A DNA stretch of 64,000 nt from Opitutales bacterium (lineage in GTDB: Bacteria; Verrucomicrobiota; Verrucomicrobiia; Opitutales; Opitutaceae). The notes under the pieces are model-generated. The model saw only the letters and a program-made list of their open reading frames with translations, made no database searches and was not told the origin of the DNA. The stretch is taken from positions 1 through 64,000 of the forward strand of contig JABITN010000196.1 in the NCBI GenBank assembly GCA_018700525.1. Direction: 5' to 3'. The translations under genes were made by a program, and so were the position numbers. This document shows, in pieces, positions 1 to 64,000 of the stretch (position 1 is the stretch's first letter; the number at the start of each line of letters is the position of its first letter).

Positions 1-79
1 AAACACGTCCTTTGCGACGTACAACTTGGCAGTCGGGATGACGCTTTTTTGCGGACTTGAGCGATGAGACAACTTTCAT
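1..79 (-). CDS. rpmJ: 50S ribosomal protein L36 (bL36), 3' end cut by the window
   Basis: The first 26 codons, read leftward from the ATG at 77-79, give a protein beginning [20 protein letters not shown] and continuing into RRKGRVF. This matches the start of bL36, a small zinc-type protein of the large ribosomal subunit, in its Asp-Cys variant. The usual length is about 37-45 residues, so roughly a third is missing beyond the window edge. YqgE lies 111 bases upstream on the same strand. The identification rests on the conserved basic [15 protein letters not shown] block. Confidence 0.85.
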
Positions 80-190
80 AAGGGGCGATAAAAGATACGG
101 CGCTCTACCCCCTGTCAATAACGCTTTTCCCGATTAACGAGATTTTGAGCTATTAAAACCGCTTCCATGCTCGTTCATGTGGCCAAATAC

Positions 191-754
191 TCAATTCCAC
201 TCGGGCAAATCCGGGGCCATCGACATCAATCCAAGCTCCAAATTGATGTTCATAATCACATGGCGCCACAGCTCGTCCCCTTCCAAATGAGTCAACGCGT
301 ACCCGTCCATATCCGAGACCACCCAAGCATTGTCCGACAATTCGCCCGTCAATTGCTCTTTCCCCCAACCAGAATAACCGCGAAAAGCCCGAATCTTCAA
401 ATCCGGATCCTCCAGCCGTTTAGCCTGAGCCTTTTTCGGCTCCAATCCGAAGTACAAACGAAACTCATTCACGATCGGATCGACCTTCCAGGCCGCCAAA
501 ATGATCCGATCCGAAGCGACCGGACCTCCTATATAGAGCGGCACATCCTCCAATCCCAAATCGGTAAACGAATCGTCGACCTCTCCCAAATTCATTCCCG
601 CGCTGCGATTGACCACCACACCTAGCGACCCTTCGTCTTCATGAGCCGTCATCAAGACAACGCTACGAGCGAAATTAGGATCCTTCAAATGCGGGTGAGC
701 CAGCATCAAGGATCCCAGAATTTCAAATTCATCGCTATCGTCGTCCTGAAACAT
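191..754 (-). CDS. yqgE: YqgE/AlgH family protein (DUF179)
   Basis: 187 residues, the normal family length. The order of motifs is that of YqgE/AlgH: GSLMLAHPHLKDPNFARSVV near the start, then GSLGVVVNRS (about residues 43-52), PLYIGGPVASDRI (about 72-84) and GYSGWGKEQLTGEL near residue 125. The biochemical role of the family is unsettled; AlgH was linked to alginate expression in Pseudomonas. It precedes rpmJ on the same strand. No clear Shine-Dalgarno sequence is visible before the ATG, which is common for genes in this window. Confidence 0.9.
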   Translation of the reverse strand: MFQDDDSDEFEILGSLMLAHPHLKDPNFARSVVLMTAHEDEGSLGVVVNRSAGMNLGEVDDSFTDLGLEDVPLYIGGPVASDRIILAAWKVDPIVNEFRLYFGLEPKKAQAKRLEDPDLKIRAFRGYSGWGKEQLTGELSDNAWVVSDMDGYALTHLEGDELWRHVIMNINLELGLMSMAPDLPEWN

Positions 755-937
755 TTTCTAAATTCAATTCTTCAGCCACACACAGAAAACCGAGCTTCTT
801 GTCGCAGCAACCCAAGAAATGAAAACATTTCTTCGAGGGAGCGAAAACTCCCAAATCAAATCTAAGCAATTACAGAGTTCCTCCCCGCCGTCGGATAAAA
901 GATCGACTCCAAGCGCTCCGCCAAATTGATTCTCCTC

Positions 938-1693
938 ATGGCAACCCTCGACGATATCGTTTCATTCTGCAACCAACGCGCCCAGACTAATGAAGTAGCT
1001 GACTTCCGCGAAGCCCTCAACGGCCTACAATTCGCAAACAACGGCCAAGTCACCAAAATCGGAGCCGCTGTCGATGCTGGTCTCATCCCATTTCAAAAAG
1101 CGATCGACGCTGGAATCGATCTGCTAATCGTCCACCACGGAATGTTCTGGAACGGCTCCAAACACATCGTCGGAAGCGAATACAAAAAATACAAAACACT
1201 CATAGAAGGCAATCTAGCCGTCTATTCTTGTCACTTGCCGCTGGACGCCCACGCGGAAATTGGGAACGCCGCTTGCCTTGCTCGGGCCATCGATGCCCCC
1301 CAAAGCGGAACCTTTCTCCCCTACGAAGGCACCGATCTCGGATTAATTTGCGATTGGTCCAAAAACCGGGCGAAACTCAATGCCACCCTTCAATCTGCCT
1401 TTGGTTCTAAAATTGCCTGCATGGAGTTCGGCTCCACAAAACCAACCAAAATCTGTATCGTCACCGGTAGCGGCAACAGCGTAGTAGATCACGTCAAAGC
1501 CACTGGAGCCGATACCCTGATCACCGGAGAACTCAAACAACACTTCTACACCATCGCTCAAGAAGAAGGTCTCAACCTATACGTCTGCGGCCACTACGCC
1601 ACTGAAACCTTCGGAGTCGATGCGCTCGCTAAAGAAGCAGCCGCTCAATTCGACATACCCTATAAATTCATCAAAACCGATTGCCCCCTGTGA
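938..1693 (+). CDS. Nif3-like dinuclear metal centre protein
   Basis: 251 residues from the ATG at 938 (MATLDDIVSF). An in-frame TTG at 926 adds only four residues and is less likely. Family marks are the N-terminal ADFREALNGLQ region, LIVHHGMFW (metal-binding His pair, about residues 65-73), and the C-terminal ITGELKQHF and GHYATETFGVDAL blocks, which supply further metal ligands. Members are often annotated as GTP cyclohydrolase 1 type 2 homologues, but the cellular function is not established. The single-domain form here lacks the PII-like insertion of longer members. aroQ follows after 66 bases on the same strand, so the two may be cotranscribed. Confidence 0.88.
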   Translation: MATLDDIVSFCNQRAQTNEVADFREALNGLQFANNGQVTKIGAAVDAGLIPFQKAIDAGIDLLIVHHGMFWNGSKHIVGSEYKKYKTLIEGNLAVYSCHLPLDAHAEIGNAACLARAIDAPQSGTFLPYEGTDLGLICDWSKNRAKLNATLQSAFGSKIACMEFGSTKPTKICIVTGSGNSVVDHVKATGADTLITGELKQHFYTIAQEEGLNLYVCGHYATETFGVDALAKEAAAQFDIPYKFIKTDCPL

Positions 1694-1759
1694 ATCATAT
1701 CAAAGTTTCCTAAATCTTCACTATTGCTTCAAACCAAAGGGCTTAGTAGATAATCGCAT

Positions 1760-2182
1760 ATGAAACGTATAGCAGTATTGAACGGTCCGAATTTGAATCG
1801 CCTCGGCAAACGCGAACCGGAGATATACGGCACGCAAACGCTAGAAGACTTGGCAGACGGCCTGCGTGAGCAATACCCGAACATCGATTTCGATTTCTAC
1901 CAATCCAATCATGAGGGAGCTATGATAGATCGAATTTCGCAATTAGCCGAATCCGACTGCAACGGGATCATTTTCAACCCTGGCGCCTTCTCGCATACGA
2001 GTATCGCGCTACGCGATGCGATTGGCGGGTGCGGGATAGACACGATCGAAGTGCACATCAGCAACATTCACGCCCGAGAACGCTTCCGTCATCATTCCCA
2101 CACAGCTGCCGTTTCCAAAGGAGTCATAGCCGGCCTAGGTCTGCAGGGCTACTCCCTTGCTACCCAAGTGCTTATCGGGTAA
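1760..2182 (+). CDS. aroQ: 3-dehydroquinate dehydratase, type II
   Basis: 140 residues, typical for the type II enzyme, which converts 3-dehydroquinate to 3-dehydroshikimate in the shikimate pathway in the cytoplasm. The N-terminal LNGPNLNRLGKREPEIYG carries the active-site loop Arg and the Tyr. FNPGAFSHTSIALRDA and VHISNIHARERFRHHS contain the catalytic His and substrate-binding residues. A GC-rich hairpin at 2305-2324 lies about 120 bases downstream and may end transcription. The family assignment is secure. Confidence 0.96.
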   Translation: MKRIAVLNGPNLNRLGKREPEIYGTQTLEDLADGLREQYPNIDFDFYQSNHEGAMIDRISQLAESDCNGIIFNPGAFSHTSIALRDAIGGCGIDTIEVHISNIHARERFRHHSHTAAVSKGVIAGLGLQGYSLATQVLIG

Positions 2183-2304
2183 GTCTAAACGCTAGTCATG
2201 CAAACTGCTCCAACGTCCGGCTCTCGTCTCGACTCACTACTGTATTAGCAAAAACAGGACGAGGCATTTCCACAAAGTCTACCAACCGGTTTGGGAAAAA
2301 ATGA

Positions 2305-2327
2305 GGGCGGCTGTTTTGCCGCCCTTT
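2305..2327 (+). terminator. GC-rich hairpin downstream of aroQ
   Basis: GGGCGGC at 2305-2311 pairs perfectly with GCCGCCC at 2318-2324 around a TGTTTT loop, followed by only three T residues. The stem is strong and the T-tract weak. It is the first candidate terminator after aroQ. Confidence 0.5.
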
Positions 2328-2600
2328 GACAATATTATCCCCTGAATAACCTTTCGAGAAGAGCCAGACACACCGTCTTCAAATCTGACAAATATAAACT
2401 ACCAAAATAGCCAGTTTGGTCAACCCTGAACGAAAAAAAAATACGATTATCGACGATTAAATCCACCCTATTAGCGTCTCTGATAAAGCGACATAAAGGT
2501 CTCCAACGAACCAAATAAAAACCGACTCGGCACTACACCCAAGATAGGGCGGAGCCATCGAAGACGCAGCACCTATAAAACCCCAACAGTCATCCCAAAA

Positions 2601-2634
2601 ACGAAAAAGACCCGGCGGTCCCACATCCGCCGGG
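2601..2634 (-). terminator. Rho-independent terminator, minus strand
   Basis: CCCGGCGG at 2611-2618 pairs perfectly with CCGCCGGG at 2627-2634 around an 8-base loop. Read on the minus strand the stem is followed by TCTTTTTCGTTTTTGGG. No minus-strand gene precedes it, since the next gene to the right (2934) is on the plus strand. The terminated transcript is therefore unassigned. Confidence 0.6.
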
Positions 2635-2933
2635 CCAAGCAACGACTCTGTTTTGGAACTTAACCAAAATTGAAACTTAAATTGCTAAACCAAAATTTGT
2701 CTGTTTCTCGTTGAGATCTTGTGACCTCGACTATGCCCATAGTTTATCAAATCTATTCGATTAAAACAATCCGTGATAGATACCAAATTTCGCACGAATA
2801 TCCGCAGAATGGATGAGCAATCCCCCAATTTTCCCTGGTCTCAGATGAAAAATGGCGATTGTGACGAAATCTCCCGCCATTTCTAGAAATTGAATGGACA
2901 GAACTGCGTTAAGGTCTACAAACCAATCTCGTT

Positions 2934-3191
2934 ATGTCTAAAGTATCTAGCGGTTATAAAGTAACAGCCAAATCTGCGGTGATCGATATCATCCTTACAG
3001 CCATCGCTTGGTTACTCTTCACCCTGTGGTTCCGACCGCACGTAATGAGCTACCAGCCAACTACGGTTTTCTTCTGGGCTGGATTCACCGCGCTCCCTGC
3101 CGCCGCTACTTTTTGGCTTTGCTTGCAGATGTTCAAAGTGACCTTCAAGCACCAGCAAAAGGTCAAACAAGAAAAAGCGGACAAAGAATAA
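2934..3191 (+). CDS. small two-helix membrane protein, unknown
   Basis: 85 residues beginning MSKVSSGYKVTAKSAVIDII. Two hydrophobic segments (about residues 16-33 and 44-67) are followed by a lysine-rich tail (KHQQKVKQEKADKE) expected to be cytoplasmic. No family is recognised. It stands alone, with an 8-bp inverted repeat 50-85 bases upstream, and runs tail-to-tail toward rnhB with a 58-base gap. The coherent membrane topology and charged tail support a real gene. Confidence 0.65.
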   Translation: MSKVSSGYKVTAKSAVIDIILTAIAWLLFTLWFRPHVMSYQPTTVFFWAGFTALPAAATFWLCLQMFKVTFKHQQKVKQEKADKE

Positions 3192-3249
3192 AGCTCGACT
3201 CTTTTCTCTCCCATTCCAATCGCACAGACGCTACGATTGCAGCTAGCGA

Positions 3250-4005
3250 TCAAAATACGAATTCAACCTGTGGGTCCTCGGATTTCGCCTCGAGAATCTT
3301 TCGCAGAAAAAGACTGCGATGAACCGGCGTCGGTCCTGCCTCCAAAATGGCCTCCCTATGGGTCGCTGTCGCATAACCTTTGCTCGATCCGAAATCATAC
3401 CGCGGATACTCGCAGTCCAAAGCCAGCATAGTCCGATCGCGAGCGACTTTGGCGATAATCGACCCCATCGCGATGCACAACGAACGCGAATCGCCCTTAA
3501 CGAAAGCTTTATGCGGATAGCCCAATTGCTTCATCGGCTTTCCATCCACGAAAAGCTTCCAATGCGAAAGGTTCTCCTGAACCCCAGGCTCTTCCTCTTC
3601 GTCTCTAAATAAAGGATCCGATTCATGCGGCGAAATTCCCGCTCCTTCGAATACCTGCTCAACTGCTCTACGCATCGCCAACTGAGTCGCTCCAAGAATA
3701 TTCAAATCCTCGATCTCCGCGACTGATCCCCAGCCAACGCCAACGAAAACACGGCCTTTGCGCTCCAACCAACGCAACTTCTCGTAAAGCTCCTCACGCT
3801 CTTCCTTGCTGAGCAACTTCGAATCATTGATTCGCGACGCGTTTCGCCTACACCACTCGCTATCATAGAATGCCTTGGGGACTGCCACCGCCCCAGCAAC
3901 AACCGGGCCGGCTAATGCTCCTCGACCCGCCTCGTCCACGCCGATCAGACCCTTGAGGCCTTTCATTCGGCCCCGATCAAAAGCTCTAAGACGCTTGGAC
4001 TTCAT
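3250..4005 (-). CDS. rnhB: ribonuclease HII
   Basis: 251 residues. RNase HII cleaves RNA in RNA/DNA hybrids and at single embedded ribonucleotides. LIGVDEAGRGALAGPVVAGAV (about residues 20-40) holds the first two catalytic acids (Asp-Glu), and SLCIAMGSIIAKVARDR matches the conserved region around the later acidic residues. An insertion around residues 120-150 is rich in Asp/Glu (DEEEEPGVQ). The start could be the ATG of MKGLKGLIG, 13 codons in. It follows rnhC after 25 bases on the same strand, so both RNases H are probably one transcript. Confidence 0.95.
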   Translation of the reverse strand: MKSKRLRAFDRGRMKGLKGLIGVDEAGRGALAGPVVAGAVAVPKAFYDSEWCRRNASRINDSKLLSKEEREELYEKLRWLERKGRVFVGVGWGSVAEIEDLNILGATQLAMRRAVEQVFEGAGISPHESDPLFRDEEEEPGVQENLSHWKLFVDGKPMKQLGYPHKAFVKGDSRSLCIAMGSIIAKVARDRTMLALDCEYPRYDFGSSKGYATATHREAILEAGPTPVHRSLFLRKILEAKSEDPQVEFVF

Positions 4006-4030
4006 TCAGGCGATACAATTGAAAGCTCAA

Positions 4031-5038
4031 TCACTTCTTCTTCCATTCCTTTTTCGCGGCCGGCGGTTTCAAAGGCAGCCGATCTAACATTCCGGCGTCC
4101 GACACCACCTCGTAAGCCGTTCGAAAATGCAACTTGGCAAAATCCTTAAATACATCCGGACCAAATTTCTCGAGGATCTCCGTCGCCTGCTCCTTCACCA
4201 TCGCGCTAGCTCCCTTCTTAAGGGTGTCGCCAAATCGTTTCGACAAAGAGTCCATGTAACGCACGTAGGCCGCTCGAGCGACTACTGAAGCCGCAGCCAC
4301 AACCGGATCCGCTTCCGCCTTGGTCTCCATCCGCAGATCGAAATCGGAATCCTTGAAATACCGACCGACCAAATCCTGTTTGCTAAATTGGTCCAACATT
4401 CCCCAAGGAGCACGTTTGCGCTTCAGTGCCGCCTTCAAACTATTCGCATGCTGCCAGGCCAGCAGCAAGTTCAAGTTCGCCCGCGGCTTACCCATAAGCT
4501 CGTTATACTTGCTCATCCCGCAAAAGCAGGTTTCGACCGCAACACCCCTCGTCGCGCGAATGATCTGATCCAATTTAAGGATACGACCATCGGTTATCTT
4601 CTTGGAATCCCGGATTCCTTCCTTCACCCATACATCGATCTGCGGCTTATCCGCGATCACGCAAGCCGTTACGATCGGACCAAAGAGATCACCCTTACCG
4701 CTTTCATCCATCCCCGCATGCAGCTCGAACCATTCGGGGTGATAAATTTCATCGTAGCCGAACCGCGCCTCGCCAAGCACCTCAGGCTCCAGGATATTGA
4801 TGACGAAATCCTCCATTTCCCTTCCCTGGACGACTAGCTTGCCGCTATTATAGACAACAACGTTCACCTTATTGCCCTTGTAGGCGAATCGAGCGTATTC
4901 CACCTCGTAAGGCTCCCAACTCTTCGTTTCGCAGATGTTTCCCAATTTCCCCATCTGCTCATCCGAGAGTTTATTCGTATACAGAGTTTTCTTCTTCGGC
5001 TCTTCGGGAAACTCGATTTGCTTTTTACGTTTAGCCAT
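4031..5038 (-). CDS. rnhC: ribonuclease HIII
   Basis: 335 residues. The first ~100 residues form the TBP-like substrate-binding domain (DUF3378) that separates HIII from HII. The catalytic domain starts at HAGMDESGKGDLFGPIV, with GKGD in place of the GRG of HII. A lysine-rich N-terminus (MAKRKKQIEFPEEPKKK) and C-terminus (PPAAKKEWKKK) flank the enzyme. It removes RNA/DNA hybrids in replication and repair. It is directly upstream of rnhB and divergent from mutY with 92 bases between. Confidence 0.95.
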   Translation of the reverse strand: MAKRKKQIEFPEEPKKKTLYTNKLSDEQMGKLGNICETKSWEPYEVEYARFAYKGNKVNVVVYNSGKLVVQGREMEDFVINILEPEVLGEARFGYDEIYHPEWFELHAGMDESGKGDLFGPIVTACVIADKPQIDVWVKEGIRDSKKITDGRILKLDQIIRATRGVAVETCFCGMSKYNELMGKPRANLNLLLAWQHANSLKAALKRKRAPWGMLDQFSKQDLVGRYFKDSDFDLRMETKAEADPVVAAASVVARAAYVRYMDSLSKRFGDTLKKGASAMVKEQATEILEKFGPDVFKDFAKLHFRTAYEVVSDAGMLDRLPLKPPAAKKEWKKK

Positions 5039-5130
5039 TTATGCGAATTTGAAGCGAACGCTATAAAGCGCCCTCAGGAAAGGAAACCTAAAAAACGGTC
5101 GAAAACAGTGTTAGTTTGATCAATTAAAGC

Positions 5131-6210
5131 ATGGCCCCTCCCGACCAAAACGTTTCCAATCCCACCGCTTTTCAAATGGACGCCACTAAACTCTCCCATT
5201 CCGTCGCTCCCTTTCAATCCCAGCTCATCAACTGGTACGGCGCCAACGCCCGCGACCTGCCCTGGCGAAAGGAACCGAGCCTCTACAAAACCGTCGTTTC
5301 GGAGTTCATGCTCCAGCAAACGCAGGTTAAAACTGCGCTTCCCTACTTCGATGCCTGGCTAAAAGTCTACCCCAACTTCAAAAAACTCGCCAAAGCCACC
5401 GAAGACCAAGTCCTCAAAAGCTGGGAAGGACTCGGCTATTACTCCCGAGCCCGAAATCTCCATAAACTCGCCAAAACGGTTTCGAATCTTCCAGAACTGC
5501 CAACCGATTCCAAAAGTTGGCAAGCCTTCCCCGGGATTGGACCCTACGCTGCCGCAGCGGTTTGCAGCATTTCCTTCTCCGATCCAAGTGCCGTCGTAGA
5601 CGGCAACGTAGTCCGAATTCTCTCCCGCTTGATCGCTGATACAGCACAATACAAAACCAGCGTAGAAGCAGCCAAAGCCTACCAATCGCTCGCCGAAACG
5701 CTCCTCAACACCGCCCGACCGGGCGATCACAATCAGGCCATGATGGAACTCGGGGCGACGGTGTGCCGTAAGGCAAATCCACAGTGCTTGCTATGTCCAG
5801 TCGTAGACTTATGCGAAGGACGCATCGCCGGCATAGAGTCCTCGCTACCGCGATTCGACAAAACCAAAACTGAAAAGAAAACCGTCGATCGGGCCTTTAT
5901 CGTCGGACCCAAAGGAATTCTGCTCCACAAAATACCCGAATCGGCGAAACGCATGAAAGGCCTCCATGAAATTCCAAGCCTCGAACAACTAGCACTACCC
6001 AAACCGATCGATAACCTCCTCATCGAGCGCAAGCGCTCCATCACTAAATACCGGATCACCGAACGCTTTTTTCCCATAGATCTCAAAGCTCTCCCAAAAA
6101 AGCTTCCGCCTGACAGCCTTTGGGTAAAAACCGACGCTATCGATGAGCTCCCATTCTCCGGACCTCATCGCAAATGGATTCAAGAACTGCTAGCCCAAAA
6201 CTCAAGCTAG
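5131..6210 (+). CDS. mutY: A/G-specific adenine glycosylase
   Basis: 359 residues. MutY excises adenine opposite 8-oxoguanine. The HhH-GPD domain carries FMLQQTQVKTALPYF (catalytic Glu context is the E before FMLQQTQ), a helix-hairpin-helix FPGIGPYAAAAV, and the catalytic Asp in VVDGNVVRILSR. Four cysteines of the 4Fe-4S cluster follow in the spacing C-x6-C-x2-C-x5-C within CRKANPQCLLCPVVDLC. The C-terminal ~110 residues form the NUDIX-like domain that reads 8-oxoG. The ATG at 5176 (MDATKLSHSV) is an alternative start closer to the usual N-terminus. Divergent from rnhC. Confidence 0.95.
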   Translation: MAPPDQNVSNPTAFQMDATKLSHSVAPFQSQLINWYGANARDLPWRKEPSLYKTVVSEFMLQQTQVKTALPYFDAWLKVYPNFKKLAKATEDQVLKSWEGLGYYSRARNLHKLAKTVSNLPELPTDSKSWQAFPGIGPYAAAAVCSISFSDPSAVVDGNVVRILSRLIADTAQYKTSVEAAKAYQSLAETLLNTARPGDHNQAMMELGATVCRKANPQCLLCPVVDLCEGRIAGIESSLPRFDKTKTEKKTVDRAFIVGPKGILLHKIPESAKRMKGLHEIPSLEQLALPKPIDNLLIERKRSITKYRITERFFPIDLKALPKKLPPDSLWVKTDAIDELPFSGPHRKWIQELLAQNSS

Positions 6211-6220
6211 CATCGACAAT

Positions 6221-6286
6221 GTAGGAGCGGGTTTATCCCGCGATATTCCGATAAACCAAACCATCGCTGGATAAAACCGCTCCTAC
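6221..6286. repeat. REP-like palindromic repeat
   Basis: GTAGGAGCGG at 6221-6230 is the exact reverse complement of CCGCTCCTAC at 6277-6286. The pairing continues inward as GTTTATCC against GGATAAAA with slight imperfection, and GCGGGTTTATCCCGC at 6227-6241 folds as its own hairpin. This is the layout of bacterial REP/BIME elements. It lies between mutY and rpsU, just after the mutY stop, and could also terminate mutY transcription. Confidence 0.7.
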
Positions 6287-6316
6287 CATTTCTAGTTCCA
6301 TCAGATTCCCATGCAC

Positions 6317-6344
6317 AAAAAAAACTCCCTCTAAGTGAGAGGAA
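6317..6344 (-). terminator. Rho-independent terminator of rpsU
   Basis: On the minus strand CCTCT (6342-6338) and AGAGG (6332-6328) form a short stem around a 5-base loop, followed by eight T residues (A-run at 6317-6324). It lies about 55 bases after the rpsU stop codon. Confidence 0.65.
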
Positions 6345-6398
6345 GCTTCGAAATTCAAAATTCGGCTTTTTAACCTTATTCCTTCAACCTTGGTCAGC

Positions 6399-6596
6399 CT
6401 AGTTGTCCCACTTGTGACGGAGCATATCGTTGAAAGCCGCTACCTTGCCCTGGCGACGCTTGGTAGCCGAAGGTTTTTCGAAATAGCGGTTGCCACGGAC
6501 GTCTTTGATAACGCCTTCGCGGTCTAGTTTTTTCTTGAGACGACGGAGCGCACGTTCGACGGGCTCGCTTTTGCGGATTTTTACTTCTATTGCCAT
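6399..6596 (-). CDS. rpsU: 30S ribosomal protein S21 (bS21)
   Basis: 65 residues, the family length. The protein starts MAIEVKIRKSEPVERALRRL and continues with lysine- and arginine-rich segments ending in FNDMLRHKWDN. bS21 binds the small subunit near the anti-Shine-Dalgarno region of 16S rRNA and takes part in initiation. The gene stands alone with a terminator downstream. Few genes in this window have a visible Shine-Dalgarno sequence. Confidence 0.95.
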   Translation of the reverse strand: MAIEVKIRKSEPVERALRRLKKKLDREGVIKDVRGNRYFEKPSATKRRQGKVAAFNDMLRHKWDN

Positions 6597-6750
6597 GGTA
6601 TTTGTAGAAAACAGAGGAAAAAGACGGCATTACCTTTTTTCGTCAACCCTTTTCGAGAGACAGTTTGCAAAAGACTGTAGCAGTACGCAAGAACCGATAA
6701 TCCAAGGGTTCTTTAGGAGAGCACCTCCACTCGCTTCAATTGCTCATTTC

Positions 6751-6934
6751 TTAAGGTAAATCGGGTCTAAGCTCAATAGGAGTATCCTCGAGCGAAGAGG
6801 CATATTGAGCACCAGCATCCTGGAGAGCGTCAATCATCGACAAGAAAAACCAGAATATTCGGGCACTCCGATTCCGAGAACAAGGAAAGGACCAGTATAT
6901 TAAGCACTCAAACCAATCGCCAAAATCGATTCAT
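6751..6934 (-). pseudogene. relic of a sulfatase N-terminus
   Basis: Read on the minus strand from the ATG at 6934: MNRFWRLV, a TGA (6908-6910), then in the same frame VLNILVLSLFSESE (signal-peptide-like) and CPNILVFLVDD, then a second TGA (6830-6832). After a one-base frame change the sequence continues ALQDAGAQYASSLEDTP and ends at 6751. PNIL-x3-VDD followed by (W)xDxG-x6-ETPN is the opening of family S1 sulfatases, whose metal-binding Asp pair is in VDD. No catalytic Cys-x-Pro-Ser-Arg block follows. I read it as a decayed fragment of about 60 codons; resemblance by eye only. Confidence 0.5.
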
Positions 6935-7117
6935 AGGGCTCCAATCTGCGACTCTTCCAACTAAACGCAAGACGGAGTGAGCAGAGAGCTTCGCGCCAAC
7001 ACGCAGGGCCATAATGAAAGAATGTGAACAAGACGCCAATAACCGACCAACAACATCCGAACAAGTTGGCGCTTCTTTTCTTTGAAACAATCGCTCAGGC
7101 TCATTGACTGTCACCCT

Positions 7118-10100
7118 ATGTCCGAGTCCGGTCCCTTCGTCCACCTTCACAATCACACCCATTACTCCCTGCTCGACGGCTGCGCCAAGCCCGCCCGTGC
7201 TGCAGTGCGAGCCAAAGAGCTAGGCATGCCTGCCTTAGCGATGACCGATCACGGCAATCTTTTCGGGGCTATCGACTTCTACCGCTCTTGCCGCAAAGCG
7301 GCAATCAAACCCCTCATCGGGTGCGAGCTCTACTACGTCAGCGACCACAAGCAAAACGAACGCCCCAAACGCGAACGCAAGCGGACCGACGACATTGGCG
7401 ACATCCCGGAAGATTACGTCCCCTCTCCCGAGGATTTTCCGAAATACCAAATCCACCACAAAGGTGTCATCGCCAAAGATTTCGAAGGCTACCAAAACCT
7501 CTGCAAGCTGGTCTCAGATGCTCACGTCAACGGCGTCTACTACAAACCGCGAACCGACATTGAAAAACTCGCCCAATACTCAAAAGGGCTCATTGGCCTC
7601 AGTGGATGCATTAATGGTGTTGCCGCTCAGTATCTGATTTATGGCGACGAAGCAAACGCTCGCCGAGTCACTTCCGATTTCGTCGATATCTTCGGTAGGG
7701 AAAACTACTTCATCGAACTGCAAGACCACGGCATGCCAGTGCAACGGCGTATTATCCCCGGCCTCATTAAGCTCGCCAATGAATTCGATCTCAAAATCAT
7801 TGCCGCCAACGATTCGCACTACGTATACAAGGAAGACGCTGATCCGCACGATGCACTGCTTTGTATCCAAACCGGTAAGATAATCGCCGATCCGAATCGG
7901 ATGAAATATCCTTCGCAAGAGTTCTACCTGAAGAGCCGCGAAGAAATGATGGAGATTTTCAAAGAAGTCCCCGAGTCGATCGACAACACGGTCCACGTGG
8001 CCGAAATGTGCGACCTCGAAATCCCCTTCGACGAAAATCACTACCCCGTTTTCGAAGCACCGCCCGAGCTAAGAACCTTCAAGGAAGACGCCAGTACTTT
8101 TGATAGGATCCTCGACATATACGAAGTCGAAAAAACCAAGGTAAACAAACAGGACGGCAAGGACGAAGTCTGCAAACTCACAAAAAAAGAGCGCGACCTT
8201 CATAAATCCAACGGCACCCTGTTACTCGAGCTCTGCAAACGTGGGCTGCTCGATCGCTACGGAGTCGACTACGACAACCGTAGCACCTATACGCCCTCCG
8301 AAGGCCAGCGGGCGGACTTCGCTGAATTCCTCTGCGAGCAACTCGACTACCAAATCGCCATCATCGCCGGAACAGGGTTTATCGATTATTTTCTTATCGT
8401 TTGGGATTTCATCAATTTCGCGCGCGGCAAAGGAATTCCCGTAGGCCCTGGTCGTGGTTCCGGAGCAGGCTGTATCGTCGCCTATGTCCTATTGATCACC
8501 GACATCGATCCACTGCGATTTGGCCTCCTCTTTGAGCGCATGCTCAATCTCGAACGTGTATCGCCCCCCGATTTCGATATCGATTTCTGCATGCGACGTC
8601 GCGAAGACGTCGTCTCTTTCGTACGCGATAAGTACGGCGCGGACAGCGTCGCTAATATCATAACTTACGGCACCTTTGGTGCAAAGATGGTCATTCGCGA
8701 TATGGCTCGCGTTAATGACGTACCCTTCGCCGAAGCTGACAAGCTCGCCAAGATGATCCCCGACGAGCTGAACATCTCGCTCGATGCGTCCATCCAAAAA
8801 TCGAAAGAGCTGAGAGAGGAAATCGAACGAAACCCCGTAGCCCGGAAGATCGTCGAACAGGGCAGAGTTATCGAAGGCATGGTTCGAAACACTGGCAAAC
8901 ACGCCTGTGGGATCATCATCGGCGACCAGCCTATCCACAATCTTGTTCCGGTCACTCTCCAAGAAGGCGACCTCACCACGCAATACGCTAAAGGACCAGC
9001 CGAAGACCTCGGCCTCCTCAAGATGGATTTCCTCGGTCTGAAAACGCTGACCGTTATTTCCGATGCGGAAACCAGCGTGAAGCGTCTCGAAGGAATGCGA
9101 GATTTCGACATCGAGAAGATCACCCTCGAAGATTCCAAAACCTACGAGCTGCTAAACCAAGGAAAAACCGTCGGTGTTTTCCAACTCGAGTCCAGCGGTA
9201 TGCAATCGCTTTGCAAGCAAATCGGTCTTTCCGTATTCGAGGAGATTATCGCGCTTGTGGCGCTCTATCGTCCCGGACCCATGCAATTCATTCCGCAGTT
9301 CATTCGCGGCAAAAAAGACGCTAAGACTATCGAAGTTCCCCACCCGCTTCTTCGGGAATTGGTAAGCGAGACCTACGGCGTAATGGTCTACCAAGAGCAG
9401 GTCATGGAAGCTGCCCGCATCATCGCCGGCTATACGCTTGGCGGAGCAGATATTCTCCGACGCGCCATGGGCAAGAAGATCGCGTCCGTCATGGAAGCAC
9501 AAAAAGAAGTCTTCGTCGCAGGAGCCAACAAGACGCATGGAATGAGCCGCAAGATGGCTCTGGGCATTTTCGCAATTCTGGATAAATTCGCCGCTTACGG
9601 TTTTAACAAGTCTCACTCGGCTGCCTATGCAATGCTATCCTACCGCACTGCGTATTTGAAAGCGAACTACCCAGTTGAGTTCATGGCTGCATTGCTTTCC
9701 AGCGAGCAAGGCAATGCGGATAAGGTAGCTCATTTTATCGATGAAGCTACCGCGATGGACATACGGGTACTTTCGCCGGATATCAATACATCCCGTCAGT
9801 CATTCACACCGGTAGTAGATGACCCTGAAGACGAAGCAGCAGGAAGGCCCGGATCCATTCGTTTCGGACTAGGAGCGATCAAAGGCGTGGGCGATGCAGC
9901 GGCGATTAAGGTCATTGAAGAGCGCGAAGCCAACGGACCCTTTACCGACCTCGACGAATTCCTCGAGCGGATGGACTCCAAAGCCGTCAATCGTCGTGTC
10001 TTGGAATGTCTCGTCAAGACTGGAGCCTTCGACTTTTCCCTCGAGCCCCGCGGCGCAATTTTCGAACGACTCGAAGAATCCATCAACTACGCAACTGCAA

Positions 10101-10909
10101 GGCAACGAGACAAGGAGGCCGGTCAGAATTCTTTCTTCGACATGCTCGCCGACACCCCCGATGCCAACAGCGATTCAGGTGGAGCCACAAATGGCAATCG
10201 CACCTTCGACATGAGCAAGCAGTTTCCGAAAAACGAAATGCTCGCCTATGAAAAAGAACTACTTGGGTTTTATGTGTCGGGACACCCACTAGATGACTAC
10301 AACGGCCTAGTCGAAGCCCTCACAAATTTCGATCTCGATAAAATCGACGACCTCGGCGATCGTATAGAATTCCAAATATGCGGCATCGCTTCAGGGGTCA
10401 CGACGAAGCTTTCCCGGCGCGACAATCGTCCTTGGGCATTCTTCAATCTAGGAACCCTAAAAGGCAGCGTTCAAATGAACTGCTATGCCGATCCGTATGG
10501 AGATTATGGACACAATTTGGAAAACGAAAAACTAGTTCTCATAAAAGGCAGCGTTTTCCGAAATGAAGAAGGCGTTAGACTAAGCGTATCCGAGATATAC
10601 CCGCTCGAAACAAGTATGCCCGATCAGATCAAACACATTACATGGATACTTGATCCGAAGGGCGACACCGAAGCCTTTTTCTACGACTTACGCGAGGCGC
10701 TCGACTCAACGCGAGGCTCAACCACAAGCGATCTAGCATTCAAACTTGACGACAACACGATCGTAACCGCGCCAACCGCCTCGTCCCTACGCTGGAAAGT
10801 GAACACGGACGAATGGGCCAAACTCCGTAGTCAACCCGCCGTCGTCGGATGCATATTGCAAACCGCTCCCGTCGAACTTAAAAAACGTGAACGACGCTGG
10901 AAAAAGTAG
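7118..10909 (+). CDS. dnaE: DNA polymerase III subunit alpha
   Basis: 1263 residues from the ATG at 7118 ([21 protein letters not shown]); a TTG 12 codons upstream is less likely. It is the replicative polymerase catalytic subunit. Order of domains: PHP domain at the N-terminus ([23 protein letters not shown]), the C-family polymerase core with the two catalytic Asp in [16 protein letters not shown] (about residues 484-497) and the third in [12 protein letters not shown] (about 636), tandem helix-hairpin-helix ([14 protein letters not shown], about 915), and an OB fold (about 1080-1160). It is the DnaE1 type. An inverted repeat (GCGCCAAC 6993-7000, GTTGGCGC 7065-7072) lies upstream. Confidence 0.97.
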
Positions 10910-10958
10910 CAAACTATCGGTTGTAACCAAAAATTAAACTTAAAAACCATATCGCTCT

Positions 10959-10973
10959 CGGGGCCTAACCCCG
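10959..10973 (-). terminator. short hairpin after the AsmA-like gene
   Basis: CGGGG at 10959-10963 and CCCCG at 10969-10973 form a 5-bp stem directly after the stop codon of the minus-strand gene at 10974. On the minus strand it is followed by AT-rich sequence including GGTTTTTAAG. It could also serve dnaE from the other side. Confidence 0.4.
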
Positions 10974-11732
10974 CTACTCCTTCTCGCCATCTACCGCATC
11001 CTTCAGGCCTTTAAATAATCCGCCTAGACCCTTCTTGGTCGCATCGCCAACATTCTTTAGCTGATCACTCACCACTTTGCCCGATTGCCCGACCGATGAG
11101 ACAATACCTTGGTTGATAGCTTGAAATACGATTTTTGAAGATTCGCCAAACGAAACACCACCACCCTCCGCCCCAATATCCGTCAATTCGATATTCGGGA
11201 GAGGAATCATTAAGGACTGTCCTCCAAGAAGCTTATTCGACAGCTTGACCTTGCCTCCTGTTATCCGAAGTAAGTCAATCTGAACGCTTTTCGAAGAAGC
11301 CGACTCCTCCTCTTTCTCGTCACTCGTACCGACAAATGCTTGTATGTTTTCCAACATCGTACCGATATTACTCTTCTGAAGGCCAAGTCCGGTTTCCAGC
11401 ATGAATTCCGGTCGGTCGATGATGATTTCGTTAATCACAATCTTATCCGAAAGCACCGACATCGGCTCGATTTTCATGCTGAAGCTCTCCAATTTAATAG
11501 AGTGCGGCGTATTGAAACCATCCGGATTTCCAACGACTAAACCCGAAATCAAACCGCTCCCTGAGAATGCCGACAATTCGATAGACTCCAATGTTATCGA
11601 CGTCTGCGTAACCTCGGGACCATAGGTCTCCACGCCTGCCTCGACCGCAGAACCGATCGCCTTCGAAAAAACGAAAAGGAAAATCACTCCAACCACAAAC
11701 AATACTCCTACAACCACCAATACCTTCTTCAT
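10974..11732 (-). CDS. membrane-anchored AsmA-like protein, unknown
   Basis: 252 residues from the ATG at 11732, chosen because GGAAAG lies six bases before it. An N-terminal helix (MKKVLVVVGVLFVVGVIFLF) anchors the protein. The rest is beta-rich with phrases such as FNTPHSIKLESFSMKIEPMS and DKIVINEIIIDRPEF, which resemble the N-terminal repeats of AsmA/DUF748 proteins that act in the periplasm. A Lys/Glu/Ser linker (about 150-160) and a helical Gly/Lys-rich tail (KKGLGGLFKGLKDAV) follow. Family membership is inferred from pattern only. Convergent with dnaE. Confidence 0.7.
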   Translation of the reverse strand: MKKVLVVVGVLFVVGVIFLFVFSKAIGSAVEAGVETYGPEVTQTSITLESIELSAFSGSGLISGLVVGNPDGFNTPHSIKLESFSMKIEPMSVLSDKIVINEIIIDRPEFMLETGLGLQKSNIGTMLENIQAFVGTSDEKEEESASSKSVQIDLLRITGGKVKLSNKLLGGQSLMIPLPNIELTDIGAEGGGVSFGESSKIVFQAINQGIVSSVGQSGKVVSDQLKNVGDATKKGLGGLFKGLKDAVDGEKE

Positions 11733-11940
11733 AATTCTTTCCAACTCCATTCTACACAGGACCACTGTAAAATCGATACATTTATTGCTTCAATTCAGCG
11801 ATCAAGCGACAAGCTCCATCAATCTACTAATCATAGATTTCTCCCTGCCTATTAAGGCCTTATGCGAATACAGTCGCCAAGCAGCTGGCACCCCCTCCAA
11901 TCGCTCGAAGCATAGAAAAAACGATCGTACTAATAACCGG

Positions 11941-12213
11941 ATGCAGTTCGGGGATAGGCTTTCTAAGCAGCTGTTCCTTAATTTGCACAGCCTTGATGAA
12001 GACATCATTGAGGAAGTGAGGGAGCGTATGGAGAGTGGTAAACTAAAGGCTACGTTCCGCGATGTGTACTACGTCTCAACAGCTAAGGAGAAGAGCTGGC
12101 AACAAGCTTACCGCATTGAGGAGAGGAAAAAGGAAACGGGGTACACTAGAAATGTAATGATCCAAGAAGACTATGAGAAGACACTAGCTGCTGCTAGGCA
12201 GAAGCTGGGGTAG
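11941..12213 (+). CDS. small charged protein, unknown
   Basis: 90 residues from the ATG at 11941; the frame stays open upstream to a TTG at 11785 but that part looks non-coding. The protein is helical and highly charged (DEDIIEEVRERMESGKLK, QQAYRIEERKKE). Codon use differs from neighbours (more AAG, CTA and GCT). Its last codons, LAAARQKLG at 12184-12209, match the DNA ending the VPDSG-CTERM gene 600 bases away (23 of 26 bases). No family is recognised. Confidence 0.45.
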   Translation: MQFGDRLSKQLFLNLHSLDEDIIEEVRERMESGKLKATFRDVYYVSTAKEKSWQQAYRIEERKKETGYTRNVMIQEDYEKTLAAARQKLG

Positions 12214-12258
12214 GCGTCACTTTTTGGAGGATAACCTTAGGTAATCATTACTTTTCGC

Positions 12259-12283
12259 AAAAAATCCTGATAGCGCGATCAGG
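12259..12283 (-). terminator. possible minus-strand hairpin terminator
   Basis: CCTGAT at 12266-12271 pairs with ATCAGG at 12278-12283 around AGCGCG, and on the minus strand the stem is followed by six T residues. It lies in the leader of the VPDSG-CTERM gene, antisense to it. No minus-strand gene ends next to it. Confidence 0.35.
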
Positions 12284-12345
12284 TTGCGTGATAGGAAGCG
12301 TTCATGGTATTGTATTAATAAATACACTAGTAGCTTGTTAATTAT

Positions 12346-12840
12346 ATGAAATCACTGAAAATATTCCGAATATGGCACACGGTCGCTTTACTGCTTTTCA
12401 TCTGTTCTGCACCAGCGGTCAAAGCAGTGTCCATAAATATCACTGGCCAGGGGGCGATTGACGGCACTTGGGAGGTCACTACGGTATCTGGGACTTTTAA
12501 TTCGTTGCAAGATCCGCTATCCAGCCAAGTATGGTGGGGTAATAGTGGTTTCGCTGGTATTTTCACTGGCAAGGTTGGATCTTCATTCGGTAGTCCGAAC
12601 GATGTGTGGGGTTCCCAATTTGGACCATTCTTCGCCTATGCCTATTACGAGGGCGTAGATCTGGCGTATTTTAACGGAGGTAATGTGGTTGATTCACCTG
12701 ACTCATGGGATCCAGATAATAGTTGGACCTGGGGCATCGCTTCAAGAGTCCCCGACACAGGCTCCACAGCAGCCCTTCTTGGAGTTGGTGTATTTGTGCT
12801 AGCCGCTGCTAGGCGGAGGCTGGGTCAATCTACGAACTGA
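12346..12840 (+). CDS. VPDSG-CTERM sorted secreted protein
   Basis: 164 residues. An N-terminal signal peptide (about residues 1-28, ending CSAPAVKAV) precedes a Gly/Asn/aromatic-rich domain (about 29-130). The C-terminus has the tripartite VPDSG-CTERM sorting signal: VPDTGSTAALL, a hydrophobic stretch (GVGVFVLAA) and a basic end (ARRRLGQSTN). Such proteins are thought to be handled by an exosortase and sent to the cell surface or matrix. A palindrome TGTATT-N4-AATACA at 12311-12326 lies just upstream and could be an operator. The core domain is not recognised. Confidence 0.85.
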   Translation: MKSLKIFRIWHTVALLLFICSAPAVKAVSINITGQGAIDGTWEVTTVSGTFNSLQDPLSSQVWWGNSGFAGIFTGKVGSSFGSPNDVWGSQFGPFFAYAYYEGVDLAYFNGGNVVDSPDSWDPDNSWTWGIASRVPDTGSTAALLGVGVFVLAAARRRLGQSTN

Positions 12841-12849
12841 AGAGGCCAA

Positions 12850-12864
12850 CCCTCTCCAGGAGGG
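12850..12864. terminator. hairpin between convergent genes
   Basis: CCCTC at 12850-12854 and GAGGG at 12860-12864 form a 5-bp stem between the convergent genes ending at 12840 (+) and 12870 (-). No T-tract follows on either strand. Confidence 0.3.
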
Positions 12865-12869
12865 GACCA

Positions 12870-13112
12870 CTAATCGCTCACTCCAGCAACCCCGTCCTCT
12901 TCTGAGTTGTACTCAAACTCACAGGAAGTCTGTTCCGTGTTCAGCCACGGAGACATGCTCATGACCTTGTTTCTTGAAAGGGATCCTCTCGCGGCGTTCT
13001 TCCTAGCTTCCTCCTCATTGTCTCCGACCCAGCGGACAACATCATCCACTGGATAGTGCTTCCAAATGAAGTCCTGTGGATTGAGTTTCTTTAGCAAGTA
13101 AACCTTAGGCAT
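12870..13112 (-). CDS. small soluble protein, unknown
   Basis: 80 residues from the ATG at 13112, preceded by GGAGAG only two bases away; a TTG seven codons earlier is the other option. The core VVRWVGDNEEEARKNAA ... WLNTEQTSCEFEY resembles a class of short bacterial proteins with a V-V-R-A-x-(D/N)-E-E-x-A-R motif, a Trp and a closing (L)TSCE. That likeness is recalled, not tested. The tail is acidic (NSEEDGVAGVSD). It lies in the accessory patch between dnaE and rdgB. Confidence 0.6.
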   Translation of the reverse strand: MPKVYLLKKLNPQDFIWKHYPVDDVVRWVGDNEEEARKNAARGSLSRNKVMSMSPWLNTEQTSCEFEYNSEEDGVAGVSD

Positions 13113-13439
13113 CTCTCCACAAGATTGAGGCAAGGGTTAGGCCTTAGGACGACTGTTTTTTCTGGGGGTAGTTGATGAATATACATTGCTATACGGCCGC
13201 CGCCCCGACCCCCCGCCGACCTGTCGGTTGTGGTACTCCAGCGGCTCAAGTCAGCTGCCTTCTATGGAATGCAACGTTCACAGTGCGGGTTTTAGTGGAG
13301 TACTACTGGAATATTTATCCAGAAATGCCTTGGACTAGACATCATAAAGTCTGAGTATTGAACACCTATATATATGATAGAAAGCTATTTAAATGATTTA
13401 TTACCCTCGATTTGAGGGCCATTTAAGTATTAATTCGTA
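13113..13439. other. 326-base intergenic region, nothing convincing
   Basis: The left half is GC-rich (13195-13250) and the right half strongly AT-rich (13360-13400). The only open frame (13172-13354, plus) looks random. A GTTAGGC heptamer at 13136-13142 recalls an integron core site, but no partner was found. The hairpin at 13404-13418 belongs to rdgB. Confidence 0.4.
13404..13418 (-). terminator. hairpin downstream of rdgB
   Basis: CCCTC at 13404-13408 pairs with GAGGG at 13414-13418, about 20 bases past the rdgB stop. On the minus strand it is followed by TAATAAATCATTTAAATAG, AT-rich but without a clean T-run. Confidence 0.45.
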
Positions 13440-14057
13440 TTAAGTATCACTATTTTGTAAAATACTGGGCAACCACCCCAGAAACTGCCGCATCGCATTA
13501 CCACGGTGACTAATGGCCGCTTTTTCCTCCGAACTCATTTCGGCAGTCGTCCGGTCTTCTCCCACTGGTAAAAAAACCGGGTCATATCCAAATCCAGCCT
13601 CACCTCGTCGCTTTCTCAAAATCGTCCCTAGAATCTCGCCTACGAAAATTCGTTCGTCACCGTGAGGAGCCACTACCGCCAAGTGACACTCAAAGCTCCC
13701 GCCTCGCTGGTCATCCGGCAATAGCTCCATTTCCCGAATCAACTTGTCTAGATTCTCCTCGTCCGTCGCGTCTTCTCCCGCATAGCGAGCCGAATATACT
13801 CCAGGAGCACCATCGAACGCTTCGATACAAATTCCGCTATCATCAGCAAGAGCTAGGCCATCCTCTGGCAAAAGAGCCGCCAAGGCGCGAGCCTTCTTCA
13901 AAGCGTTTCCCGAAAACGTATCCTGATCTTCGACAACCTCAGGCATTCCACCCACAGCCTGAGCAGTATGGACTTCGACATCAAGACCAGTCGCCGCCAG
14001 CATTGCCGCCAACTCCTCGATTTTATGAAGATTACTCGTTGCTAAATACAGTCTCAT
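13440..14057 (-). CDS. rdgB: RdgB/HAM1 non-canonical purine NTP pyrophosphatase
   Basis: 205 residues. It hydrolyses dITP, ITP and XTP to the monophosphates and so keeps deaminated purines out of nucleic acids. Marks in order: LATSNLHKIEEL (triphosphate-binding start), TFSGNALKKARAL, GLALADDSGICIEAFDGAPG (catalytic Asp pair), SARYAG, GFGYDPVFLPVG and the C-terminal SHRGNAM with the base-contacting His-Arg. Its start overlaps the ribD end by 26 bases, indicating translational coupling. Confidence 0.96.
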   Translation of the reverse strand: MRLYLATSNLHKIEELAAMLAATGLDVEVHTAQAVGGMPEVVEDQDTFSGNALKKARALAALLPEDGLALADDSGICIEAFDGAPGVYSARYAGEDATDEENLDKLIREMELLPDDQRGGSFECHLAVVAPHGDERIFVGEILGTILRKRRGEAGFGYDPVFLPVGEDRTTAEMSSEEKAAISHRGNAMRQFLGWLPSILQNSDT

Positions 14058-15198
14058 CTACGTCCAAACGCGATGGATACGATACAAACCCCCGCATCAA
14101 CTGATCATCCCCGTATACCTCATTGCGAACCCGCTCCAATCGAATCGCTTGAGACAATTTTTCGATTCGCATACCTCGATATACCGGTTTCGCCTTATCG
14201 TCTCCCAATAAAACTGGAGCCCGATAATTAAAATGATAATCCAGCTCCCGCATATGCAAAAGCTCGCTCGTCAATTTGCTGCCTCCCTCAAAATAGATCC
14301 CATTGATACCCACATCGTAACACTTTTTCTTAAATTCCGAAAACGGCACCTTCATATTCTCCGCGGGCAAAACCCACACATTTACGCCTTCCGTCTCCAA
14401 TCGACGGATATATCCCGTGCCAGCCGCATCCGTAGTGACCACAATCGTATTATCGCGATGATCATCCGTGTAAACCGAAGGCAAATAACGCTCCATCGCC
14501 GTTCGTAGCAAACCGTCCATCACGAACCGAACGCCGCACCACTCTTCCTCGCCATCGATCCGGCTCGTCAAACGAGGGCCATCCTTGATCACCGTCCCCG
14601 CTCCAACTCCAATCGCAGGAAACAAACGACGCCATAACATGACGTTTTGCCGAGCTTCTTCACCCGTAATCCATTTCGACTCTCCTGTGCGGCAAGCGAT
14701 TTTCCCATCCAAAGTCGTCGCAGATTTCGCCGCAAGCATCGGTGCACGCTTTTTCACCCAGTGATTAAAAATCAGGTTTAAATCCTCGCAGTCATCGATA
14801 AGGATCCGACGCTCCACCTGAATTCCCAATTCCTTCAACGCATCAGTGCCTTTATTCTCGTGCTCCGCAACAGGATCGCAGGCCCCGATAAACACGTTCC
14901 GCACCCCCGAATCCACTATCGCTCTAACCCCCGAATCCAAGCGATTCGAAGACGAACCCGGCTCAAGCGTAAGAAAAAGACTGGCATCGCCGACCGGTTT
15001 TCGGCCCAACGATTCGAAAAGACGCGACTCAGGTCCCCGCGAGCCTGATTGGGAGACATGCTCACGAGCAACAATCTCGCCATTTTCGACCAAAACCGCG
15101 CCGATCATAGGCTGCGGATGCGTTCGACCCCATCCTTTGCGCGCCTCGCCTAAAGCCGCTTTCATGAATATTTCTTTTTCAGATCGTGTCATGGCCAT
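14032..15198 (-). CDS. ribD: RibD-type protein: intact pyrimidine reductase, degenerate deaminase
   Basis: 388 residues from the ATG at 15198 (MAMTRSEKE); a second ATG follows two codons later. RibD normally has a zinc deaminase and an NADPH reductase domain for two steps of riboflavin synthesis. The reductase half (about 155-388) looks intact: KSATTLDGKIACRTGESKWITG, GAGTVIKDGPRLTSR, GIYFEGGSKLTSELL. In the deaminase half the zinc His of the HAE motif is absent (GSRGPESRLFESL) and the P-C-x8-C motif reads LEPGSSSNRLDSG, so all three zinc ligands are gone. The aligned catalytic Glu may remain. This matches plant PyrR, a reductase with a dead deaminase. The deaminase step must come from elsewhere. 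Overlaps rdgB. Confidence 0.9.
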   Translation of the reverse strand: MAMTRSEKEIFMKAALGEARKGWGRTHPQPMIGAVLVENGEIVAREHVSQSGSRGPESRLFESLGRKPVGDASLFLTLEPGSSSNRLDSGVRAIVDSGVRNVFIGACDPVAEHENKGTDALKELGIQVERRILIDDCEDLNLIFNHWVKKRAPMLAAKSATTLDGKIACRTGESKWITGEEARQNVMLWRRLFPAIGVGAGTVIKDGPRLTSRIDGEEEWCGVRFVMDGLLRTAMERYLPSVYTDDHRDNTIVVTTDAAGTGYIRRLETEGVNVWVLPAENMKVPFSEFKKKCYDVGINGIYFEGGSKLTSELLHMRELDYHFNYRAPVLLGDDKAKPVYRGMRIEKLSQAIRLERVRNEVYGDDQLMRGFVSYPSRLDVDETVFSNE

Positions 15199-15313
15199 TC
15201 GTAACACGCTCGATTAGAACAGCTTTACTCGATCATACAATCCTCATCTTCAGCACCTTTTGAACTATTGGGTTTCACCTTCTGCCCGATAGCACAAGCA
15301 GTTCGACGGAAAT

Positions 15314-15961
15314 TCACGCCTTGCGCCCTGGGACAAACGGATTCGTCTCGATCTCTTGCCCAACGGTCGTCTGTGGACCATGACCCGGGAAAACATTCGT
15401 TTTTGGATCTAAAGTATAGATCTGCTCGCGAATCGACTTTTCCAAAGTCGGGAAGTCTCCACCTTTCAAATCGGTTCTCCCAATACTACCCGCAAACAAC
15501 GCATCTCCAACAAAAGCGGCCTCATGCACAGCGAAGTAAAAAAGGATATTCCCCGGACAATGCCCAGGCACATGCCGAATCTCTATCGTCTCGCCCAACA
15601 ACTCTATCGTATCATCCTGCTCCAACCAATGATCGATCATAACCGGTTCCAAAGTCATATCCGGAGGATACACATACGGTCGCATCACTTCCGGCGTTTC
15701 GTAGAACAATTGATCGTCGCGATGCCCGTATGTCGAACAGCCTAATTTCTGAATACGGCTCGCTCCACCCATATGATCATAATGCCCATGCGTTAACAAC
15801 AACGCCTTCAGCTCGCAACCCAGCTCCTTCAAGACAGGCTCCACCTCATCCCAAACAAAATGCGGAGCATCGATCAATATCGATTCCTTACGCTCCAAAT
15901 TCGACAGTAGAAAAGCATTGGTCTGAATATAACCTGCAGGAAAAACACGTAAATCGATCAT
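15314..15961 (-). CDS. MBL-fold metallo-hydrolase (glyoxalase II-like)
   Basis: 215 residues from the ATG at 15961, supported by GGTGGGGA directly before it; the frame is open 55 codons further but that part has no family match. The metal site is clear: LLTHGHYDHMGG (His-x-His-x-Asp-His, about residues 65-76), VPGHCPGNILFY (third His), AAFVGDALFAGSIGRTDL (bridging Asp) and FPGHGPQTTVGQE (last His). These are the YcbL/GloB-like hydrolases that cleave thioesters such as S-lactoylglutathione; the true substrate is unknown. Divergent from leuB. Confidence 0.92.
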   Translation of the reverse strand: MIDLRVFPAGYIQTNAFLLSNLERKESILIDAPHFVWDEVEPVLKELGCELKALLLTHGHYDHMGGASRIQKLGCSTYGHRDDQLFYETPEVMRPYVYPPDMTLEPVMIDHWLEQDDTIELLGETIEIRHVPGHCPGNILFYFAVHEAAFVGDALFAGSIGRTDLKGGDFPTLEKSIREQIYTLDPKTNVFPGHGPQTTVGQEIETNPFVPGRKA

Positions 15962-16205
15962 TCCCCACCCATGAACTCGCAGATATTCTGAATCAAATAA
16001 AAAACCTAAATTGGTGAATTCAGCGATGGAAGCCCGTTCATTAAGTATCCCGAACATCTTAATCATCAGCGAATCCATTGCCCCTCCTAGAAAGCCGATA
16101 GGCTGACCCATTCCACCAAAAATCATCCCGATTTGCCGAATTCGGCTCTTCCAAATGCAGTTTGCGCTTTAAATAGTAGCAGTTTCCCCCTCAATAGCCC
16201 ACCTC

Positions 16206-17306
16206 ATGAAAACGCTTAAATTCGCAGTTCTCCCCGGTGACTACATCGGCCCGGAAGTAATGACCGTCGCGCTCGACGTCCTCAAGGCCGCTACCGAGCC
16301 CGCGGGCATAGTGCTCGACTACACCGAAGCCGACGTCGGAGGCATCGCCATCGACAACCACGGAGTCGCGCTACCCGACAGCACCATCAAAATCTGCGAA
16401 GACGCTGACGCTATCCTCTTCGGTTCTATCGGTGGCCCCAAGTGGGAAAACCTTCCTCCAAAAGAACAGCCCGAACGCGCAGCCCTCCTGCCAATTCGTA
16501 AGCACTTCAACCTCTTCGCCAATCTCCGCCCCGGCCTTCTCTTTAAAGAGCTAACCGACGCATCGCCGCTCAAAACCGAGCGTATCCCCAACGGTATCGA
16601 CATCGTATGTGTTCGCGAACTCACCGGTGGCATCTACTTTGGCCAACCCAAATCCACGACCATACTCGAAGACGGCGACATCGAAGCCATCGACACCATG
16701 GTCTACAAGAAAAGCGAGATCGAGCGCATCCTCGAAGTCGCCATCGCCTCCGCCAAAGCACGCTCCGGCAAAATTTGCTCCGTCGATAAGGCCAACGTCC
16801 TCGAGACCTCCGTCCTCTGGCGTAAAACCGCAACCGAATACGTCGCAAAGCATGCTCCCGAGCTCGAACTCAGCCATATGTACGTTGACAATGCCGCTAT
16901 GCAAATGGCCCGCGACCCCAACCAATTCGACGTTATCGTAACCGAAAATATGTTCGGTGACATCATCTCCGACGAAATGGGAATCGTCTGCGGGAGCCTC
17001 GGCATGCTCTCTTCCGCTAGCCTCGGGACCGGCAAAAACCAATACGGAAATCCATTTGGACTTTACGAACCTTCTGGTGGGACTGCACCTGACATTGCAG
17101 GAAAAGGCATTGCCAACCCCTGCGCCCAGATTCTCAGTGCCGCGCTCATGCTCCGCTATAGCTTCGGCCTAAACGACATCGCTCAAAAGATCGAAGCCGC
17201 CGTTAAGGAGGCCGTCATGGATGGCAACCGTACCGGCGACATAGCCTTCGGCCAAAAATCCATCGAAACCAAAGCAATGGCCCAAGCCATCACCGAAAGA
17301 CTCTAA
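16206..17306 (+). CDS. leuB: 3-isopropylmalate dehydrogenase
   Basis: 366 residues, typical of bacterial LeuB, which oxidises and decarboxylates 3-isopropylmalate in leucine synthesis using NAD. Motifs: LFGSIGGPKWENLPP, substrate-binding LRPGLLFKEL, RELTGGIYFGQ, CSVDKANVLETSVLW with the catalytic Lys, VTENMFGDIISDEMG with metal-binding Asp, and the NAD-binding EPSGGTAPDIAGKGIANP. An oddity is PGDYIGPEV at the N-terminus where the family usually has PGDGIGPEV. No leuC or leuD is nearby. The broken GxxExxY unit follows. Confidence 0.95.
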   Translation: MKTLKFAVLPGDYIGPEVMTVALDVLKAATEPAGIVLDYTEADVGGIAIDNHGVALPDSTIKICEDADAILFGSIGGPKWENLPPKEQPERAALLPIRKHFNLFANLRPGLLFKELTDASPLKTERIPNGIDIVCVRELTGGIYFGQPKSTTILEDGDIEAIDTMVYKKSEIERILEVAIASAKARSGKICSVDKANVLETSVLWRKTATEYVAKHAPELELSHMYVDNAAMQMARDPNQFDVIVTENMFGDIISDEMGIVCGSLGMLSSASLGTGKNQYGNPFGLYEPSGGTAPDIAGKGIANPCAQILSAALMLRYSFGLNDIAQKIEAAVKEAVMDGNRTGDIAFGQKSIETKAMAQAITERL

Positions 17307-17316
17307 GTTTTTCGGC

Positions 17317-17342
17317 CACGAATTTCACGAATGAACACGAAT
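17317..17342 (+). repeat. left arm of 26-bp inverted repeat around the GxxExxY relic
   Basis: The 26 bases are, apart from three mismatches, the reverse complement of 17738-17763. Internally they repeat CACGAAT three times. The start codon of the broken gene (17331) sits inside this arm. Confidence 0.8.
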
Positions 17343-17698
17343 AAAAATATACTGTTCGCAGACGAGCGCTACCAACTCATTGGGGCTGCCTTCGAGGTTT
17401 ACAACGAACTGGATTCCGAATTTTTCGAACCAGTATATCGAGAAGCTCTCAAGATCCGGCTATAAGACAATAAATCGAATTTGAAGCCCAGTCTCAATTA
17501 AAAATCAGATGCAAAGAACACTTCGCCGATCTAATCGCTCATAAAGAAATTCTCATTGAGCTAAAAGCCATAGAAAAACTCCCCAAACGAGAAGAGTCCC
17601 AAGTTCTCAACTACCTAAAAGCGTCAAACCTCCGACTCGGACTCCTTATCAACTTCGGCCACGACCAAAAACTAGAATGGAAACGGATCATAAAATAA
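17331..17698 (+). pseudogene. GxxExxY family protein, broken
   Basis: From the ATG at 17331 the frame reads 44 codons containing LIGAAFEVYNELDSEFFEPVY, the namesake G-x2-E-x2-Y region, and stops at a TAA (17463-17465). After a frame change the rest of the family continues: IEFEAQSQLKIRCKEHFADL, ILIELKAIEKL and VLNYLKASNLRLGLLINFG, ending at 17698. At least two lesions (the TAA and a frameshift) break it. The LKA-IEKL block with its Glu-x-Lys belongs to a PD-(D/E)XK nuclease-like fold (PDDEXK_3); the function is not established. It lies between leuB and alaS, inside inverted repeats. Confidence 0.85.
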
Positions 17699-17700
17699 AA

Positions 17701-17717
17701 GCCCTCGATTAGAGGGC
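17701..17717. terminator. hairpin after the GxxExxY relic
   Basis: GCCCTC at 17701-17706 pairs perfectly with GAGGGC at 17712-17717 around GATTA. The T-tract (TTTTATTTTA) is on the minus-strand side, so it terminates best leftward, though no minus-strand gene precedes it. Confidence 0.45.
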
Positions 17718-17737
17718 CTAGTCCAAAACCCAAATTC

Positions 17738-17763
17738 ATTCGTGCCCATTCGTGAAATTCATG
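17738..17763 (-). repeat. right arm of 26-bp inverted repeat, in the alaS leader
   Basis: It matches the reverse complement of 17317-17342 at 23 of 26 positions. The arm ends about 30 bases before the alaS start at 17794, so the element abuts the alaS leader. Confidence 0.8.
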
Positions 17764-17793
17764 GGCAAAAAAACAAAGCCCATTATCCTCACA

Positions 17794-20442
17794 ATGACTT
17801 CCGACCAAATTCGCCAATCCTTTCTCGACTTCTTTAAGTCCAAGCAACACTCCGTCGTCCCCTCCGCATCTCTAATGCCGGACGCTCCCAACTTGCTATT
17901 CACCAACGCGGGCATGAACCAATTCGTCCCCTACTTCCTAGGCGACCGCGAAGCTCCCTTTCTACGCGCAGCTGACACCCAAAAATGTATCCGTGCCGGA
18001 GGTAAGCACAACGACCTCGAAGACGTCGGACTTGACACCTACCACCACACCTTCTTCGAAATGCTCGGCAACTGGTCCTTCGGCGACTACTTCAAAAAGG
18101 ATGCCATCGACTGGGCTTGGGAACTGATCACCGAAGTCTGGAAATTCCCCATCGATCGCCTTTACGCCTCCGTCTATAAACCAGAAGAAGGTGACCCTGC
18201 CGAATTCGATCAAGAAGCCTACGACTTCTGGAAAGCCATTTTCGAAAAAGCCGGCCTCGATCCCGACATCCACATCGTTTACGGCAACAAAGCAGACAAC
18301 TTCTGGATGATGGGCGACACAGGCCCCTGCGGACCCTGCTCCGAACTGCACGTCGATCTCACTCCTGAAGGCGATACCCAAGGCAGGCTCGTCAACGCCG
18401 ACTCGCCCTACTGCATCGAAATCTGGAACCTAGTATTCATCCAATACAACGCCACCCCTGGAGGCGATCTAGTCCCCCTCAAAGCCAAACACGTCGACAC
18501 CGGCATGGGCTTCGAACGCGTCGCCGGCATCATCGCAACATCCAAAAACTTCACCGACTTCTCGACTCCACCAAGTAACTACAACTCGGATCTCTTCACT
18601 TCCATCTTCAATAAGCTCGAAGCTCTTTCCGGTCACAAATACCAACGCACGCTGCCCGAAGAACTCGATAACATCAGCGAAATCGAACAAAAAGATATCA
18701 CCTTCCGCGTGCTCGCCGATCACGCCCGCTGCCTAGCCTGCTCTATCGCCGACGGCATTCTGCCCGGCAACGAGAGCCGCAACTATGTGCTCAGGCGCAT
18801 TCTTCGTCGTGCCGTCATGTACGGCCGCAAGCTAGGACTTGAAAGCGGATTCTTCGCAGATCTTGTACCTAACGTAGTCGAACAACTAGGACACGTGTTT
18901 CCGGAACTCGAAAAGCAAAAGGACATCGTCCAGAAAATAATCAAGAGCGAAGAAGACAGCTTCTCCAAAACCCTCGATCGAGGATTACAGCTTTTCGAGA
19001 AAATCGTCACTGATGAAAATAGAATATCGGGAATCAGCGCTTTCACGCTCTACGATACCTACGGCTTCCCGCTCGACCTAACCGAACTCATCGCCAAGCA
19101 ACGTGGCATCGCAGTCGATACTGCAGGCTTCGAAGTCGAAATGGAGAAGCAACGCGCCAAAGGACGTGCCGCCCATACAAACATCGATATCCTCGTTTCC
19201 GATGGGGACTCAGGCGATGCCACAATATTCGTCGGATTCGACGAACTCGAAGACGAAGCCGACATCCTCGACATTTTCAAAGGCAAAGACGGCGAGAGCT
19301 ACCTCATTGCCAATCAAAGCCCCTTCTACGCTGAAATGGGCGGTCAAGTCGGCGACACCGGTTCCGCTCTGATTAACGGACAAGACTACCGAATCCTGGA
19401 TACAACCAAAGACTCAGCTGGTCGCTTTCTTCACAAGATCGAAGGCGAACTCAGAGACATCAAAGGCAAAACCGTATTTCTCTCGGTCGACGAAGAGCGC
19501 CGCAAAGCGATAGAACGTCATCACTCCGCCACCCACATTCTCCACTACGCGCTCCGCGAAGTGCTTGGCACCCACGTACGCCAGGCTGGTTCCTACGTCG
19601 ACCCCTCGCGATTGCGTTTCGATTTCTCCCATTTCGAAGGAATCAAGCACGAACAGCTCGCTCAGATAGAAAAAATTTGCAACGAACGCCTTCTAGAAAA
19701 CAGGGAATGCAACTGGTTCGAAACCCCCTTCGTCGACAAACCCGAAGACGTCATCGCCTTCTTCGGCGACAAATACGGTGACGTCGTACGCGTCGTCGAC
19801 ATCGGCGGCTTTTCCAAAGAACTCTGCGGCGGCACCCACGTCCGAGCAACAGGCGAAATTGGCCTCATAAAGATAGCATCCGAATTCGCGATAGCCGCAG
19901 GGACGCGTCGCGTCGAAGCAATCGTCGGACAAACCGCGTATCAACACGTTATTGACGTCGAAGCCACCATCGCTCGATTATCGAAAGATCTCTCAGTTCC
20001 ATCTGGTAGTCTCGTAAAAAAGATCGACTCCCTCATCGCGCGCAACGCCGAGCTCGAAAAACAACTTAAAAGCTTCCAACAAAAAGCCTCCGGCAACCTA
20101 GCCGAAGATCTTCTTAAGAACGCCCAAGACGCCAACGGTATTCAGCTCGTGAAAGCAGTAGTCAATGCCGAGAACCCCCACGCCCTCCGCAGTCTAGGAT
20201 CTCAAATTATCGGTAAGCTTGGCGAAGGCCTCGTAGTCCTCGGTGCCAACATAGGAGGCAAAGTAAGCGTAGTAGCCTTTTCCTCGCCAGTTTCAGTAGC
20301 CGCAGGCCACAAAGCCGGCGACATCGTAAGAGACCTAACCACCCAACTTGATGGCCGCGGCGGCGGCAAACCCGACTTCGCCATGGGCGGCGGCACCAAT
20401 GCCGAAAAGCTGAAAGAAGTGATCGAAGGATTTGGCCGTTAG
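17794..20442 (+). CDS. alaS: alanyl-tRNA synthetase
   Basis: 882 residues from the ATG at 17794 (MTSDQIRQSFLDFF), the normal family start; the frame extends 14 codons upstream into the inverted repeat. Class II aminoacylation core: PSASLMPDAPNLLFTNAGMN, KCIRAGGKHNDLEDVG and the motif 2 region HHTFFEMLGNWSFGDYF. The editing domain holds the zinc motif ERHHSATHILH (about residue 570) and SKELCGGTHVRATGEIG (about 675). The C-terminal coiled-coil and C-Ala domain follow. All expected domains are present. It ends 39 bases from the convergent rsuA. Confidence 0.97.
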   Translation: MTSDQIRQSFLDFFKSKQHSVVPSASLMPDAPNLLFTNAGMNQFVPYFLGDREAPFLRAADTQKCIRAGGKHNDLEDVGLDTYHHTFFEMLGNWSFGDYFKKDAIDWAWELITEVWKFPIDRLYASVYKPEEGDPAEFDQEAYDFWKAIFEKAGLDPDIHIVYGNKADNFWMMGDTGPCGPCSELHVDLTPEGDTQGRLVNADSPYCIEIWNLVFIQYNATPGGDLVPLKAKHVDTGMGFERVAGIIATSKNFTDFSTPPSNYNSDLFTSIFNKLEALSGHKYQRTLPEELDNISEIEQKDITFRVLADHARCLACSIADGILPGNESRNYVLRRILRRAVMYGRKLGLESGFFADLVPNVVEQLGHVFPELEKQKDIVQKIIKSEEDSFSKTLDRGLQLFEKIVTDENRISGISAFTLYDTYGFPLDLTELIAKQRGIAVDTAGFEVEMEKQRAKGRAAHTNIDILVSDGDSGDATIFVGFDELEDEADILDIFKGKDGESYLIANQSPFYAEMGGQVGDTGSALINGQDYRILDTTKDSAGRFLHKIEGELRDIKGKTVFLSVDEERRKAIERHHSATHILHYALREVLGTHVRQAGSYVDPSRLRFDFSHFEGIKHEQLAQIEKICNERLLENRECNWFETPFVDKPEDVIAFFGDKYGDVVRVVDIGGFSKELCGGTHVRATGEIGLIKIASEFAIAAGTRRVEAIVGQTAYQHVIDVEATIARLSKDLSVPSGSLVKKIDSLIARNAELEKQLKSFQQKASGNLAEDLLKNAQDANGIQLVKAVVNAENPHALRSLGSQIIGKLGEGLVVLGANIGGKVSVVAFSSPVSVAAGHKAGDIVRDLTTQLDGRGGGKPDFAMGGGTNAEKLKEVIEGFGR

Positions 20443-20450
20443 AAAAACCT

Positions 20451-20472
20451 GGTAGGGCTGCATCGCCCTGCC
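20451..20472. terminator. hairpin between convergent alaS and rsuA
   Basis: GGTAGGGC at 20451-20458 pairs with GCCCTGCC at 20465-20472 (one G-T pair) around TGCATC. It lies in the 38-base gap between two stop codons, so it may serve both genes. No strong T-run. The shape also resembles a short REP unit. Confidence 0.45.
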
Positions 20473-20480
20473 TTACTTCG

Positions 20481-21176
20481 CTACCGCCAAACGCATTCAA
20501 CTTCCTCCTTCGTCAGAGCCCGACAATCCCCAACGGACAACTCAGGATCCAGCACGATCTCCCCCATACTTTCTCGATGTAGGGCAACCACTCGGTTCTT
20601 AAATCGATAAAACATCCGCTTCACCTGACGATAACGCCCCTCGTAAATCGTTAGCCTAGCCAGACGAGATTCCAGTATTTCCAATTGCGCTGGCTGAATC
20701 ATCAGGTCCTCGTGATCCAGATACACGCCCCGCTCGAATAGCTCTCCATATTCCGGTGTAATCAGATCGGCCGTAGCGACTAAATAGACCTTGGGTTTCC
20801 TCACGCTTGGTTCGGTAATTCGACGCGACCAATTCCCATCGTTCGTTATTAGCAGCAGTCCAGTCGTATCCAAATCCAAACGACCGCCAATGTGCAGCTG
20901 CTCTCCTCCTTGCGAGGCCATCAAATCCATCACCGTAGGTAAGCTCGGATCACTCGTCGCGCTCAAGTAACCCGCTGGTTTATGGAGCATAAAATAAAGC
21001 CCCTGCCGATCTTGTAACGTAACCTCACTTAGCTCCACGCGACAAAATTTCGTCACCTCGCGCAAACCATCAACCTCAACTTCCCCGCCCACTTTTACAC
21101 GCCTTTTCGCCAACAAGAGGCGAACCGCCTTTTTGCTCTGCTGTGTATGATGACCTATAAACCGATCCAATCTCAT
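20481..21176 (-). CDS. rsuA: RsuA-family pseudouridine synthase
   Basis: 231 residues from the ATG at 21176 (MRLDRFIGHHTQQSKKAV). An S4 RNA-binding domain (about 1-60) is followed by the RsuA/RluB/E/F catalytic domain with GGRLDLDTTGLLLITNDG, whose Asp in R-L-D is catalytic, and EGRYRQVKRMF near the C-terminus. RsuA makes pseudouridine 516 in 16S rRNA. The one-S4, short form with no C-terminal extension fits RsuA better than RluB, but the exact target is inferred. Convergent with alaS. Confidence 0.88.
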   Translation of the reverse strand: MRLDRFIGHHTQQSKKAVRLLLAKRRVKVGGEVEVDGLREVTKFCRVELSEVTLQDRQGLYFMLHKPAGYLSATSDPSLPTVMDLMASQGGEQLHIGGRLDLDTTGLLLITNDGNWSRRITEPSVRKPKVYLVATADLITPEYGELFERGVYLDHEDLMIQPAQLEILESRLARLTIYEGRYRQVKRMFYRFKNRVVALHRESMGEIVLDPELSVGDCRALTKEEVECVWR

Positions 21177-21290
21177 GGAAATACACTCTCGAAAGACGAA
21201 CAAAGCTCACTCCTTCACTGGTAGCAAACCGATTGAGCCACATCCTCAATTTACCTTGAAATCGCCCCATCGATTCCCATCACTCGTGAA

Positions 21291-22154
21291 ATGGCGCTCA
21301 CAATTAATGGATTTTCTATCAGCGACGAAGCGGTTCAACGAGAAGTAGAGCGAATCGCTCCTGAGGTTCAGAAGCAATTCCCCTGGTTCGATCAAACTGC
21401 GCTGAAGCTTCAAGCCGAAGACATGGCGAAAGATCGCTTCATCGAACACCGACTCCTTTTCGAGGCTGCCCAAAATCAAATCCAAGACCTCGCAAACGAA
21501 GCCATTGACGCCGAATACGACAAGATCGCCAAGAAGCACGGCGGCGAAAACAAGTTTCTCAAGACCTTCAACATCGCTCCCGAAAACGTGCCTCACGTGA
21601 AACAAGAGATCGCCGACGATCTACGCTTTCAAAGCTTTCTCGACCAGCTCCGCCAACAAGTCGCTGAGCCGACTGAAGAGGAACTCAAAGCTCGATACGA
21701 AAAGGAAGAAGCCCAGTTCAAGCATCCCGACCAATACAAGGCCGCCCATATTGTGTTTCACACCAACGAAGGCCAAGACCCCGAAGAAGCCAAACGTAAG
21801 ATCAACGACGCCAAACGGCGACTCGATGCAGGCGAATCGTTCGACGCAATTGCCGATGAAGACTCGGACTGTCCCGGCAAAGGCGGCGATTTAGGCTGGT
21901 TCCCCGAAGGCCACATGGTGGAGGAATTCGAAAAAATCGTTTTCAAACTGGAAATTGGCAAGCTCAGCGATGTGTTCGAAACGCCATTTGGGTTTCACAT
22001 CGCCCGCTTGGACGAAAAGAAGGTCGGCATTACCGAACCTTTCGAAAAAGTCGCCCAGTCGATCAAAGAAGTGATCGCCAACGAAAAGCGAGACTCTCTC
22101 TTTAAGGAACAACTCGATAGCCTGAAAGCCGAGGCTACCATCGTCAGAGGATAG
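21291..22154 (+). CDS. parvulin-type peptidyl-prolyl isomerase
   Basis: 287 residues without a signal peptide, so likely cytoplasmic, unlike periplasmic SurA or PrsA. A helical N-terminal part (about 1-135, SurA_N-like, charged) precedes the rotamase domain (about 150-250): YKAAHIVFHTN, DAGESFDAIADEDSDCPGKG, GDLGWFPEGHMVEEFEKIVF and FGFHIARLDEKK. These carry the conserved His pair and the GWF motif. It catalyses prolyl isomerisation and may act as a chaperone. It is divergent from rsuA; a 9-bp AT-rich hairpin (22184-22206) lies downstream. Confidence 0.93.
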   Translation: MALTINGFSISDEAVQREVERIAPEVQKQFPWFDQTALKLQAEDMAKDRFIEHRLLFEAAQNQIQDLANEAIDAEYDKIAKKHGGENKFLKTFNIAPENVPHVKQEIADDLRFQSFLDQLRQQVAEPTEEELKARYEKEEAQFKHPDQYKAAHIVFHTNEGQDPEEAKRKINDAKRRLDAGESFDAIADEDSDCPGKGGDLGWFPEGHMVEEFEKIVFKLEIGKLSDVFETPFGFHIARLDEKKVGITEPFEKVAQSIKEVIANEKRDSLFKEQLDSLKAEATIVRG

Positions 22155-22183
22155 GAAATTAGCCCCTTCCACGAGAGTGTCCA

Positions 22184-22206
22184 ATCGATTTTAATAAAAA
22201 ATCGAT
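22184..22206 (+). terminator. AT-rich hairpin after the parvulin gene
   Basis: ATCGATTTT at 22184-22192 pairs perfectly with AAAATCGAT at 22198-22206 around AATAA. It is 30 bases after the stop codon. The stem is AT-rich, so the call is tentative. Confidence 0.35.
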
Positions 22207-22287
22207 ATGCGAATGAATAAGCCCATTGGACCACACGTCCAAAGCGGCGAATCCCAAAACGCATTTCTTACAAGAAAGGACACAAAC

Positions 22288-22722
22288 ATGAAAAATCTAT
22301 TCGTTTTCGCACTAATCGCATTAATTCTAGGATCCGCCACCGCCCCGACAGCTAAAGCAGATCGGGAAAGTAGAGCTCTCATCGGGGGAATTATCGGAGG
22401 ACTGATCATCGGATCGATCATCGATGACGACCATCGCGGTCACCACCACAGCCGAGTTTCGGTCAACCGTCATAGCAGTCACTGCCGGTGCAGCGGCCAT
22501 CACGACACAATTTCAGTCAAGACTTGGGTTAATGGCAGTTGGTCCGTCCACTACGACAGCTATGGACATCGCCACCGCGATTGGCACCCAGGACATTACA
22601 TTTACAGGGAGGAACGCGTGTGGGTATCGCACAACCGTGGATGCCGCTATTACAGTAGCCCCAGCCGCGGAGGTTATGGCCATCACAACGACTACCGGGG
22701 AAATAGTCGCCACCGTCGATAG
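22288..22722 (+). CDS. secreted His-rich glycine-zipper protein, unknown
   Basis: 144 residues from the ATG at 22288, with GAAAGGA about eight bases upstream. A signal peptide (MKNLFVFALIALILGSATAPTAKA) is followed by a Gly/Ile segment with a GxxxG pattern (ALIGGIIGGLIIGSI) and then a domain very rich in His, Arg, Tyr and Ser (for example DDDHRGHHHSR, YGHRHRDWHPGHY). A Cys pair sits in HSSHCRCSGHHD. The composition suggests a periplasmic or outer-membrane metal-binding protein; that is inference. A strong hairpin follows. Confidence 0.75.
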   Translation: MKNLFVFALIALILGSATAPTAKADRESRALIGGIIGGLIIGSIIDDDHRGHHHSRVSVNRHSSHCRCSGHHDTISVKTWVNGSWSVHYDSYGHRHRDWHPGHYIYREERVWVSHNRGCRYYSSPSRGGYGHHNDYRGNSRHRR

Positions 22723-22738
22723 CCAACCGGAGGGAAAA

Positions 22739-22768
22739 CAAGCCTCTTGCTAGGGAGCAAGAGGCTTG
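22739..22768 (+). terminator. perfect 13-bp hairpin after the His-rich gene
   Basis: CAAGCCTCTTGCT at 22739-22751 pairs perfectly with AGCAAGAGGCTTG at 22756-22768 around AGGG. It begins 17 bases after the stop. There is no T-run, so it may act as a terminator or an RNA end-protecting hairpin. Confidence 0.6.
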
Positions 22769-22816
22769 CGCCCCTCTCGCTACTAGTGAACCTTTAGACT
22801 TTCTCAATCGCATCCA

Positions 22817-23335
22817 ATGCCATCACATCCAACAGATCTATCGCCTAGCGAAGCTCAACACTTCATGAGCCAATTGCTCGATGGCGAACTCTCGCCGGAC
22901 GACGCAGATCGCCTCCATGCCTTCCTGAATGGAAACCCAGAAGCAATGGATTGGATGGAATCGAATCAATTGATTCACGATTCCGAGAATGCGACCCCAA
23001 TCATCGATGTTAATTCCGCTTGGCAAAACATCGAAGCCAATCTCGCAAGCCAGAATCCCGCACCTAAGAAAACCGGCAAGTTACTACACTTCCCAGTTTT
23101 ATTCCAAACCTTAGGTTACGCTGCCGCGCTCACTCTTTTCGCATCCCTCTTATGGACCTCGTTCATAAGCTCGCCAGACGCCAATACAGAACGCTACGCG
23201 GCTAGCGAATCCGTAGTGGAATACGTCGATACGGAGATCCCCGATGCCAGCCCAATCGTCTACACGGACGAAGCCTCTGGTTGGACCGTTGTCTGGGTCA
23301 CAGAGATGGACCCAATGCCCGACGAAACGAGTTAG
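22817..23335 (+). CDS. anti-sigma-factor-like single-pass membrane protein
   Basis: 172 residues. The N-terminal part (DLSPSEAQHFMSQLLDGELSPDDADRLHAFL) resembles the cytoplasmic region of anti-sigma factors (RseA or zf-HC2 class) but has no zinc Cys. One hydrophobic helix spans about residues 96-116 (FQTLGYAAALTLFASLLWTS). The outside part is acidic and ends ASGWTVVWVTEMDPMPDETS. No sigma factor gene is adjacent, which is unusual for this type. The assignment is by resemblance; a generic stress or FecR-like role is possible. Confidence 0.6.
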   Translation: MPSHPTDLSPSEAQHFMSQLLDGELSPDDADRLHAFLNGNPEAMDWMESNQLIHDSENATPIIDVNSAWQNIEANLASQNPAPKKTGKLLHFPVLFQTLGYAAALTLFASLLWTSFISSPDANTERYAASESVVEYVDTEIPDASPIVYTDEASGWTVVWVTEMDPMPDETS

Positions 23336-23436
23336 GTCGCAATTATTGCAGCCGATCTTGTTTTCCTATTCCTAGACTCCGACCGAATTCCGCAATTCGA
23401 CGAAGCGCTTGAATAGGAAACCGAACCCAACGCTCT

Positions 23437-23851
23437 ATGAAAAAAGCTCTTCTGATCCTAGTTCAGATCTTTTTCTTTGCTGCCGATGCCAACGAAGAAA
23501 CAAAAGAAAACACCAATTTATTCTTCGACAAGCCAATCGCCAAAAGCATGAATATCCAATTCAAGATCGAAGAAGATCTTTACCCTGATCAAAGTACTCT
23601 AATAATCGAAGATTTCGCATTTTTGAGCAATGAAAGGGGCGAGCGAGCTGTGTTAGTAAATCTAACGGATATAGCGCGCCGCGCCGCACTCCCTCTATCC
23701 TAACCAAATTTACGGACTGTTCGCAGACGGCACCTATCGACGCCCATCAAAGCCTTCAGATCGTATTGATGGCGGCGAAACCATTTCAGTCCTGCTTTCG
23801 TTTGGCGTTTCGAAAACGCCTTTGATCAAACTGATCGTCAGGAACTTCTAA
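23437..23851 (+). pseudogene. small secreted protein gene with a frameshift
   Basis: Reading starts at the ATG at 23437: signal peptide-like MKKALLILVQIFFFAADA, then a soluble region to VNLTDIA, after which the frame runs out as RRAALPLS and a stop at 23701. In the +1 frame from the GC-rich run at about 23675-23690 the sequence continues as protein-like HSLYPNQIYGLFADGTY, RIDGGETISVLLSFGVSKTP and LIKLIVRNF, ending TAA at 23849-23851. The total fits one 138-codon gene with one base added or lost in the GCGCGCCGCGCCGC run. The product is unknown. It could be real damage, programmed slippage or a sequencing error. Its last three bases overlap the stop of the convergent cytochrome gene. Confidence 0.65.
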
Positions 23852-24804
23852 GTTCTCTGAGATCGCCTGGCAGGTCCTCTCAATTCCGCACCGAGAATCA
23901 CGATCCCCTCGCCCAATGCTTTTTCGAGGCGTTTCGCGCCCGCCTCGGTCGCTTGGCTACCCCACAAGTATACACGTTCGAGCCGCTTCAACTTCGACAA
24001 TCTTTGGATACCCACATCCGATACATTCGTATCGCGTAAATTCAGATACTTCAAATTCTCAAGCTTATCAATATGTTCGATGGCCGCGTCTCCAACGCCC
24101 GTTCTTCCCAAGTCCAAATGTTCGATATTCGAATAATCAACGATCCCCGCCAAGTCTCCATCAGTGACGTCCGTTCGAGCCAGCGTAAGCTTGACTAAAG
24201 TATCGCCTAGGTCCGCCAGCATTCCAAAATCGAATGAGCCCGCCGTACGCTCCGCGTAGGTATAGTTAATCTCAAAGCGACTCGCGTCGTGATTCACCGT
24301 ATCGACTTGCAAGCCAGCCTCGTGCAATCGAGCCACCGTTTCTACAGCGTCTCCCATTATCGTATACTTCCGCTCATTAACAGGATTCGCCTCTTCGAAC
24401 TTCGACTTAACTTTCGGCTCCGGCCCATGAACGAACGACTCGCCAAATGAAGCTCCATCGGAAATCCACTGCTTTAGCAGTTTTTGCTCATTAGAAGACA
24501 GACCCTTCCCTTTTTGCGGCATATAGTCGGCATCATCCTTCGGGTAGGTCGTCAATACATACAACGAACTCTCATTCGGGTCGCCCGGTACCAAAACGTC
24601 GCCATACTCTCCTCCAGCCATTATCGCCTCGGGAGAATCCAGGCGCAATTCCCCCTTCACCTTCTCCTCTCCATGGCAACGATAACACTTATCTTCGAAA
24701 ATCGGAAGGATCTCCTTCGCAAAGTCCACTGCGTAGGCTGACGGACTAATGGCCATCGCAAGTCCAATCCATCCGCACGAGCTGAGTCTGCATGACACAT
24801 TCAT
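23848..24804 (-). CDS. PSCyt1-type c cytochrome with leucine-rich repeats
   Basis: 318 residues from the ATG at 24804, chosen to avoid overlapping the DUF1501 gene. A signal peptide (ending SPSAYA) precedes a c-type haem site CYRCHGEEK and a region GELRLDSPEAIMAGGEYG, GDPNESSLYVL and MPQKGKGLSSNEQKLLKQWI, typical of planctomycete cytochrome C domain (PF07635). The C-terminal ~150 residues hold leucine-rich repeats (NIEHLDLGRTGVGDAAIEHI, NLKYLNLRDTNVSD). It closes the three-gene operon at 28333-23848. Roles proposed for such proteins are periplasmic redox or polysaccharide-linked; the substrate is unknown. Confidence 0.88.
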   Translation of the reverse strand: MNVSCRLSSCGWIGLAMAISPSAYAVDFAKEILPIFEDKCYRCHGEEKVKGELRLDSPEAIMAGGEYGDVLVPGDPNESSLYVLTTYPKDDADYMPQKGKGLSSNEQKLLKQWISDGASFGESFVHGPEPKVKSKFEEANPVNERKYTIMGDAVETVARLHEAGLQVDTVNHDASRFEINYTYAERTAGSFDFGMLADLGDTLVKLTLARTDVTDGDLAGIVDYSNIEHLDLGRTGVGDAAIEHIDKLENLKYLNLRDTNVSDVGIQRLSKLKRLERVYLWGSQATEAGAKRLEKALGEGIVILGAELRGPARRSQRT

Positions 24805-24829
24805 AACGTTCAAAATTACGCAAGCGCGC

Positions 24830-26122
24830 TCAACCAAAAAGCTCCTTGATCGGAGTGCCTTTATCCGCAATGCGGAACGGACGACCACTTGGAGAATAAA
24901 CGGTCTTTTCCAAAGGCATTCCTAAAGCATAGCCGATCGTCGCATTGAAATCAGGCACTTCGACCTTTCGATCTGCAACCTTCTTTCCAATCGTATCCGT
25001 TTCGCCATACACTTGACCACCGCGAATACCGCCTCCAGCCAAGGCGCAGGAGAACGCAGCCGGCGAGTGATCGCGACCATCGTTGCCGTTGATCTGAGGC
25101 GTCCGCCCGAATTCTGTCGCGAGAACAACCATCGTTTCCTCAAGCATTCCACGACGCTCCAAGTCCGCCACCAACGTTCCCAAAGCTTGGTCTAAAATTT
25201 CAGCATTTTCGCCAACTCGTTCGAAATTATTCGTGTGCGTATCCCAGCCTCCCAAAGTCACTTCCACGAAACGAACATCGTGCTCAACTAAGCGACGGGC
25301 CAGTAAACAACCTTGGCCGAAGGGATTCGTTCCGTAGGTCTCACGCGTTGCTTTGTTTTCATCATCCAATTCGAATGCCGCCAAATCGCGACTCTTCATC
25401 AGTTTGATCGCGTCGTCATACATGTCTGTATAGGCACGCGTTTTCTTCTGATTATAACGATTATGAAACTCCGCGTCGAAAGCGTTGGTTAGCATTACCG
25501 AATCATGAAATTCCTTCTCGGAAACGCCTTTTCGCATTTTGCTATTCTGCAATCCTGCTTCCGGATTGCCAATCACTAGCGGCGCGAAACGCTGTTCGAA
25601 GTACCCGTTTCCCCCTCCGGGATTCGCACTCCCGATATGCACGACTCCTGGGAGGTTTGGGTTGCGAGCTCCATCCATCTTCATCAACCACGACCCAATT
25701 CCCGGATGAACAATGGTCCCCCGTTTCGTATAACTGGAATGCATGAAATAACGGCCTTCTTCGTGAGCCCCTTGTGTAGAACTCAACGAGCGGATCACCG
25801 CCATTTTATCCATCTGTTTGGAAATTCGCGGTAGATATTCGCTAATTTGAATCCCCGGCACATTGGTCGAGATAGGGTCAACAGGCCCGCGTGCGTCTCG
25901 ATCCGCTTTAGGGTCAAACGTATCCAAGTGACTCATACCCCCAGCCATGTATAGATAGATCACCTTTTTAGCGGTCGGCAATCGAGCAGGCGCCGCAGCA
26001 GCGCCAAACGCTTCCGACCGAATTCCCATTGGCATAAGGCCTACTCCAAGAAACGCTTTCGCCGAATAAGCAAGAAACTCGCGACGATCAAGATTCGGAA
26101 TTTTTCTGAGTATGTTTTTCAT
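24830..26122 (-). CDS. DUF1501 family protein
   Basis: 430 residues. The N-terminus has a Tat-like RREFLAYSAKAFLG motif and a hydrophobic stretch, so export is likely. The DUF1501 domain (sulfatase/alkaline phosphatase superfamily fold) is shown by MAGGMSHLDTFDPKADRDARG, GIQISEYLPRISKQMDKMAVIRS, GGWDTHTNNFERV and VLATEFGRTPQINGNDGRDH. These proteins are nearly always encoded next to DUF1549/DUF1553 cytochrome proteins, as here. The reaction is not established. It follows the DUF1549 gene after 27 bases and precedes the LRR cytochrome. Confidence 0.93.
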   Translation of the reverse strand: MKNILRKIPNLDRREFLAYSAKAFLGVGLMPMGIRSEAFGAAAAPARLPTAKKVIYLYMAGGMSHLDTFDPKADRDARGPVDPISTNVPGIQISEYLPRISKQMDKMAVIRSLSSTQGAHEEGRYFMHSSYTKRGTIVHPGIGSWLMKMDGARNPNLPGVVHIGSANPGGGNGYFEQRFAPLVIGNPEAGLQNSKMRKGVSEKEFHDSVMLTNAFDAEFHNRYNQKKTRAYTDMYDDAIKLMKSRDLAAFELDDENKATRETYGTNPFGQGCLLARRLVEHDVRFVEVTLGGWDTHTNNFERVGENAEILDQALGTLVADLERRGMLEETMVVLATEFGRTPQINGNDGRDHSPAAFSCALAGGGIRGGQVYGETDTIGKKVADRKVEVPDFNATIGYALGMPLEKTVYSPSGRPFRIADKGTPIKELFG

Positions 26123-26149
26123 AGTCTCGAATTTTCGATCGGTATCAAA

Positions 26150-28333
26150 TCACTGGATAAAACGGAACTCCTGCGTATTCATTAAGGAAGCCAATAACTG
26201 TCGATAGCCTCGACTCTTCTCGGCTTTGGTATTTTGCTGAAGCTGAGCTCCCATTAATTCCTGCTCACGAGGCGTTGGTAGCCTGGAGAAAAACGATTGA
26301 AATACAGTGTCCATCCGTCGGCGGGAATTGCCGGCTTTCTGCACAGCGATATTCAAAGCCGAATTCTGGCGAGTTAACCAGTACAAGGTCTCTCCATTGA
26401 GCAATCGGAGCGCTTGAGTGATTGATGCGTCGTCATTGGAGTTCTCAATGATCTCGCGATCAGATTGTCCAAACTGACGTAAAAAATGGCCTGCCGGGGC
26501 GGGTGAAACGATTTCTGACGCTCGAACCATTCCCGTCGACATCCCTCGCCAACGCGGGTCGCGCCGCATTTCCTTCGCTTTCTCGCTCAGCGCATCCGAT
26601 TCACTTCCATAACCTGCTCCCATACTCATGCCACGGGCCATGTCTTTAGAATTCGGGTCGTTGAGCGCTTCTTGCAACGCACCCGTATCTTCTCCATTCA
26701 GTTTCGCGAGAAACAACTCCATCGCTTGATTCTTTTGCGAGCGAGCCTTCTGATACTGTTTCCTAAACTCTTTGCGTTCTTTCTCGGTAGTCGCGTTTTG
26801 GAGCAACTTCCGATACTCCTTTTCGTAATCGATAAATCGAGTTTCCAAATCGGTCAAGCGATGCACCATGCCATACGCTTGAGCCGTATCGAGGTTTTCG
26901 ACACGCTCGACTTGCTTCGCCATACTAGCCTCCCCTTGACGAGCTTTCATCATCCCAGGTTCAACTCCGACGCGCTCATCGAGGTCTACAACAGCCAAAG
27001 TCAACATCGAGTCCCATAGTTGTTCTGCGGTCATTCTACGCAAAATAGGCCCCTGGAAATGGTAGGTTTCATCCGGTTCGGGCGTGTCTACCGAGACTGC
27101 GCTTTGATAAGTTCGCGTATTCAGTAGCATTCTTAAATACTGCTTTTGGTCGAAATCATAAGCGACCATTAGCTTCGTCAAATAGTCCATTAACTCTGAA
27201 TTGGAGGCGACAGTATCATCCATGAAATTATCGACCGGTTCGATCAATCCGATACCCATGGTCTTCTTCCAAAGTCGATTCGCGATGACCTTGGAAAAAC
27301 GCGGATTCTCAGGAGACGTCAGCCAATTCGCATAAACCTCACGGGGATTGTCCTTCTTCCCGACAACCGCTTCTCCGCCAAATGGAGTCTTAGGCGAGAT
27401 CTTTTGCTTCGGACGCCCGTTTTTGTATTGGTAGTCGTCGGGAAGCTTTAGGTCTCGTTTTACTTCAGCAGCTTGAGCCGTCAGCGGCGACACGAGATCT
27501 CTCACGACACGACGTTGCGATGGTGGCGGCTGAGCTAGCCTCCGAGCTTCTTTCGGATCGACTCCTTGCTTGACCTGCTTCTGAACCAACGCTCGCTGTA
27601 TTGCCTGAAAATCCTTGGAAAGCGGAATCTTCCCGTAGGGCATTTGAGCCTGTAACCCGAAAGTGTAGGCCGCCATATGGTAATACTCTTTCTGAGTCCA
27701 TTTATCGAATGGGTGATCATGACACTGGGCACACTGCATACGCGTACCCAAAAAAACCTGCGCCGTGTTCGACATATTATCAAGCGGCATACCAGCGTCC
27801 CTCATGTAGTACCCAACCGCAGGATCATCCCAAACGTAGCCTTCTGAAGTAATCATTTCGCGTACAAATTCGTCGTAAGGCTGATTTTCCCTTAGCGACT
27901 CTTTAATCCAATCCTGGTAAGATGCCATTATGATGCGGCGACCGCGCGACTTTACCCTCAATACGTCTGCCCAATAATTATAATGGTGGCTCACGTAACC
28001 CTCTGAGTTCAGCAGCGAATCGATCAATTCCGAACGGCGATTCTCAGATTTTGAATTCATAAACTCCGTAAGCTCATCGTAGGTCGGAATGCGTCCAATA
28101 ACATCCAAATACACGCGGCGAACAAAAAATTCATCGGTGACCGGAGCATTGCGTTCAAGGCCTTCGGCCCTCAGTCCATCTTCGATGTAGATATCGATTT
28201 GCTGCGCAGCATCCAAGATATTGACGGAATCGGATTCTGCTTGATTCTTTGCAGTCACGAAACTCCAGGAAAACAGTGCCAGAATAATAAGAATGGGCTT
28301 CACTAGATAATTGGACGTCCTTGAAATTCTCAT
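26150..28333 (-). CDS. DUF1549/DUF1553 protein with haem-binding motif
   Basis: 727 residues from the ATG at 28333; a second ATG two codons upstream also fits. A signal peptide (LILALFSWSFVTA) leads to the DUF1549 domain (about 40-260) with the haem motif CAQCHDHPFDKWTQKEYY, and the DUF1553 domain (about 320-680) with PRFSKVIANRLWKKTMGIGL, EPVDNFMDD and LLNGETLYWLT. A central Gln/Lys/Glu-rich helical insert (about 500-560) is present. It is the first gene of the operon. Such large periplasmic proteins are typical of Planctomycetes and Verrucomicrobia; the function is unproven. Confidence 0.93.
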   Translation of the reverse strand: MRISRTSNYLVKPILIILALFSWSFVTAKNQAESDSVNILDAAQQIDIYIEDGLRAEGLERNAPVTDEFFVRRVYLDVIGRIPTYDELTEFMNSKSENRRSELIDSLLNSEGYVSHHYNYWADVLRVKSRGRRIIMASYQDWIKESLRENQPYDEFVREMITSEGYVWDDPAVGYYMRDAGMPLDNMSNTAQVFLGTRMQCAQCHDHPFDKWTQKEYYHMAAYTFGLQAQMPYGKIPLSKDFQAIQRALVQKQVKQGVDPKEARRLAQPPPSQRRVVRDLVSPLTAQAAEVKRDLKLPDDYQYKNGRPKQKISPKTPFGGEAVVGKKDNPREVYANWLTSPENPRFSKVIANRLWKKTMGIGLIEPVDNFMDDTVASNSELMDYLTKLMVAYDFDQKQYLRMLLNTRTYQSAVSVDTPEPDETYHFQGPILRRMTAEQLWDSMLTLAVVDLDERVGVEPGMMKARQGEASMAKQVERVENLDTAQAYGMVHRLTDLETRFIDYEKEYRKLLQNATTEKERKEFRKQYQKARSQKNQAMELFLAKLNGEDTGALQEALNDPNSKDMARGMSMGAGYGSESDALSEKAKEMRRDPRWRGMSTGMVRASEIVSPAPAGHFLRQFGQSDREIIENSNDDASITQALRLLNGETLYWLTRQNSALNIAVQKAGNSRRRMDTVFQSFFSRLPTPREQELMGAQLQQNTKAEKSRGYRQLLASLMNTQEFRFIQ

Positions 28334-28466
28334 AAGCAAGCTAAAGTAAAAACTAAGGCCTCAGCATAAAAGCTGAAAATGCCTTTTTGCTACCTAATAA
28401 CGGCTCCAACGCTTCGGAAATTACCAAAACCAAGCCCAATTACCGCTATAACCCGAAAACACTCGC

Positions 28467-28488
28467 CAAAAACCCCTGAATGAAGGGT
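28467..28488 (-). terminator. candidate kdsA terminator
   Basis: ACCCCT at 28472-28477 pairs with AAGGGT at 28483-28488 around GAATG, with one wobble pair. On the minus strand it is followed by TTTTT. It lies about 60 bases beyond the kdsA stop. Confidence 0.45.
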
Positions 28489-28550
28489 GAGCAGATGATA
28501 ACGCCAATGCTGGGATCGCGCCGCACAGTGTTCGAGAAGCCCAAAGCAAT

Positions 28551-29477
<927 letters not shown>

Positions 29478-29578
29478 CTAATGCTTCCATTTTTGTTGCG
29501 ATTCCCATCCAAATAAAACTGGGTAAGGGAATAGGTTTGAAGCGCTATTCGGCATTCGGCCTGAACGTTTTTTAGCTT

Positions 29579-30160
29579 ATGTCAAAACGAAGATTCTGCT
29601 GGATAGACCTTGAAATGACCGGATTGGACCCGAACGTAGATCGGATCCTGGAAGCTGGTATAATCGTCACGGACAAGTTTCTAGAACCCGTTTTCGAATG
29701 GGAAACCGCCGTTACCCAACCATCCCAAGTTCTCGAAAACATGAACGACTGGTGCAAGCATCACCACGCAAAAAGTGGCCTGATCGATCGCATTCCAAAA
29801 GGCATTTCCGAAGACGAACTAGACGAACGCCTCGCTGAGATCATTCTTACGCATTTTAAGAAGAAGAATCCAGTCGTTATCTGCGGAAACTCGATCTCCC
29901 AAGATCGTAAATTCATCGATCAATATCTCCCGAAGTTCTCAGAGCGACTCCACTATCGCATGTTAGATGTATCCAGCTTTAAGATCGTCTATCGGGAAAT
30001 GTTAGGCCGAGACTTCAAAAAGCAAAATACACACCGAGCGCTTGAAGACATCAAGGAATCCATCGCCGAACTAAAATACTACATGAGCGCGATCGATCCA
30101 TCCGGCCTATCTTTAATCGACAATTCCCATAGTCCTCCGAAAGCGGAGAACGAAGAATAA
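29579..30160 (+). CDS. orn: oligoribonuclease
   Basis: 193 residues. Orn degrades short RNA oligomers, including pGpG, to mononucleotides. It is a DEDDh exonuclease: Exo I WIDLEMTGLDP (Asp and Glu), Exo II CGNSISQDRKFI (Asp), and Exo III NTHRALEDIKESI with His and Asp. Length fits the family (about 180). The ending KAENEE tail adds about ten residues. The S41 peptidase gene starts two bases after its stop, so they are probably cotranscribed. Confidence 0.96.
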   Translation: MSKRRFCWIDLEMTGLDPNVDRILEAGIIVTDKFLEPVFEWETAVTQPSQVLENMNDWCKHHHAKSGLIDRIPKGISEDELDERLAEIILTHFKKKNPVVICGNSISQDRKFIDQYLPKFSERLHYRMLDVSSFKIVYREMLGRDFKKQNTHRALEDIKESIAELKYYMSAIDPSGLSLIDNSHSPPKAENEE

Positions 30161-30162
30161 AA

Positions 30163-31407
30163 ATGAGAGTGATGCGGAACATTGGGGCATTCGGACTGCT
30201 CTTGCTGTTCCTCACAGGACAAACGGTTGCCTCATCGAATCACATAGATCCGAAAACCAAGGAACGCATAATAACCCGCGTTTCGAACTTAATCCAAACC
30301 AAGGCTTTCGCCTTCGAAATCGCCTTCGATCGCTGGCCCGAAATCCTACAATCCCACCGCAAGACAATCGATTTAGCCGAAACGGTTAACGAATTCGAAG
30401 ACGCCCTCGATCGTGCATTTGATGAATTCGAAATCTCCCACCTTTACATCACCCCACCTAAGATAAAGGCAAGCGATTCCAATCGACCCATCAGTCGATT
30501 CGGGATCAGTGGTCTGAACACAGAGTCCGGTATTTACGTGACTCATGTCACAAAAGAAAGCCCTGCAGCCGAAACCGGAATCCGTAAACTCGATACGATA
30601 AAATCGGTCAACACAGCCTGGCCAGCTAGACTTAATTATTTGAAAGGCGTGCGAGGCGAACGCCTCTCAGTCGAATGGATCCGACAAGGCGAACCCATGT
30701 CCGGCGAAATCGTTTGCCGTCCATTCTCCTCGACCGACCTTCCCTGGATCGAATGGCTAAGCCCGAACGTCGCCGTCATCCATATTCAAGGATTTACGAA
30801 TGAGAGCTACAAAATGCTAAGCGTTTCCCGCCTTTTCCGAAAAGCACGCCACGCTCAAGCCATCATCATCGATCTTAGGAACAATTATGGCGGCTATCTC
30901 CACAACGCCTTGCATCTCGCGGGAAAAGTCCTCACCCGAAATCAAATTTTCGCGCTTCACGTCACGAGAAAACACTATTCCAATTTCGAATACGAAATGG
31001 ATATTGATAACGAATCTTATTTCACCGAAGCCGAACGTCACAGCCGCAAATTGAGACCTGCATTCAATCTGCAAGGCTACAAAGGGAAACTCGCCGTACT
31101 CGTCGATACCTACAGCGCAAGTGCTGCCGACATATTCCCCGCGGCGATTCAAGAGCATCGACGCGGCATTATCATTGGAACGCGTTCAAGCGGAGCTCTC
31201 ATCGGTTCGAAAGTCGCATACCTTCCGGGCGGGTATCGATTGACCTACCCTTTCGTTGAAGTGCTAACCTCGCAAGGCAATCGATTGGAGAGCAACGGAG
31301 TCGTTCCCGACATTGAGCTCAACTGGCAAGAGACCGCCAACGACGCTATCGTCTATGAACGTGCGATCAAAGCTCTACTGGCTAAAAACGAAACGCTTCG
31401 AAACTGA
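30163..31407 (+). CDS. S41 family peptidase with PDZ-like region
   Basis: 414 residues. A signal peptide (about 1-24, ending GQTVAS) is followed by a helical part, a PDZ-like region (GIYVTHVTKESPAAETGIRKLDTIKSV, about 125-155) and the S41 catalytic domain: AIIIDLRNNYGGYLHNAL, then DTYSASAADIFPAAIQEH with the nucleophilic Ser. The Lys-containing GKG segment of classic CtpA proteins is replaced by GTRSSGALIGSK, closer to tail-specific protease relatives of the IRBP/tricorn type. It probably acts in the periplasm on misfolded or tagged proteins. It sits two bases after orn, convergent with the TPR gene. Confidence 0.88.
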   Translation: MRVMRNIGAFGLLLLFLTGQTVASSNHIDPKTKERIITRVSNLIQTKAFAFEIAFDRWPEILQSHRKTIDLAETVNEFEDALDRAFDEFEISHLYITPPKIKASDSNRPISRFGISGLNTESGIYVTHVTKESPAAETGIRKLDTIKSVNTAWPARLNYLKGVRGERLSVEWIRQGEPMSGEIVCRPFSSTDLPWIEWLSPNVAVIHIQGFTNESYKMLSVSRLFRKARHAQAIIIDLRNNYGGYLHNALHLAGKVLTRNQIFALHVTRKHYSNFEYEMDIDNESYFTEAERHSRKLRPAFNLQGYKGKLAVLVDTYSASAADIFPAAIQEHRRGIIIGTRSSGALIGSKVAYLPGGYRLTYPFVEVLTSQGNRLESNGVVPDIELNWQETANDAIVYERAIKALLAKNETLRN

Positions 31408-31439
31408 ACATTGGGCACGCCTCTACAAATGCATCGCCC

Positions 31440-32840
31440 CTAACGCTTCTTCCCATAAAAAATGTCTATCTTTTGAGCCACATCTTTATATCCAATATCA
31501 TTGGCATAGATGGCCTTATACTCTTCGATTGCCTCCAAGTCGCGCTCTAAACGTTCGAAGCACTCCCCCAACAAATAGAGTACTTCCTTCTTAAAGTCGT
31601 CCATAACATTCAAGCTTTCGGCCGCTCGTTGCAATTGCTCCAATGCCAAATCGAAAAGGTCCTTCGCCATAAAACAACGCGCCAACAAAACGAGTGACTT
31701 TATTCGAAGACTCGGACTCCGTTGAGAGATCTGAAACTGTTGAATGGCTCCGTCAACAAACCCGCTCTCAAGCAAATACTCCCCATATTTAAAGCGACGA
31801 CTATAATCATTAGGGAACTGCTCCACCAACTTACGACTCTCTTCGAGCTTCAAACCGAGAAACTCTTTCTCCAGCTCGATCAACCGTTCATTCGATTCAT
31901 CTTCGCTCGCAGATTCTCGCTTCAGATCGAATAACTCTCGTTCGACCCGGCTCACTCTCAACTCACTCCTCAGATGCAATAACGAAACGTCATTTCCCGC
32001 TTGCGGCAGAGCAAAAGCCTTCTCAAGCCAGGAAAGAGCCTCATTATAATCCTCCTGCTGTATCAGCGAGCGAATCAATAACTTATAATTATCTACCTGT
32101 TGAGGGTCTTGGTGAATCACTGAAGTTAAATCCTGAATACGTTCTTTTCCCGAATCCTCATCGAACACGACTTTGCTCGCCCTCTCAAGAGAGCTCGACT
32201 CGGTTTTATCTTTTAGTTTCGACCGAAAATCCTCCTCTTTATCCGCCCACTTCCCTTTATTGATAGAGTGCGCAACCGAAGCGGACTTGACCAACTCCTG
32301 AATATACCCAACACTCGGCTTCAATCGCATAAGTCGCTCGGCAATCGCTAAAGCTTTTTCCGTGGAGCCAACTTTTATAAGAGCCTCGCACAAACGTTCC
32401 ATTTTTACGAAATCGTCAGGGTTTCGATCGCAAATAGACTCCAAGCAAAAGGCTTCCGTTTGATTGAACTTCAATTTGCCCGCCCCTCGTGCGACTAAGG
32501 ACAATGCTCGCGTGTTGTAGCCATCTTTATTAAGAACGCTTTCTCCGATCGACATCGATTTGGCAGGATTCCGCAAAAGCGCTAAGTAGCCAAAAGGCAG
32601 AACGATGTAGTTCGCCAATCGAGTCAATTTCAAACCGATCCCTTTACCGCCCGAAGCCAGAACCTGACGCTGTGCCTTGCGCAAAAGCTGACGAACCTCC
32701 AAACATCCAGGATTTTCATTCAGTAACTCATAACAGATATCAACCGTATATTCGGAATTCCCACGCGTCATTGCCAATCGCGCATTATCGACTTTTCTGC
32801 GATCCCGATCGCCAAGTTCCTGTTCCGAAAATTCCGACAT
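31440..32840 (-). CDS. TPR-like repeat protein, unknown
   Basis: 466 residues without signal peptide. The sequence is helical throughout with tetratricopeptide-like units, for example GNSEYTVDICYELLNENPGC, EDYNEALSWLEKAFALPQAG and FFDLALEQLQRAAESL, and a short Gly/Lys segment (ASGGKGIGLKLTRLANYIVL, about 70-90) that is partly hydrophobic. A charged middle part (about 215-250) carries no clear repeat. It probably serves as a scaffold; the partner is unknown. It is third in the trpD-glmM unit, starting 18 bases after glmM. Confidence 0.75.
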   Translation of the reverse strand: MSEFSEQELGDRDRRKVDNARLAMTRGNSEYTVDICYELLNENPGCLEVRQLLRKAQRQVLASGGKGIGLKLTRLANYIVLPFGYLALLRNPAKSMSIGESVLNKDGYNTRALSLVARGAGKLKFNQTEAFCLESICDRNPDDFVKMERLCEALIKVGSTEKALAIAERLMRLKPSVGYIQELVKSASVAHSINKGKWADKEEDFRSKLKDKTESSSLERASKVVFDEDSGKERIQDLTSVIHQDPQQVDNYKLLIRSLIQQEDYNEALSWLEKAFALPQAGNDVSLLHLRSELRVSRVERELFDLKRESASEDESNERLIELEKEFLGLKLEESRKLVEQFPNDYSRRFKYGEYLLESGFVDGAIQQFQISQRSPSLRIKSLVLLARCFMAKDLFDLALEQLQRAAESLNVMDDFKKEVLYLLGECFERLERDLEAIEEYKAIYANDIGYKDVAQKIDIFYGKKR

Positions 32841-32858
32841 CCTACACCAGCAAACTCA

Positions 32859-34205
32859 TTACGTAAGATCTTTCGCGACAGCTTCCTCCAAACGTCGCAC
32901 TGCTTCAGCCGTTAAAGCGTCCGTTTTCGCTTCCACCAACAGGCGAAGTTTCGGTTCGGTTCCGGAATAGCGAACCAACAAACGCCCATCCTCGCCGAAT
33001 TCCTTCTCCAATTGCTTTATAACTGCGCTCACATTGACACAGGTATCCAAAGCCGGCTTAGAAGCGACTCGAATCGCTCTCGTCTGCTGGGGGTACGCCC
33101 GATAAAAGGAGGCTAGTTTACCCAACGATTGCCCGGATTCAACAATTGCCTGGGCGACCTTCAATGCAGAAAACAATCCATCGCCCGTCATAGAAAAACC
33201 GCCGACCACAACATGACCCGATTCTTCTCCTCCCAAAGAAAATCCATCGGAAATCATTAATCGAGATACAAACTTATCTCCAATATTCGTTCGCTCGACC
33301 ACAATCTCGTTCGATCCAAGAGCCGCGTCCAAACCAAGATTGCTTTGATCGGTTGTAACAAGAACATCCCCCTTTAGTTTTCCCTGAGCTTTTGCTCGAA
33401 TGGCCAAGAGTCCCAAGGTCGCTTCACCCGGCAGCTTGGTACCTGTCTCGTCGAACGCGATCATACGGTCGCCATCGCCATCAAAGGCGAAACCCATATC
33501 GAAAGTCCCAGTCTCGAAAACAGTCGATAACGACTGCGGGCATTCACTCCCTACGCCATCATTGATATTCGATCCGTTCGGAGCATCTCCCACCGTTGTT
33601 GTCTCGGAGCCAAATGCCTCGAACACCTCTCTTGCGAATGCACTCAAAGCCCCGTTCGAACAATCCAATGCAATTCGCTTGCCACTCAACATGCCCTTCG
33701 GAAAAGCCTGCCGAACCGATTTCAAATACAGCTCGCATTTCTCCGAGGCCACATCTTCCACGAATGGCCAACTCGAAGCGTCCACTGCATCCGCAGCCCC
33801 AACCGCCTCATCTAAATTCTGCTCCATAGACTCGGAAGGCTTGGTCCCATCCGCTTGAAAAAATTTTATGCCATTGTCCGTGTGCGGATTGTGAGATGCC
33901 GTAATAGCACAGCCCATCGACGCCTCGCCTAAAGCCACCACCTTGGCTACCGCCGGAGTAGGCACCACCCCGATCGACTCTACGCGACCACCCTCGGACT
34001 CAAACCCCGCCGCCAAAGCAGCCAAAAGAGCGACTCCCGAAGCACGCGTATCTCTCCCTATAACAATGAGAGGCGATTCCGTACCGTAGCGGAGCTTCGT
34101 AACTCTAGCTGCCGCTAAACCTGCTCGATAAGCAATATTATCATTTAAATTCGACCCGCCATACAAACCGCGGATGCCATCAGTCCCAAAATATTTAAGA
34201 GCCAT
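32859..34205 (-). CDS. glmM: phosphoglucosamine mutase
   Basis: 448 residues. GlmM converts glucosamine-6-phosphate to glucosamine-1-phosphate for UDP-GlcNAc, needed for both peptidoglycan and LPS. YFGTDGIRG opens the protein; the phosphoserine is Ser104 in AITASHNPHTDNGIKFF; metal-binding FAFDGDGDRMIAFDE and the sugar-binding GGEESGHVV follow, with the phosphate-binding RYSGTEPKLRLLVE at the C-terminus. Its start overlaps the trpD stop by one base (TAATG), so the pair is translationally coupled. Confidence 0.96.
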   Translation of the reverse strand: MALKYFGTDGIRGLYGGSNLNDNIAYRAGLAAARVTKLRYGTESPLIVIGRDTRASGVALLAALAAGFESEGGRVESIGVVPTPAVAKVVALGEASMGCAITASHNPHTDNGIKFFQADGTKPSESMEQNLDEAVGAADAVDASSWPFVEDVASEKCELYLKSVRQAFPKGMLSGKRIALDCSNGALSAFAREVFEAFGSETTTVGDAPNGSNINDGVGSECPQSLSTVFETGTFDMGFAFDGDGDRMIAFDETGTKLPGEATLGLLAIRAKAQGKLKGDVLVTTDQSNLGLDAALGSNEIVVERTNIGDKFVSRLMISDGFSLGGEESGHVVVGGFSMTGDGLFSALKVAQAIVESGQSLGKLASFYRAYPQQTRAIRVASKPALDTCVNVSAVIKQLEKEFGEDGRLLVRYSGTEPKLRLLVEAKTDALTAEAVRRLEEAVAKDLT

Positions 34206-35248
34206 TATTGATTATAAAATTCCCGAGTTTGATCGATTTTCGCGCGAGTAAGACCGCCCAAAAGTAAATCCCTCGCTTCAGCGATCCCCTCTCGAATACT
34301 CGTATAGCGTCCTGCAACGAAAAACGCTGCCGCTGCGTTAGCCACCACCGAATCTTCCAAGGCAGGCTTCGCCTTTCCGTCTAACAGTTGGTCCAAGATC
34401 GACAGATTGACGTCAACATTACCCCCTTGAAGATCGTCCAAACTACCCGAACGAATACCCATTTCCTCGGGCGACCACCGTTCTGCCACATCGCGAAGCG
34501 TTCCGAAACCTCTACCAACGTTCGTACCTGCAGCGCTAAATTCGTCCATCCCGCCTAGCTCTCCGAGATCGCAATGCACGATCAACCCTGCCTTCAGCCC
34601 AAGGGCATGCTGAGCCGATGCCATCAATTCGACCACCGATTCGCTGAAAACTCCCAACAACTGATAAGGCGGTTTCGCCGGATTAATCAAAGGTCCTAGC
34701 ATATTGAAAACCGTTCGCTGGCCTTTCTCCGCCAAAACCTGGCGCACCGGAACGATTTCCTTGAACGCCGGATGAAATGCCGGAGCGAACATAAAGCAAA
34801 AACCCAGCTCCCTCATCGACTCCCGCAACAAAGTGTCCTCGCCCATAATGGTCACTCCCAAAGCTTCGAGTAGGTTCGAGCTGCCGCATTTCGAAGTAAT
34901 CGAACGATTGCCATGCTTGAAAACGGGAATTCCAGCCGCGGCAACGACGAACGTCACCGTAGTGCTAATATTGAAAGTGTGCTGCTTATCGCCTCCGGTG
35001 CCGCACACGTCAATCGCTCGGTCCTGCCATTCCTGCAAACCAGGGTCCCTGGCGAGCTCCCGATAACGCTTTGCCAAGCCCGCCACCTCCTGCGGCGATT
35101 CGCCTTTTTGGGCCAATTGCGTCAGAAAATCCCCCTTTGTCCCTGCATCGACCTCGGCCGAAGCCAACAAATCAGCAACGCCATAGGCTTGATCCTGAGT
35201 CAAATCTTCTCCTGCGGCAACGATCGAAAGGCACTCCACTAATTTCAT
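34205..35248 (-). CDS. trpD: anthranilate phosphoribosyltransferase
   Basis: 347 residues, the family length. TrpD attaches phosphoribose to anthranilate, the second step of tryptophan synthesis. The PRPP site is VCGTGGDKQHTFNIST, with VFKHGNRSITSKCGSSNLLEALG and a conserved LGPLINPAKPPYQLLGV. The C-terminal half has RNAAAF-like DSVVANAAAAFFVAG. Of the trp genes only trpB is elsewhere in this window (56.8 kb), so the pathway is scattered. It leads the operon with glmM. Confidence 0.96.
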   Translation of the reverse strand: MKLVECLSIVAAGEDLTQDQAYGVADLLASAEVDAGTKGDFLTQLAQKGESPQEVAGLAKRYRELARDPGLQEWQDRAIDVCGTGGDKQHTFNISTTVTFVVAAAGIPVFKHGNRSITSKCGSSNLLEALGVTIMGEDTLLRESMRELGFCFMFAPAFHPAFKEIVPVRQVLAEKGQRTVFNMLGPLINPAKPPYQLLGVFSESVVELMASAQHALGLKAGLIVHCDLGELGGMDEFSAAGTNVGRGFGTLRDVAERWSPEEMGIRSGSLDDLQGGNVDVNLSILDQLLDGKAKPALEDSVVANAAAAFFVAGRYTSIREGIAEARDLLLGGLTRAKIDQTREFYNQ

Positions 35249-35364
35249 AAAGAAAAAGGATTAAGCTCCCTATTGCCAAAAACAATTCAAAACTCCACGA
35301 TCCGTGTCTCGTAAATAGACTCCTAACCGCTCTCACCTATTCTCAGCTAAATTCAAACATTAAC

Positions 35365-35393
35365 TTGACGGCCCACATACCGCCAGTTATCAA
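35365..35393 (+). promoter_or_regulatory. candidate sigma-70 promoter of rpmF
   Basis: TTGACG at 35365-35370 and TATCAA at 35388-35393 are 17 bases apart, with 5/6 and 4/6 matches to the consensus. Transcription would start near 35400, about 45 bases before rpmF. Confidence 0.5.
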
Positions 35394-35444
35394 CCGCTCT
35401 TTTTACAGAACCACGCGCGATACCGAGCAAAGAACTTTACTAAA

Positions 35445-35624
35445 ATGGCTAATCCAAAACGTAAGCAGTCCAAACGTCGCAGTCGTCTCCGCAGAGGAGC
35501 CAATCGCTTCGAAGAGCCACAGCTCTCTAAAGATCCCGTGGACGGCACTGCGTTCCGTCCACACCGCGTCAATCCGAACAACGGAATGTACCGCGGACGT
35601 CAAGTGATCGACGCTTCTGTCTAA
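35445..35624 (+). CDS. rpmF: 50S ribosomal protein L32 (bL32)
   Basis: 59 residues: the protein starts MANPKRKQSKRRSRLRRGAN and ends with FRPHRVNPNNGMYRGRQ and VIDASV. The PKRKQSKRRxRxRR start and the HRVNPNNGMYRGRQ end are diagnostic. There are no zinc Cys, so this is the Cys-less form. rpmF-plsX-fabH is a conserved bacterial cluster, intact here, with plsX 56 bases downstream. The usual DUF177 (YceD) gene ahead of rpmF is missing in this window. Confidence 0.95.
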   Translation: MANPKRKQSKRRSRLRRGANRFEEPQLSKDPVDGTAFRPHRVNPNNGMYRGRQVIDASV

Positions 35625-35680
35625 AATAGGCAGCACACTTCGATCGCACACCGATTCACTATCTAGGATTTCAATAGATT

Positions 35681-36733
35681 ATGTCCGATCAGGGTAACGC
35701 CTGCATCGCTGTAGATGCTATGGGCTCCGACAAAGGTCCGACCGAAATGGTCGCAGCCGTCAAGCTTGCCCTAGAGAATGTATCAGAGATCGCTCCCGTC
35801 ATTCTGGTTGGCCAGGAGTCCATTCTCGGACCAATCGTCGCAGAAGCCGATCTCGCTAACCATCCAAAGCTTCAAATTCGACACGCTTCTCAAGTAGTCG
35901 AAATGGACGACAAACCGCTTCAGGCAATGAAGCAAAAACGCGACTCGAGCATGGCTCGAGCGATTGAACTCGTTAAAGACGGCGAAGCCGCCGTGGTCGT
36001 CAGTTGTGGTAACACCGGCACGCTCATGGCAAGCGGCACGATCCGTCTTCGGACGATGGAAGGCGTCGAGCGCCCCGCCCTCGCTACCGTCATGCCGCGA
36101 CAAACCGGCCATTTCGTCTTAATCGACGCCGGAGCCAATCCGCTTGCGAAAGCCGAACACCTCGTCCACAACGCCGTGCTTGGCAGCGATTATTGCAAAC
36201 ACGTCCTCGGCACAGCCAATCCACGAGTCGGATTAATGACGATTGGGACAGAAGAAGGCAAAGGCAACGAGATCACAAACTCCACCAACCATCTACTCAA
36301 AAAACTGCCTGATCTCATAAATTACCACGGCCCGATTGAAGGCTTTCAACTCTTCGAAGACGTCGTCGATGTCGTCGTTTGCGACGGATTTACCGGCAAC
36401 GTCGTGCTCAAAACGTGCGAATCCCTCTTCAAATGCCTTTTCAAAGATTTCCTCGGAGGCGAGCTCGAACAAAATCCACTGCGAAAATTTGGCTATCTCT
36501 GCTCAAAAGGAGCCTACGATACGATTAAAACCCAGCTCAATCCCGACCGCTATGGTGGCGCGCCCCTTCTCGGACTAAAAGGAAACATCCTCAAAGCCCA
36601 CGGTTCCAGCAATCGGGAGGCAGTGATGAACGCGATTCGAATCGCCAACGAAATTATAAGCTCAGACCTAAACACTCAGATTATTAGCGACATCCAAAAG
36701 GTTAACCATATCATCTTTCCATCGGCAAAGTAA
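35681..36733 (+). CDS. plsX: phosphate acyltransferase PlsX
   Basis: 350 residues. PlsX turns acyl-ACP into acyl phosphate for phosphatidic acid synthesis. The N-terminal IAVDAMGSDKGPTEMVAAVK is the family start. Other conserved parts are GNTGTLMASGTIRL, LIDAGANPLAKAEHLV, GTEEGKGNE and VVCDGFTGNVVLKTCES. Between rpmF and fabH, the normal order, with gaps of 56 and 58 bases, indicating an operon. Confidence 0.96.
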   Translation: MSDQGNACIAVDAMGSDKGPTEMVAAVKLALENVSEIAPVILVGQESILGPIVAEADLANHPKLQIRHASQVVEMDDKPLQAMKQKRDSSMARAIELVKDGEAAVVVSCGNTGTLMASGTIRLRTMEGVERPALATVMPRQTGHFVLIDAGANPLAKAEHLVHNAVLGSDYCKHVLGTANPRVGLMTIGTEEGKGNEITNSTNHLLKKLPDLINYHGPIEGFQLFEDVVDVVVCDGFTGNVVLKTCESLFKCLFKDFLGGELEQNPLRKFGYLCSKGAYDTIKTQLNPDRYGGAPLLGLKGNILKAHGSSNREAVMNAIRIANEIISSDLNTQIISDIQKVNHIIFPSAK

Positions 36734-36791
36734 GCCACACTCGAATTTGCAGGTTGCCACAAAGCCCTGTCTCAGCATTCAGTCTCAGATC

Positions 36792-37787
36792 ATGAGTTTA
36801 GCACCACGCTCAGTCGTCATAAAAGGAACAGGCTCCTACACGCCAGCAAACATCAAAACCAACGACGACCTCGCAAAACTCGTAGATACTTCCAACGAGT
36901 GGATCTTCACCCGAAGTGGCATAAAAGAACGCCGGATCGCGGACGAAACCGAGAACACTTCCGACATGGGGGCAAAAGCCGCCGCGAGAGCTCTCGAGAA
37001 CGCAGGCTTAGAAGCGTCGGACATCGACATCGTCATCGTAGCGACGATCACCCCCGACATGCCGTTCCCTTCCACGGCCTGTCTCGTCCAAACGAAACTC
37101 GGTATCGCCAATGCCATATGCATGGACATCGAAGCGGCATGCTCCGGTTTCCTCTACATCATGGAAGTCGCCTCGGCCCTTCTCAAAAGCGGCAGCTACC
37201 GCAATGCCCTGATCATCGGAGCAGAAAAGCTCTCCAGCATTCTCGACTGGCAAGACCGCACGACCTGCGTGCTCTTCGGCGACGGAGCCGGAGCAGCAAT
37301 TCTCAGTATTTCCGATGAGGCAGACGTAGGCCTCTTGGACTTCCAGCTCGGAGCCGATGGAGCCAACAGCGACGTCCTCTTTATGCCAGGCGGTGGCTGC
37401 TCCCAACCAGCAACTCCAGCCTCCATCGACAACCGACTGCACTACCTAAAAATGCGCGGCCGCGAAGTATTCAAGCTCGCCGTCAAGGTGATGGAACAGG
37501 CAGCTAAAGAAATTCTTGAACAAAATGAGCTCAAATCTGACCAACTGGCATGCGTGATTCCTCACCAAGCCAATATGAGGATCATCGAACTGCTCGCATC
37601 ACGCCTCGAAATCCCTATGGATCGCTTTTATCTCAATCTCGACAAATACGGTAACACCTCCGCTGCATCGATCCCCATCGCACTCGATGAAGCTCGTAGA
37701 GAAGGCCGCATTCAATCGGGCGACTTAACCCTAATGGTCGCATTCGGAGCTGGTCTGACCTGGGGAGCCGCCCTAATCCGCTGTTAG
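36792..37787 (+). CDS. fabH: beta-ketoacyl-ACP synthase III
   Basis: 331 residues from the ATG at 36792 (MSLAPRSVVIKGTGSYTPAN). FabH condenses acetyl-CoA with malonyl-ACP to start fatty acid synthesis. The catalytic Cys is residue 117 in MDIEAACSGFLYIM; the His is in VIPHQANMRI and the Asn in LDKYGNTSAASIP. A strong DTSNEWIFTRSGIKERRIAD near the start is family-typical. It ends the rpmF-plsX-fabH group. Confidence 0.96.
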   Translation: MSLAPRSVVIKGTGSYTPANIKTNDDLAKLVDTSNEWIFTRSGIKERRIADETENTSDMGAKAAARALENAGLEASDIDIVIVATITPDMPFPSTACLVQTKLGIANAICMDIEAACSGFLYIMEVASALLKSGSYRNALIIGAEKLSSILDWQDRTTCVLFGDGAGAAILSISDEADVGLLDFQLGADGANSDVLFMPGGGCSQPATPASIDNRLHYLKMRGREVFKLAVKVMEQAAKEILEQNELKSDQLACVIPHQANMRIIELLASRLEIPMDRFYLNLDKYGNTSAASIPIALDEARREGRIQSGDLTLMVAFGAGLTWGAALIRC

Positions 37788-37846
37788 TCGCGAGAACTAA
37801 ACTAAAGCTTGATACCATCAACGATAGCCATTTGCCTCCTAAATCC

Positions 37847-38926
37847 ATGTTTCGCAATCTCATTCCCACGCTAGCGCTTTTCCTGCTCGCTCTTGGAGCC
37901 AACGCAGCAAACCTGTCTTGGGATTCTGCCAATGGCTACCAGTCCGACGAAGTCGAACTATCCGGACTCCTCCCGCAAGAGATCCAGCGGATTCTCGACT
38001 GGATGAATGCCGGCCGTAAAGCCGAAGAAAAGAAGAACTTCCGAACTGCCCTGCGCAAATACAAGCGCGTTCAGAAAAAGTACCCAAAAAGCCAGTACGC
38101 ACCCGAAGCTCTCTTCCGTACCAGCCAGATTCGTCTTAGGCAAAACAAGATCGACAAAGCGTTTGATGCCTACGAGCTCATTGCCTATGTCTATCCAAGT
38201 TTCGGGAGTTTTAACGATACGATTGGTGAAATGTACAAAATCGCCGTCCGACGCCAAGAGAACTACCGAGTCAAAATCTTCGGAATATTTCCAGGCTTCC
38301 TCAATTACGACCGAGCAATCGCCTACTTTGAACGCATCGTCGTAATCGCTCCCTACAGCGACTACTCGCCACTCGCACTGATGAATGTCGCCCAAATATG
38401 GGCGAAACGAAAGAACGAGACGATGGCCATCTATTCGCTCGACCGACTCATCACCAATTACCCGAGAAGCTTCCTCACTCCCGATGCTTATATTCAGTTA
38501 GCCAGCACGCATGCCAGCCTAGTCCGCGGTCCTTACTACGACCAAAGCAATACGGAAGATGCCATCACCTTTTTCGACGATTTCCTCATCCAATTCCCTG
38601 CCAATAATCGAGTCGACGAAGCCGAAGGCGGACTTGAAGGAGCGGAAGACGTAATGGCTCTGAGCAAGGTCAAAATTGGCGATTTCTACTTTCACAAACG
38701 GGCCAACTTCCACGCAGCAAAAGTTCTCTACAACGAAGCGATCACCATTGCTCCCAATTCAGGTAGCGCCGAGATGGCTCGGAATAAAATCACTATGATC
38801 GAAGCAAAAGAAGAAAAGCTCGGCGGTGAACAGGCAGCGGAAGCCGAACGCAAAGCACCTACAGTCGAAGAATTAGAAAAAAAGGCTGAGAAACGAGCGA
38901 GACGTAAAGTACTCGGTATTTTCTAG
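37847..38926 (+). CDS. BamD-like outer-membrane assembly TPR protein
   Basis: 359 residues from the ATG at 37847. The signal peptide ends GANA without a lipobox Cys, so unlike classical BamD it is not a lipoprotein. The region RKAEEKKNFRTALRKYKRVQ and ALFRTSQIRLRQNKIDKAFD form TPR-type repeats as in BamD and YbgF; ALMNVAQIWAKRKNETMAIY gives another. The C-terminus is a charged helix (EAKEEKLGGEQAAEAERK). Immediately followed by an LptE-like lipoprotein, which supports an outer-membrane biogenesis role. It could instead be a related TPR secretin helper. Confidence 0.75.
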   Translation: MFRNLIPTLALFLLALGANAANLSWDSANGYQSDEVELSGLLPQEIQRILDWMNAGRKAEEKKNFRTALRKYKRVQKKYPKSQYAPEALFRTSQIRLRQNKIDKAFDAYELIAYVYPSFGSFNDTIGEMYKIAVRRQENYRVKIFGIFPGFLNYDRAIAYFERIVVIAPYSDYSPLALMNVAQIWAKRKNETMAIYSLDRLITNYPRSFLTPDAYIQLASTHASLVRGPYYDQSNTEDAITFFDDFLIQFPANNRVDEAEGGLEGAEDVMALSKVKIGDFYFHKRANFHAAKVLYNEAITIAPNSGSAEMARNKITMIEAKEEKLGGEQAAEAERKAPTVEELEKKAEKRARRKVLGIF

Positions 38927-38961
38927 ATCTAAGTCTCCACCGGAACCGTATCAGATTATAC

Positions 38962-39480
38962 ATGCGTCGTTTCTTTCCAAGGTACCTTTTGCTTGTCTCG
39001 CTGCTCGTCCTTTCCGGCTGTGCCTCGTACCAACTAGGCCAACCAGGAAACGCAGACGCCTACAACAGCGTTTACGTAATCCCGATTCGGAACGAATCCA
39101 CCTTCCCGATGCTCAAGTCTTCCTTGACAGCTTCAATCCGCAAATCGATCTCGGACACCGGATTTCTCTCAATCGCTTCGAAAGACGATGCGGATACCGT
39201 ACTCGAAACCCGGGTCGTTTCGGTGGTCCGGGACATCGCCGCTGTTTCCTCCATCGATGTCGGACGCGGTCGTAAATACGAACTCGAATTCGAAACACTT
39301 TGCTCGCTTTACCGAAAAAACGGTTCAAAACTCGAACCTGTTTTCATTGATCGGCGCATTTTGACGAAACAAGATATTTTCGCCGACAGCGGACAAGTGA
39401 ATGCCGAACATCAAGCCGGCCCGGAGATCGCGGGAGCCATCGGCCAACGAATCGCCGAAACAATCGTCGATACCTGGTAA
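38962..39480 (+). CDS. LptE-like LPS-assembly lipoprotein
   Basis: 172 residues. The signal ends LVLSGC, with the lipobox Cys at residue 19, so it is an outer-membrane lipoprotein. The rest (SVYVIPIRNESTFPMLKSSL, IRKSISDTGFLSIASKDDAD, EHQAGPEIAGAIGQRIAETI) has the pattern of LptE/RlpB: a strand with an IPI-type core, then a DADxVLE region and a helical end. LptE plugs LptD in the outer membrane. Assignment is by pattern; LptE is divergent across phyla. Downstream of the BamD-like gene by 35 bases. Confidence 0.7.
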   Translation: MRRFFPRYLLLVSLLVLSGCASYQLGQPGNADAYNSVYVIPIRNESTFPMLKSSLTASIRKSISDTGFLSIASKDDADTVLETRVVSVVRDIAAVSSIDVGRGRKYELEFETLCSLYRKNGSKLEPVFIDRRILTKQDIFADSGQVNAEHQAGPEIAGAIGQRIAETIVDTW

Positions 39481-39549
39481 GGCAAGCCGAGGCCAACCAA
39501 TTTTGAGTTCGCAAATCCATTCGCCGCAATCAATTCTTATAGGCTGCCA

Positions 39550-40206
39550 ATGGAACCTTCGATCTTAGCCCCTTCAATGCTAGCAGCCGATCATACACGG
39601 CTAGCAGACAATGTCGACGCAGTTGAAAAACTCGGAGCTCAATGGCTTCACATAGATATAATGGACGGACACTTCGTGCCGAATCTAACCTTCGGTCCGC
39701 AAACAGTCGCCGACCTTCGGCCCAAATCGAATCTTTTTTTCGACGTCCACCTAATGCTAGACAATCCGCAAGACTATATCGAAGCCTTCATCTCAGCGGG
39801 AGCCGAACAGGTAACGATACACGTAGAGCCCGATTACGACATTTCCACTACCCTGCAACGTATTCGGGACCTCGGAGCCAAACCGGGAATCGTGTTCAAT
39901 CCCAAAACCGAATGCCAAGCCATCGAGCCCTACCTCGACCAAATCGACATCGCGCTGGCCATGACCGTACAGCCCGGCTTCGGCGGACAAGCATTCGATG
40001 AAAGCGTTTTGACAAAAACCGCTATCCTTAATCAATGGCGAAACGAACGTGGCCTAAATTTCCGAATACAGGTCGACGGTGGCATCAACATCGACACAGC
40101 CCGTCAATGCCGGGCAGCCGGTGTCGATACATTCGTCGCCGGATCGGCCTTTTTCAAAGCTGAAAACCAAGCCGCGTTCCTTAAGGAAATTCAAGCCTTG
40201 GACTAG
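39550..40206 (+). CDS. rpe: ribulose-phosphate 3-epimerase
   Basis: 218 residues. Rpe interconverts ribulose-5-phosphate and xylulose-5-phosphate. Motifs: ILAPSMLAADHTRLADNV, LHIDIMDGHFVPNLTFG with a metal-binding Asp and catalytic residues, FDVHLMLDNPQDYI, GIVFNPKTE, MTVQPGFGGQAF and IQVDGGINIDTARQCRAAG. hpt starts one base after the stop, so the two are cotranscribed. Confidence 0.97.
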   Translation: MEPSILAPSMLAADHTRLADNVDAVEKLGAQWLHIDIMDGHFVPNLTFGPQTVADLRPKSNLFFDVHLMLDNPQDYIEAFISAGAEQVTIHVEPDYDISTTLQRIRDLGAKPGIVFNPKTECQAIEPYLDQIDIALAMTVQPGFGGQAFDESVLTKTAILNQWRNERGLNFRIQVDGGINIDTARQCRAAGVDTFVAGSAFFKAENQAAFLKEIQALD

Positions 40207-40207
40207 A

Positions 40208-40780
40208 ATGGAAACCCTCCAGCCCAAACCCAGTTTTAGCGAATCCGATCTCGAAACGATTCTCGTATCCAAAGAGCAAATCGATCAAAGAATCAAATCC
40301 CTCGCCAGCGAAATCTCGACCCAATTCGCTGATGAGGATCTCACTGTAGTTTGCGTGCTTAGCGGCGCTCTCGTCTTCACCGCCGACCTAATACGTAAAC
40401 TCAACGTGCCCACTCGCCTTGATTGTATCCGGGCAGATAGCTATGGCAATGCCACCGAATCAAGCTCGCCGCCACGCATCGCCAGCGCATTGAAGACCGA
40501 TATCGCCGGGAAAAACGTACTCGTCGTAGACGACATCTTGGATACGGGGAACACGCTATCAGCGATTGTAGACCATCTCGAAGAAGCAAAACCCGCCTCC
40601 CTAAAGACTTGCGTTCTACTCGACAAAAAAGAACGGCGACAAGTCGACATCCAAGCCGACTTTTCAGGATTCGACATTCCAAACGCCTTCGTTGTGGGCT
40701 ACGGATTGGATTTCGCCGAACATTATCGCCACCTTCCTTGTATTGGATCCCTTTGGCCCGAATTCCAAATCCTTCGCTAA
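40208..40780 (+). CDS. hpt: hypoxanthine phosphoribosyltransferase
   Basis: 190 residues from the ATG at 40208, one base after the rpe stop. Hpt makes IMP or GMP from hypoxanthine or guanine and PRPP. The PRPP loop is VLVVDDILDTGNTLSAIV, with TVVCVLSGALVFTADLIRKL in front and FVVGYGLDFAEHYRHLPCIG at the end. An N-terminal extension of ~25 residues before LETILVSKEQI is slightly long. The rpe-hpt coupling links pentose supply and purine salvage only by position. Confidence 0.92.
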   Translation: METLQPKPSFSESDLETILVSKEQIDQRIKSLASEISTQFADEDLTVVCVLSGALVFTADLIRKLNVPTRLDCIRADSYGNATESSSPPRIASALKTDIAGKNVLVVDDILDTGNTLSAIVDHLEEAKPASLKTCVLLDKKERRQVDIQADFSGFDIPNAFVVGYGLDFAEHYRHLPCIGSLWPEFQILR

Positions 40781-40857
40781 CGATCGGGATTCCGTAATAG
40801 TGCTCGAAAATTTCCAGCGCTTGATCAACGCCGTCAAACGCGCTTCTCTGATCGCCG

Positions 40858-41742
40858 ATGATACTGGCGGACAAATGGAGAGACTACGAAATCCTCGAAT
40901 GCGGTGACGGCATGAAGAAGGAGCGCTGGGGCGAATTCATCCTCGTTCGTCCCGATCCGCAGGTTATCTGGCCACTGAATTCCTCTAGCTGGGGGAACTA
41001 CGATGCGTTCTACCATCGGAGCGACCAAGGAGGTGGGAAATGGAAGTACCGGACGCAGCTTCCGGAATCATGGAAAATCAACTACCGAAATTCAGTTCTC
41101 AAAATCAAGCCGACCGACTTCAAGCATACCGGCCTTTTCCCCGAGCAAGCAGCCAACTGGGATTGGTTTAGCAAACTCATCAACAAAGCGAAGTCTCCCC
41201 CGAAAGTACTCAATCTCTTTGGCTACACTGGTGGCGCGACAATCGCCGCAGCCTCAGCTGGAGCTAGCGTCTGCCACGTCGATGCAGCAAAAGGCATGGT
41301 CGCCTGGTGCCGAGAAAACGCGGCTCTCAGCAATTTAAGCGACGCGCCGATTCGCTACATCGTCGACGACTGCATGAAATTCGTAGAACGCGAAATCCGC
41401 CGAGGCACTCAATACGATGGGATTATCATGGACCCCCCTTCCTACGGACGCGGCAAGAAAGGCGAAGTTTGGCAATTCGATCGTGACCTATGGAAATTCC
41501 TTCAAAAATGCCGTCAGCTTCTCACTCCAAAACCCCTCTTTTTCTTAGTCAATGCCTATACGACCGGAGTATCCCCAATCGTCGTCGGCAATCTCGTTAG
41601 AGAAACTCTCAGCAAACTCGACGGCACCGTCAACTCGGGCGAGATAGGGATTCCGATATCCAATAGTCTCAACGCCCTTCCCTGCGGTCTATTCGCGCGC
41701 TGGCAGCGGAGACTAGACATCGGCGACGTCGTTCGACCGTAA
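40858..41742 (+). CDS. class I SAM methyltransferase, RlmI/RlmK-like without PUA
   Basis: 294 residues. The ATG at 40858 is supported because the frame has a stop just upstream. A beta-rich N-terminal region (EILECGDGMKKERWGEFILV, SWKINYRNSVLKIKP) precedes the Rossmann domain: LNLFGYTGGATIAAASAGA, HVDAAKGMVAWCRENA and IIMDPPSYGRGKKGEVW. The D-P-P-S-Y motif is that of PF10672 rRNA or RNA methyltransferases acting on cytosine or guanine. No PUA domain is present. The target is unknown. Confidence 0.85.
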   Translation: MILADKWRDYEILECGDGMKKERWGEFILVRPDPQVIWPLNSSSWGNYDAFYHRSDQGGGKWKYRTQLPESWKINYRNSVLKIKPTDFKHTGLFPEQAANWDWFSKLINKAKSPPKVLNLFGYTGGATIAAASAGASVCHVDAAKGMVAWCRENAALSNLSDAPIRYIVDDCMKFVEREIRRGTQYDGIIMDPPSYGRGKKGEVWQFDRDLWKFLQKCRQLLTPKPLFFLVNAYTTGVSPIVVGNLVRETLSKLDGTVNSGEIGIPISNSLNALPCGLFARWQRRLDIGDVVRP

Positions 41743-41755
41743 CAAAAGCTCAATT

Positions 41756-41778
41756 GAATTGTCTTGATCATACAATTC
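41756..41778. promoter_or_regulatory. inverted repeat between methyltransferase and ppk2
   Basis: GAATTGT at 41756-41762 pairs exactly with ACAATTC at 41772-41778 around nine bases. It starts 14 bases after the methyltransferase stop. It could be an operator or a weak terminator. Confidence 0.3.
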
Positions 41779-41868
41779 AGATCTAAGGGATTGAGTCTTA
41801 CGAGAGCGGGAAACAGTCGAATACATTTCCCAGCACTCAACTAAGGCAGAGCCGATCGTCCCGCTTCA

Positions 41869-42732
41869 ATGACCATAAAGAATACCGATTTCGTAGACAG
41901 TAAATTTTTCGATTTCTACAGCAACATAAGCTACTCGACTTATTTGGAAGAAAAACGCCGCCTACAGGTCGAACTCATCAATTTACAGCATTGGGTCATC
42001 AATAACCGCAAACGCGTAGCCCTCGTATTCGAAGGCCGTGACGCAGCAGGAAAAGGATCGTCGATCAAACGATTCACCGATTACATGATGCCCAAGCACT
42101 TCAATATTGTCGAATTAGGAATCCCTACTCCGAAAGAATCTAAAAACTGGTTTCGCCGCTACGAGAAGCACTTTCCTCAAGAAGGGGAAATCACCTTCTT
42201 CGATCGTTCCTGGTACAATCGCGCCCTCATCGAACCCACTATGGGTTACTGCACGCGAACCCAGTACAAGTATTTCATGAGTAAAGTCCTCGACTGGGAA
42301 GAGAAGCAAATCCGCGATGGTCTCATTATCATCAAAGTCTACCTTTCCGTATCCAAACATACTCAATCCTTTCGGTTTAAAGAACGTCAAGTCAACCCGC
42401 TCAAATACTGGAAGTACTCCGAGAACGACCAAATCGCCCGAGAACACTGGGATGCGTTTACGAAATACAAAGAGCAGATGTTTCGAAAGACCTCTTCACC
42501 CCAGAGTCCTTGGACCATTATCAACTCGAACAACAAACTCGAGACACGATTGAAGTCCATGCTCTACGTGCTTTCGCAAATTCCCTACAAGGAGAAATTC
42601 GATTTCCAACCCCTGCAAAAGGAAGCGAAACGACAACGCTATTCGATCACGATCGACGGCGTAGCTTTCAATAATTTGAACTATCGCCAGTTCATGCTGC
42701 TTGAAACAATGTCGACGCTCTACAATTCCTAG
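41869..42732 (+). CDS. ppk2: polyphosphate kinase 2
   Basis: 287 residues, class I single-domain PPK2, which transfers phosphate between polyphosphate and nucleoside phosphates. Walker A VFEGRDAAGKGSSIKRF (about residues 58-74), substrate loop MMPKHFNIVELGIPTPKESK, lid WFRRYEKHFPQEGEITFFDRSWYNRA (Walker B with the DRSWYNR block) and the C-terminal QRYSITIDG are typical. Its neighbours suggest no operon. It is followed by tRNA-Arg on the opposite strand. Confidence 0.95.
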   Translation: MTIKNTDFVDSKFFDFYSNISYSTYLEEKRRLQVELINLQHWVINNRKRVALVFEGRDAAGKGSSIKRFTDYMMPKHFNIVELGIPTPKESKNWFRRYEKHFPQEGEITFFDRSWYNRALIEPTMGYCTRTQYKYFMSKVLDWEEKQIRDGLIIIKVYLSVSKHTQSFRFKERQVNPLKYWKYSENDQIAREHWDAFTKYKEQMFRKTSSPQSPWTIINSNNKLETRLKSMLYVLSQIPYKEKFDFQPLQKEAKRQRYSITIDGVAFNNLNYRQFMLLETMSTLYNS

Positions 42733-42760
42733 TGCCCCAAGCTTTCGAAAAAAAACTGAA

Positions 42761-42837
42761 TGGTACACTGTGAGGGAGTCGAACCCCCAACCTCCTAGTC
42801 CGTAGCCAGGCGCTCTATCCAATTGAGCTAACAGTGC
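42761..42837 (-). tRNA. tRNA-Arg, anticodon ACG
   Basis: 77 bases on the minus strand including an encoded CCA. Arms: acceptor GCACTGT/ACAGTGT with a G-T at pair 1-72; D-arm GCTC/GAGC; anticodon stem CCTGG/CTAGG with loop CTACGGA, hence anticodon ACG; variable AGGTT; T-arm GGGGG-TTCGACT-CCCTC; discriminator A. ACG is read for CGN Arg after deamination of A34 to inosine. It sits 28 bases past the ppk2 stop. Confidence 0.93.
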
Positions 42838-42914
42838 AAACATCCCAGACCACCAAGGGCGATCAAGCGTCAGGAGAAAAGGAACAATGCTTGTCCATTT
42901 CAAGGCATTTCTTC

Positions 42915-42954
42915 GAAAAAAATAAAAAGCTGCTCCATCCGAAGATAAAGCAGC
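42915..42954 (-). terminator. Rho-independent terminator of hpf
   Basis: On the minus strand the stem GCTGCT/AGCAGC extends through two T-G pairs and ATC/GAT to a TTCG tetraloop (42929-42954), followed by a T-rich run (42915-42928). An 11-bp stem with a UUCG loop is a strong terminator, about 60 bases past the hpf stop. Confidence 0.8.
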
Positions 42955-43016
42955 CCTAAATCACTTCCATTCCTGTTTCCGGCAATCGGATTCAGACTCC
43001 TTACGCAGGAGAATGC

Positions 43017-43391
43017 TTACATTTTCGGCAGACTCGCAGGGATATCCAATCCATGGGTATCTTTGCGCTTCACGATTCTCAATCGAGAACGACGGCGAAG
43101 CATCCGGTCGAGCTTATCCACGAGTAAATCGATCGCCTTATGGCAATCCGGGTCACTAACCGAAACATTCATGCTCGGTCCATTAATCTCGATGTGTCCC
43201 TTTGCGATAAACCCGTGCTCTTTTCCGTTTTTCGGACGATCGGCCTCCAGTTCAACCTTCACCCTGATGATCCGCTCCTCATGCCGAAAAAGCTTTTCTA
43301 CCTTTTCAGTGACGCCCTGCTTCAGGGATTCCGTCAGATCCATGTGAATACCAGTAATGATCAGATCGTGGTTGTTGGCTTGCATATGCAT
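43017..43391 (-). CDS. hpf: ribosome hibernation promoting factor
   Basis: 124 residues. The start ATG at 43391 is backed by AAAGGAG four to five bases before it. The N-terminal NNHDLIITGIHMDLTESLKQGVTEKVEKLFRH and HIEINGPSMNVSV with the basic DLLVDKLDRMLRRRSRLRIV form the HPF/YfiA fold, which binds the decoding centre of stalled ribosomes. It is the short form with a short C-terminal tail (DTHGLDIPASLPKM). An upstream frame overlaps its start by 31 bases. Confidence 0.92.
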   Translation of the reverse strand: MHMQANNHDLIITGIHMDLTESLKQGVTEKVEKLFRHEERIIRVKVELEADRPKNGKEHGFIAKGHIEINGPSMNVSVSDPDCHKAIDLLVDKLDRMLRRRSRLRIVKRKDTHGLDIPASLPKM

Positions 43392-43792
43392 AGTTCTCCT
43401 TTGTTTTGTTGTTTTTTTGATAAAACCGCTACGCTTCGATAGCCAAGACTCCGCACTAAAACAACGGAATCGCTAAAAGCTATTCGCCCAACCCATTGGT
43501 CAGGATCGCACAGCGCGTTTCGGAAAATCCTTTTCATCTCTCTTGATACATCCGCTGAGAGATTTTCATATTGTTCAATGAACCCGAATCCGAAAGCAGA
43601 TAATACAGTCTTTAGATACAACCTCGCCGTTTCTTGGATGGGCTTGGGAGGGATAGAAAAATCAAACATTAAACTAGTTGAGACACTACACTCCGATCCT
43701 CCTGTTTGCAATCTTTCTAGAACCAAAACGGCTTCTTTTTTTATCGAGGCAAAAAGCCCTTGGCTTGAGCCGAATTCACCCCATTCGCGCAT
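43361..43792 (-). CDS. uncharacterised protein, overlaps the hpf start
   Basis: 143 residues, MREWGEFGSSQGLFASIKKE onward. The central part ETARLYLKTVLSAFGFGFIE, SREMKRIFRNALCDPDQWVG and IAFSDSVVLVRSLGYRSVAV reads as one compact protein with normal hydrophobic spacing. The frame runs through the Shine-Dalgarno of hpf and stops 31 bases inside it, so coupling with hpf is possible. No family is recognised. It might be chance; the same region has plus-strand frames that look random. Confidence 0.4.
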   Translation of the reverse strand: MREWGEFGSSQGLFASIKKEAVLVLERLQTGGSECSVSTSLMFDFSIPPKPIQETARLYLKTVLSAFGFGFIEQYENLSADVSREMKRIFRNALCDPDQWVGRIAFSDSVVLVRSLGYRSVAVLSKKQQNKGELCICKPTTTI

Positions 43793-43892
43793 CTCGAATC
43801 CAATTTCCGCGAAGCCCCTATCCTCAAGAGTCCATCCGCACCCAATCGATGAACGACCTCTCCAACCCTTTTCAAGCTAACAAAAATACGCT

Positions 43893-44681
43893 ATGCCAAT
43901 AACCGATTGGGGGTGGGAAATCGCCCAAGACGAACTCAACTCATGGATCATTCAGGACGACAACGATGTGATCCTAATCAACAAACCCGCCCTGGTTGTT
44001 TGCCATCCTTCAAAAAAAGGTCCCTGGTCATCTCTTGTTGGCGCCTGCCGAGAAGGCCTAGGGTATGAACGCATTCACCTGATAGCGCGTCTGGATCGCG
44101 AAACCAGCGGCATTATTCTTCTCGCTAAACATCGCCTGGCCGCGCGGCACTTCCAAATGGCCCTCGAACGTCGCGATGTTACCAAAAGCTATCTCGCCAT
44201 TCTCGAAGGCTCCTTGAAGAAAGTCACAGAAGTCGATGCCGCAGTAGGTAAGGACAAGAACAGTATCGTCCACTGCAAATCAACCGTGCGTGCCGATGGA
44301 CGACGCCAAGAAGCTCAAACACGCTTCACCCCCCTCCACGCAACCGACGACTACACACTCGCCCTCGTCGAACCTCTCACTGGTCGAAAACACCAAATCC
44401 GCATTCATGCCCAACACATAAACCATTCCGTAATTGGCGATAAACTCTACGGCCCCGACGAAACCCTTTTCCTCGATTTCATCGAAACCGGCTGGACTGA
44501 CGCCCTTGCCGAACAGCTACCCATCAACCGTCAAGCGCTACACGCCTATCGTATGACCTTCGAGCTTGAAACCGGCCCCCGAACCTTCGTCGCCCCGCCC
44601 ACCCAAGACCTCATAAACTTCTGCGAACAAAACCTAAATCTGTCTGAATCCAAGTTCCTCGAGCTAATCTCACCATTGTAA
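43893..44681 (+). CDS. RluA-family pseudouridine synthase
   Basis: 262 residues. The catalytic domain has LINKPALVVCHPSKK, ARLDRETSGIILLAKH with the catalytic Asp in R-L-D, and LTGRKHQIRIHAQHINHSVIG. There is no N-terminal S4 domain, as in the RluA/TruC type. The target (23S rRNA or tRNA) is not determinable from sequence. It is the only gene in its direction here, and the MFS gene follows with no close coupling. Confidence 0.88.
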   Translation: MPITDWGWEIAQDELNSWIIQDDNDVILINKPALVVCHPSKKGPWSSLVGACREGLGYERIHLIARLDRETSGIILLAKHRLAARHFQMALERRDVTKSYLAILEGSLKKVTEVDAAVGKDKNSIVHCKSTVRADGRRQEAQTRFTPLHATDDYTLALVEPLTGRKHQIRIHAQHINHSVIGDKLYGPDETLFLDFIETGWTDALAEQLPINRQALHAYRMTFELETGPRTFVAPPTQDLINFCEQNLNLSESKFLELISPL

Positions 44682-44771
44682 CTCCCTCCCGAGCGTAGTC
44701 TTTTCCCCTACAAGTAAATAGAGTGTTAATTAGCTCTTTATTTACATGGTTATTTGAGCTATCTTCTGAGC

Positions 44772-44888
44772 ATGAGATTCAATGCGCCAAGTATCGTATC
44801 AATGATGATTTTCTCGATTTTCGTTTGGGTTTACGTGCTCAACACAGCCTGGACGGTCGGAAAAGACCTTATCGCTGTGATTTTCTAG
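44772..44888 (+). CDS. possible 38-residue single-helix membrane protein
   Basis: The ATG at 44772 opens a frame of 38 codons ending TAG at 44886-44888. The product (MRFNAPSIVSMMIFSIFVWV, then a short tail YVLNTAWTVGKDLIAVIF) has one strong hydrophobic segment followed by a polar turn. It lies between the pseudouridine synthase and the MFS gene and is in a different frame from the MFS reading frame. No family is known and no clear ribosome site precedes it. Confidence 0.3.
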   Translation: MRFNAPSIVSMMIFSIFVWVYVLNTAWTVGKDLIAVIF

Positions 44889-44947
44889 ACCCTCTTCGCG
44901 GGCTTTTCGCTTTGCCCTCAAGCAAGTTCTCTTTTGGCTTTCCCCAC

Positions 44948-46333
44948 GTGGCCACCCTCTCTCCTGACCTAGCTCTTAAGCAGCCCAATATTCGTCGCTT
45001 CATTGCGTTTCGAATTCTCTTCAATGCGCGATTCTACTATCCGGTCTTTACAATCCTATTTCTGGATTTCGGCCTGTCGCTAGAACAATTCGCTATTCTA
45101 AACGCCGCTTGGGCGGCTACCATTGTGCTACTCGAAGTTCCTTCGGGAGCTTTAGCAGACACGATTGGGCGGCGCAATCTAGTGATCGCCGCAGCCTTGA
45201 TCATGATCCTGGAGATGGCTTTACTCTGCTTCGCTCCGATCGGAAACATGCCGATAGTCTTCTATCTCTTCCTCATCAATCGTATTCTAAGCGGAGCGGC
45301 TGAAGCCTCAGCTAGCGGAGCCGACGAAGCCCTCGCCTACGATACCCTAAAAGATCTTGGGATGGAGAAAAGCTGGGGTCGCGTATTGGAAAGCCAAATG
45401 CGCTACCAATCCATCGCATTCATCCTCTCCATGTCTCTCGGAGCTCTACTCTACGATGCCGACCGACTCAACCAATTCTTAGCATTCGCCTCAATCGACA
45501 TCGTTGTCGCGAAGGAAACCGCGATGCGGCTTCCGCTAATCCTAACGCTTTTATTAGGCATAGGAGCCTTCTTCGTAGCGATCGGCCTCAAAGAACCCAA
45601 ATCCGAACAAGCGACTCGCAAAAAGCTCCGCTACTCGGAAGCTCGTCAAAGCACAAAGGCAGCATTCGCGAAAACGCTCGCCACCGGAAAATGGATACTC
45701 AACACGCCCGCTGCGCTAATGATTATCCTAGCCGGATTCCTCATCGATCACATGGTGCGAATGATCCTCACTTTGAATAGCGAATACTACCGCCGCATCG
45801 ATCTGCCAGAAGCTGCCTTCGGTCTCATTAGCGCCTGTTTTGGAGTCATGGGTATTTTTATGCCAAAACTCGGACGCTGGCTTTCCGAGAACCGAACCAA
45901 ATCATTCAACTACTACGCTTTAGCAATCGCTACATTCCTGGGACTCTTCGGCATGTCATGGTTTGTCCCCTACTGGGGCATAGCGCCAATGGTCCTCATT
46001 TACGGAGCCATCTCCCTAACCGGTTTCCTAGTGAGTGCCTACCTCAACGAAATCACTGCATCCGAATCCCGCGCTACGGCTCTCAGTTTCAAAGGACTGT
46101 CCTACAACCTCGCCTATGGAGGGATCGGAATCCTTTACTCGCTACTCGTCTACAACCTAAGAAACAACCAAGTAAGCCAAGGCGTCTCGGACGAAACCAT
46201 CGAAGCCAACTTATTTCAAGATGCCCTTGGCTATTTCCCCAGCTACTTCGCTGCAGCATTCTGTATAGTCTTGCTCTACGGCATCCTAAACCGCCGCTCT
46301 CTCGACCTCAGTCCCTCTAAACCTTTCTCCTAA
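44948..46333 (+). CDS. MFS transporter
   Basis: 461 residues if translation starts at the GTG at 44948; the frame is open upstream to 44723, but those 75 codons are polar and look non-coding. Twelve hydrophobic helices are suggested. The loop between helices 2 and 3 has GALADTIGRRNLVI, the major facilitator D-x-x-G-R-R pattern. A middle loop (KLRYSEARQSTKAAFAKTL) follows helix 6. The substrate is unknown. It resembles sugar- or drug-type MFS proteins without diagnostic marks. Confidence 0.85.
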   Translation: MATLSPDLALKQPNIRRFIAFRILFNARFYYPVFTILFLDFGLSLEQFAILNAAWAATIVLLEVPSGALADTIGRRNLVIAAALIMILEMALLCFAPIGNMPIVFYLFLINRILSGAAEASASGADEALAYDTLKDLGMEKSWGRVLESQMRYQSIAFILSMSLGALLYDADRLNQFLAFASIDIVVAKETAMRLPLILTLLLGIGAFFVAIGLKEPKSEQATRKKLRYSEARQSTKAAFAKTLATGKWILNTPAALMIILAGFLIDHMVRMILTLNSEYYRRIDLPEAAFGLISACFGVMGIFMPKLGRWLSENRTKSFNYYALAIATFLGLFGMSWFVPYWGIAPMVLIYGAISLTGFLVSAYLNEITASESRATALSFKGLSYNLAYGGIGILYSLLVYNLRNNQVSQGVSDETIEANLFQDALGYFPSYFAAAFCIVLLYGILNRRSLDLSPSKPFS

Positions 46334-46440
46334 AATCAGCGCTAGATCCGAATCGAAGACTGATCGTCTTTAAATTTACTATGTCGCGATTCTCAAGGGA
46401 GATCACGCGGTAGCTCTGCGAGAATTCATCCACAGACGCA

Positions 46441-46470
46441 AAAAAATCGGTCTCCTATTCAGGAGACCGA
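46441..46470 (-). terminator. Rho-independent terminator of glnB
   Basis: TCGGTCTCCT at 46447-46456 pairs perfectly with AGGAGACCGA at 46461-46470 around ATTC. On the minus strand the stem is followed by TTTTTTTGCG. It lies about 40 bases past the glnB stop. Confidence 0.85.
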
Positions 46471-46507
46471 CTTGTAAGTTTTTGCGAGGGAAGGCTCCTA
46501 GGTTGAC

Positions 46508-46888
<381 letters not shown>

Positions 46889-46933
46889 TTACGTAAATGC
46901 AAGTAAATGTGTTACTTAGCTTTTAGAGCGCGT

Positions 46934-48328
46934 TTATGTGTTCGAGTGGTTGTAAGCTTCTTGTCCGTGTTCGGAGATATCAAGGCCTTCGAATTCTTCC
47001 TCCTCCGATACGCGCACTCCCATTACCGCCTTCAAGATAAGGAACAGAGCTCCAGAGAATACAAACGCGAATACGTAGACTCCGATCACGCCGATGAACT
47101 GAGACATAAGGTTAGCTCCGCCGAATATTCCAACTGCAAGAGTACCCCAGATTCCGCATACGCCGTGTACCGAGATTGCTCCGACTGGATCGTCGATCTT
47201 GATTTTGTCGAAGAAGATAATCGAAAAGACTACCAATACTCCGCCAATTGCTCCCATAAGCATCGCTTCGAACACCGTTACCGCATCCGCTCCCGCAGTG
47301 ATACTGACGAGGCCTGCGAGAAGGCCATTCAGAGCCATGGAAAGATCTGGTTTCTTAAGAACAATCCAAGAGATCAAAATTGAAGAAATGCCCCCGGCAG
47401 CTGCGGCAAGCGCTGTGGTTGTGAACACCAAACCTAGTGGACCTGGATTTGCAGAAAGAACCGATCCGCCATTGAATCCGAACCATCCGAAAAATAGCAA
47501 GAAAACACCCACGGCTGCCAATGGCATGCTGTGACCGACAATCGGCTTTATCGAACCGTCCTTCGCATACTTCCCACTACGAGGTCCCAAGATCATAACA
47601 GCTGCTAGAGCTGCCGCACCGCCGAATCCGTGGACGACAGTCGAACCTGCAAAATCATAGAATGCTGCGTCGCCACCACCCAAAGTCGAAAGCCAGCCAC
47701 CACCCCAGTGCCAAGAACCAGCGATCGTATAGCCAAATGCTACGAGAATCGTAGAATAGATCATGAAAGAAGAGAGCTTGATACGCTCTGCAACTGCTCC
47801 CGAAACAATCGTCGCTGCAGTAGCCGCGAACATCGCTTGGAATATAAAGTCGCCGTATCCGGTCATCGCGAGACTCAGTCCGCCATATCCCCAGGTATCG
47901 CCACCGTCAGCATTAAGATCCCCAATCGGACCGTTGATACCAAGCCATCCTGGAATCTGCCAGGCATCGACAGGATAGTGCGTATTGAATCCAAGAACGG
48001 CATAAGTGACTAGACCGATGGAAATGATCCATACATTCTTGAACAAGATGTTAACCGTATTTTTCGACTGAGTTAATCCAGCTTCAAGCGTCGCAAATCC
48101 CAAGTGCATAATGAACACGAGGGCTGCGGCAATCACCGTCCAAAGCATCGAAACCGTAAAGAAATCGAATGCCGGCGCATATTCAGCGCCGGATGCCTCA
48201 ACGAGTTCAAGGTACTCGTCAACGGGTCCCGCTTCTTCTTGGGCCATCGCTGGCGTTAGATCGAACACCGCAATCGCTACAATGGCGAAAAGCAAAGGTC
48301 CGGTTAGTTTTCTAAGGAGTTTTTTCAT
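46934..48328 (-). CDS. amtB: ammonium transporter
   Basis: 464 residues. A signal peptide (ending TPAMA) and eleven hydrophobic helices fit the trimeric Amt channel. Conserved blocks: LGFATLEAGLTQSKNTVNIL, ATAATIVSGAVAERIKLSSF, HWGGGWLS with the external Trp region, TVVHGFGGAAALAAVMILGP with the first pore His, GFNGGSVLSANP and ISVHGVCGIWGTLAVGIFGG with the second His. The C-terminal tail binds PII in homologues. A near-perfect sigma-54 promoter (48400-48414) is the likely start of transcription, so expression should rise when nitrogen is short. Confidence 0.96.
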   Translation of the reverse strand: MKKLLRKLTGPLLFAIVAIAVFDLTPAMAQEEAGPVDEYLELVEASGAEYAPAFDFFTVSMLWTVIAAALVFIMHLGFATLEAGLTQSKNTVNILFKNVWIISIGLVTYAVLGFNTHYPVDAWQIPGWLGINGPIGDLNADGGDTWGYGGLSLAMTGYGDFIFQAMFAATAATIVSGAVAERIKLSSFMIYSTILVAFGYTIAGSWHWGGGWLSTLGGGDAAFYDFAGSTVVHGFGGAAALAAVMILGPRSGKYAKDGSIKPIVGHSMPLAAVGVFLLFFGWFGFNGGSVLSANPGPLGLVFTTTALAAAAGGISSILISWIVLKKPDLSMALNGLLAGLVSITAGADAVTVFEAMLMGAIGGVLVVFSIIFFDKIKIDDPVGAISVHGVCGIWGTLAVGIFGGANLMSQFIGVIGVYVFAFVFSGALFLILKAVMGVRVSEEEEFEGLDISEHGQEAYNHSNT

Positions 48329-48399
48329 GTCGTTCGTTAGATATTATATGGTCAGGAAAGGAAACTGCGCATTCGCAGATCAAGTCATTTCCTTCTTTA

Positions 48400-48414
48400 G
48401 CAACTGGCGTGCCA
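48400..48414 (-). promoter_or_regulatory. sigma-54 promoter of amt-glnB
   Basis: The minus strand reads TGGCACGCCAGTTGC, a match to TGGCACG-N4-TTGC with the -24 GG and -12 GC at the right spacing. Transcription should begin near 48389, giving about 60 bases of leader before the ATG at 48328. Confidence 0.8.
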
Positions 48415-48451
48415 CCTAGATCAACTCCTCCAAAAATTAGGTTTACCCTCC

Positions 48452-48470
48452 ATTCATTGCCAAAATGAAT
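48452..48470. promoter_or_regulatory. inverted repeat upstream of the sigma-54 promoter
   Basis: ATTCATT at 48452-48458 and AATGAAT at 48464-48470 form a perfect 7-bp inverted repeat around GCCAA, centred about 72 bases upstream of the predicted start. Enhancer-binding proteins sit at such distances, but the sequence does not match the NtrC consensus. Confidence 0.35.
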
Positions 48471-48528
48471 ATCGAACAAGGGCGATTACCCCGCGCCCCT
48501 GCTCAAATTTGACCATATAGATCTCGAC

Positions 48529-48560
48529 ATAAAAAAGACCGCTCAAAATTGAGCGGTCTT
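48529..48560 (-). terminator. Rho-independent terminator of aspS
   Basis: AAGACCGCTCAA at 48535-48546 pairs perfectly with TTGAGCGGTCTT at 48549-48560 and is followed on the minus strand by TTTTTT. It lies about 30 bases past the aspS stop. Confidence 0.85.
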
Positions 48561-48588
48561 AGGAAATTGAACGAACTGAAGACGCGAC

Positions 48589-50391
48589 TTATTCAGTTTC
48601 TTCATCCATATCGAGCGTTTCGATATGGAGCTCCTTGAGCTGCTTGTCGGCAACGCGACTTGGACTATCGGTCATCAAACACTGCCCCTTCTGAGTCTTC
48701 GGAAAAGCAATCACTTCACGAATACTCGCCACTCCGCACAAGATCATGACCAAACGATCCAAGCCAAATGCGATTCCACCATGTGGAGGCGCTCCATACT
48801 TGAACGATTCAAGCATATATCCAAAACGACTCTCGACAACGTCCGCTGAAATATTCAGCACATCTTCGAATACCTTTTTCTGGAGATCCGCCTGATGGAT
48901 ACGGATACTACCGCCTCCAAGCTCAACCCCATTCAGGACTAAATCATAATGCTGACCGCGAACCCGCTTAGGATCCGAATCCAAATACTGAATATCCTCG
49001 GTAACCGGCGATGTGAACGGATGATGCGACGCAACATAGCGACCATGCTCTTCTTCGTAAACCATCAGCGGGAAATCCACTACCCATAGGAAGTTGAACT
49101 GGTCCGCAGGGATCGTCAACTTGCCACGCTTTTTCAAGAGCTCTGCGCACTCAAGACGCGTCCGTCCCAAAATCGCGCACGCCTGCTCCCAATCCGAAGC
49201 TGCGAAAAATACGATATCTCCTTCTTCCAAAGATAAACGCTCCTTTAAAGCAGCTTTTTCTTCGTCCGAGAAAAACTTGACGATCGGCGACTTCCATTCG
49301 CCACCTTCTATCTTAATAAAAGCCAATCCCTTCGCTCCAAGCGATTTTGCGACTTCCTCGAGATTCTTCATCTCGCCTTGAGTCACGTCCGCCAGCGTCG
49401 GGGCCTTGAAAGCTTTAACTACGCCTCCTTTTTTTACTGTTCCGGAGAAAACCTTGAAAGACGAAGCAGCGAAAACATCAGAGAAATCTTCGATCTCCAA
49501 ACCGAAACGCGTGTCCGGCTTGTCCACGCCGTACTTATCCATCGCTTCCTGATAAGGCATACGTTGAAACGGCGCAGAAATATCGATTCCCAGCGTTTCT
49601 TTCCAGACGCGCTTCATCAATCCTTCGACCAACGCGTACATGTCTTCGCGGTCGATGAACGAAAGCTCGATATCGAGTTGCGTAAACTCCATCTGGCGGT
49701 CCGCCCTTAAATCCTCGTCACGGTAACAACGCGCGATCTGGTAGTATCGCTCCACGCCACTGACCATCAGCATCTGCTTGAATTGCTGCGGCGACTGAGG
49801 CAACGCGTAGAAATGGCCCGGCTGAATACGGCTCGGTACCAAATACTCGCGAGCGCCTTCCGGAGTGCTCTTAAAGAGAGTCGGCGTTTCCACATCGTAG
49901 AAACCTTCATCGTCCATAAAATTACGGATAGCCCGCGAAGTTTCGTGACGCAGCTTGAGCATGCGACGCATTTTCCCGCGACGCAAATCGAGGTAACGGT
50001 ACTTCAAACGAAGATCTTCGTTAACCTTGTCTCCCTTCTCATCGTCAATTGGAAATGGCGGCGTGTCCGAGATATTGTGAACGATCACAATCGAGCAATC
50101 GACCTCGATCTCGCCGGTCGGCAAACCGGAATTCACATTATCCCCTTCGCGAGCCTCCACAAGACCTTCAATCTCAATCACGGATTCGTCCTTCAAGGTC
50201 CGAACCAAATCATTGAACGCATTATCGTCGCTATGCGGATTGGCCTTAACCTGAGTCAAGCCTTCACGGTCTCTCAAATCGATGAAGAGAATACCGCCGT
50301 GATCGCGAATGGAATCAATCCACCCGATCAACGAGACCGATTTTCCAACGTCGCTTCCGCGAAGTTGACCACAATGATGCGTACGTTTCAT
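48589..50391 (-). CDS. aspS: aspartyl-tRNA synthetase
   Basis: 600 residues, the bacterial class IIb type. N-terminal OB anticodon-binding domain (VGKSVSLIGWIDSIRDHGGI and the IDLRDREGLTQV pattern, about residues 15-50), core motif 2 RCYRDEDLRADRQMEFTQLD (about 215-235), a GAD domain (about 300-420), and motif 3 GGIAFGLDRLVMILCG near residue 535. No tRNA-dependent amidotransferase genes are in view, so whether it is discriminating cannot be said. Divergent from ileS across 248 bases. Confidence 0.96.
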   Translation of the reverse strand: MKRTHHCGQLRGSDVGKSVSLIGWIDSIRDHGGILFIDLRDREGLTQVKANPHSDDNAFNDLVRTLKDESVIEIEGLVEAREGDNVNSGLPTGEIEVDCSIVIVHNISDTPPFPIDDEKGDKVNEDLRLKYRYLDLRRGKMRRMLKLRHETSRAIRNFMDDEGFYDVETPTLFKSTPEGAREYLVPSRIQPGHFYALPQSPQQFKQMLMVSGVERYYQIARCYRDEDLRADRQMEFTQLDIELSFIDREDMYALVEGLMKRVWKETLGIDISAPFQRMPYQEAMDKYGVDKPDTRFGLEIEDFSDVFAASSFKVFSGTVKKGGVVKAFKAPTLADVTQGEMKNLEEVAKSLGAKGLAFIKIEGGEWKSPIVKFFSDEEKAALKERLSLEEGDIVFFAASDWEQACAILGRTRLECAELLKKRGKLTIPADQFNFLWVVDFPLMVYEEEHGRYVASHHPFTSPVTEDIQYLDSDPKRVRGQHYDLVLNGVELGGGSIRIHQADLQKKVFEDVLNISADVVESRFGYMLESFKYGAPPHGGIAFGLDRLVMILCGVASIREVIAFPKTQKGQCLMTDSPSRVADKQLKELHIETLDMDEETE

Positions 50392-50589
50392 TTAATTGCT
50401 TCTGGTTTAGATAGAGATGAACCCCGGAAGGCGCGAACATTGGGCAAATCTCTCGAAAGAATGCAACTGCAATTCCTTGCCTCTTCACTATAGAAGACAA
50501 TTCTTCGCGTTTTTCTCTCAATATTTCATACGAAATCGATCTAAACAACCTACATACTCCCCTATTTCCCTAGCCTCTCGCCTCCAACC

Positions 50590-50618
50590 TTGACAGCCAG
50601 AGACCGATGGACAATATC
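50590..50618 (+). promoter_or_regulatory. candidate sigma-70 promoter of ileS
   Basis: A perfect TTGACA at 50590-50595 is followed after 17 bases by AATATC at 50613-50618, a weak -10. The start would lie near 50625, giving a leader of only about 15 bases before the ATG at 50640. Confidence 0.4.
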
Positions 50619-50639
50619 CGCGCATTCTTCGTCTAGGGT

Positions 50640-53420
50640 ATGGCTGAAAACTACAAAAATACGCTTAAACTCCCGATAACCGCCTTCCCCATGCGGGCCA
50701 ACCTCGGCAAGCGCGAACCAGCACGGGTCGAACACTGGGAATCGATCGATCTTTATAAGAAGATCCAAGCGCAAAACGCCGATGGACCTTCGTTCATCCT
50801 ACACGACGGACCTCCCTTCACGAACGGAGATCTCCACCTCGGCCACGCCCTCAATAAGAGTTTAAAGGAAATCGTCCTTCGCTACAAAGCCGCTCGCGGC
50901 TTCCGTACGCCCTACATCCCCGGTTGGGATTGCCACGGACTGCCCATCGAAACCAAGGTTTCCAAAGAGCTGAAATCCGAAGGTAAGGACCTCTCGACCG
51001 CGGAGTTACGCGACCGTTGCGACGCGTTTTCCGAACATTGGATAGACGTCCAACGCAGCCAATTCAAGCGCCTCGGCGTTTTGGGAGATTGGGATCGCGA
51101 ATACAAGACCAAGCTACCCGGCTACGAAGCGGAAATACTCCGTACCCTGGCCTCTTTCGTTGATTTAGAACTAGTCTACCGCAGTAAGAAACCAGTTTAT
51201 TGGTCCATTCCCTACGAAACGGCCCTCGCCGAAGCAGAAATCGAATACAAGGATCACTCGAGCCCATCTATTTGGGTGGCATTCGATATACCCGATAAAG
51301 CTAAATTCGAAATCGAAAAGCCACTTTCTGCCGTCATTTGGACCACTACGCCCTGGACAATCCCCGCTAACTTAGCGGTAGCAGTGCACCCAAGGCTCGA
51401 CTACGCATTTGTCGAATCCGGAGAACGCGTTTTCATCGTAGCCAACGATCTTGCTGAGAAATTTGCTGCCGATTGCTCGCTCGAAAACTCGAAGATCCTC
51501 AAAACCGTCAAAGGCGAAGCCCTAGAAGGGCTCGAATCGCGACACCCGTTCATCGACCGCGCTAGCCCAATAGTCCTCGCTGACTACGTAACCACCGACA
51601 GCGGCACCGGTTGCGTTCACACGGCGCCGGGACATGGACAAGATGACTATCTAACAGGCCTCAAATACGGTCTAGATATCTACTGCCCCGTCAATGACCA
51701 CGGCGAATACGACAACGACGGCCAAGTACCCGAATTTCTCGTCGGCGCCTCGGTGCTGGAGAAAGACGGATGGGTTCCAGCCAACGGCAAAGTCCTCAAA
51801 GCCCTAGATGAAGCCGGCGCTCTTCTTAAGAAAAAGAAAATTTCGCACAGCTACCCGCATTGCTGGCGCTCGAAAACGCCGGTTATCTTCAGAGCCGTCG
51901 ACCAATGGTTCGTTGCTCTAGACAAAGACGGTCAGCGCGAAAAAGCCCTCGATGCCATCGGAAAGGTCGACTGGATTCCCGATTGGGGCGAGAAACGCAT
52001 CCGCGGCGCCGTTGAATCGCGTCCCGATTGGTGCATCAGCCGCCAACGCTCCTGGGGCGTTCCAATCCCCGCTTTCTACGACGAAGATGGCACCGGCTAT
52101 CTCGACGCTAACGTCGTCCGAGCCATCGCCGACAAGGTAGCAAAAACCGGCACTAACCTGTGGTATACGGCCACAAGCGAGGAACTTCTCGCCGGTATTG
52201 AACTCCCAGAAAGCTGGCAGGGCAAGACCTTGAAAGCAGGGACCGATACGCTCGATGTTTGGATCGACTCTGGTTCTAGCCATTTCGCGGTTTTAACGAA
52301 ACACGACGATCTCAAATGGCCCTGCGATCTCTATCTTGAAGGAAGCGATCAACACCGCGGCTGGTTTCAATCGTCGCTCTGGACAGGAATCATTCGCGAA
52401 GGAGTTGCTCCCTATAAAAAAATTCTCACCCACGGGTTCATCGTCAACCAAGACGGCACCAAGCTTTCCAAGAGCGAAGGCGCCATGACCTTGGAACATT
52501 ACATGGACAAATATGGCGCGGATATCGTGCGTCTCTGGATCGCCTCCACGGACTTCCGTAACGACGTATCCATGGGCGAGGAAATTCTCAAGACGACCAG
52601 CGACGCCTATCGTCTCGTGCGAAACACCCTACGCTTCCAAATCTCCAACCTCTTCGACTTCGACATTCAAAAGCACGGAATGCCGACCCAAGAGCTGCAC
52701 GATATCGACCGCTGGGCACTCGACAAAGCCGCTGTTCTCGCCGAAGCTTGCGAATACGCTTACGAAAACTACGAGTTCCACCGCGTCTACCAACTCTGCA
52801 ACCAATTTTGCTCGGTAACGTTGTCAGCTCTTTACCACGACATCCTCAAAGATCGTCTCTACACACTCGCCGAAAATCACCCGACAAGGCGCTCATCGCA
52901 AACCGCGATCTACCACATTTTCCGCACACTGGTCCGCGTACTTGGACCCGTTCTCCCGTTTACCGCCGACGAAGCCTGGAGCTACTTTCTCGCTGACAAA
53001 GATTTCGTCGACGATTCGCTAGCCCTTCAAGGCTGGCCAACCGAGGCCGCCGCCTGGCGAGACGAATCGCTTTCACGAGAATTCGCAGACCTGTTAGCAT
53101 TCCGCGATTCGGTTAACGAGAAGCTCGAAAGCCTTCGCAAAAGCGGAGAGATCGGACGGTCGCTCGACGCCTACATTTCCCTAAGCGGGAAGGCGAGCAA
53201 TTCAACTTTTCAGCTTCTTTCCAAATACCAAATTTTTCTCGAAGAACTCTTCATCGTATCGCATGTCGAACTCGCGAAATCATCTGATGAAGAACTATCA
53301 ATAACCGTAACCAAGGCTAATGGTGGTCGTTGCCCCCGTTGCTGGAGATGGTATCCAAATCTCCACAACGAAACGGAAAACGAAGAGCCCTGCGCTCGCT
53401 GCGCCGAAGCCATACTCTAA
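50640..53420 (+). CDS. ileS: isoleucyl-tRNA synthetase
   Basis: 926 residues. Class I signature PPFTNGDLHLGHALNKSLKE (HLGH form) near residue 60, editing CP1 domain (TTTPWTIPANLAVAVHP and GTGCVHTAPGHGQDDYL), second signature DGTKLSKSEGAMTLE (KLSKS), and a C-terminal zinc site CPRCWRWYPN...CARCAEAIL. It attaches Ile to tRNA and edits Val. The ileS-lspA neighbourhood is conserved in many bacteria; here the DksA-like gene lies between them. Confidence 0.97.
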   Translation: MAENYKNTLKLPITAFPMRANLGKREPARVEHWESIDLYKKIQAQNADGPSFILHDGPPFTNGDLHLGHALNKSLKEIVLRYKAARGFRTPYIPGWDCHGLPIETKVSKELKSEGKDLSTAELRDRCDAFSEHWIDVQRSQFKRLGVLGDWDREYKTKLPGYEAEILRTLASFVDLELVYRSKKPVYWSIPYETALAEAEIEYKDHSSPSIWVAFDIPDKAKFEIEKPLSAVIWTTTPWTIPANLAVAVHPRLDYAFVESGERVFIVANDLAEKFAADCSLENSKILKTVKGEALEGLESRHPFIDRASPIVLADYVTTDSGTGCVHTAPGHGQDDYLTGLKYGLDIYCPVNDHGEYDNDGQVPEFLVGASVLEKDGWVPANGKVLKALDEAGALLKKKKISHSYPHCWRSKTPVIFRAVDQWFVALDKDGQREKALDAIGKVDWIPDWGEKRIRGAVESRPDWCISRQRSWGVPIPAFYDEDGTGYLDANVVRAIADKVAKTGTNLWYTATSEELLAGIELPESWQGKTLKAGTDTLDVWIDSGSSHFAVLTKHDDLKWPCDLYLEGSDQHRGWFQSSLWTGIIREGVAPYKKILTHGFIVNQDGTKLSKSEGAMTLEHYMDKYGADIVRLWIASTDFRNDVSMGEEILKTTSDAYRLVRNTLRFQISNLFDFDIQKHGMPTQELHDIDRWALDKAAVLAEACEYAYENYEFHRVYQLCNQFCSVTLSALYHDILKDRLYTLAENHPTRRSSQTAIYHIFRTLVRVLGPVLPFTADEAWSYFLADKDFVDDSLALQGWPTEAAAWRDESLSREFADLLAFRDSVNEKLESLRKSGEIGRSLDAYISLSGKASNSTFQLLSKYQIFLEELFIVSHVELAKSSDEELSITVTKANGGRCPRCWRWYPNLHNETENEEPCARCAEAIL

Positions 53421-53432
53421 CTGTCTCAACTA

Positions 53433-54224
53433 ATGTCCGAAAAAAAGTCTACCGCTAAAAAAACTGCTGTAAAGAAGACTGCCGCCAAGAAAGCAGTTGC
53501 GTCGACCAGCGTTAAAAAAACAGCCGCCAAAAAGAAAGTCGCTAACGCATCCGCAGGATTTTCTCTAGAGGATGCCCTTTCCGTCGCGAAAAAGCGTACA
53601 AACGACGACGAGGCTGTTGCCAAGAAAAAGGCTGCCACAGAGAAAGCTCAGAAAGCTGTCGAAGAAGCGGAACAGCAAACCGAAAAACGCGTTCTCGGAG
53701 CAGCATCCTTGTTCGATATTCTGGGCTTCGATCCGGTCGCAACTACGACCGTGCCAGTCGAAACACGGCCCGTAGCCAAGAAATACAAAAAATTCTACGA
53801 TTTGCTTATCAACCTGCGCGACCACGTAAAGTCAGGCCTGAATCTGCACACTGAGGAAACACTCAAACGCTCAAGCAAAGAGGATTCAGGCGACCTTTCC
53901 AGCTACAGCCAACACATGGCCGACGCCGGAACGGAAACGTTCGATCGCGATTTCGCCCTCAGCATGGTATCCAGCGAACAAGATGCTCTCACGGAAATCG
54001 AGGCCGCCATCGAACGCGTTTTCACCGGCAAATACGGCATCTGCGAAATGACCGGCAAACATATCCGCGAAGAACGTCTCATGGCAGTACCGTTCACCCG
54101 CTACTCAGTCGAAACGCAGAAACAACTCGAAAAGAACCAAACGCGCAGCGTGCAACGCGGCGGAATTTTTGCTGACGCCACTTCTGACGACGCTATACCG
54201 TTGGGTGACGCGGATTCGGATTAA
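53433..54224 (+). CDS. DksA/TraR-like protein with histone-like tail and lost zinc site
   Basis: 263 residues. Residues 1-41 are a Lys/Ala/Thr-rich repeat (KKTAVKKTAAKKAVASTSVK) like histone H1-type tails. A second Lys/Glu/Ala coiled region (about 48-85) follows. The C-terminal ~130 residues hold a DksA-like coiled coil and YGICEMTGKHIREERLMAVP, where C-x2-C-G is C-x2-T-G and the later Cys pair is replaced (PFTRYSVETQ). Only one Cys remains, so no zinc finger forms. DksA works at the RNA polymerase secondary channel; the tail suggests DNA or RNA binding too. Starts 12 bases after ileS. Confidence 0.82.
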   Translation: MSEKKSTAKKTAVKKTAAKKAVASTSVKKTAAKKKVANASAGFSLEDALSVAKKRTNDDEAVAKKKAATEKAQKAVEEAEQQTEKRVLGAASLFDILGFDPVATTTVPVETRPVAKKYKKFYDLLINLRDHVKSGLNLHTEETLKRSSKEDSGDLSSYSQHMADAGTETFDRDFALSMVSSEQDALTEIEAAIERVFTGKYGICEMTGKHIREERLMAVPFTRYSVETQKQLEKNQTRSVQRGGIFADATSDDAIPLGDADSD

Positions 54225-54249
54225 AACCTTTTCGGTATCCACCTTTTCG

Positions 54250-54750
54250 ATGCGAAGCCTTGCCGCGTACAAAATTCTACTCGGCTTGGCTCTGCTTGTA
54301 TTCGTACTGGATCAAGCGACTAAATTGCTGATTATCGAAGCTCTCCCCTTTGGAGCATTCTACCCGCCTCAATGCATTGAGGTAATCCCAGGGTTCTTCA
54401 ATCTCGTGCACGTAGGAAATACGGGTGCGGCATGGAGCCTCTTTAGCGGCCACAGCGAGATCCTCGCCCTGGTCGGTCTACTCGCCCTTGCGATGCTTTG
54501 GTTTTTTCGCAAAACTCTACAATTGGAACGAATCCAATCCCAATGGGCCTTCGGACTCATAATCGGCGGAATCCTAGGCAACGTTATCGATCGCTTCCTA
54601 TACGGCCACGTCGTAGACTTTCTCGATTTTCACGTGAACGATTGGTACTGGCCGAGTTTCAACATAGCCGATTCCGGCATAACCGTTGGAGTCGCTCTCT
54701 ACGTTCTCTTCTCCTTTATTCAACCGGAAGAAGGAAAGCCAAGCGAATAA
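54250..54750 (+). CDS. lspA: lipoprotein signal peptidase
   Basis: 166 residues from the ATG at 54250. LspA removes signal peptides from diacylated prolipoproteins in the inner membrane. Four hydrophobic helices; VFVLDQATKLLI at the N-terminus, VHVGNTGAAWSLFSGH, GNVIDRFLYGHVVDFLDFH and FNIADSGITVG with the two catalytic Asp (in NVIDR and NIADS). Its stop is 3 bases from the convergent yicC. It serves lipoproteins such as the LptE-like one above. Confidence 0.95.
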   Translation: MRSLAAYKILLGLALLVFVLDQATKLLIIEALPFGAFYPPQCIEVIPGFFNLVHVGNTGAAWSLFSGHSEILALVGLLALAMLWFFRKTLQLERIQSQWAFGLIIGGILGNVIDRFLYGHVVDFLDFHVNDWYWPSFNIADSGITVGVALYVLFSFIQPEEGKPSE

Positions 54751-54753
54751 CGA

Positions 54754-55626
54754 TTACTCCACGTTCGCGACTTGTTCGCGAATTCGTTCAAGCTCGTTTT
54801 TCATCGCGAGCACGTTTTTGGAAATTTCAATCGAACAGGATTTACTGCCAGTCGTATTGATTTCTCGACCAATTTCTTGAACGAGAAATTCTATCGAACG
54901 CCCAGTAGGTTCGTCCTTATTCAAAAGTTCCACGAATTGCTCGAAGTGACTATCTAAGCGGGTCATTTCCTCGGAAATGTCGCACCGATCCGAATACAGA
55001 GCAATTTCCTTCAACACACGCTCGTCATCCAGATCAATCTCCAAGCCGGATCGGGCAAGCCGACCATACAAATTTTCGCGATACTTCGCGACCATGCCTG
55101 GAGCCATGACCTTAATTTTTAAAATCGTATCCAAGATCGACTGACAACGTGTCCCCAAATCCAACTTCAATGCGGCGCCCTCTTGCGCTCTCATTGCGAC
55201 AAGCTCGTCGAGAGCAGCTTCCACGCAACCCAATAGTAACTGTTCGACTACTTTTTCAGGCAGCTTCGGAGTTTCCGCTTCGATTAGTTTGGCCAAGTTT
55301 ACGATCGTTGTCGCATCAATCGTGTCAGCCAACCCGCGACGTTTCAACACATCCTTCAAACGATCCAAACCGGCATCGATTTGGGCATCGCTCGGCAAAC
55401 CTACCGCCGCATTTCGCTCATTGCGAATCTCCAAAGAAAACTGAAAGCGACCGCGACCTGCCCGCGCTCGAGTCGCTTCAACGACCTTGCGTTCAAGATG
55501 CTGAAACTCTTTTGGAAGCGAGCAAACGACCTCCATGTTCTTTCGATTTACGGAGGATACCTGTAACGAGACTGAAATACCATCGGAACTCCGCTCGGCG
55601 CGACCAAACCCTGTCATGCTCTTCAT
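54754..55626 (-). CDS. yicC: YicC family endoribonuclease-like protein
   Basis: 290 residues, the YicC/YloC length. [20 protein letters not shown] is the family start. [34 protein letters not shown] and the C-terminal [20 protein letters not shown] and [23 protein letters not shown] blocks are typical. YicC has been reported as an endoribonuclease of small RNAs in E. coli. Its ATG overlaps the trpB TGA by four bases (ATGA), so it is coupled to trpB. Confidence 0.93.
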
Positions 55627-56861
55627 ACGTCTTGTCCCAAAAATTTGGCTACCTGGTTCACATCTTTATCTCCACGACCACTCAGATTCATCACAATAAT
55701 CTTGTCCTTACCCATTTCAGGAGCACGCTTAATCATATAGGCCAAAGCATGCGTCGACTCCAATGCAGGAATAATTCCTTCCGTCCGGCACAGTAGCTGA
55801 AACGCTTCCAAGACTTCGTCGTCAGTCGCATATGCATAATCAATCCGTCCCAGATCTCGATAATACGCGTGCTCCGGACCAATAGCCGCGTAGTCTAGTC
55901 CCGCCGAAATCGAATGAGTCAATTCGATCTGCCCATCGGGATTCTGTAAAATGTACGTTTTGCATCCTTGTAAAACCCCCAAGCGACCGCCTTCGAAACG
56001 AGCCGCGTGTTCGCCTAGCTTTATTCCATGACCGCCAGCCTCCACCCCAACGAGTCGGATATTCGGTTCATCGAGAAATTCGTAGAAAAGTCCGATAGCA
56101 TTCGAGCCACCACCCACGCAAGCGATCATTTCATCAGGCAAACGTCCTTCCTTCTCCATTATTTGCTGGCGGGTTTCCTGACCAATCACACAGTGAAAAT
56201 CCCGAACCATCATTGGATACGGATGCGCTCCCAGGGCCGATCCCAAGATGTAATGGGTATCGCGAACATTTGTCACCCAATCGCGCATCGCTTCGTTGAC
56301 CGCATCCTTGAGTGTCTTCTGCCCGCTTTCGACGCTACGCACTTCAGCACCGCAAAGCTCCATCCTGAAGACATTCAATTTCTGGCGCTCCATATCAATC
56401 GCCCCCATGTACACCACGCATTCAAGACCTAGCTTCGCGCAGACCGTAGCCGTCGCCACTCCATGCTGACCAGCGCCCGTTTCCGCAATGATGCGCTTTT
56501 TGCCCATTCGCTTTGCCAGCAATGCCTGACCAATCGCATTGTTGATTTTATGAGCGCCTGTATGGAGCAGGTCTTCTCGCTTAAGATAGATCTTCGCCCC
56601 ACCCAATTCCTCGGACAAACGCTCCGCATGATACAACCCAGTCGGGCGACCGGCATACTCCTTCAAGTATAATTCCAACTCCGCTTTGAATCCCGGATCA
56701 GCCTTCGCCCGTTCATATTCTTCTCCAAGATTTTTCAACGCCGTTACTAAGGTCTCGGGGACGTAGCTTCCGCCAAACGTCCCGAAATGTCCCTCCGCAT
56801 TCGGCAATGCTCCCTTATCAATGTTTTTTGCTGCGGTCCCGCTCATAAAGGTCGAAATCAT
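55623..56861 (-). CDS. trpB: tryptophan synthase beta chain
   Basis: 412 residues. TrpB joins indole and serine with PLP. The PLP Lys is residue 105 in [20 protein letters not shown], with [30 protein letters not shown] and [15 protein letters not shown] at the usual places. The ATG five codons in (MSGTAAKN) is an alternative start. No trpA is seen in this window. Overlaps yicC by four bases. Confidence 0.97.
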
Positions 56862-57033
56862 TCAGATGCACGATTAATGAAGCAACCGAAAATGCATCTT
56901 CAATCTCCATCGAACTGCGTTCTAATTCACTAAGTGGATTAAGAGTGCTAGAAAATACCTGAGCCCTCTAATAAAACTCGCAAAAAGCCAATGACCAAGA
57001 GAGTTGCAACCAAACCTCTAAACCCGATACATC

Positions 57034-57540
57034 CTAAGCATCGTCGACGCGACCTTTTAGGTAGTCGATAACGTCTTGAAATTTAGCCTGGTTCCCGGAA
57101 TCGGCTTCGACGAGGTTTTCGTGTGCCTCAAGGCACAAGCGAGCATTGGCAAGTTCGTCGAGCTGCGGGCCAGACAAAGACTGACTAGCTCCATCCGCTG
57201 ATAACGAGTCGCCGCCTTCGTCCAACGTAGCGATGCGATGAAGGCCGAGATTACGAACGAGATCTCGATTACGTTCGCTTAATCGCGATAACACCAAAGA
57301 ACCTTTCGGCTCCAAGCGTCGTAGCTCCAAAGCGCAACCCGCCAAAACACCCAACACTGTGCTATCCATTCCCGCGCACTCGGAAAAATCGAAGACAAAG
57401 CAACGTTTCCCCGAGGTGCAGGATTCCTTCAAGAAATCCTTCAACGGGAGCACATTCTGAAACGACGCACGGCCAAGAATTTTAACCGCAACCGGGTTAG
57501 AATTTGGATCGACCAGAAAGATTGGTGCCTCGCCTGCCAT
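57034..57540 (-). CDS. STAS domain protein
   Basis: 168 residues. The N-terminal ~110 residues match the STAS fold of anti-sigma factor antagonists: VKILGRASFQNVLPLKDFLK, CFVFDFSECAGMDSTVLGVL with the phosphorylatable Ser in D-S-T. The C-terminal ~50 residues are an acidic and helical extension (NARLCLEAHENLVEADSG). No anti-sigma kinase or phosphatase is nearby. It ends an apparent unit with acnA, which starts 51 bases upstream of it on the same strand. The link may be only positional. Confidence 0.8.
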   Translation of the reverse strand: MAGEAPIFLVDPNSNPVAVKILGRASFQNVLPLKDFLKESCTSGKRCFVFDFSECAGMDSTVLGVLAGCALELRRLEPKGSLVLSRLSERNRDLVRNLGLHRIATLDEGGDSLSADGASQSLSGPQLDELANARLCLEAHENLVEADSGNQAKFQDVIDYLKGRVDDA

Positions 57541-57590
57541 TATAATCTATCGTTTCCGCTACTGGAGACCTGCCAGAAGCCTCAAACCTT

Positions 57591-60302
<2,712 letters not shown>

Positions 60303-60444
60303 TTTATCGTTTTTCTTTTGCTGTAATCAGTCGCCCCGATTTTAGGGCTTTTCTATTCCGACACTCGAATTCGACTGTAGACCGCGCTCTTTGCGCAAAT
60401 CATGATCGTTATTATTCGTTCTAATAGTTTGTTTTCGAATGCTG

Positions 60445-60476
60445 AAAAAAGGACGGCCCGCATTCGGCGCCGTCCT
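60445..60476 (-). terminator. Rho-independent terminator of the peroxiredoxin gene
   Basis: AGGACGGC at 60450-60457 pairs perfectly with GCCGTCCT at 60469-60476, followed on the minus strand by TTTTTTC (A-run 60445-60450). It lies about 20 bases past the peroxiredoxin stop. Confidence 0.8.
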
Positions 60477-60495
60477 GCAATTGTTTGAAATAGCG

Positions 60496-60969
60496 TTAAG
60501 CCAAGGCTGCTTTTATCGCGTCGAAGTCCGGAAGTTGCTTCGGATCGTCGCTCGACTCGCTATAAACGACATCGCCCGATTGATTGATGACGAAAGCCGC
60601 ACGCTTCGAAACGCCCTTGAATCCTATCAGATCTTCGAAAAGCACATCGTAAGCTGTGCTTACGTCCTTATTGAAGTCACTCAAGAGCGGGAATTTGAAG
60701 CCGCCATTCGCATTGGCGAACGCTTCTTGAGAAAACGGACTATCAACGCTGATGCCGTAAACCTGGGCATTGAGACCATCATAATCGCCGAGCGAATCGC
60801 GAATCGAGCAAAGTTCATCCTGGCAAACGCCGGTGAAAGCGAGTGGAAAGAACAACAAGACCGTGGAAGCCTTTCCGTAGTTGTCGCTCAAAGTGACGTC
60901 GGCCAAGCCTTCATCGTTTTTCGTTTTTAAAGTGAAATCGGGAGCTTTCGTTCCTGTAGTGATTGGCAT
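60496..60969 (-). CDS. AhpE/BCP-type peroxiredoxin
   Basis: 157 residues from the ATG at 60969, the family start (MPITTGTKAPDFTL). It reduces peroxides. LFFPLAFTGVCQDELCSIRD holds the peroxidatic Cys (residue 49, P-x3-T-x2-C), with a second Cys at residue 54 that could resolve it. FEDLIGFKGVSKRAAFVI carries the conserved Arg. Close to AhpE-type proteins by the FPLAFTG motif. The electron donor is unknown. Confidence 0.93.
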   Translation of the reverse strand: MPITTGTKAPDFTLKTKNDEGLADVTLSDNYGKASTVLLFFPLAFTGVCQDELCSIRDSLGDYDGLNAQVYGISVDSPFSQEAFANANGGFKFPLLSDFNKDVSTAYDVLFEDLIGFKGVSKRAAFVINQSGDVVYSESSDDPKQLPDFDAIKAALA

Positions 60970-61093
60970 AATATTTTTTTGGTTAATGCGTTGCGTTGAA
61001 ATGGATTGGCAAGGATTCGGAATTCCCATTGCGAGGCAAATCGAAAGCGCTCGAATACGCCTCAAAGTTTAGGTTTTCCACTCCATTCGCTCC

Positions 61094-61942
61094 CTATCGC
61101 CTCGCAATAGCCCAAACATTGTCATTGGTCGGCAATCGATCATAGAAGTTCATCTTCCACAACTTGAGCCCGGAGGTCTCGATCATACGGGTCAAGGTAT
61201 TGGGAGTGAAATAATTCACGTGATCCGGATAGCGAAAACCGCACCAGCGTTTCTGACGGAAATGGCGATTCCAGCATCCGTAATTCGGCACCTTGATGAT
61301 CACATAACCACCCTTCCTCAATTTCCGGGACACCGCCCTCAAAACAGCCATCGGTTCGACCTCGTGCTCCAAGTAGGAACAAAAAATAACCAGATCGACC
61401 GAAGCATCCTCCAAGGACTCTACGCCTTCGACCGCATTCGAATGAATGCAACGCCCGCCTAATTCCACCAACCTTTCGTTAGTCTCTTTCGCCAACTGAG
61501 CCGAGATCTCCACGCCCAAAGGTCGAACCGCAACGCCCTGCTGCTCTAGGATGAAACTACTAATCCGAACCAGTTTCTCGCCCGTCCCGCAACCAACATC
61601 GACCATAGAAACCCCGTCGTCCAAAACGCCCTCCTTCACAATTCTCGAAAGGACCTTATGCACTACTTTTTCGATTCGCTCGCGCTTTTGCAAATTACGG
61701 CGCATTGTTTTGCTCACATTACTCGCAAAAGCCAATACCGGCTCCTCCTTTCGACGACGCGCACTCTCCTCTTCGTAAGTCTTTTCCCAGGCAAACTGGT
61801 CAACCAATTGGGAATAATCCGGAGGATTCTGCAAGAAGACCATTCCCGTCTCCTGACATTCAACGACCTTCCATTCGCCGCTCGAATACGGCGTTTCCTT
61901 AACAGGGGTTTCAGTTTCGGTTAGAGGGTTCTTTCGACTCAT
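61094..61942 (-). CDS. class I SAM methyltransferase
   Basis: 282 residues from the ATG at 61942 (MSRKNPLTETETPVKE). The Rossmann core has SMVDVGCGTGEKLVRISSFI (SAM-binding motif I), GVEISAQLAKETNERLVELG and SVDLVIFCSYLEHEVEPMAVLRAV, as in UbiG/methyltransferase-11 and 12 types. The N-terminal half (about 1-100) is charged and of unknown role. A closing motif KVPNYGCWNRHFRQKRWCGFRYPDHV is typical of LPS- or sugar-modifying methyltransferases. The substrate is unproven. Confidence 0.85.
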   Translation of the reverse strand: MSRKNPLTETETPVKETPYSSGEWKVVECQETGMVFLQNPPDYSQLVDQFAWEKTYEEESARRRKEEPVLAFASNVSKTMRRNLQKRERIEKVVHKVLSRIVKEGVLDDGVSMVDVGCGTGEKLVRISSFILEQQGVAVRPLGVEISAQLAKETNERLVELGGRCIHSNAVEGVESLEDASVDLVIFCSYLEHEVEPMAVLRAVSRKLRKGGYVIIKVPNYGCWNRHFRQKRWCGFRYPDHVNYFTPNTLTRMIETSGLKLWKMNFYDRLPTNDNVWAIARR

Positions 61943-62094
61943 AGGTATCAAATAGTTTCCAAAATGGAACGTATCGGAGCCCAATTGTCACTCAATAAAC
62001 CTCACAATTCCTAGCGATTAAAAGGGTCTCGTACAAAACCGATTCCCGCTTGCCGTATGCCAACGAGTCCCTACGGTCACCTCCTTTTCCAAAA

Positions 62095-62961
62095 ATGACT
62101 GAAGCCATCATCACCCATCCGGGCAGCGCCCATAAAGACGAATTCCTCGCTTGCTGCGTTCTGCTATCCGAACATCCCACCGATATCCAACGCCGCGAAG
62201 CCACCGAAGCGGACTTGAGCAACTCGGATACATTCGTCATCGACGTCGGCCATCGCCATGAACCCGAAAGTCGCAATTTCGATCACCACCAATTCCCCCG
62301 CGACGCGAAGCCGACCTGCTCGCTCTCGCTCATTCTCCAACACCTAGAACTTTACACCGACGCCCAAAAATTCTGTGAGTGGCTCGAACCTGCTGAATGG
62401 TTCGATTGCCGAGGCGCCAACGGAACCGCTAAATGGCTCGGCGTCGAACGCGACATCATCGGCAAACTTAGCTCCCCAATCGACATAACTCTCCTTCGCC
62501 GTTTCGCCTCAAAAAACCTACACTCCCCTGGCGAACCCATCTGGGAAATCATGAAAATGATCGGCGATGACCTAGTCGACTACCTAAGGTCGCTTCGAAC
62601 ACGGCTCGACTTCATTGCTCAAAATTCCGAACTCTGGAAAATTGAAAGCAACGGCTCGACCTTCCAAGCCATCTACCTTCCTCGCACGGAACCCCTCCCC
62701 GAAGAACCCTCAATGGGACTGCCTCGCTATCTCGAAGAACAAGGGCTCGCCAACACCACAATCGCCATGGTCTATCCTGACCGACGTGGAAACGGGTATG
62801 GACTCACTCGATACAATGACCACCCAAGCATGAATTTCACCCTCATCGAAACCGAGGCCGACGTCCACTTCGCACACGCCTCCGGTTTCGTCGCCAAAAC
62901 TACCGCCGAAACGCCCGACCGCTTAAGGGAGCTACTAAAGAAAAGCTTTACCTCCCAATAA
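62095..62961 (+). CDS. MYG1-like metal-dependent family protein
   Basis: 288 residues from the ATG at 62095. The start TEAIITHPGSAHKDEFLACC has the family T-H-x-G-x2-H-x-D-E motif; VIDVGHRHEPESRNFDHHQF gives the D-V-G and D-H-H motifs of DHH-like phosphoesterases. The C-terminal part (SFQA, YPDRRGNGYGLTRYNDH) is weaker. Eukaryotic MYG1 is an RNA 3'-5' exonuclease; the role of bacterial members is unknown. Divergent from the methyltransferase. Confidence 0.82.
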   Translation: MTEAIITHPGSAHKDEFLACCVLLSEHPTDIQRREATEADLSNSDTFVIDVGHRHEPESRNFDHHQFPRDAKPTCSLSLILQHLELYTDAQKFCEWLEPAEWFDCRGANGTAKWLGVERDIIGKLSSPIDITLLRRFASKNLHSPGEPIWEIMKMIGDDLVDYLRSLRTRLDFIAQNSELWKIESNGSTFQAIYLPRTEPLPEEPSMGLPRYLEEQGLANTTIAMVYPDRRGNGYGLTRYNDHPSMNFTLIETEADVHFAHASGFVAKTTAETPDRLRELLKKSFTSQ

Positions 62962-63156
62962 CCAAGTTCAAAGCGTTTTCCAATCAGTTCGTTCCGATCT
63001 CAATGCAATGCTCGCGCCTGCACCATGCTATTATAAAAGATCCACCCAAAAATTCGCGGCTCAGCGCACCCTGGCCCTACCTTCTACAATTTCTACGAAT
63101 CGTTCGAATGTTGACCCCATTCACGCCATCCAATGAACTTCGATCGCCATCAATCC

Positions 63157-64000
63157 ATGAAGTTCTTTCGCTGCACTCTCGCCATTGCATTCACCAACCT
63201 GGGCCTCGCTAGCTTCGCTCAGGAATTCGCCGACCCGGCGCCTCCTGAAGTTTTTGAACTGGAATCCAAAGCGACCCCCCTTCTCGCTATTCAGAAAGAG
63301 CTCACATTCTACCGATCGCCCAAACCGCTTCCCTACGGAGCCATTACCAACGACTGGAAAGACTTCCTAGGACCCACTCACAATGGGGTTTCGAAAGAAA
63401 CGAAATTATCAAATTCCTTTGGTAAATCCGGGCCCGATAAATTGTGGGAAGTTTCCAAAGGCGAAGGGTACGCTTCGCCTTCGGTTATCGGTGAACGCGT
63501 AGTCCTTTTTCACCGTGTTGGCGACGAATCGATTATAGAATGCCTAAACGCCGAAAACGGCCAGCAGTATTGGAAAACCACTTATCCCACCTTATACCGC
63601 GATCGATACGGATTCAGCAACGGACCGCGCTGCCAGCCAATCAGCGATGGCCACTTCATCTATACTCTGGGAGTCGAAGCTAAACTCACCTGCCTATCGC
63701 TAACAACCGGCCAGCTCATCTGGCAACGCGACCTTAAGACGGAATTCGATCTCACTTTGGACTTCTTCGGCGTAGGGGCGACCCCACTACTCGAAAGCAA
63801 TTCGGTTATTGTCAATGTCGGGTCTCCCGATGGACCCTGTGTCGCCGCATTCGACAAACGCACGGGAGCGATGCAATGGGGAGCAGGCAACGAATGGGGA
63901 CCTAGCTACGCATCACCCATTCCCGCCGATACCGCCGCGGGACGCCGCATATTCGTATTCGCCGGTGGCGAAAGTCGACCCGCGACCGGAGGTCTATTGG
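63157..64000 (+). CDS. PQQ-like beta-propeller secreted protein, 3' end cut
   Basis: The frame is open from the ATG at 63157 (an ATG eight codons upstream is also in frame) to the window end, 281 codons. A signal peptide (about 1-22, ending ASFAQ) precedes WKDFLGPTHNGVSKETKLSN, the opening of PQQ-binding-like repeat proteins common in Planctomycetes and Verrucomicrobia. Repeats of the type GQQYWKTTYPTLYRDRYGFS and KRTGAMQWGAG (propeller blades, with A-x-x-T-G-x-x-x-W) follow. It probably acts in the periplasm; the function is unproven. Confidence 0.85.
   Translation, partial: MKFFRCTLAIAFTNLGLASFAQEFADPAPPEVFELESKATPLLAIQKELTFYRSPKPLPYGAITNDWKDFLGPTHNGVSKETKLSNSFGKSGPDKLWEVSKGEGYASPSVIGERVVLFHRVGDESIIECLNAENGQQYWKTTYPTLYRDRYGFSNGPRCQPISDGHFIYTLGVEAKLTCLSLTTGQLIWQRDLKTEFDLTLDFFGVGATPLLESNSVIVNVGSPDGPCVAAFDKRTGAMQWGAGNEWGPSYASPIPADTAAGRRIFVFAGGESRPATGGLL

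Follow-up and report, generated by a model that had tools for sequence, protein, structure and literature searches.

To our knowledge, only plants have been known to share out the work of RibD between a separate deaminase and a reductase whose own deaminase domain is dead. The plant deaminase PyrD is described as homologous to RibD over its full length, its reductase domain being dead, and the plant reductase PyrR as a full-length homologue that has lost the deaminase residues and kept those of the reductase (PMC9678776). In the archaeal and fungal route, reduction is described as taking place before deamination (PMC8256712). For another enzyme of the pathway, RibBX of Shewanella and Aeromonas is reported to be a RibBA protein whose GTP cyclohydrolase II (GCH II) domain is dead, with the zinc and ring-opening residues lost; it is accompanied by a separate RibA in Aeromonas, and in Shewanella the dead domain regulates its partner (PMC10012899). 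The titles and abstract openings of the open-licence papers in our literature list report neither a split nor a zinc-less RibD in bacteria.

We analyzed a stretch of 64,000 nucleotides (the window) from an Opitutales bacterium of the family Opitutaceae, which contains a ribD gene with three conserved neighbors (Table 1). The open frame of ribD spans positions 14032-15207 of the minus strand with a GTG start; the downstream ATG at 15192 is preferred, and it fits the alignment of the relatives. By its score against the NCBIfam RibD model TIGR00326 (204 bits, cut-off 156) the product is a full-length RibD. It has the predicted fold of both domains and the conserved positions of the reductase, and it lacks the zinc His and both zinc Cys residues of a bifunctional enzyme. 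A protein may thus score above the NCBI cut-off for bifunctional RibD without being bifunctional. In six stretches around ribD, the stand-alone deaminase gene described below, and ribBA, no FMN riboswitch or other Rfam element was found at the gathering threshold.

Table 1. Features of the ribD locus in the window, with the diagnostic codons of the deaminase site (codons numbered from the ATG at 15192)
Feature	Position	Strand	Details
Zinc-less RibD homologue (PyrR-like)	14035..15192	-	386 aa, ATG at 15192, stop 14032-14034; TIGR00326 204 bits, A3 profile 812 bits
Degenerate deaminase domain, N-terminal, residues 1-148	14749..15192	-	PF00383 18.6 bits (cut-off 25); 13/37 near-invariant positions lost; fold kept in model
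Reductase domain RibD_C, C-terminal, residues 149-386	14035..14748	-	PF01872 92.4 bits; 29/29 near-invariant positions kept
Codon 27, substrate Asn of PNP -> Gln	15112..15114	-	Asn fraction 1.00 in intact RibDs; Gln in 16/16 zinc-less
Codon 53, zinc His -> Gly	15034..15036	-	In 16 zinc-less: Ala 6, Gly 4, Ser 4, Cys 2
Codon 55, catalytic Glu retained	15028..15030	-	Glu in 16/16 zinc-less
Codon 79, first zinc Cys -> Gly	14956..14958	-	Gly in 16/16 zinc-less
Codons 82-85, former zinc loop, new motif	14938..14949	-	pLDDT <50; Asn83 and Arg84 invariant in 16/16
Codon 88, second zinc Cys -> Gly	14929..14931	-	Of 16 zinc-less: Gly 15, Ala 1
rdgB/HAM1 family pyrophosphatase gene, conserved neighbor	13440..14057	-	Overlaps ribD end; PF01725 211 bits, TIGR00042 173 bits; synteny
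Metallo-beta-lactamase superfamily protein, conserved upstream neighbor	15314..16126	-	PF00753 83.6 bits; synteny
leuB (3-isopropylmalate dehydrogenase), conserved neighbor	16206..17306	+	TIGR00169 470 bits; synteny

The deaminase site was read against B. subtilis RibG and an alignment of 99 RibDs with the motifs kept and 16 zinc-less proteins, including that of the window, with residue roles taken from the description of A. baumannii RibD (PMC3668577). This alignment bears out an earlier note on the window, which had claimed a zinc-less deaminase domain: the zinc His corresponds to Gly53 and the two Cys residues to Gly79 and Gly88. None of the 16 zinc-less proteins has any of the three ligands in place. 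A sequencing error is ruled out, because both HAE and PC-x8-C are absent from all 19 full-length zinc-less copies, the window protein included. The note had named zinc His and Cys residues elsewhere in the domain as contrary evidence. The domain does contain further His and Cys residues. The only invariant ones are His25 and Cys135, and since both also occur in the three intact RibDs of the family in this alignment, they do not form a new ligand set. The losses extend beyond the zinc site: of the 37 positions near-invariant in intact domains, 13 have been lost in 90% or more of the 16 zinc-less rows.

Two residues of the former site persist, Asp106 being kept, like Glu55, in all 16 zinc-less proteins. 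This retention is unexpected for simple decay and counts against the reading preferred here, in which the domain is dead. An enzyme that still deaminates through Glu55 and Asp106, with another metal or with none, could account for it, and the invariance of Glu55, Asp106, and Arg84 in the 16 proteins, together with the Cys found at the zinc-His position in two of them, is consistent with such activity. We nevertheless regard continued deamination by this domain as very improbable, given that no ligand is in place, that the substrate site has other residues instead of Asn27, Gly83, and Thr85, and that the genome encodes another member of the family with its zinc deaminase site complete.

The reductase motifs listed in the earlier note (TLDGKI, TGESKWITG, and EGGSKL) are all found as stated. 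In the alignment, all 29 near-invariant positions of this domain are kept in each of the 16 zinc-less proteins, that of the window among them. Six fixed differences distinguish the window reductase domain from family RibDs, and none falls at these 29 positions. Mutants of the RibD zinc site are reported to retain reductase activity (Magalhaes 2008, as cited in PMC3668577), which counts for the preferred reading of the window protein as a reductase with a dead deaminase domain.

The separate deaminase that the earlier note had inferred is encoded in the same genome (G000), on contig C265. The search proposed there, for a second RibD or a stand-alone zinc deaminase, yielded one stand-alone gene at about 4261-4710 of the minus strand, coding for 149 aa from the likely Met, with HAE and PCSTHGRTGAC. 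The protein is of RibD type, scoring 145.5 bits against the RibD model (positions 1-134 of 343) vs 48.9 bits against the TadA model. Across the whole genome, PF00383 detects two genes above the cut-off, this deaminase and TadA on contig C241 (158.7 bits to the TadA model). TIGR00326 matches are limited to three places, the window protein, the C265 deaminase, and TadA; the search of this genome thus gave no intact fused RibD. The other route through the pathway step that the note had offered as an alternative is not needed for deamination, as a separate deaminase is present.

The co-occurrence of the two genes extends to the relatives. In the TIGR00326 search of zinc-less genomes, which took in 17 of them and left out G472, G507, and G508, a stand-alone RibD-type deaminase is present in 16. 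The exception is an assembly of 320 contigs with 88% completeness (G002), in which it was not found. Conversely, in two genomes with the stand-alone deaminase, G003 and G006 (93% and 89% complete, 460 and 800 contigs, respectively), the zinc-less RibD was not found. The single-contig genomes G007 and G010 each contain exactly one zinc-less RibD, one stand-alone deaminase, and one weak TadA-like match. When every candidate per genome was scored in 21 family genomes with an intact fused RibD, none had a stand-alone RibD-type deaminase beside it, the other matches reaching at most 51 bits. The zinc ligands are all kept in each of the 21 stand-alone deaminase rows. The gene is accompanied by sufE and yidD in all 18 loci read from the clade and by a nitroreductase gene in 11 of 18. 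These neighbors were named by Pfam on the genes of G000, where the deaminase gene lies between sufE/nitroreductase and yidD. In G063, which still has an intact fused RibD, the stand-alone deaminase comes after a YidD domain (89 bits) within a single open frame (L092:1453-2211, minus strand), and the two may be fused.

The dead domain is apparently still folded. The AlphaFold model of the window protein (pLDDT 92.5, pTM 0.90) matches B. subtilis RibG (2b3z) with Z 40.6 and rmsd 3.2 over 358 aligned residues, and pLDDT falls below 50 only in the former zinc loop (residues 82-85) and at the C-terminal end. The median ratio of dN in the deaminase domain to dN in the reductase domain is 1.99 in the zinc-less proteins vs 0.84 in intact family RibDs; relative to the reductase, the dead domain thus evolves faster than the intact one does. 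The median dN/dS is 0.13 for the deaminase domain (9 of 120 pairs usable) and 0.06 for the reductase domain (6 of 120), which is weak evidence of constraint, as synonymous sites are saturated in most pairs. Several replacements have become fixed: Gln27, Ile30, Gly79, Ser81, and Asn83 occur in all 16 zinc-less proteins, and Gly88 in 15. Fixation and constraint make free decay less likely and suggest that the dead domain may have a structural or binding role.

The former pocket bears a new motif (Gln27, LEPG, Ser81, Asn83), with Glu55, Arg84, and Asp106 kept. A tentative possibility, which we consider rather doubtful, is a pseudo-deaminase with a new job, i.e., a partner or allosteric platform that would dock the stand-alone deaminase or bind a ligand of the pathway. 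Dead partners exist in other deaminase pairs and are comparable in principle with such a function. Against a role of the dead domain in communication between domains, no crosstalk between the domains is reported for E. coli RibD (PMC3668577).

The zinc-less type is confined to four genera (g1, g9, g13, and g20) among 252 genomes of the family, over which its profile gives 19 full-length matches of 778-823 bits and one truncated match (G001); the next match, with 537 bits, is a RibD with the intact motif from G023. Of the 80 named loci from GTDB genomes, two are zinc-less (L102 and L117) and 76 have HAE or HGE with the Cys pair, L125 being a fragment and L145 having been read in the wrong frame. 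Matches were seen in 44 plasmid records, all with less than 60% identity. In the reductase tree, which contains no plants, the 16 zinc-less rows form one clade within the family (100/99), and its sister is G023, with weak support (96/43). The gene order leuB-MBL-ribD-rdgB (MBL being the metallo-beta-lactamase superfamily gene) is common to zinc-less and intact ribD and represents the ancestral locus. As these neighbors are shared with intact ribD, the fused gene was most probably inherited in place.

The deaminase tree groups 20 of the 21 stand-alone copies together (SH-aLRT 95), nested among the RibDs of Opitutales (SH-aLRT 93 on a short alignment), in a tree of few columns with 62 of 117 inner forks open. 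This gives modest support to the view that the stand-alone gene derives from RibDs of the order itself. The copies from G063 and G168 are sister to those of the clade, and both genomes have an intact fused RibD. Their position beside intact RibDs fits an order of events in which the copy came first and the decay later. Transfer of the stand-alone gene between families could also have taken place.

We therefore favor, with a probability of roughly 0.85, the following scenario. A free copy of the deaminase domain of the order's own RibD would first have arisen or been acquired. In the ancestor of the four genera, the active site of the fused domain would then have decayed where it stood, at the ancestral ribD locus. 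The reductase would have retained the dead domain in folded form, where it probably serves stability, assembly, or contact with the deaminase. At present, the window protein would act as a PyrR-like reductase, and the stand-alone zinc deaminase on C265 would carry out the deamination in the manner of PyrD.

A differently degenerated RibD with LEPV and no zinc ligands is found in G047, a genome of another family, together with its own stand-alone deaminase (L046 and L054), which occupies another place in the deaminase tree, on a long branch. This is likely a second split. An AU test did not reject one clade of G047 with the window's group (p 0.208); judged from the different replacements, the G047 split is likely to be independent. 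The cases from genus g16 were not counted with the window's clade, as they form their own group (99/86) and have losses in the reductase too. The RibDs of G299 (L077), G320 (L078), and G025 (L038) are altered at active-site positions of both domains: all three lost deaminase residues, accompanied in the reductase by losses of Trp174 and Glu302 (and Asp204) in G299 and G320, and of Ser172, Trp174, and Asp204 in G025. In G320, a rib cluster contains a reductase-only RibD_C protein, and a RibD-type stand-alone deaminase was not found. Besides its dead native RibD, G025 has another, divergent one with the motifs intact (L053:2444-4177, plus strand), whose contig also carries RibH and an intact GCH II nearby; it was possibly acquired from outside.

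The rest of the pathway bears on another explanation, in which the organism takes up riboflavin, the pathway is decaying, and the zinc-less RibD is turning into a pseudogene. No intact GCH II was found in the window's genome. Its RibBA (L202:1888-2982, plus strand, on contig C81) retains the DHBP synthase half (242 bits, cut-off 177), and the GCH II half, from which the zinc Cys triad and RQEGRGIGL are absent, reaches 59 bits against the RibA model (cut-off 206), with no other PF00925 match at E values up to 1. The search for the first step took in GCH II and GCH III; GCH III was found in none of 15 genomes searched, including this one. The absence of GCH II weakens the claim of a complete pathway. 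It is not specific to the zinc-less clade, because relatives with an ordinary RibD share the loss: a RibBA whose GCH II half lacks the Cys triad and RQEGRGIGL occurs in 25 of the 27 genomes of the order that were read, with or without an intact RibD, the exceptions being G025 and G320, which keep the site. In the window's genome and in many others of the order, the first riboflavin step has no enzyme assigned to it. A creatininase-type formamidase, BrbF (described in PMC9478397), was considered as part of an alternative first step and gave no uniform answer, since no more than 9 of 15 genomes have PF02633. A separate intact GCH II is present in three genomes of the same genus as the window's (G002, G003, and G008). 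In G008, a single frame of 465 aa (L049:2290-3684, plus strand) combines an intact GCH II domain (246 bits, cut-off 206) with a RibD_C-type reductase domain behind it, and in G002 the GCH II frame adjoins a reductase frame (L048).

An example of such decay is provided by G299, which looks riboflavin-auxotrophic: both RibD sites are altered, and neither GCH II nor RibH gave a match. For the window's clade, decay of the pathway seems unlikely, since all 29 near-invariant reductase positions are kept, the dN/dS values given above are low (for the few usable pairs), RibH and RibE are present in the zinc-less genomes searched (8 of 8 and 7 of 7, respectively), and the stand-alone deaminase has every zinc ligand in all its rows.

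The division of labor could also involve a reversal of the two steps: the reductase would act first, as is the case in fungi and archaea, and the stand-alone deaminase would take the ribityl compound. In all 18 stand-alone deaminases of the clade, Thr replaces the Asn that aligns with Asn103 of B. subtilis RibG, described as a ribose contact (PMC8256712, section 3.3). At position 46, where most RibDs have His, 17 of the 18 copies have Phe or Tyr, and the copies of G063 and G168, which stand beside an intact RibD, keep both His and Asn. The reductase fused to an intact GCH II in G008 gives 131 bits with the archaeal-type reductase model, below the cut-off of 186, but scores higher as a bacterial RibD C-terminal domain (160 bits). 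Both deaminase positions also vary in intact RibDs (5 of 99 lack the Asn and 8 of 99 the His), both residues are kept in the stand-alone copy of G047, which accompanies a dead RibD, and the fixed differences of the window reductase lie outside its near-invariant positions. Hence we hold a reversed order of the steps to be quite unlikely, and return to the scenario of a zinc-less reductase with a separate deaminase for the comparison with known systems.

The window protein shares with the bifunctional RibD/RibG proteins (2b3z of B. subtilis, 2g6v of E. coli) the two-domain fold and the reductase residues, and with the intact RibDs of the family the locus. It differs from them in the absence of the zinc ligands and the substrate Asn, with a complete deaminase domain encoded by another gene. 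The archaeal and fungal proteins Rib2 and Rib7 likewise divide the two steps between separate proteins, but in the structure comparison the solved archaeal and fungal reductases match the window protein only from residues about 138-150 onward. RibBX presents the same pattern in the same pathway, a dead fused domain that stays while a separate enzyme supplies the activity, for another enzyme and another step; its X domain is comparable in principle to the proposed role of a pseudo-deaminase partner. The split described here may serve as a natural test of why riboflavin enzymes keep dead domains.

The parallel with plants suggested by the earlier note holds in part. Compared with the published description of PyrR (PMC9678776), the window protein is likewise a full-length homologue with the deaminase residues lost and the reductase residues kept, and a separate deaminase is encoded in the same genome, as in nearly all zinc-less genomes searched. 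The parallel does not extend to the deaminase: PyrD is full-length, whereas the stand-alone protein, of about 150 residues, ends after the deaminase domain. In a tree without plants, the window protein groups with the RibDs of Opitutaceae; the plant proteins were compared by description. Thus, a plant-like division of RibD is indicated in bacteria too, and a possible intermediate, an intact fused RibD with a stand-alone copy, is visible in related families. As far as sequence can show, the pair would be a bacterial counterpart of plant PyrR and PyrD in which the deaminase is a bare domain.
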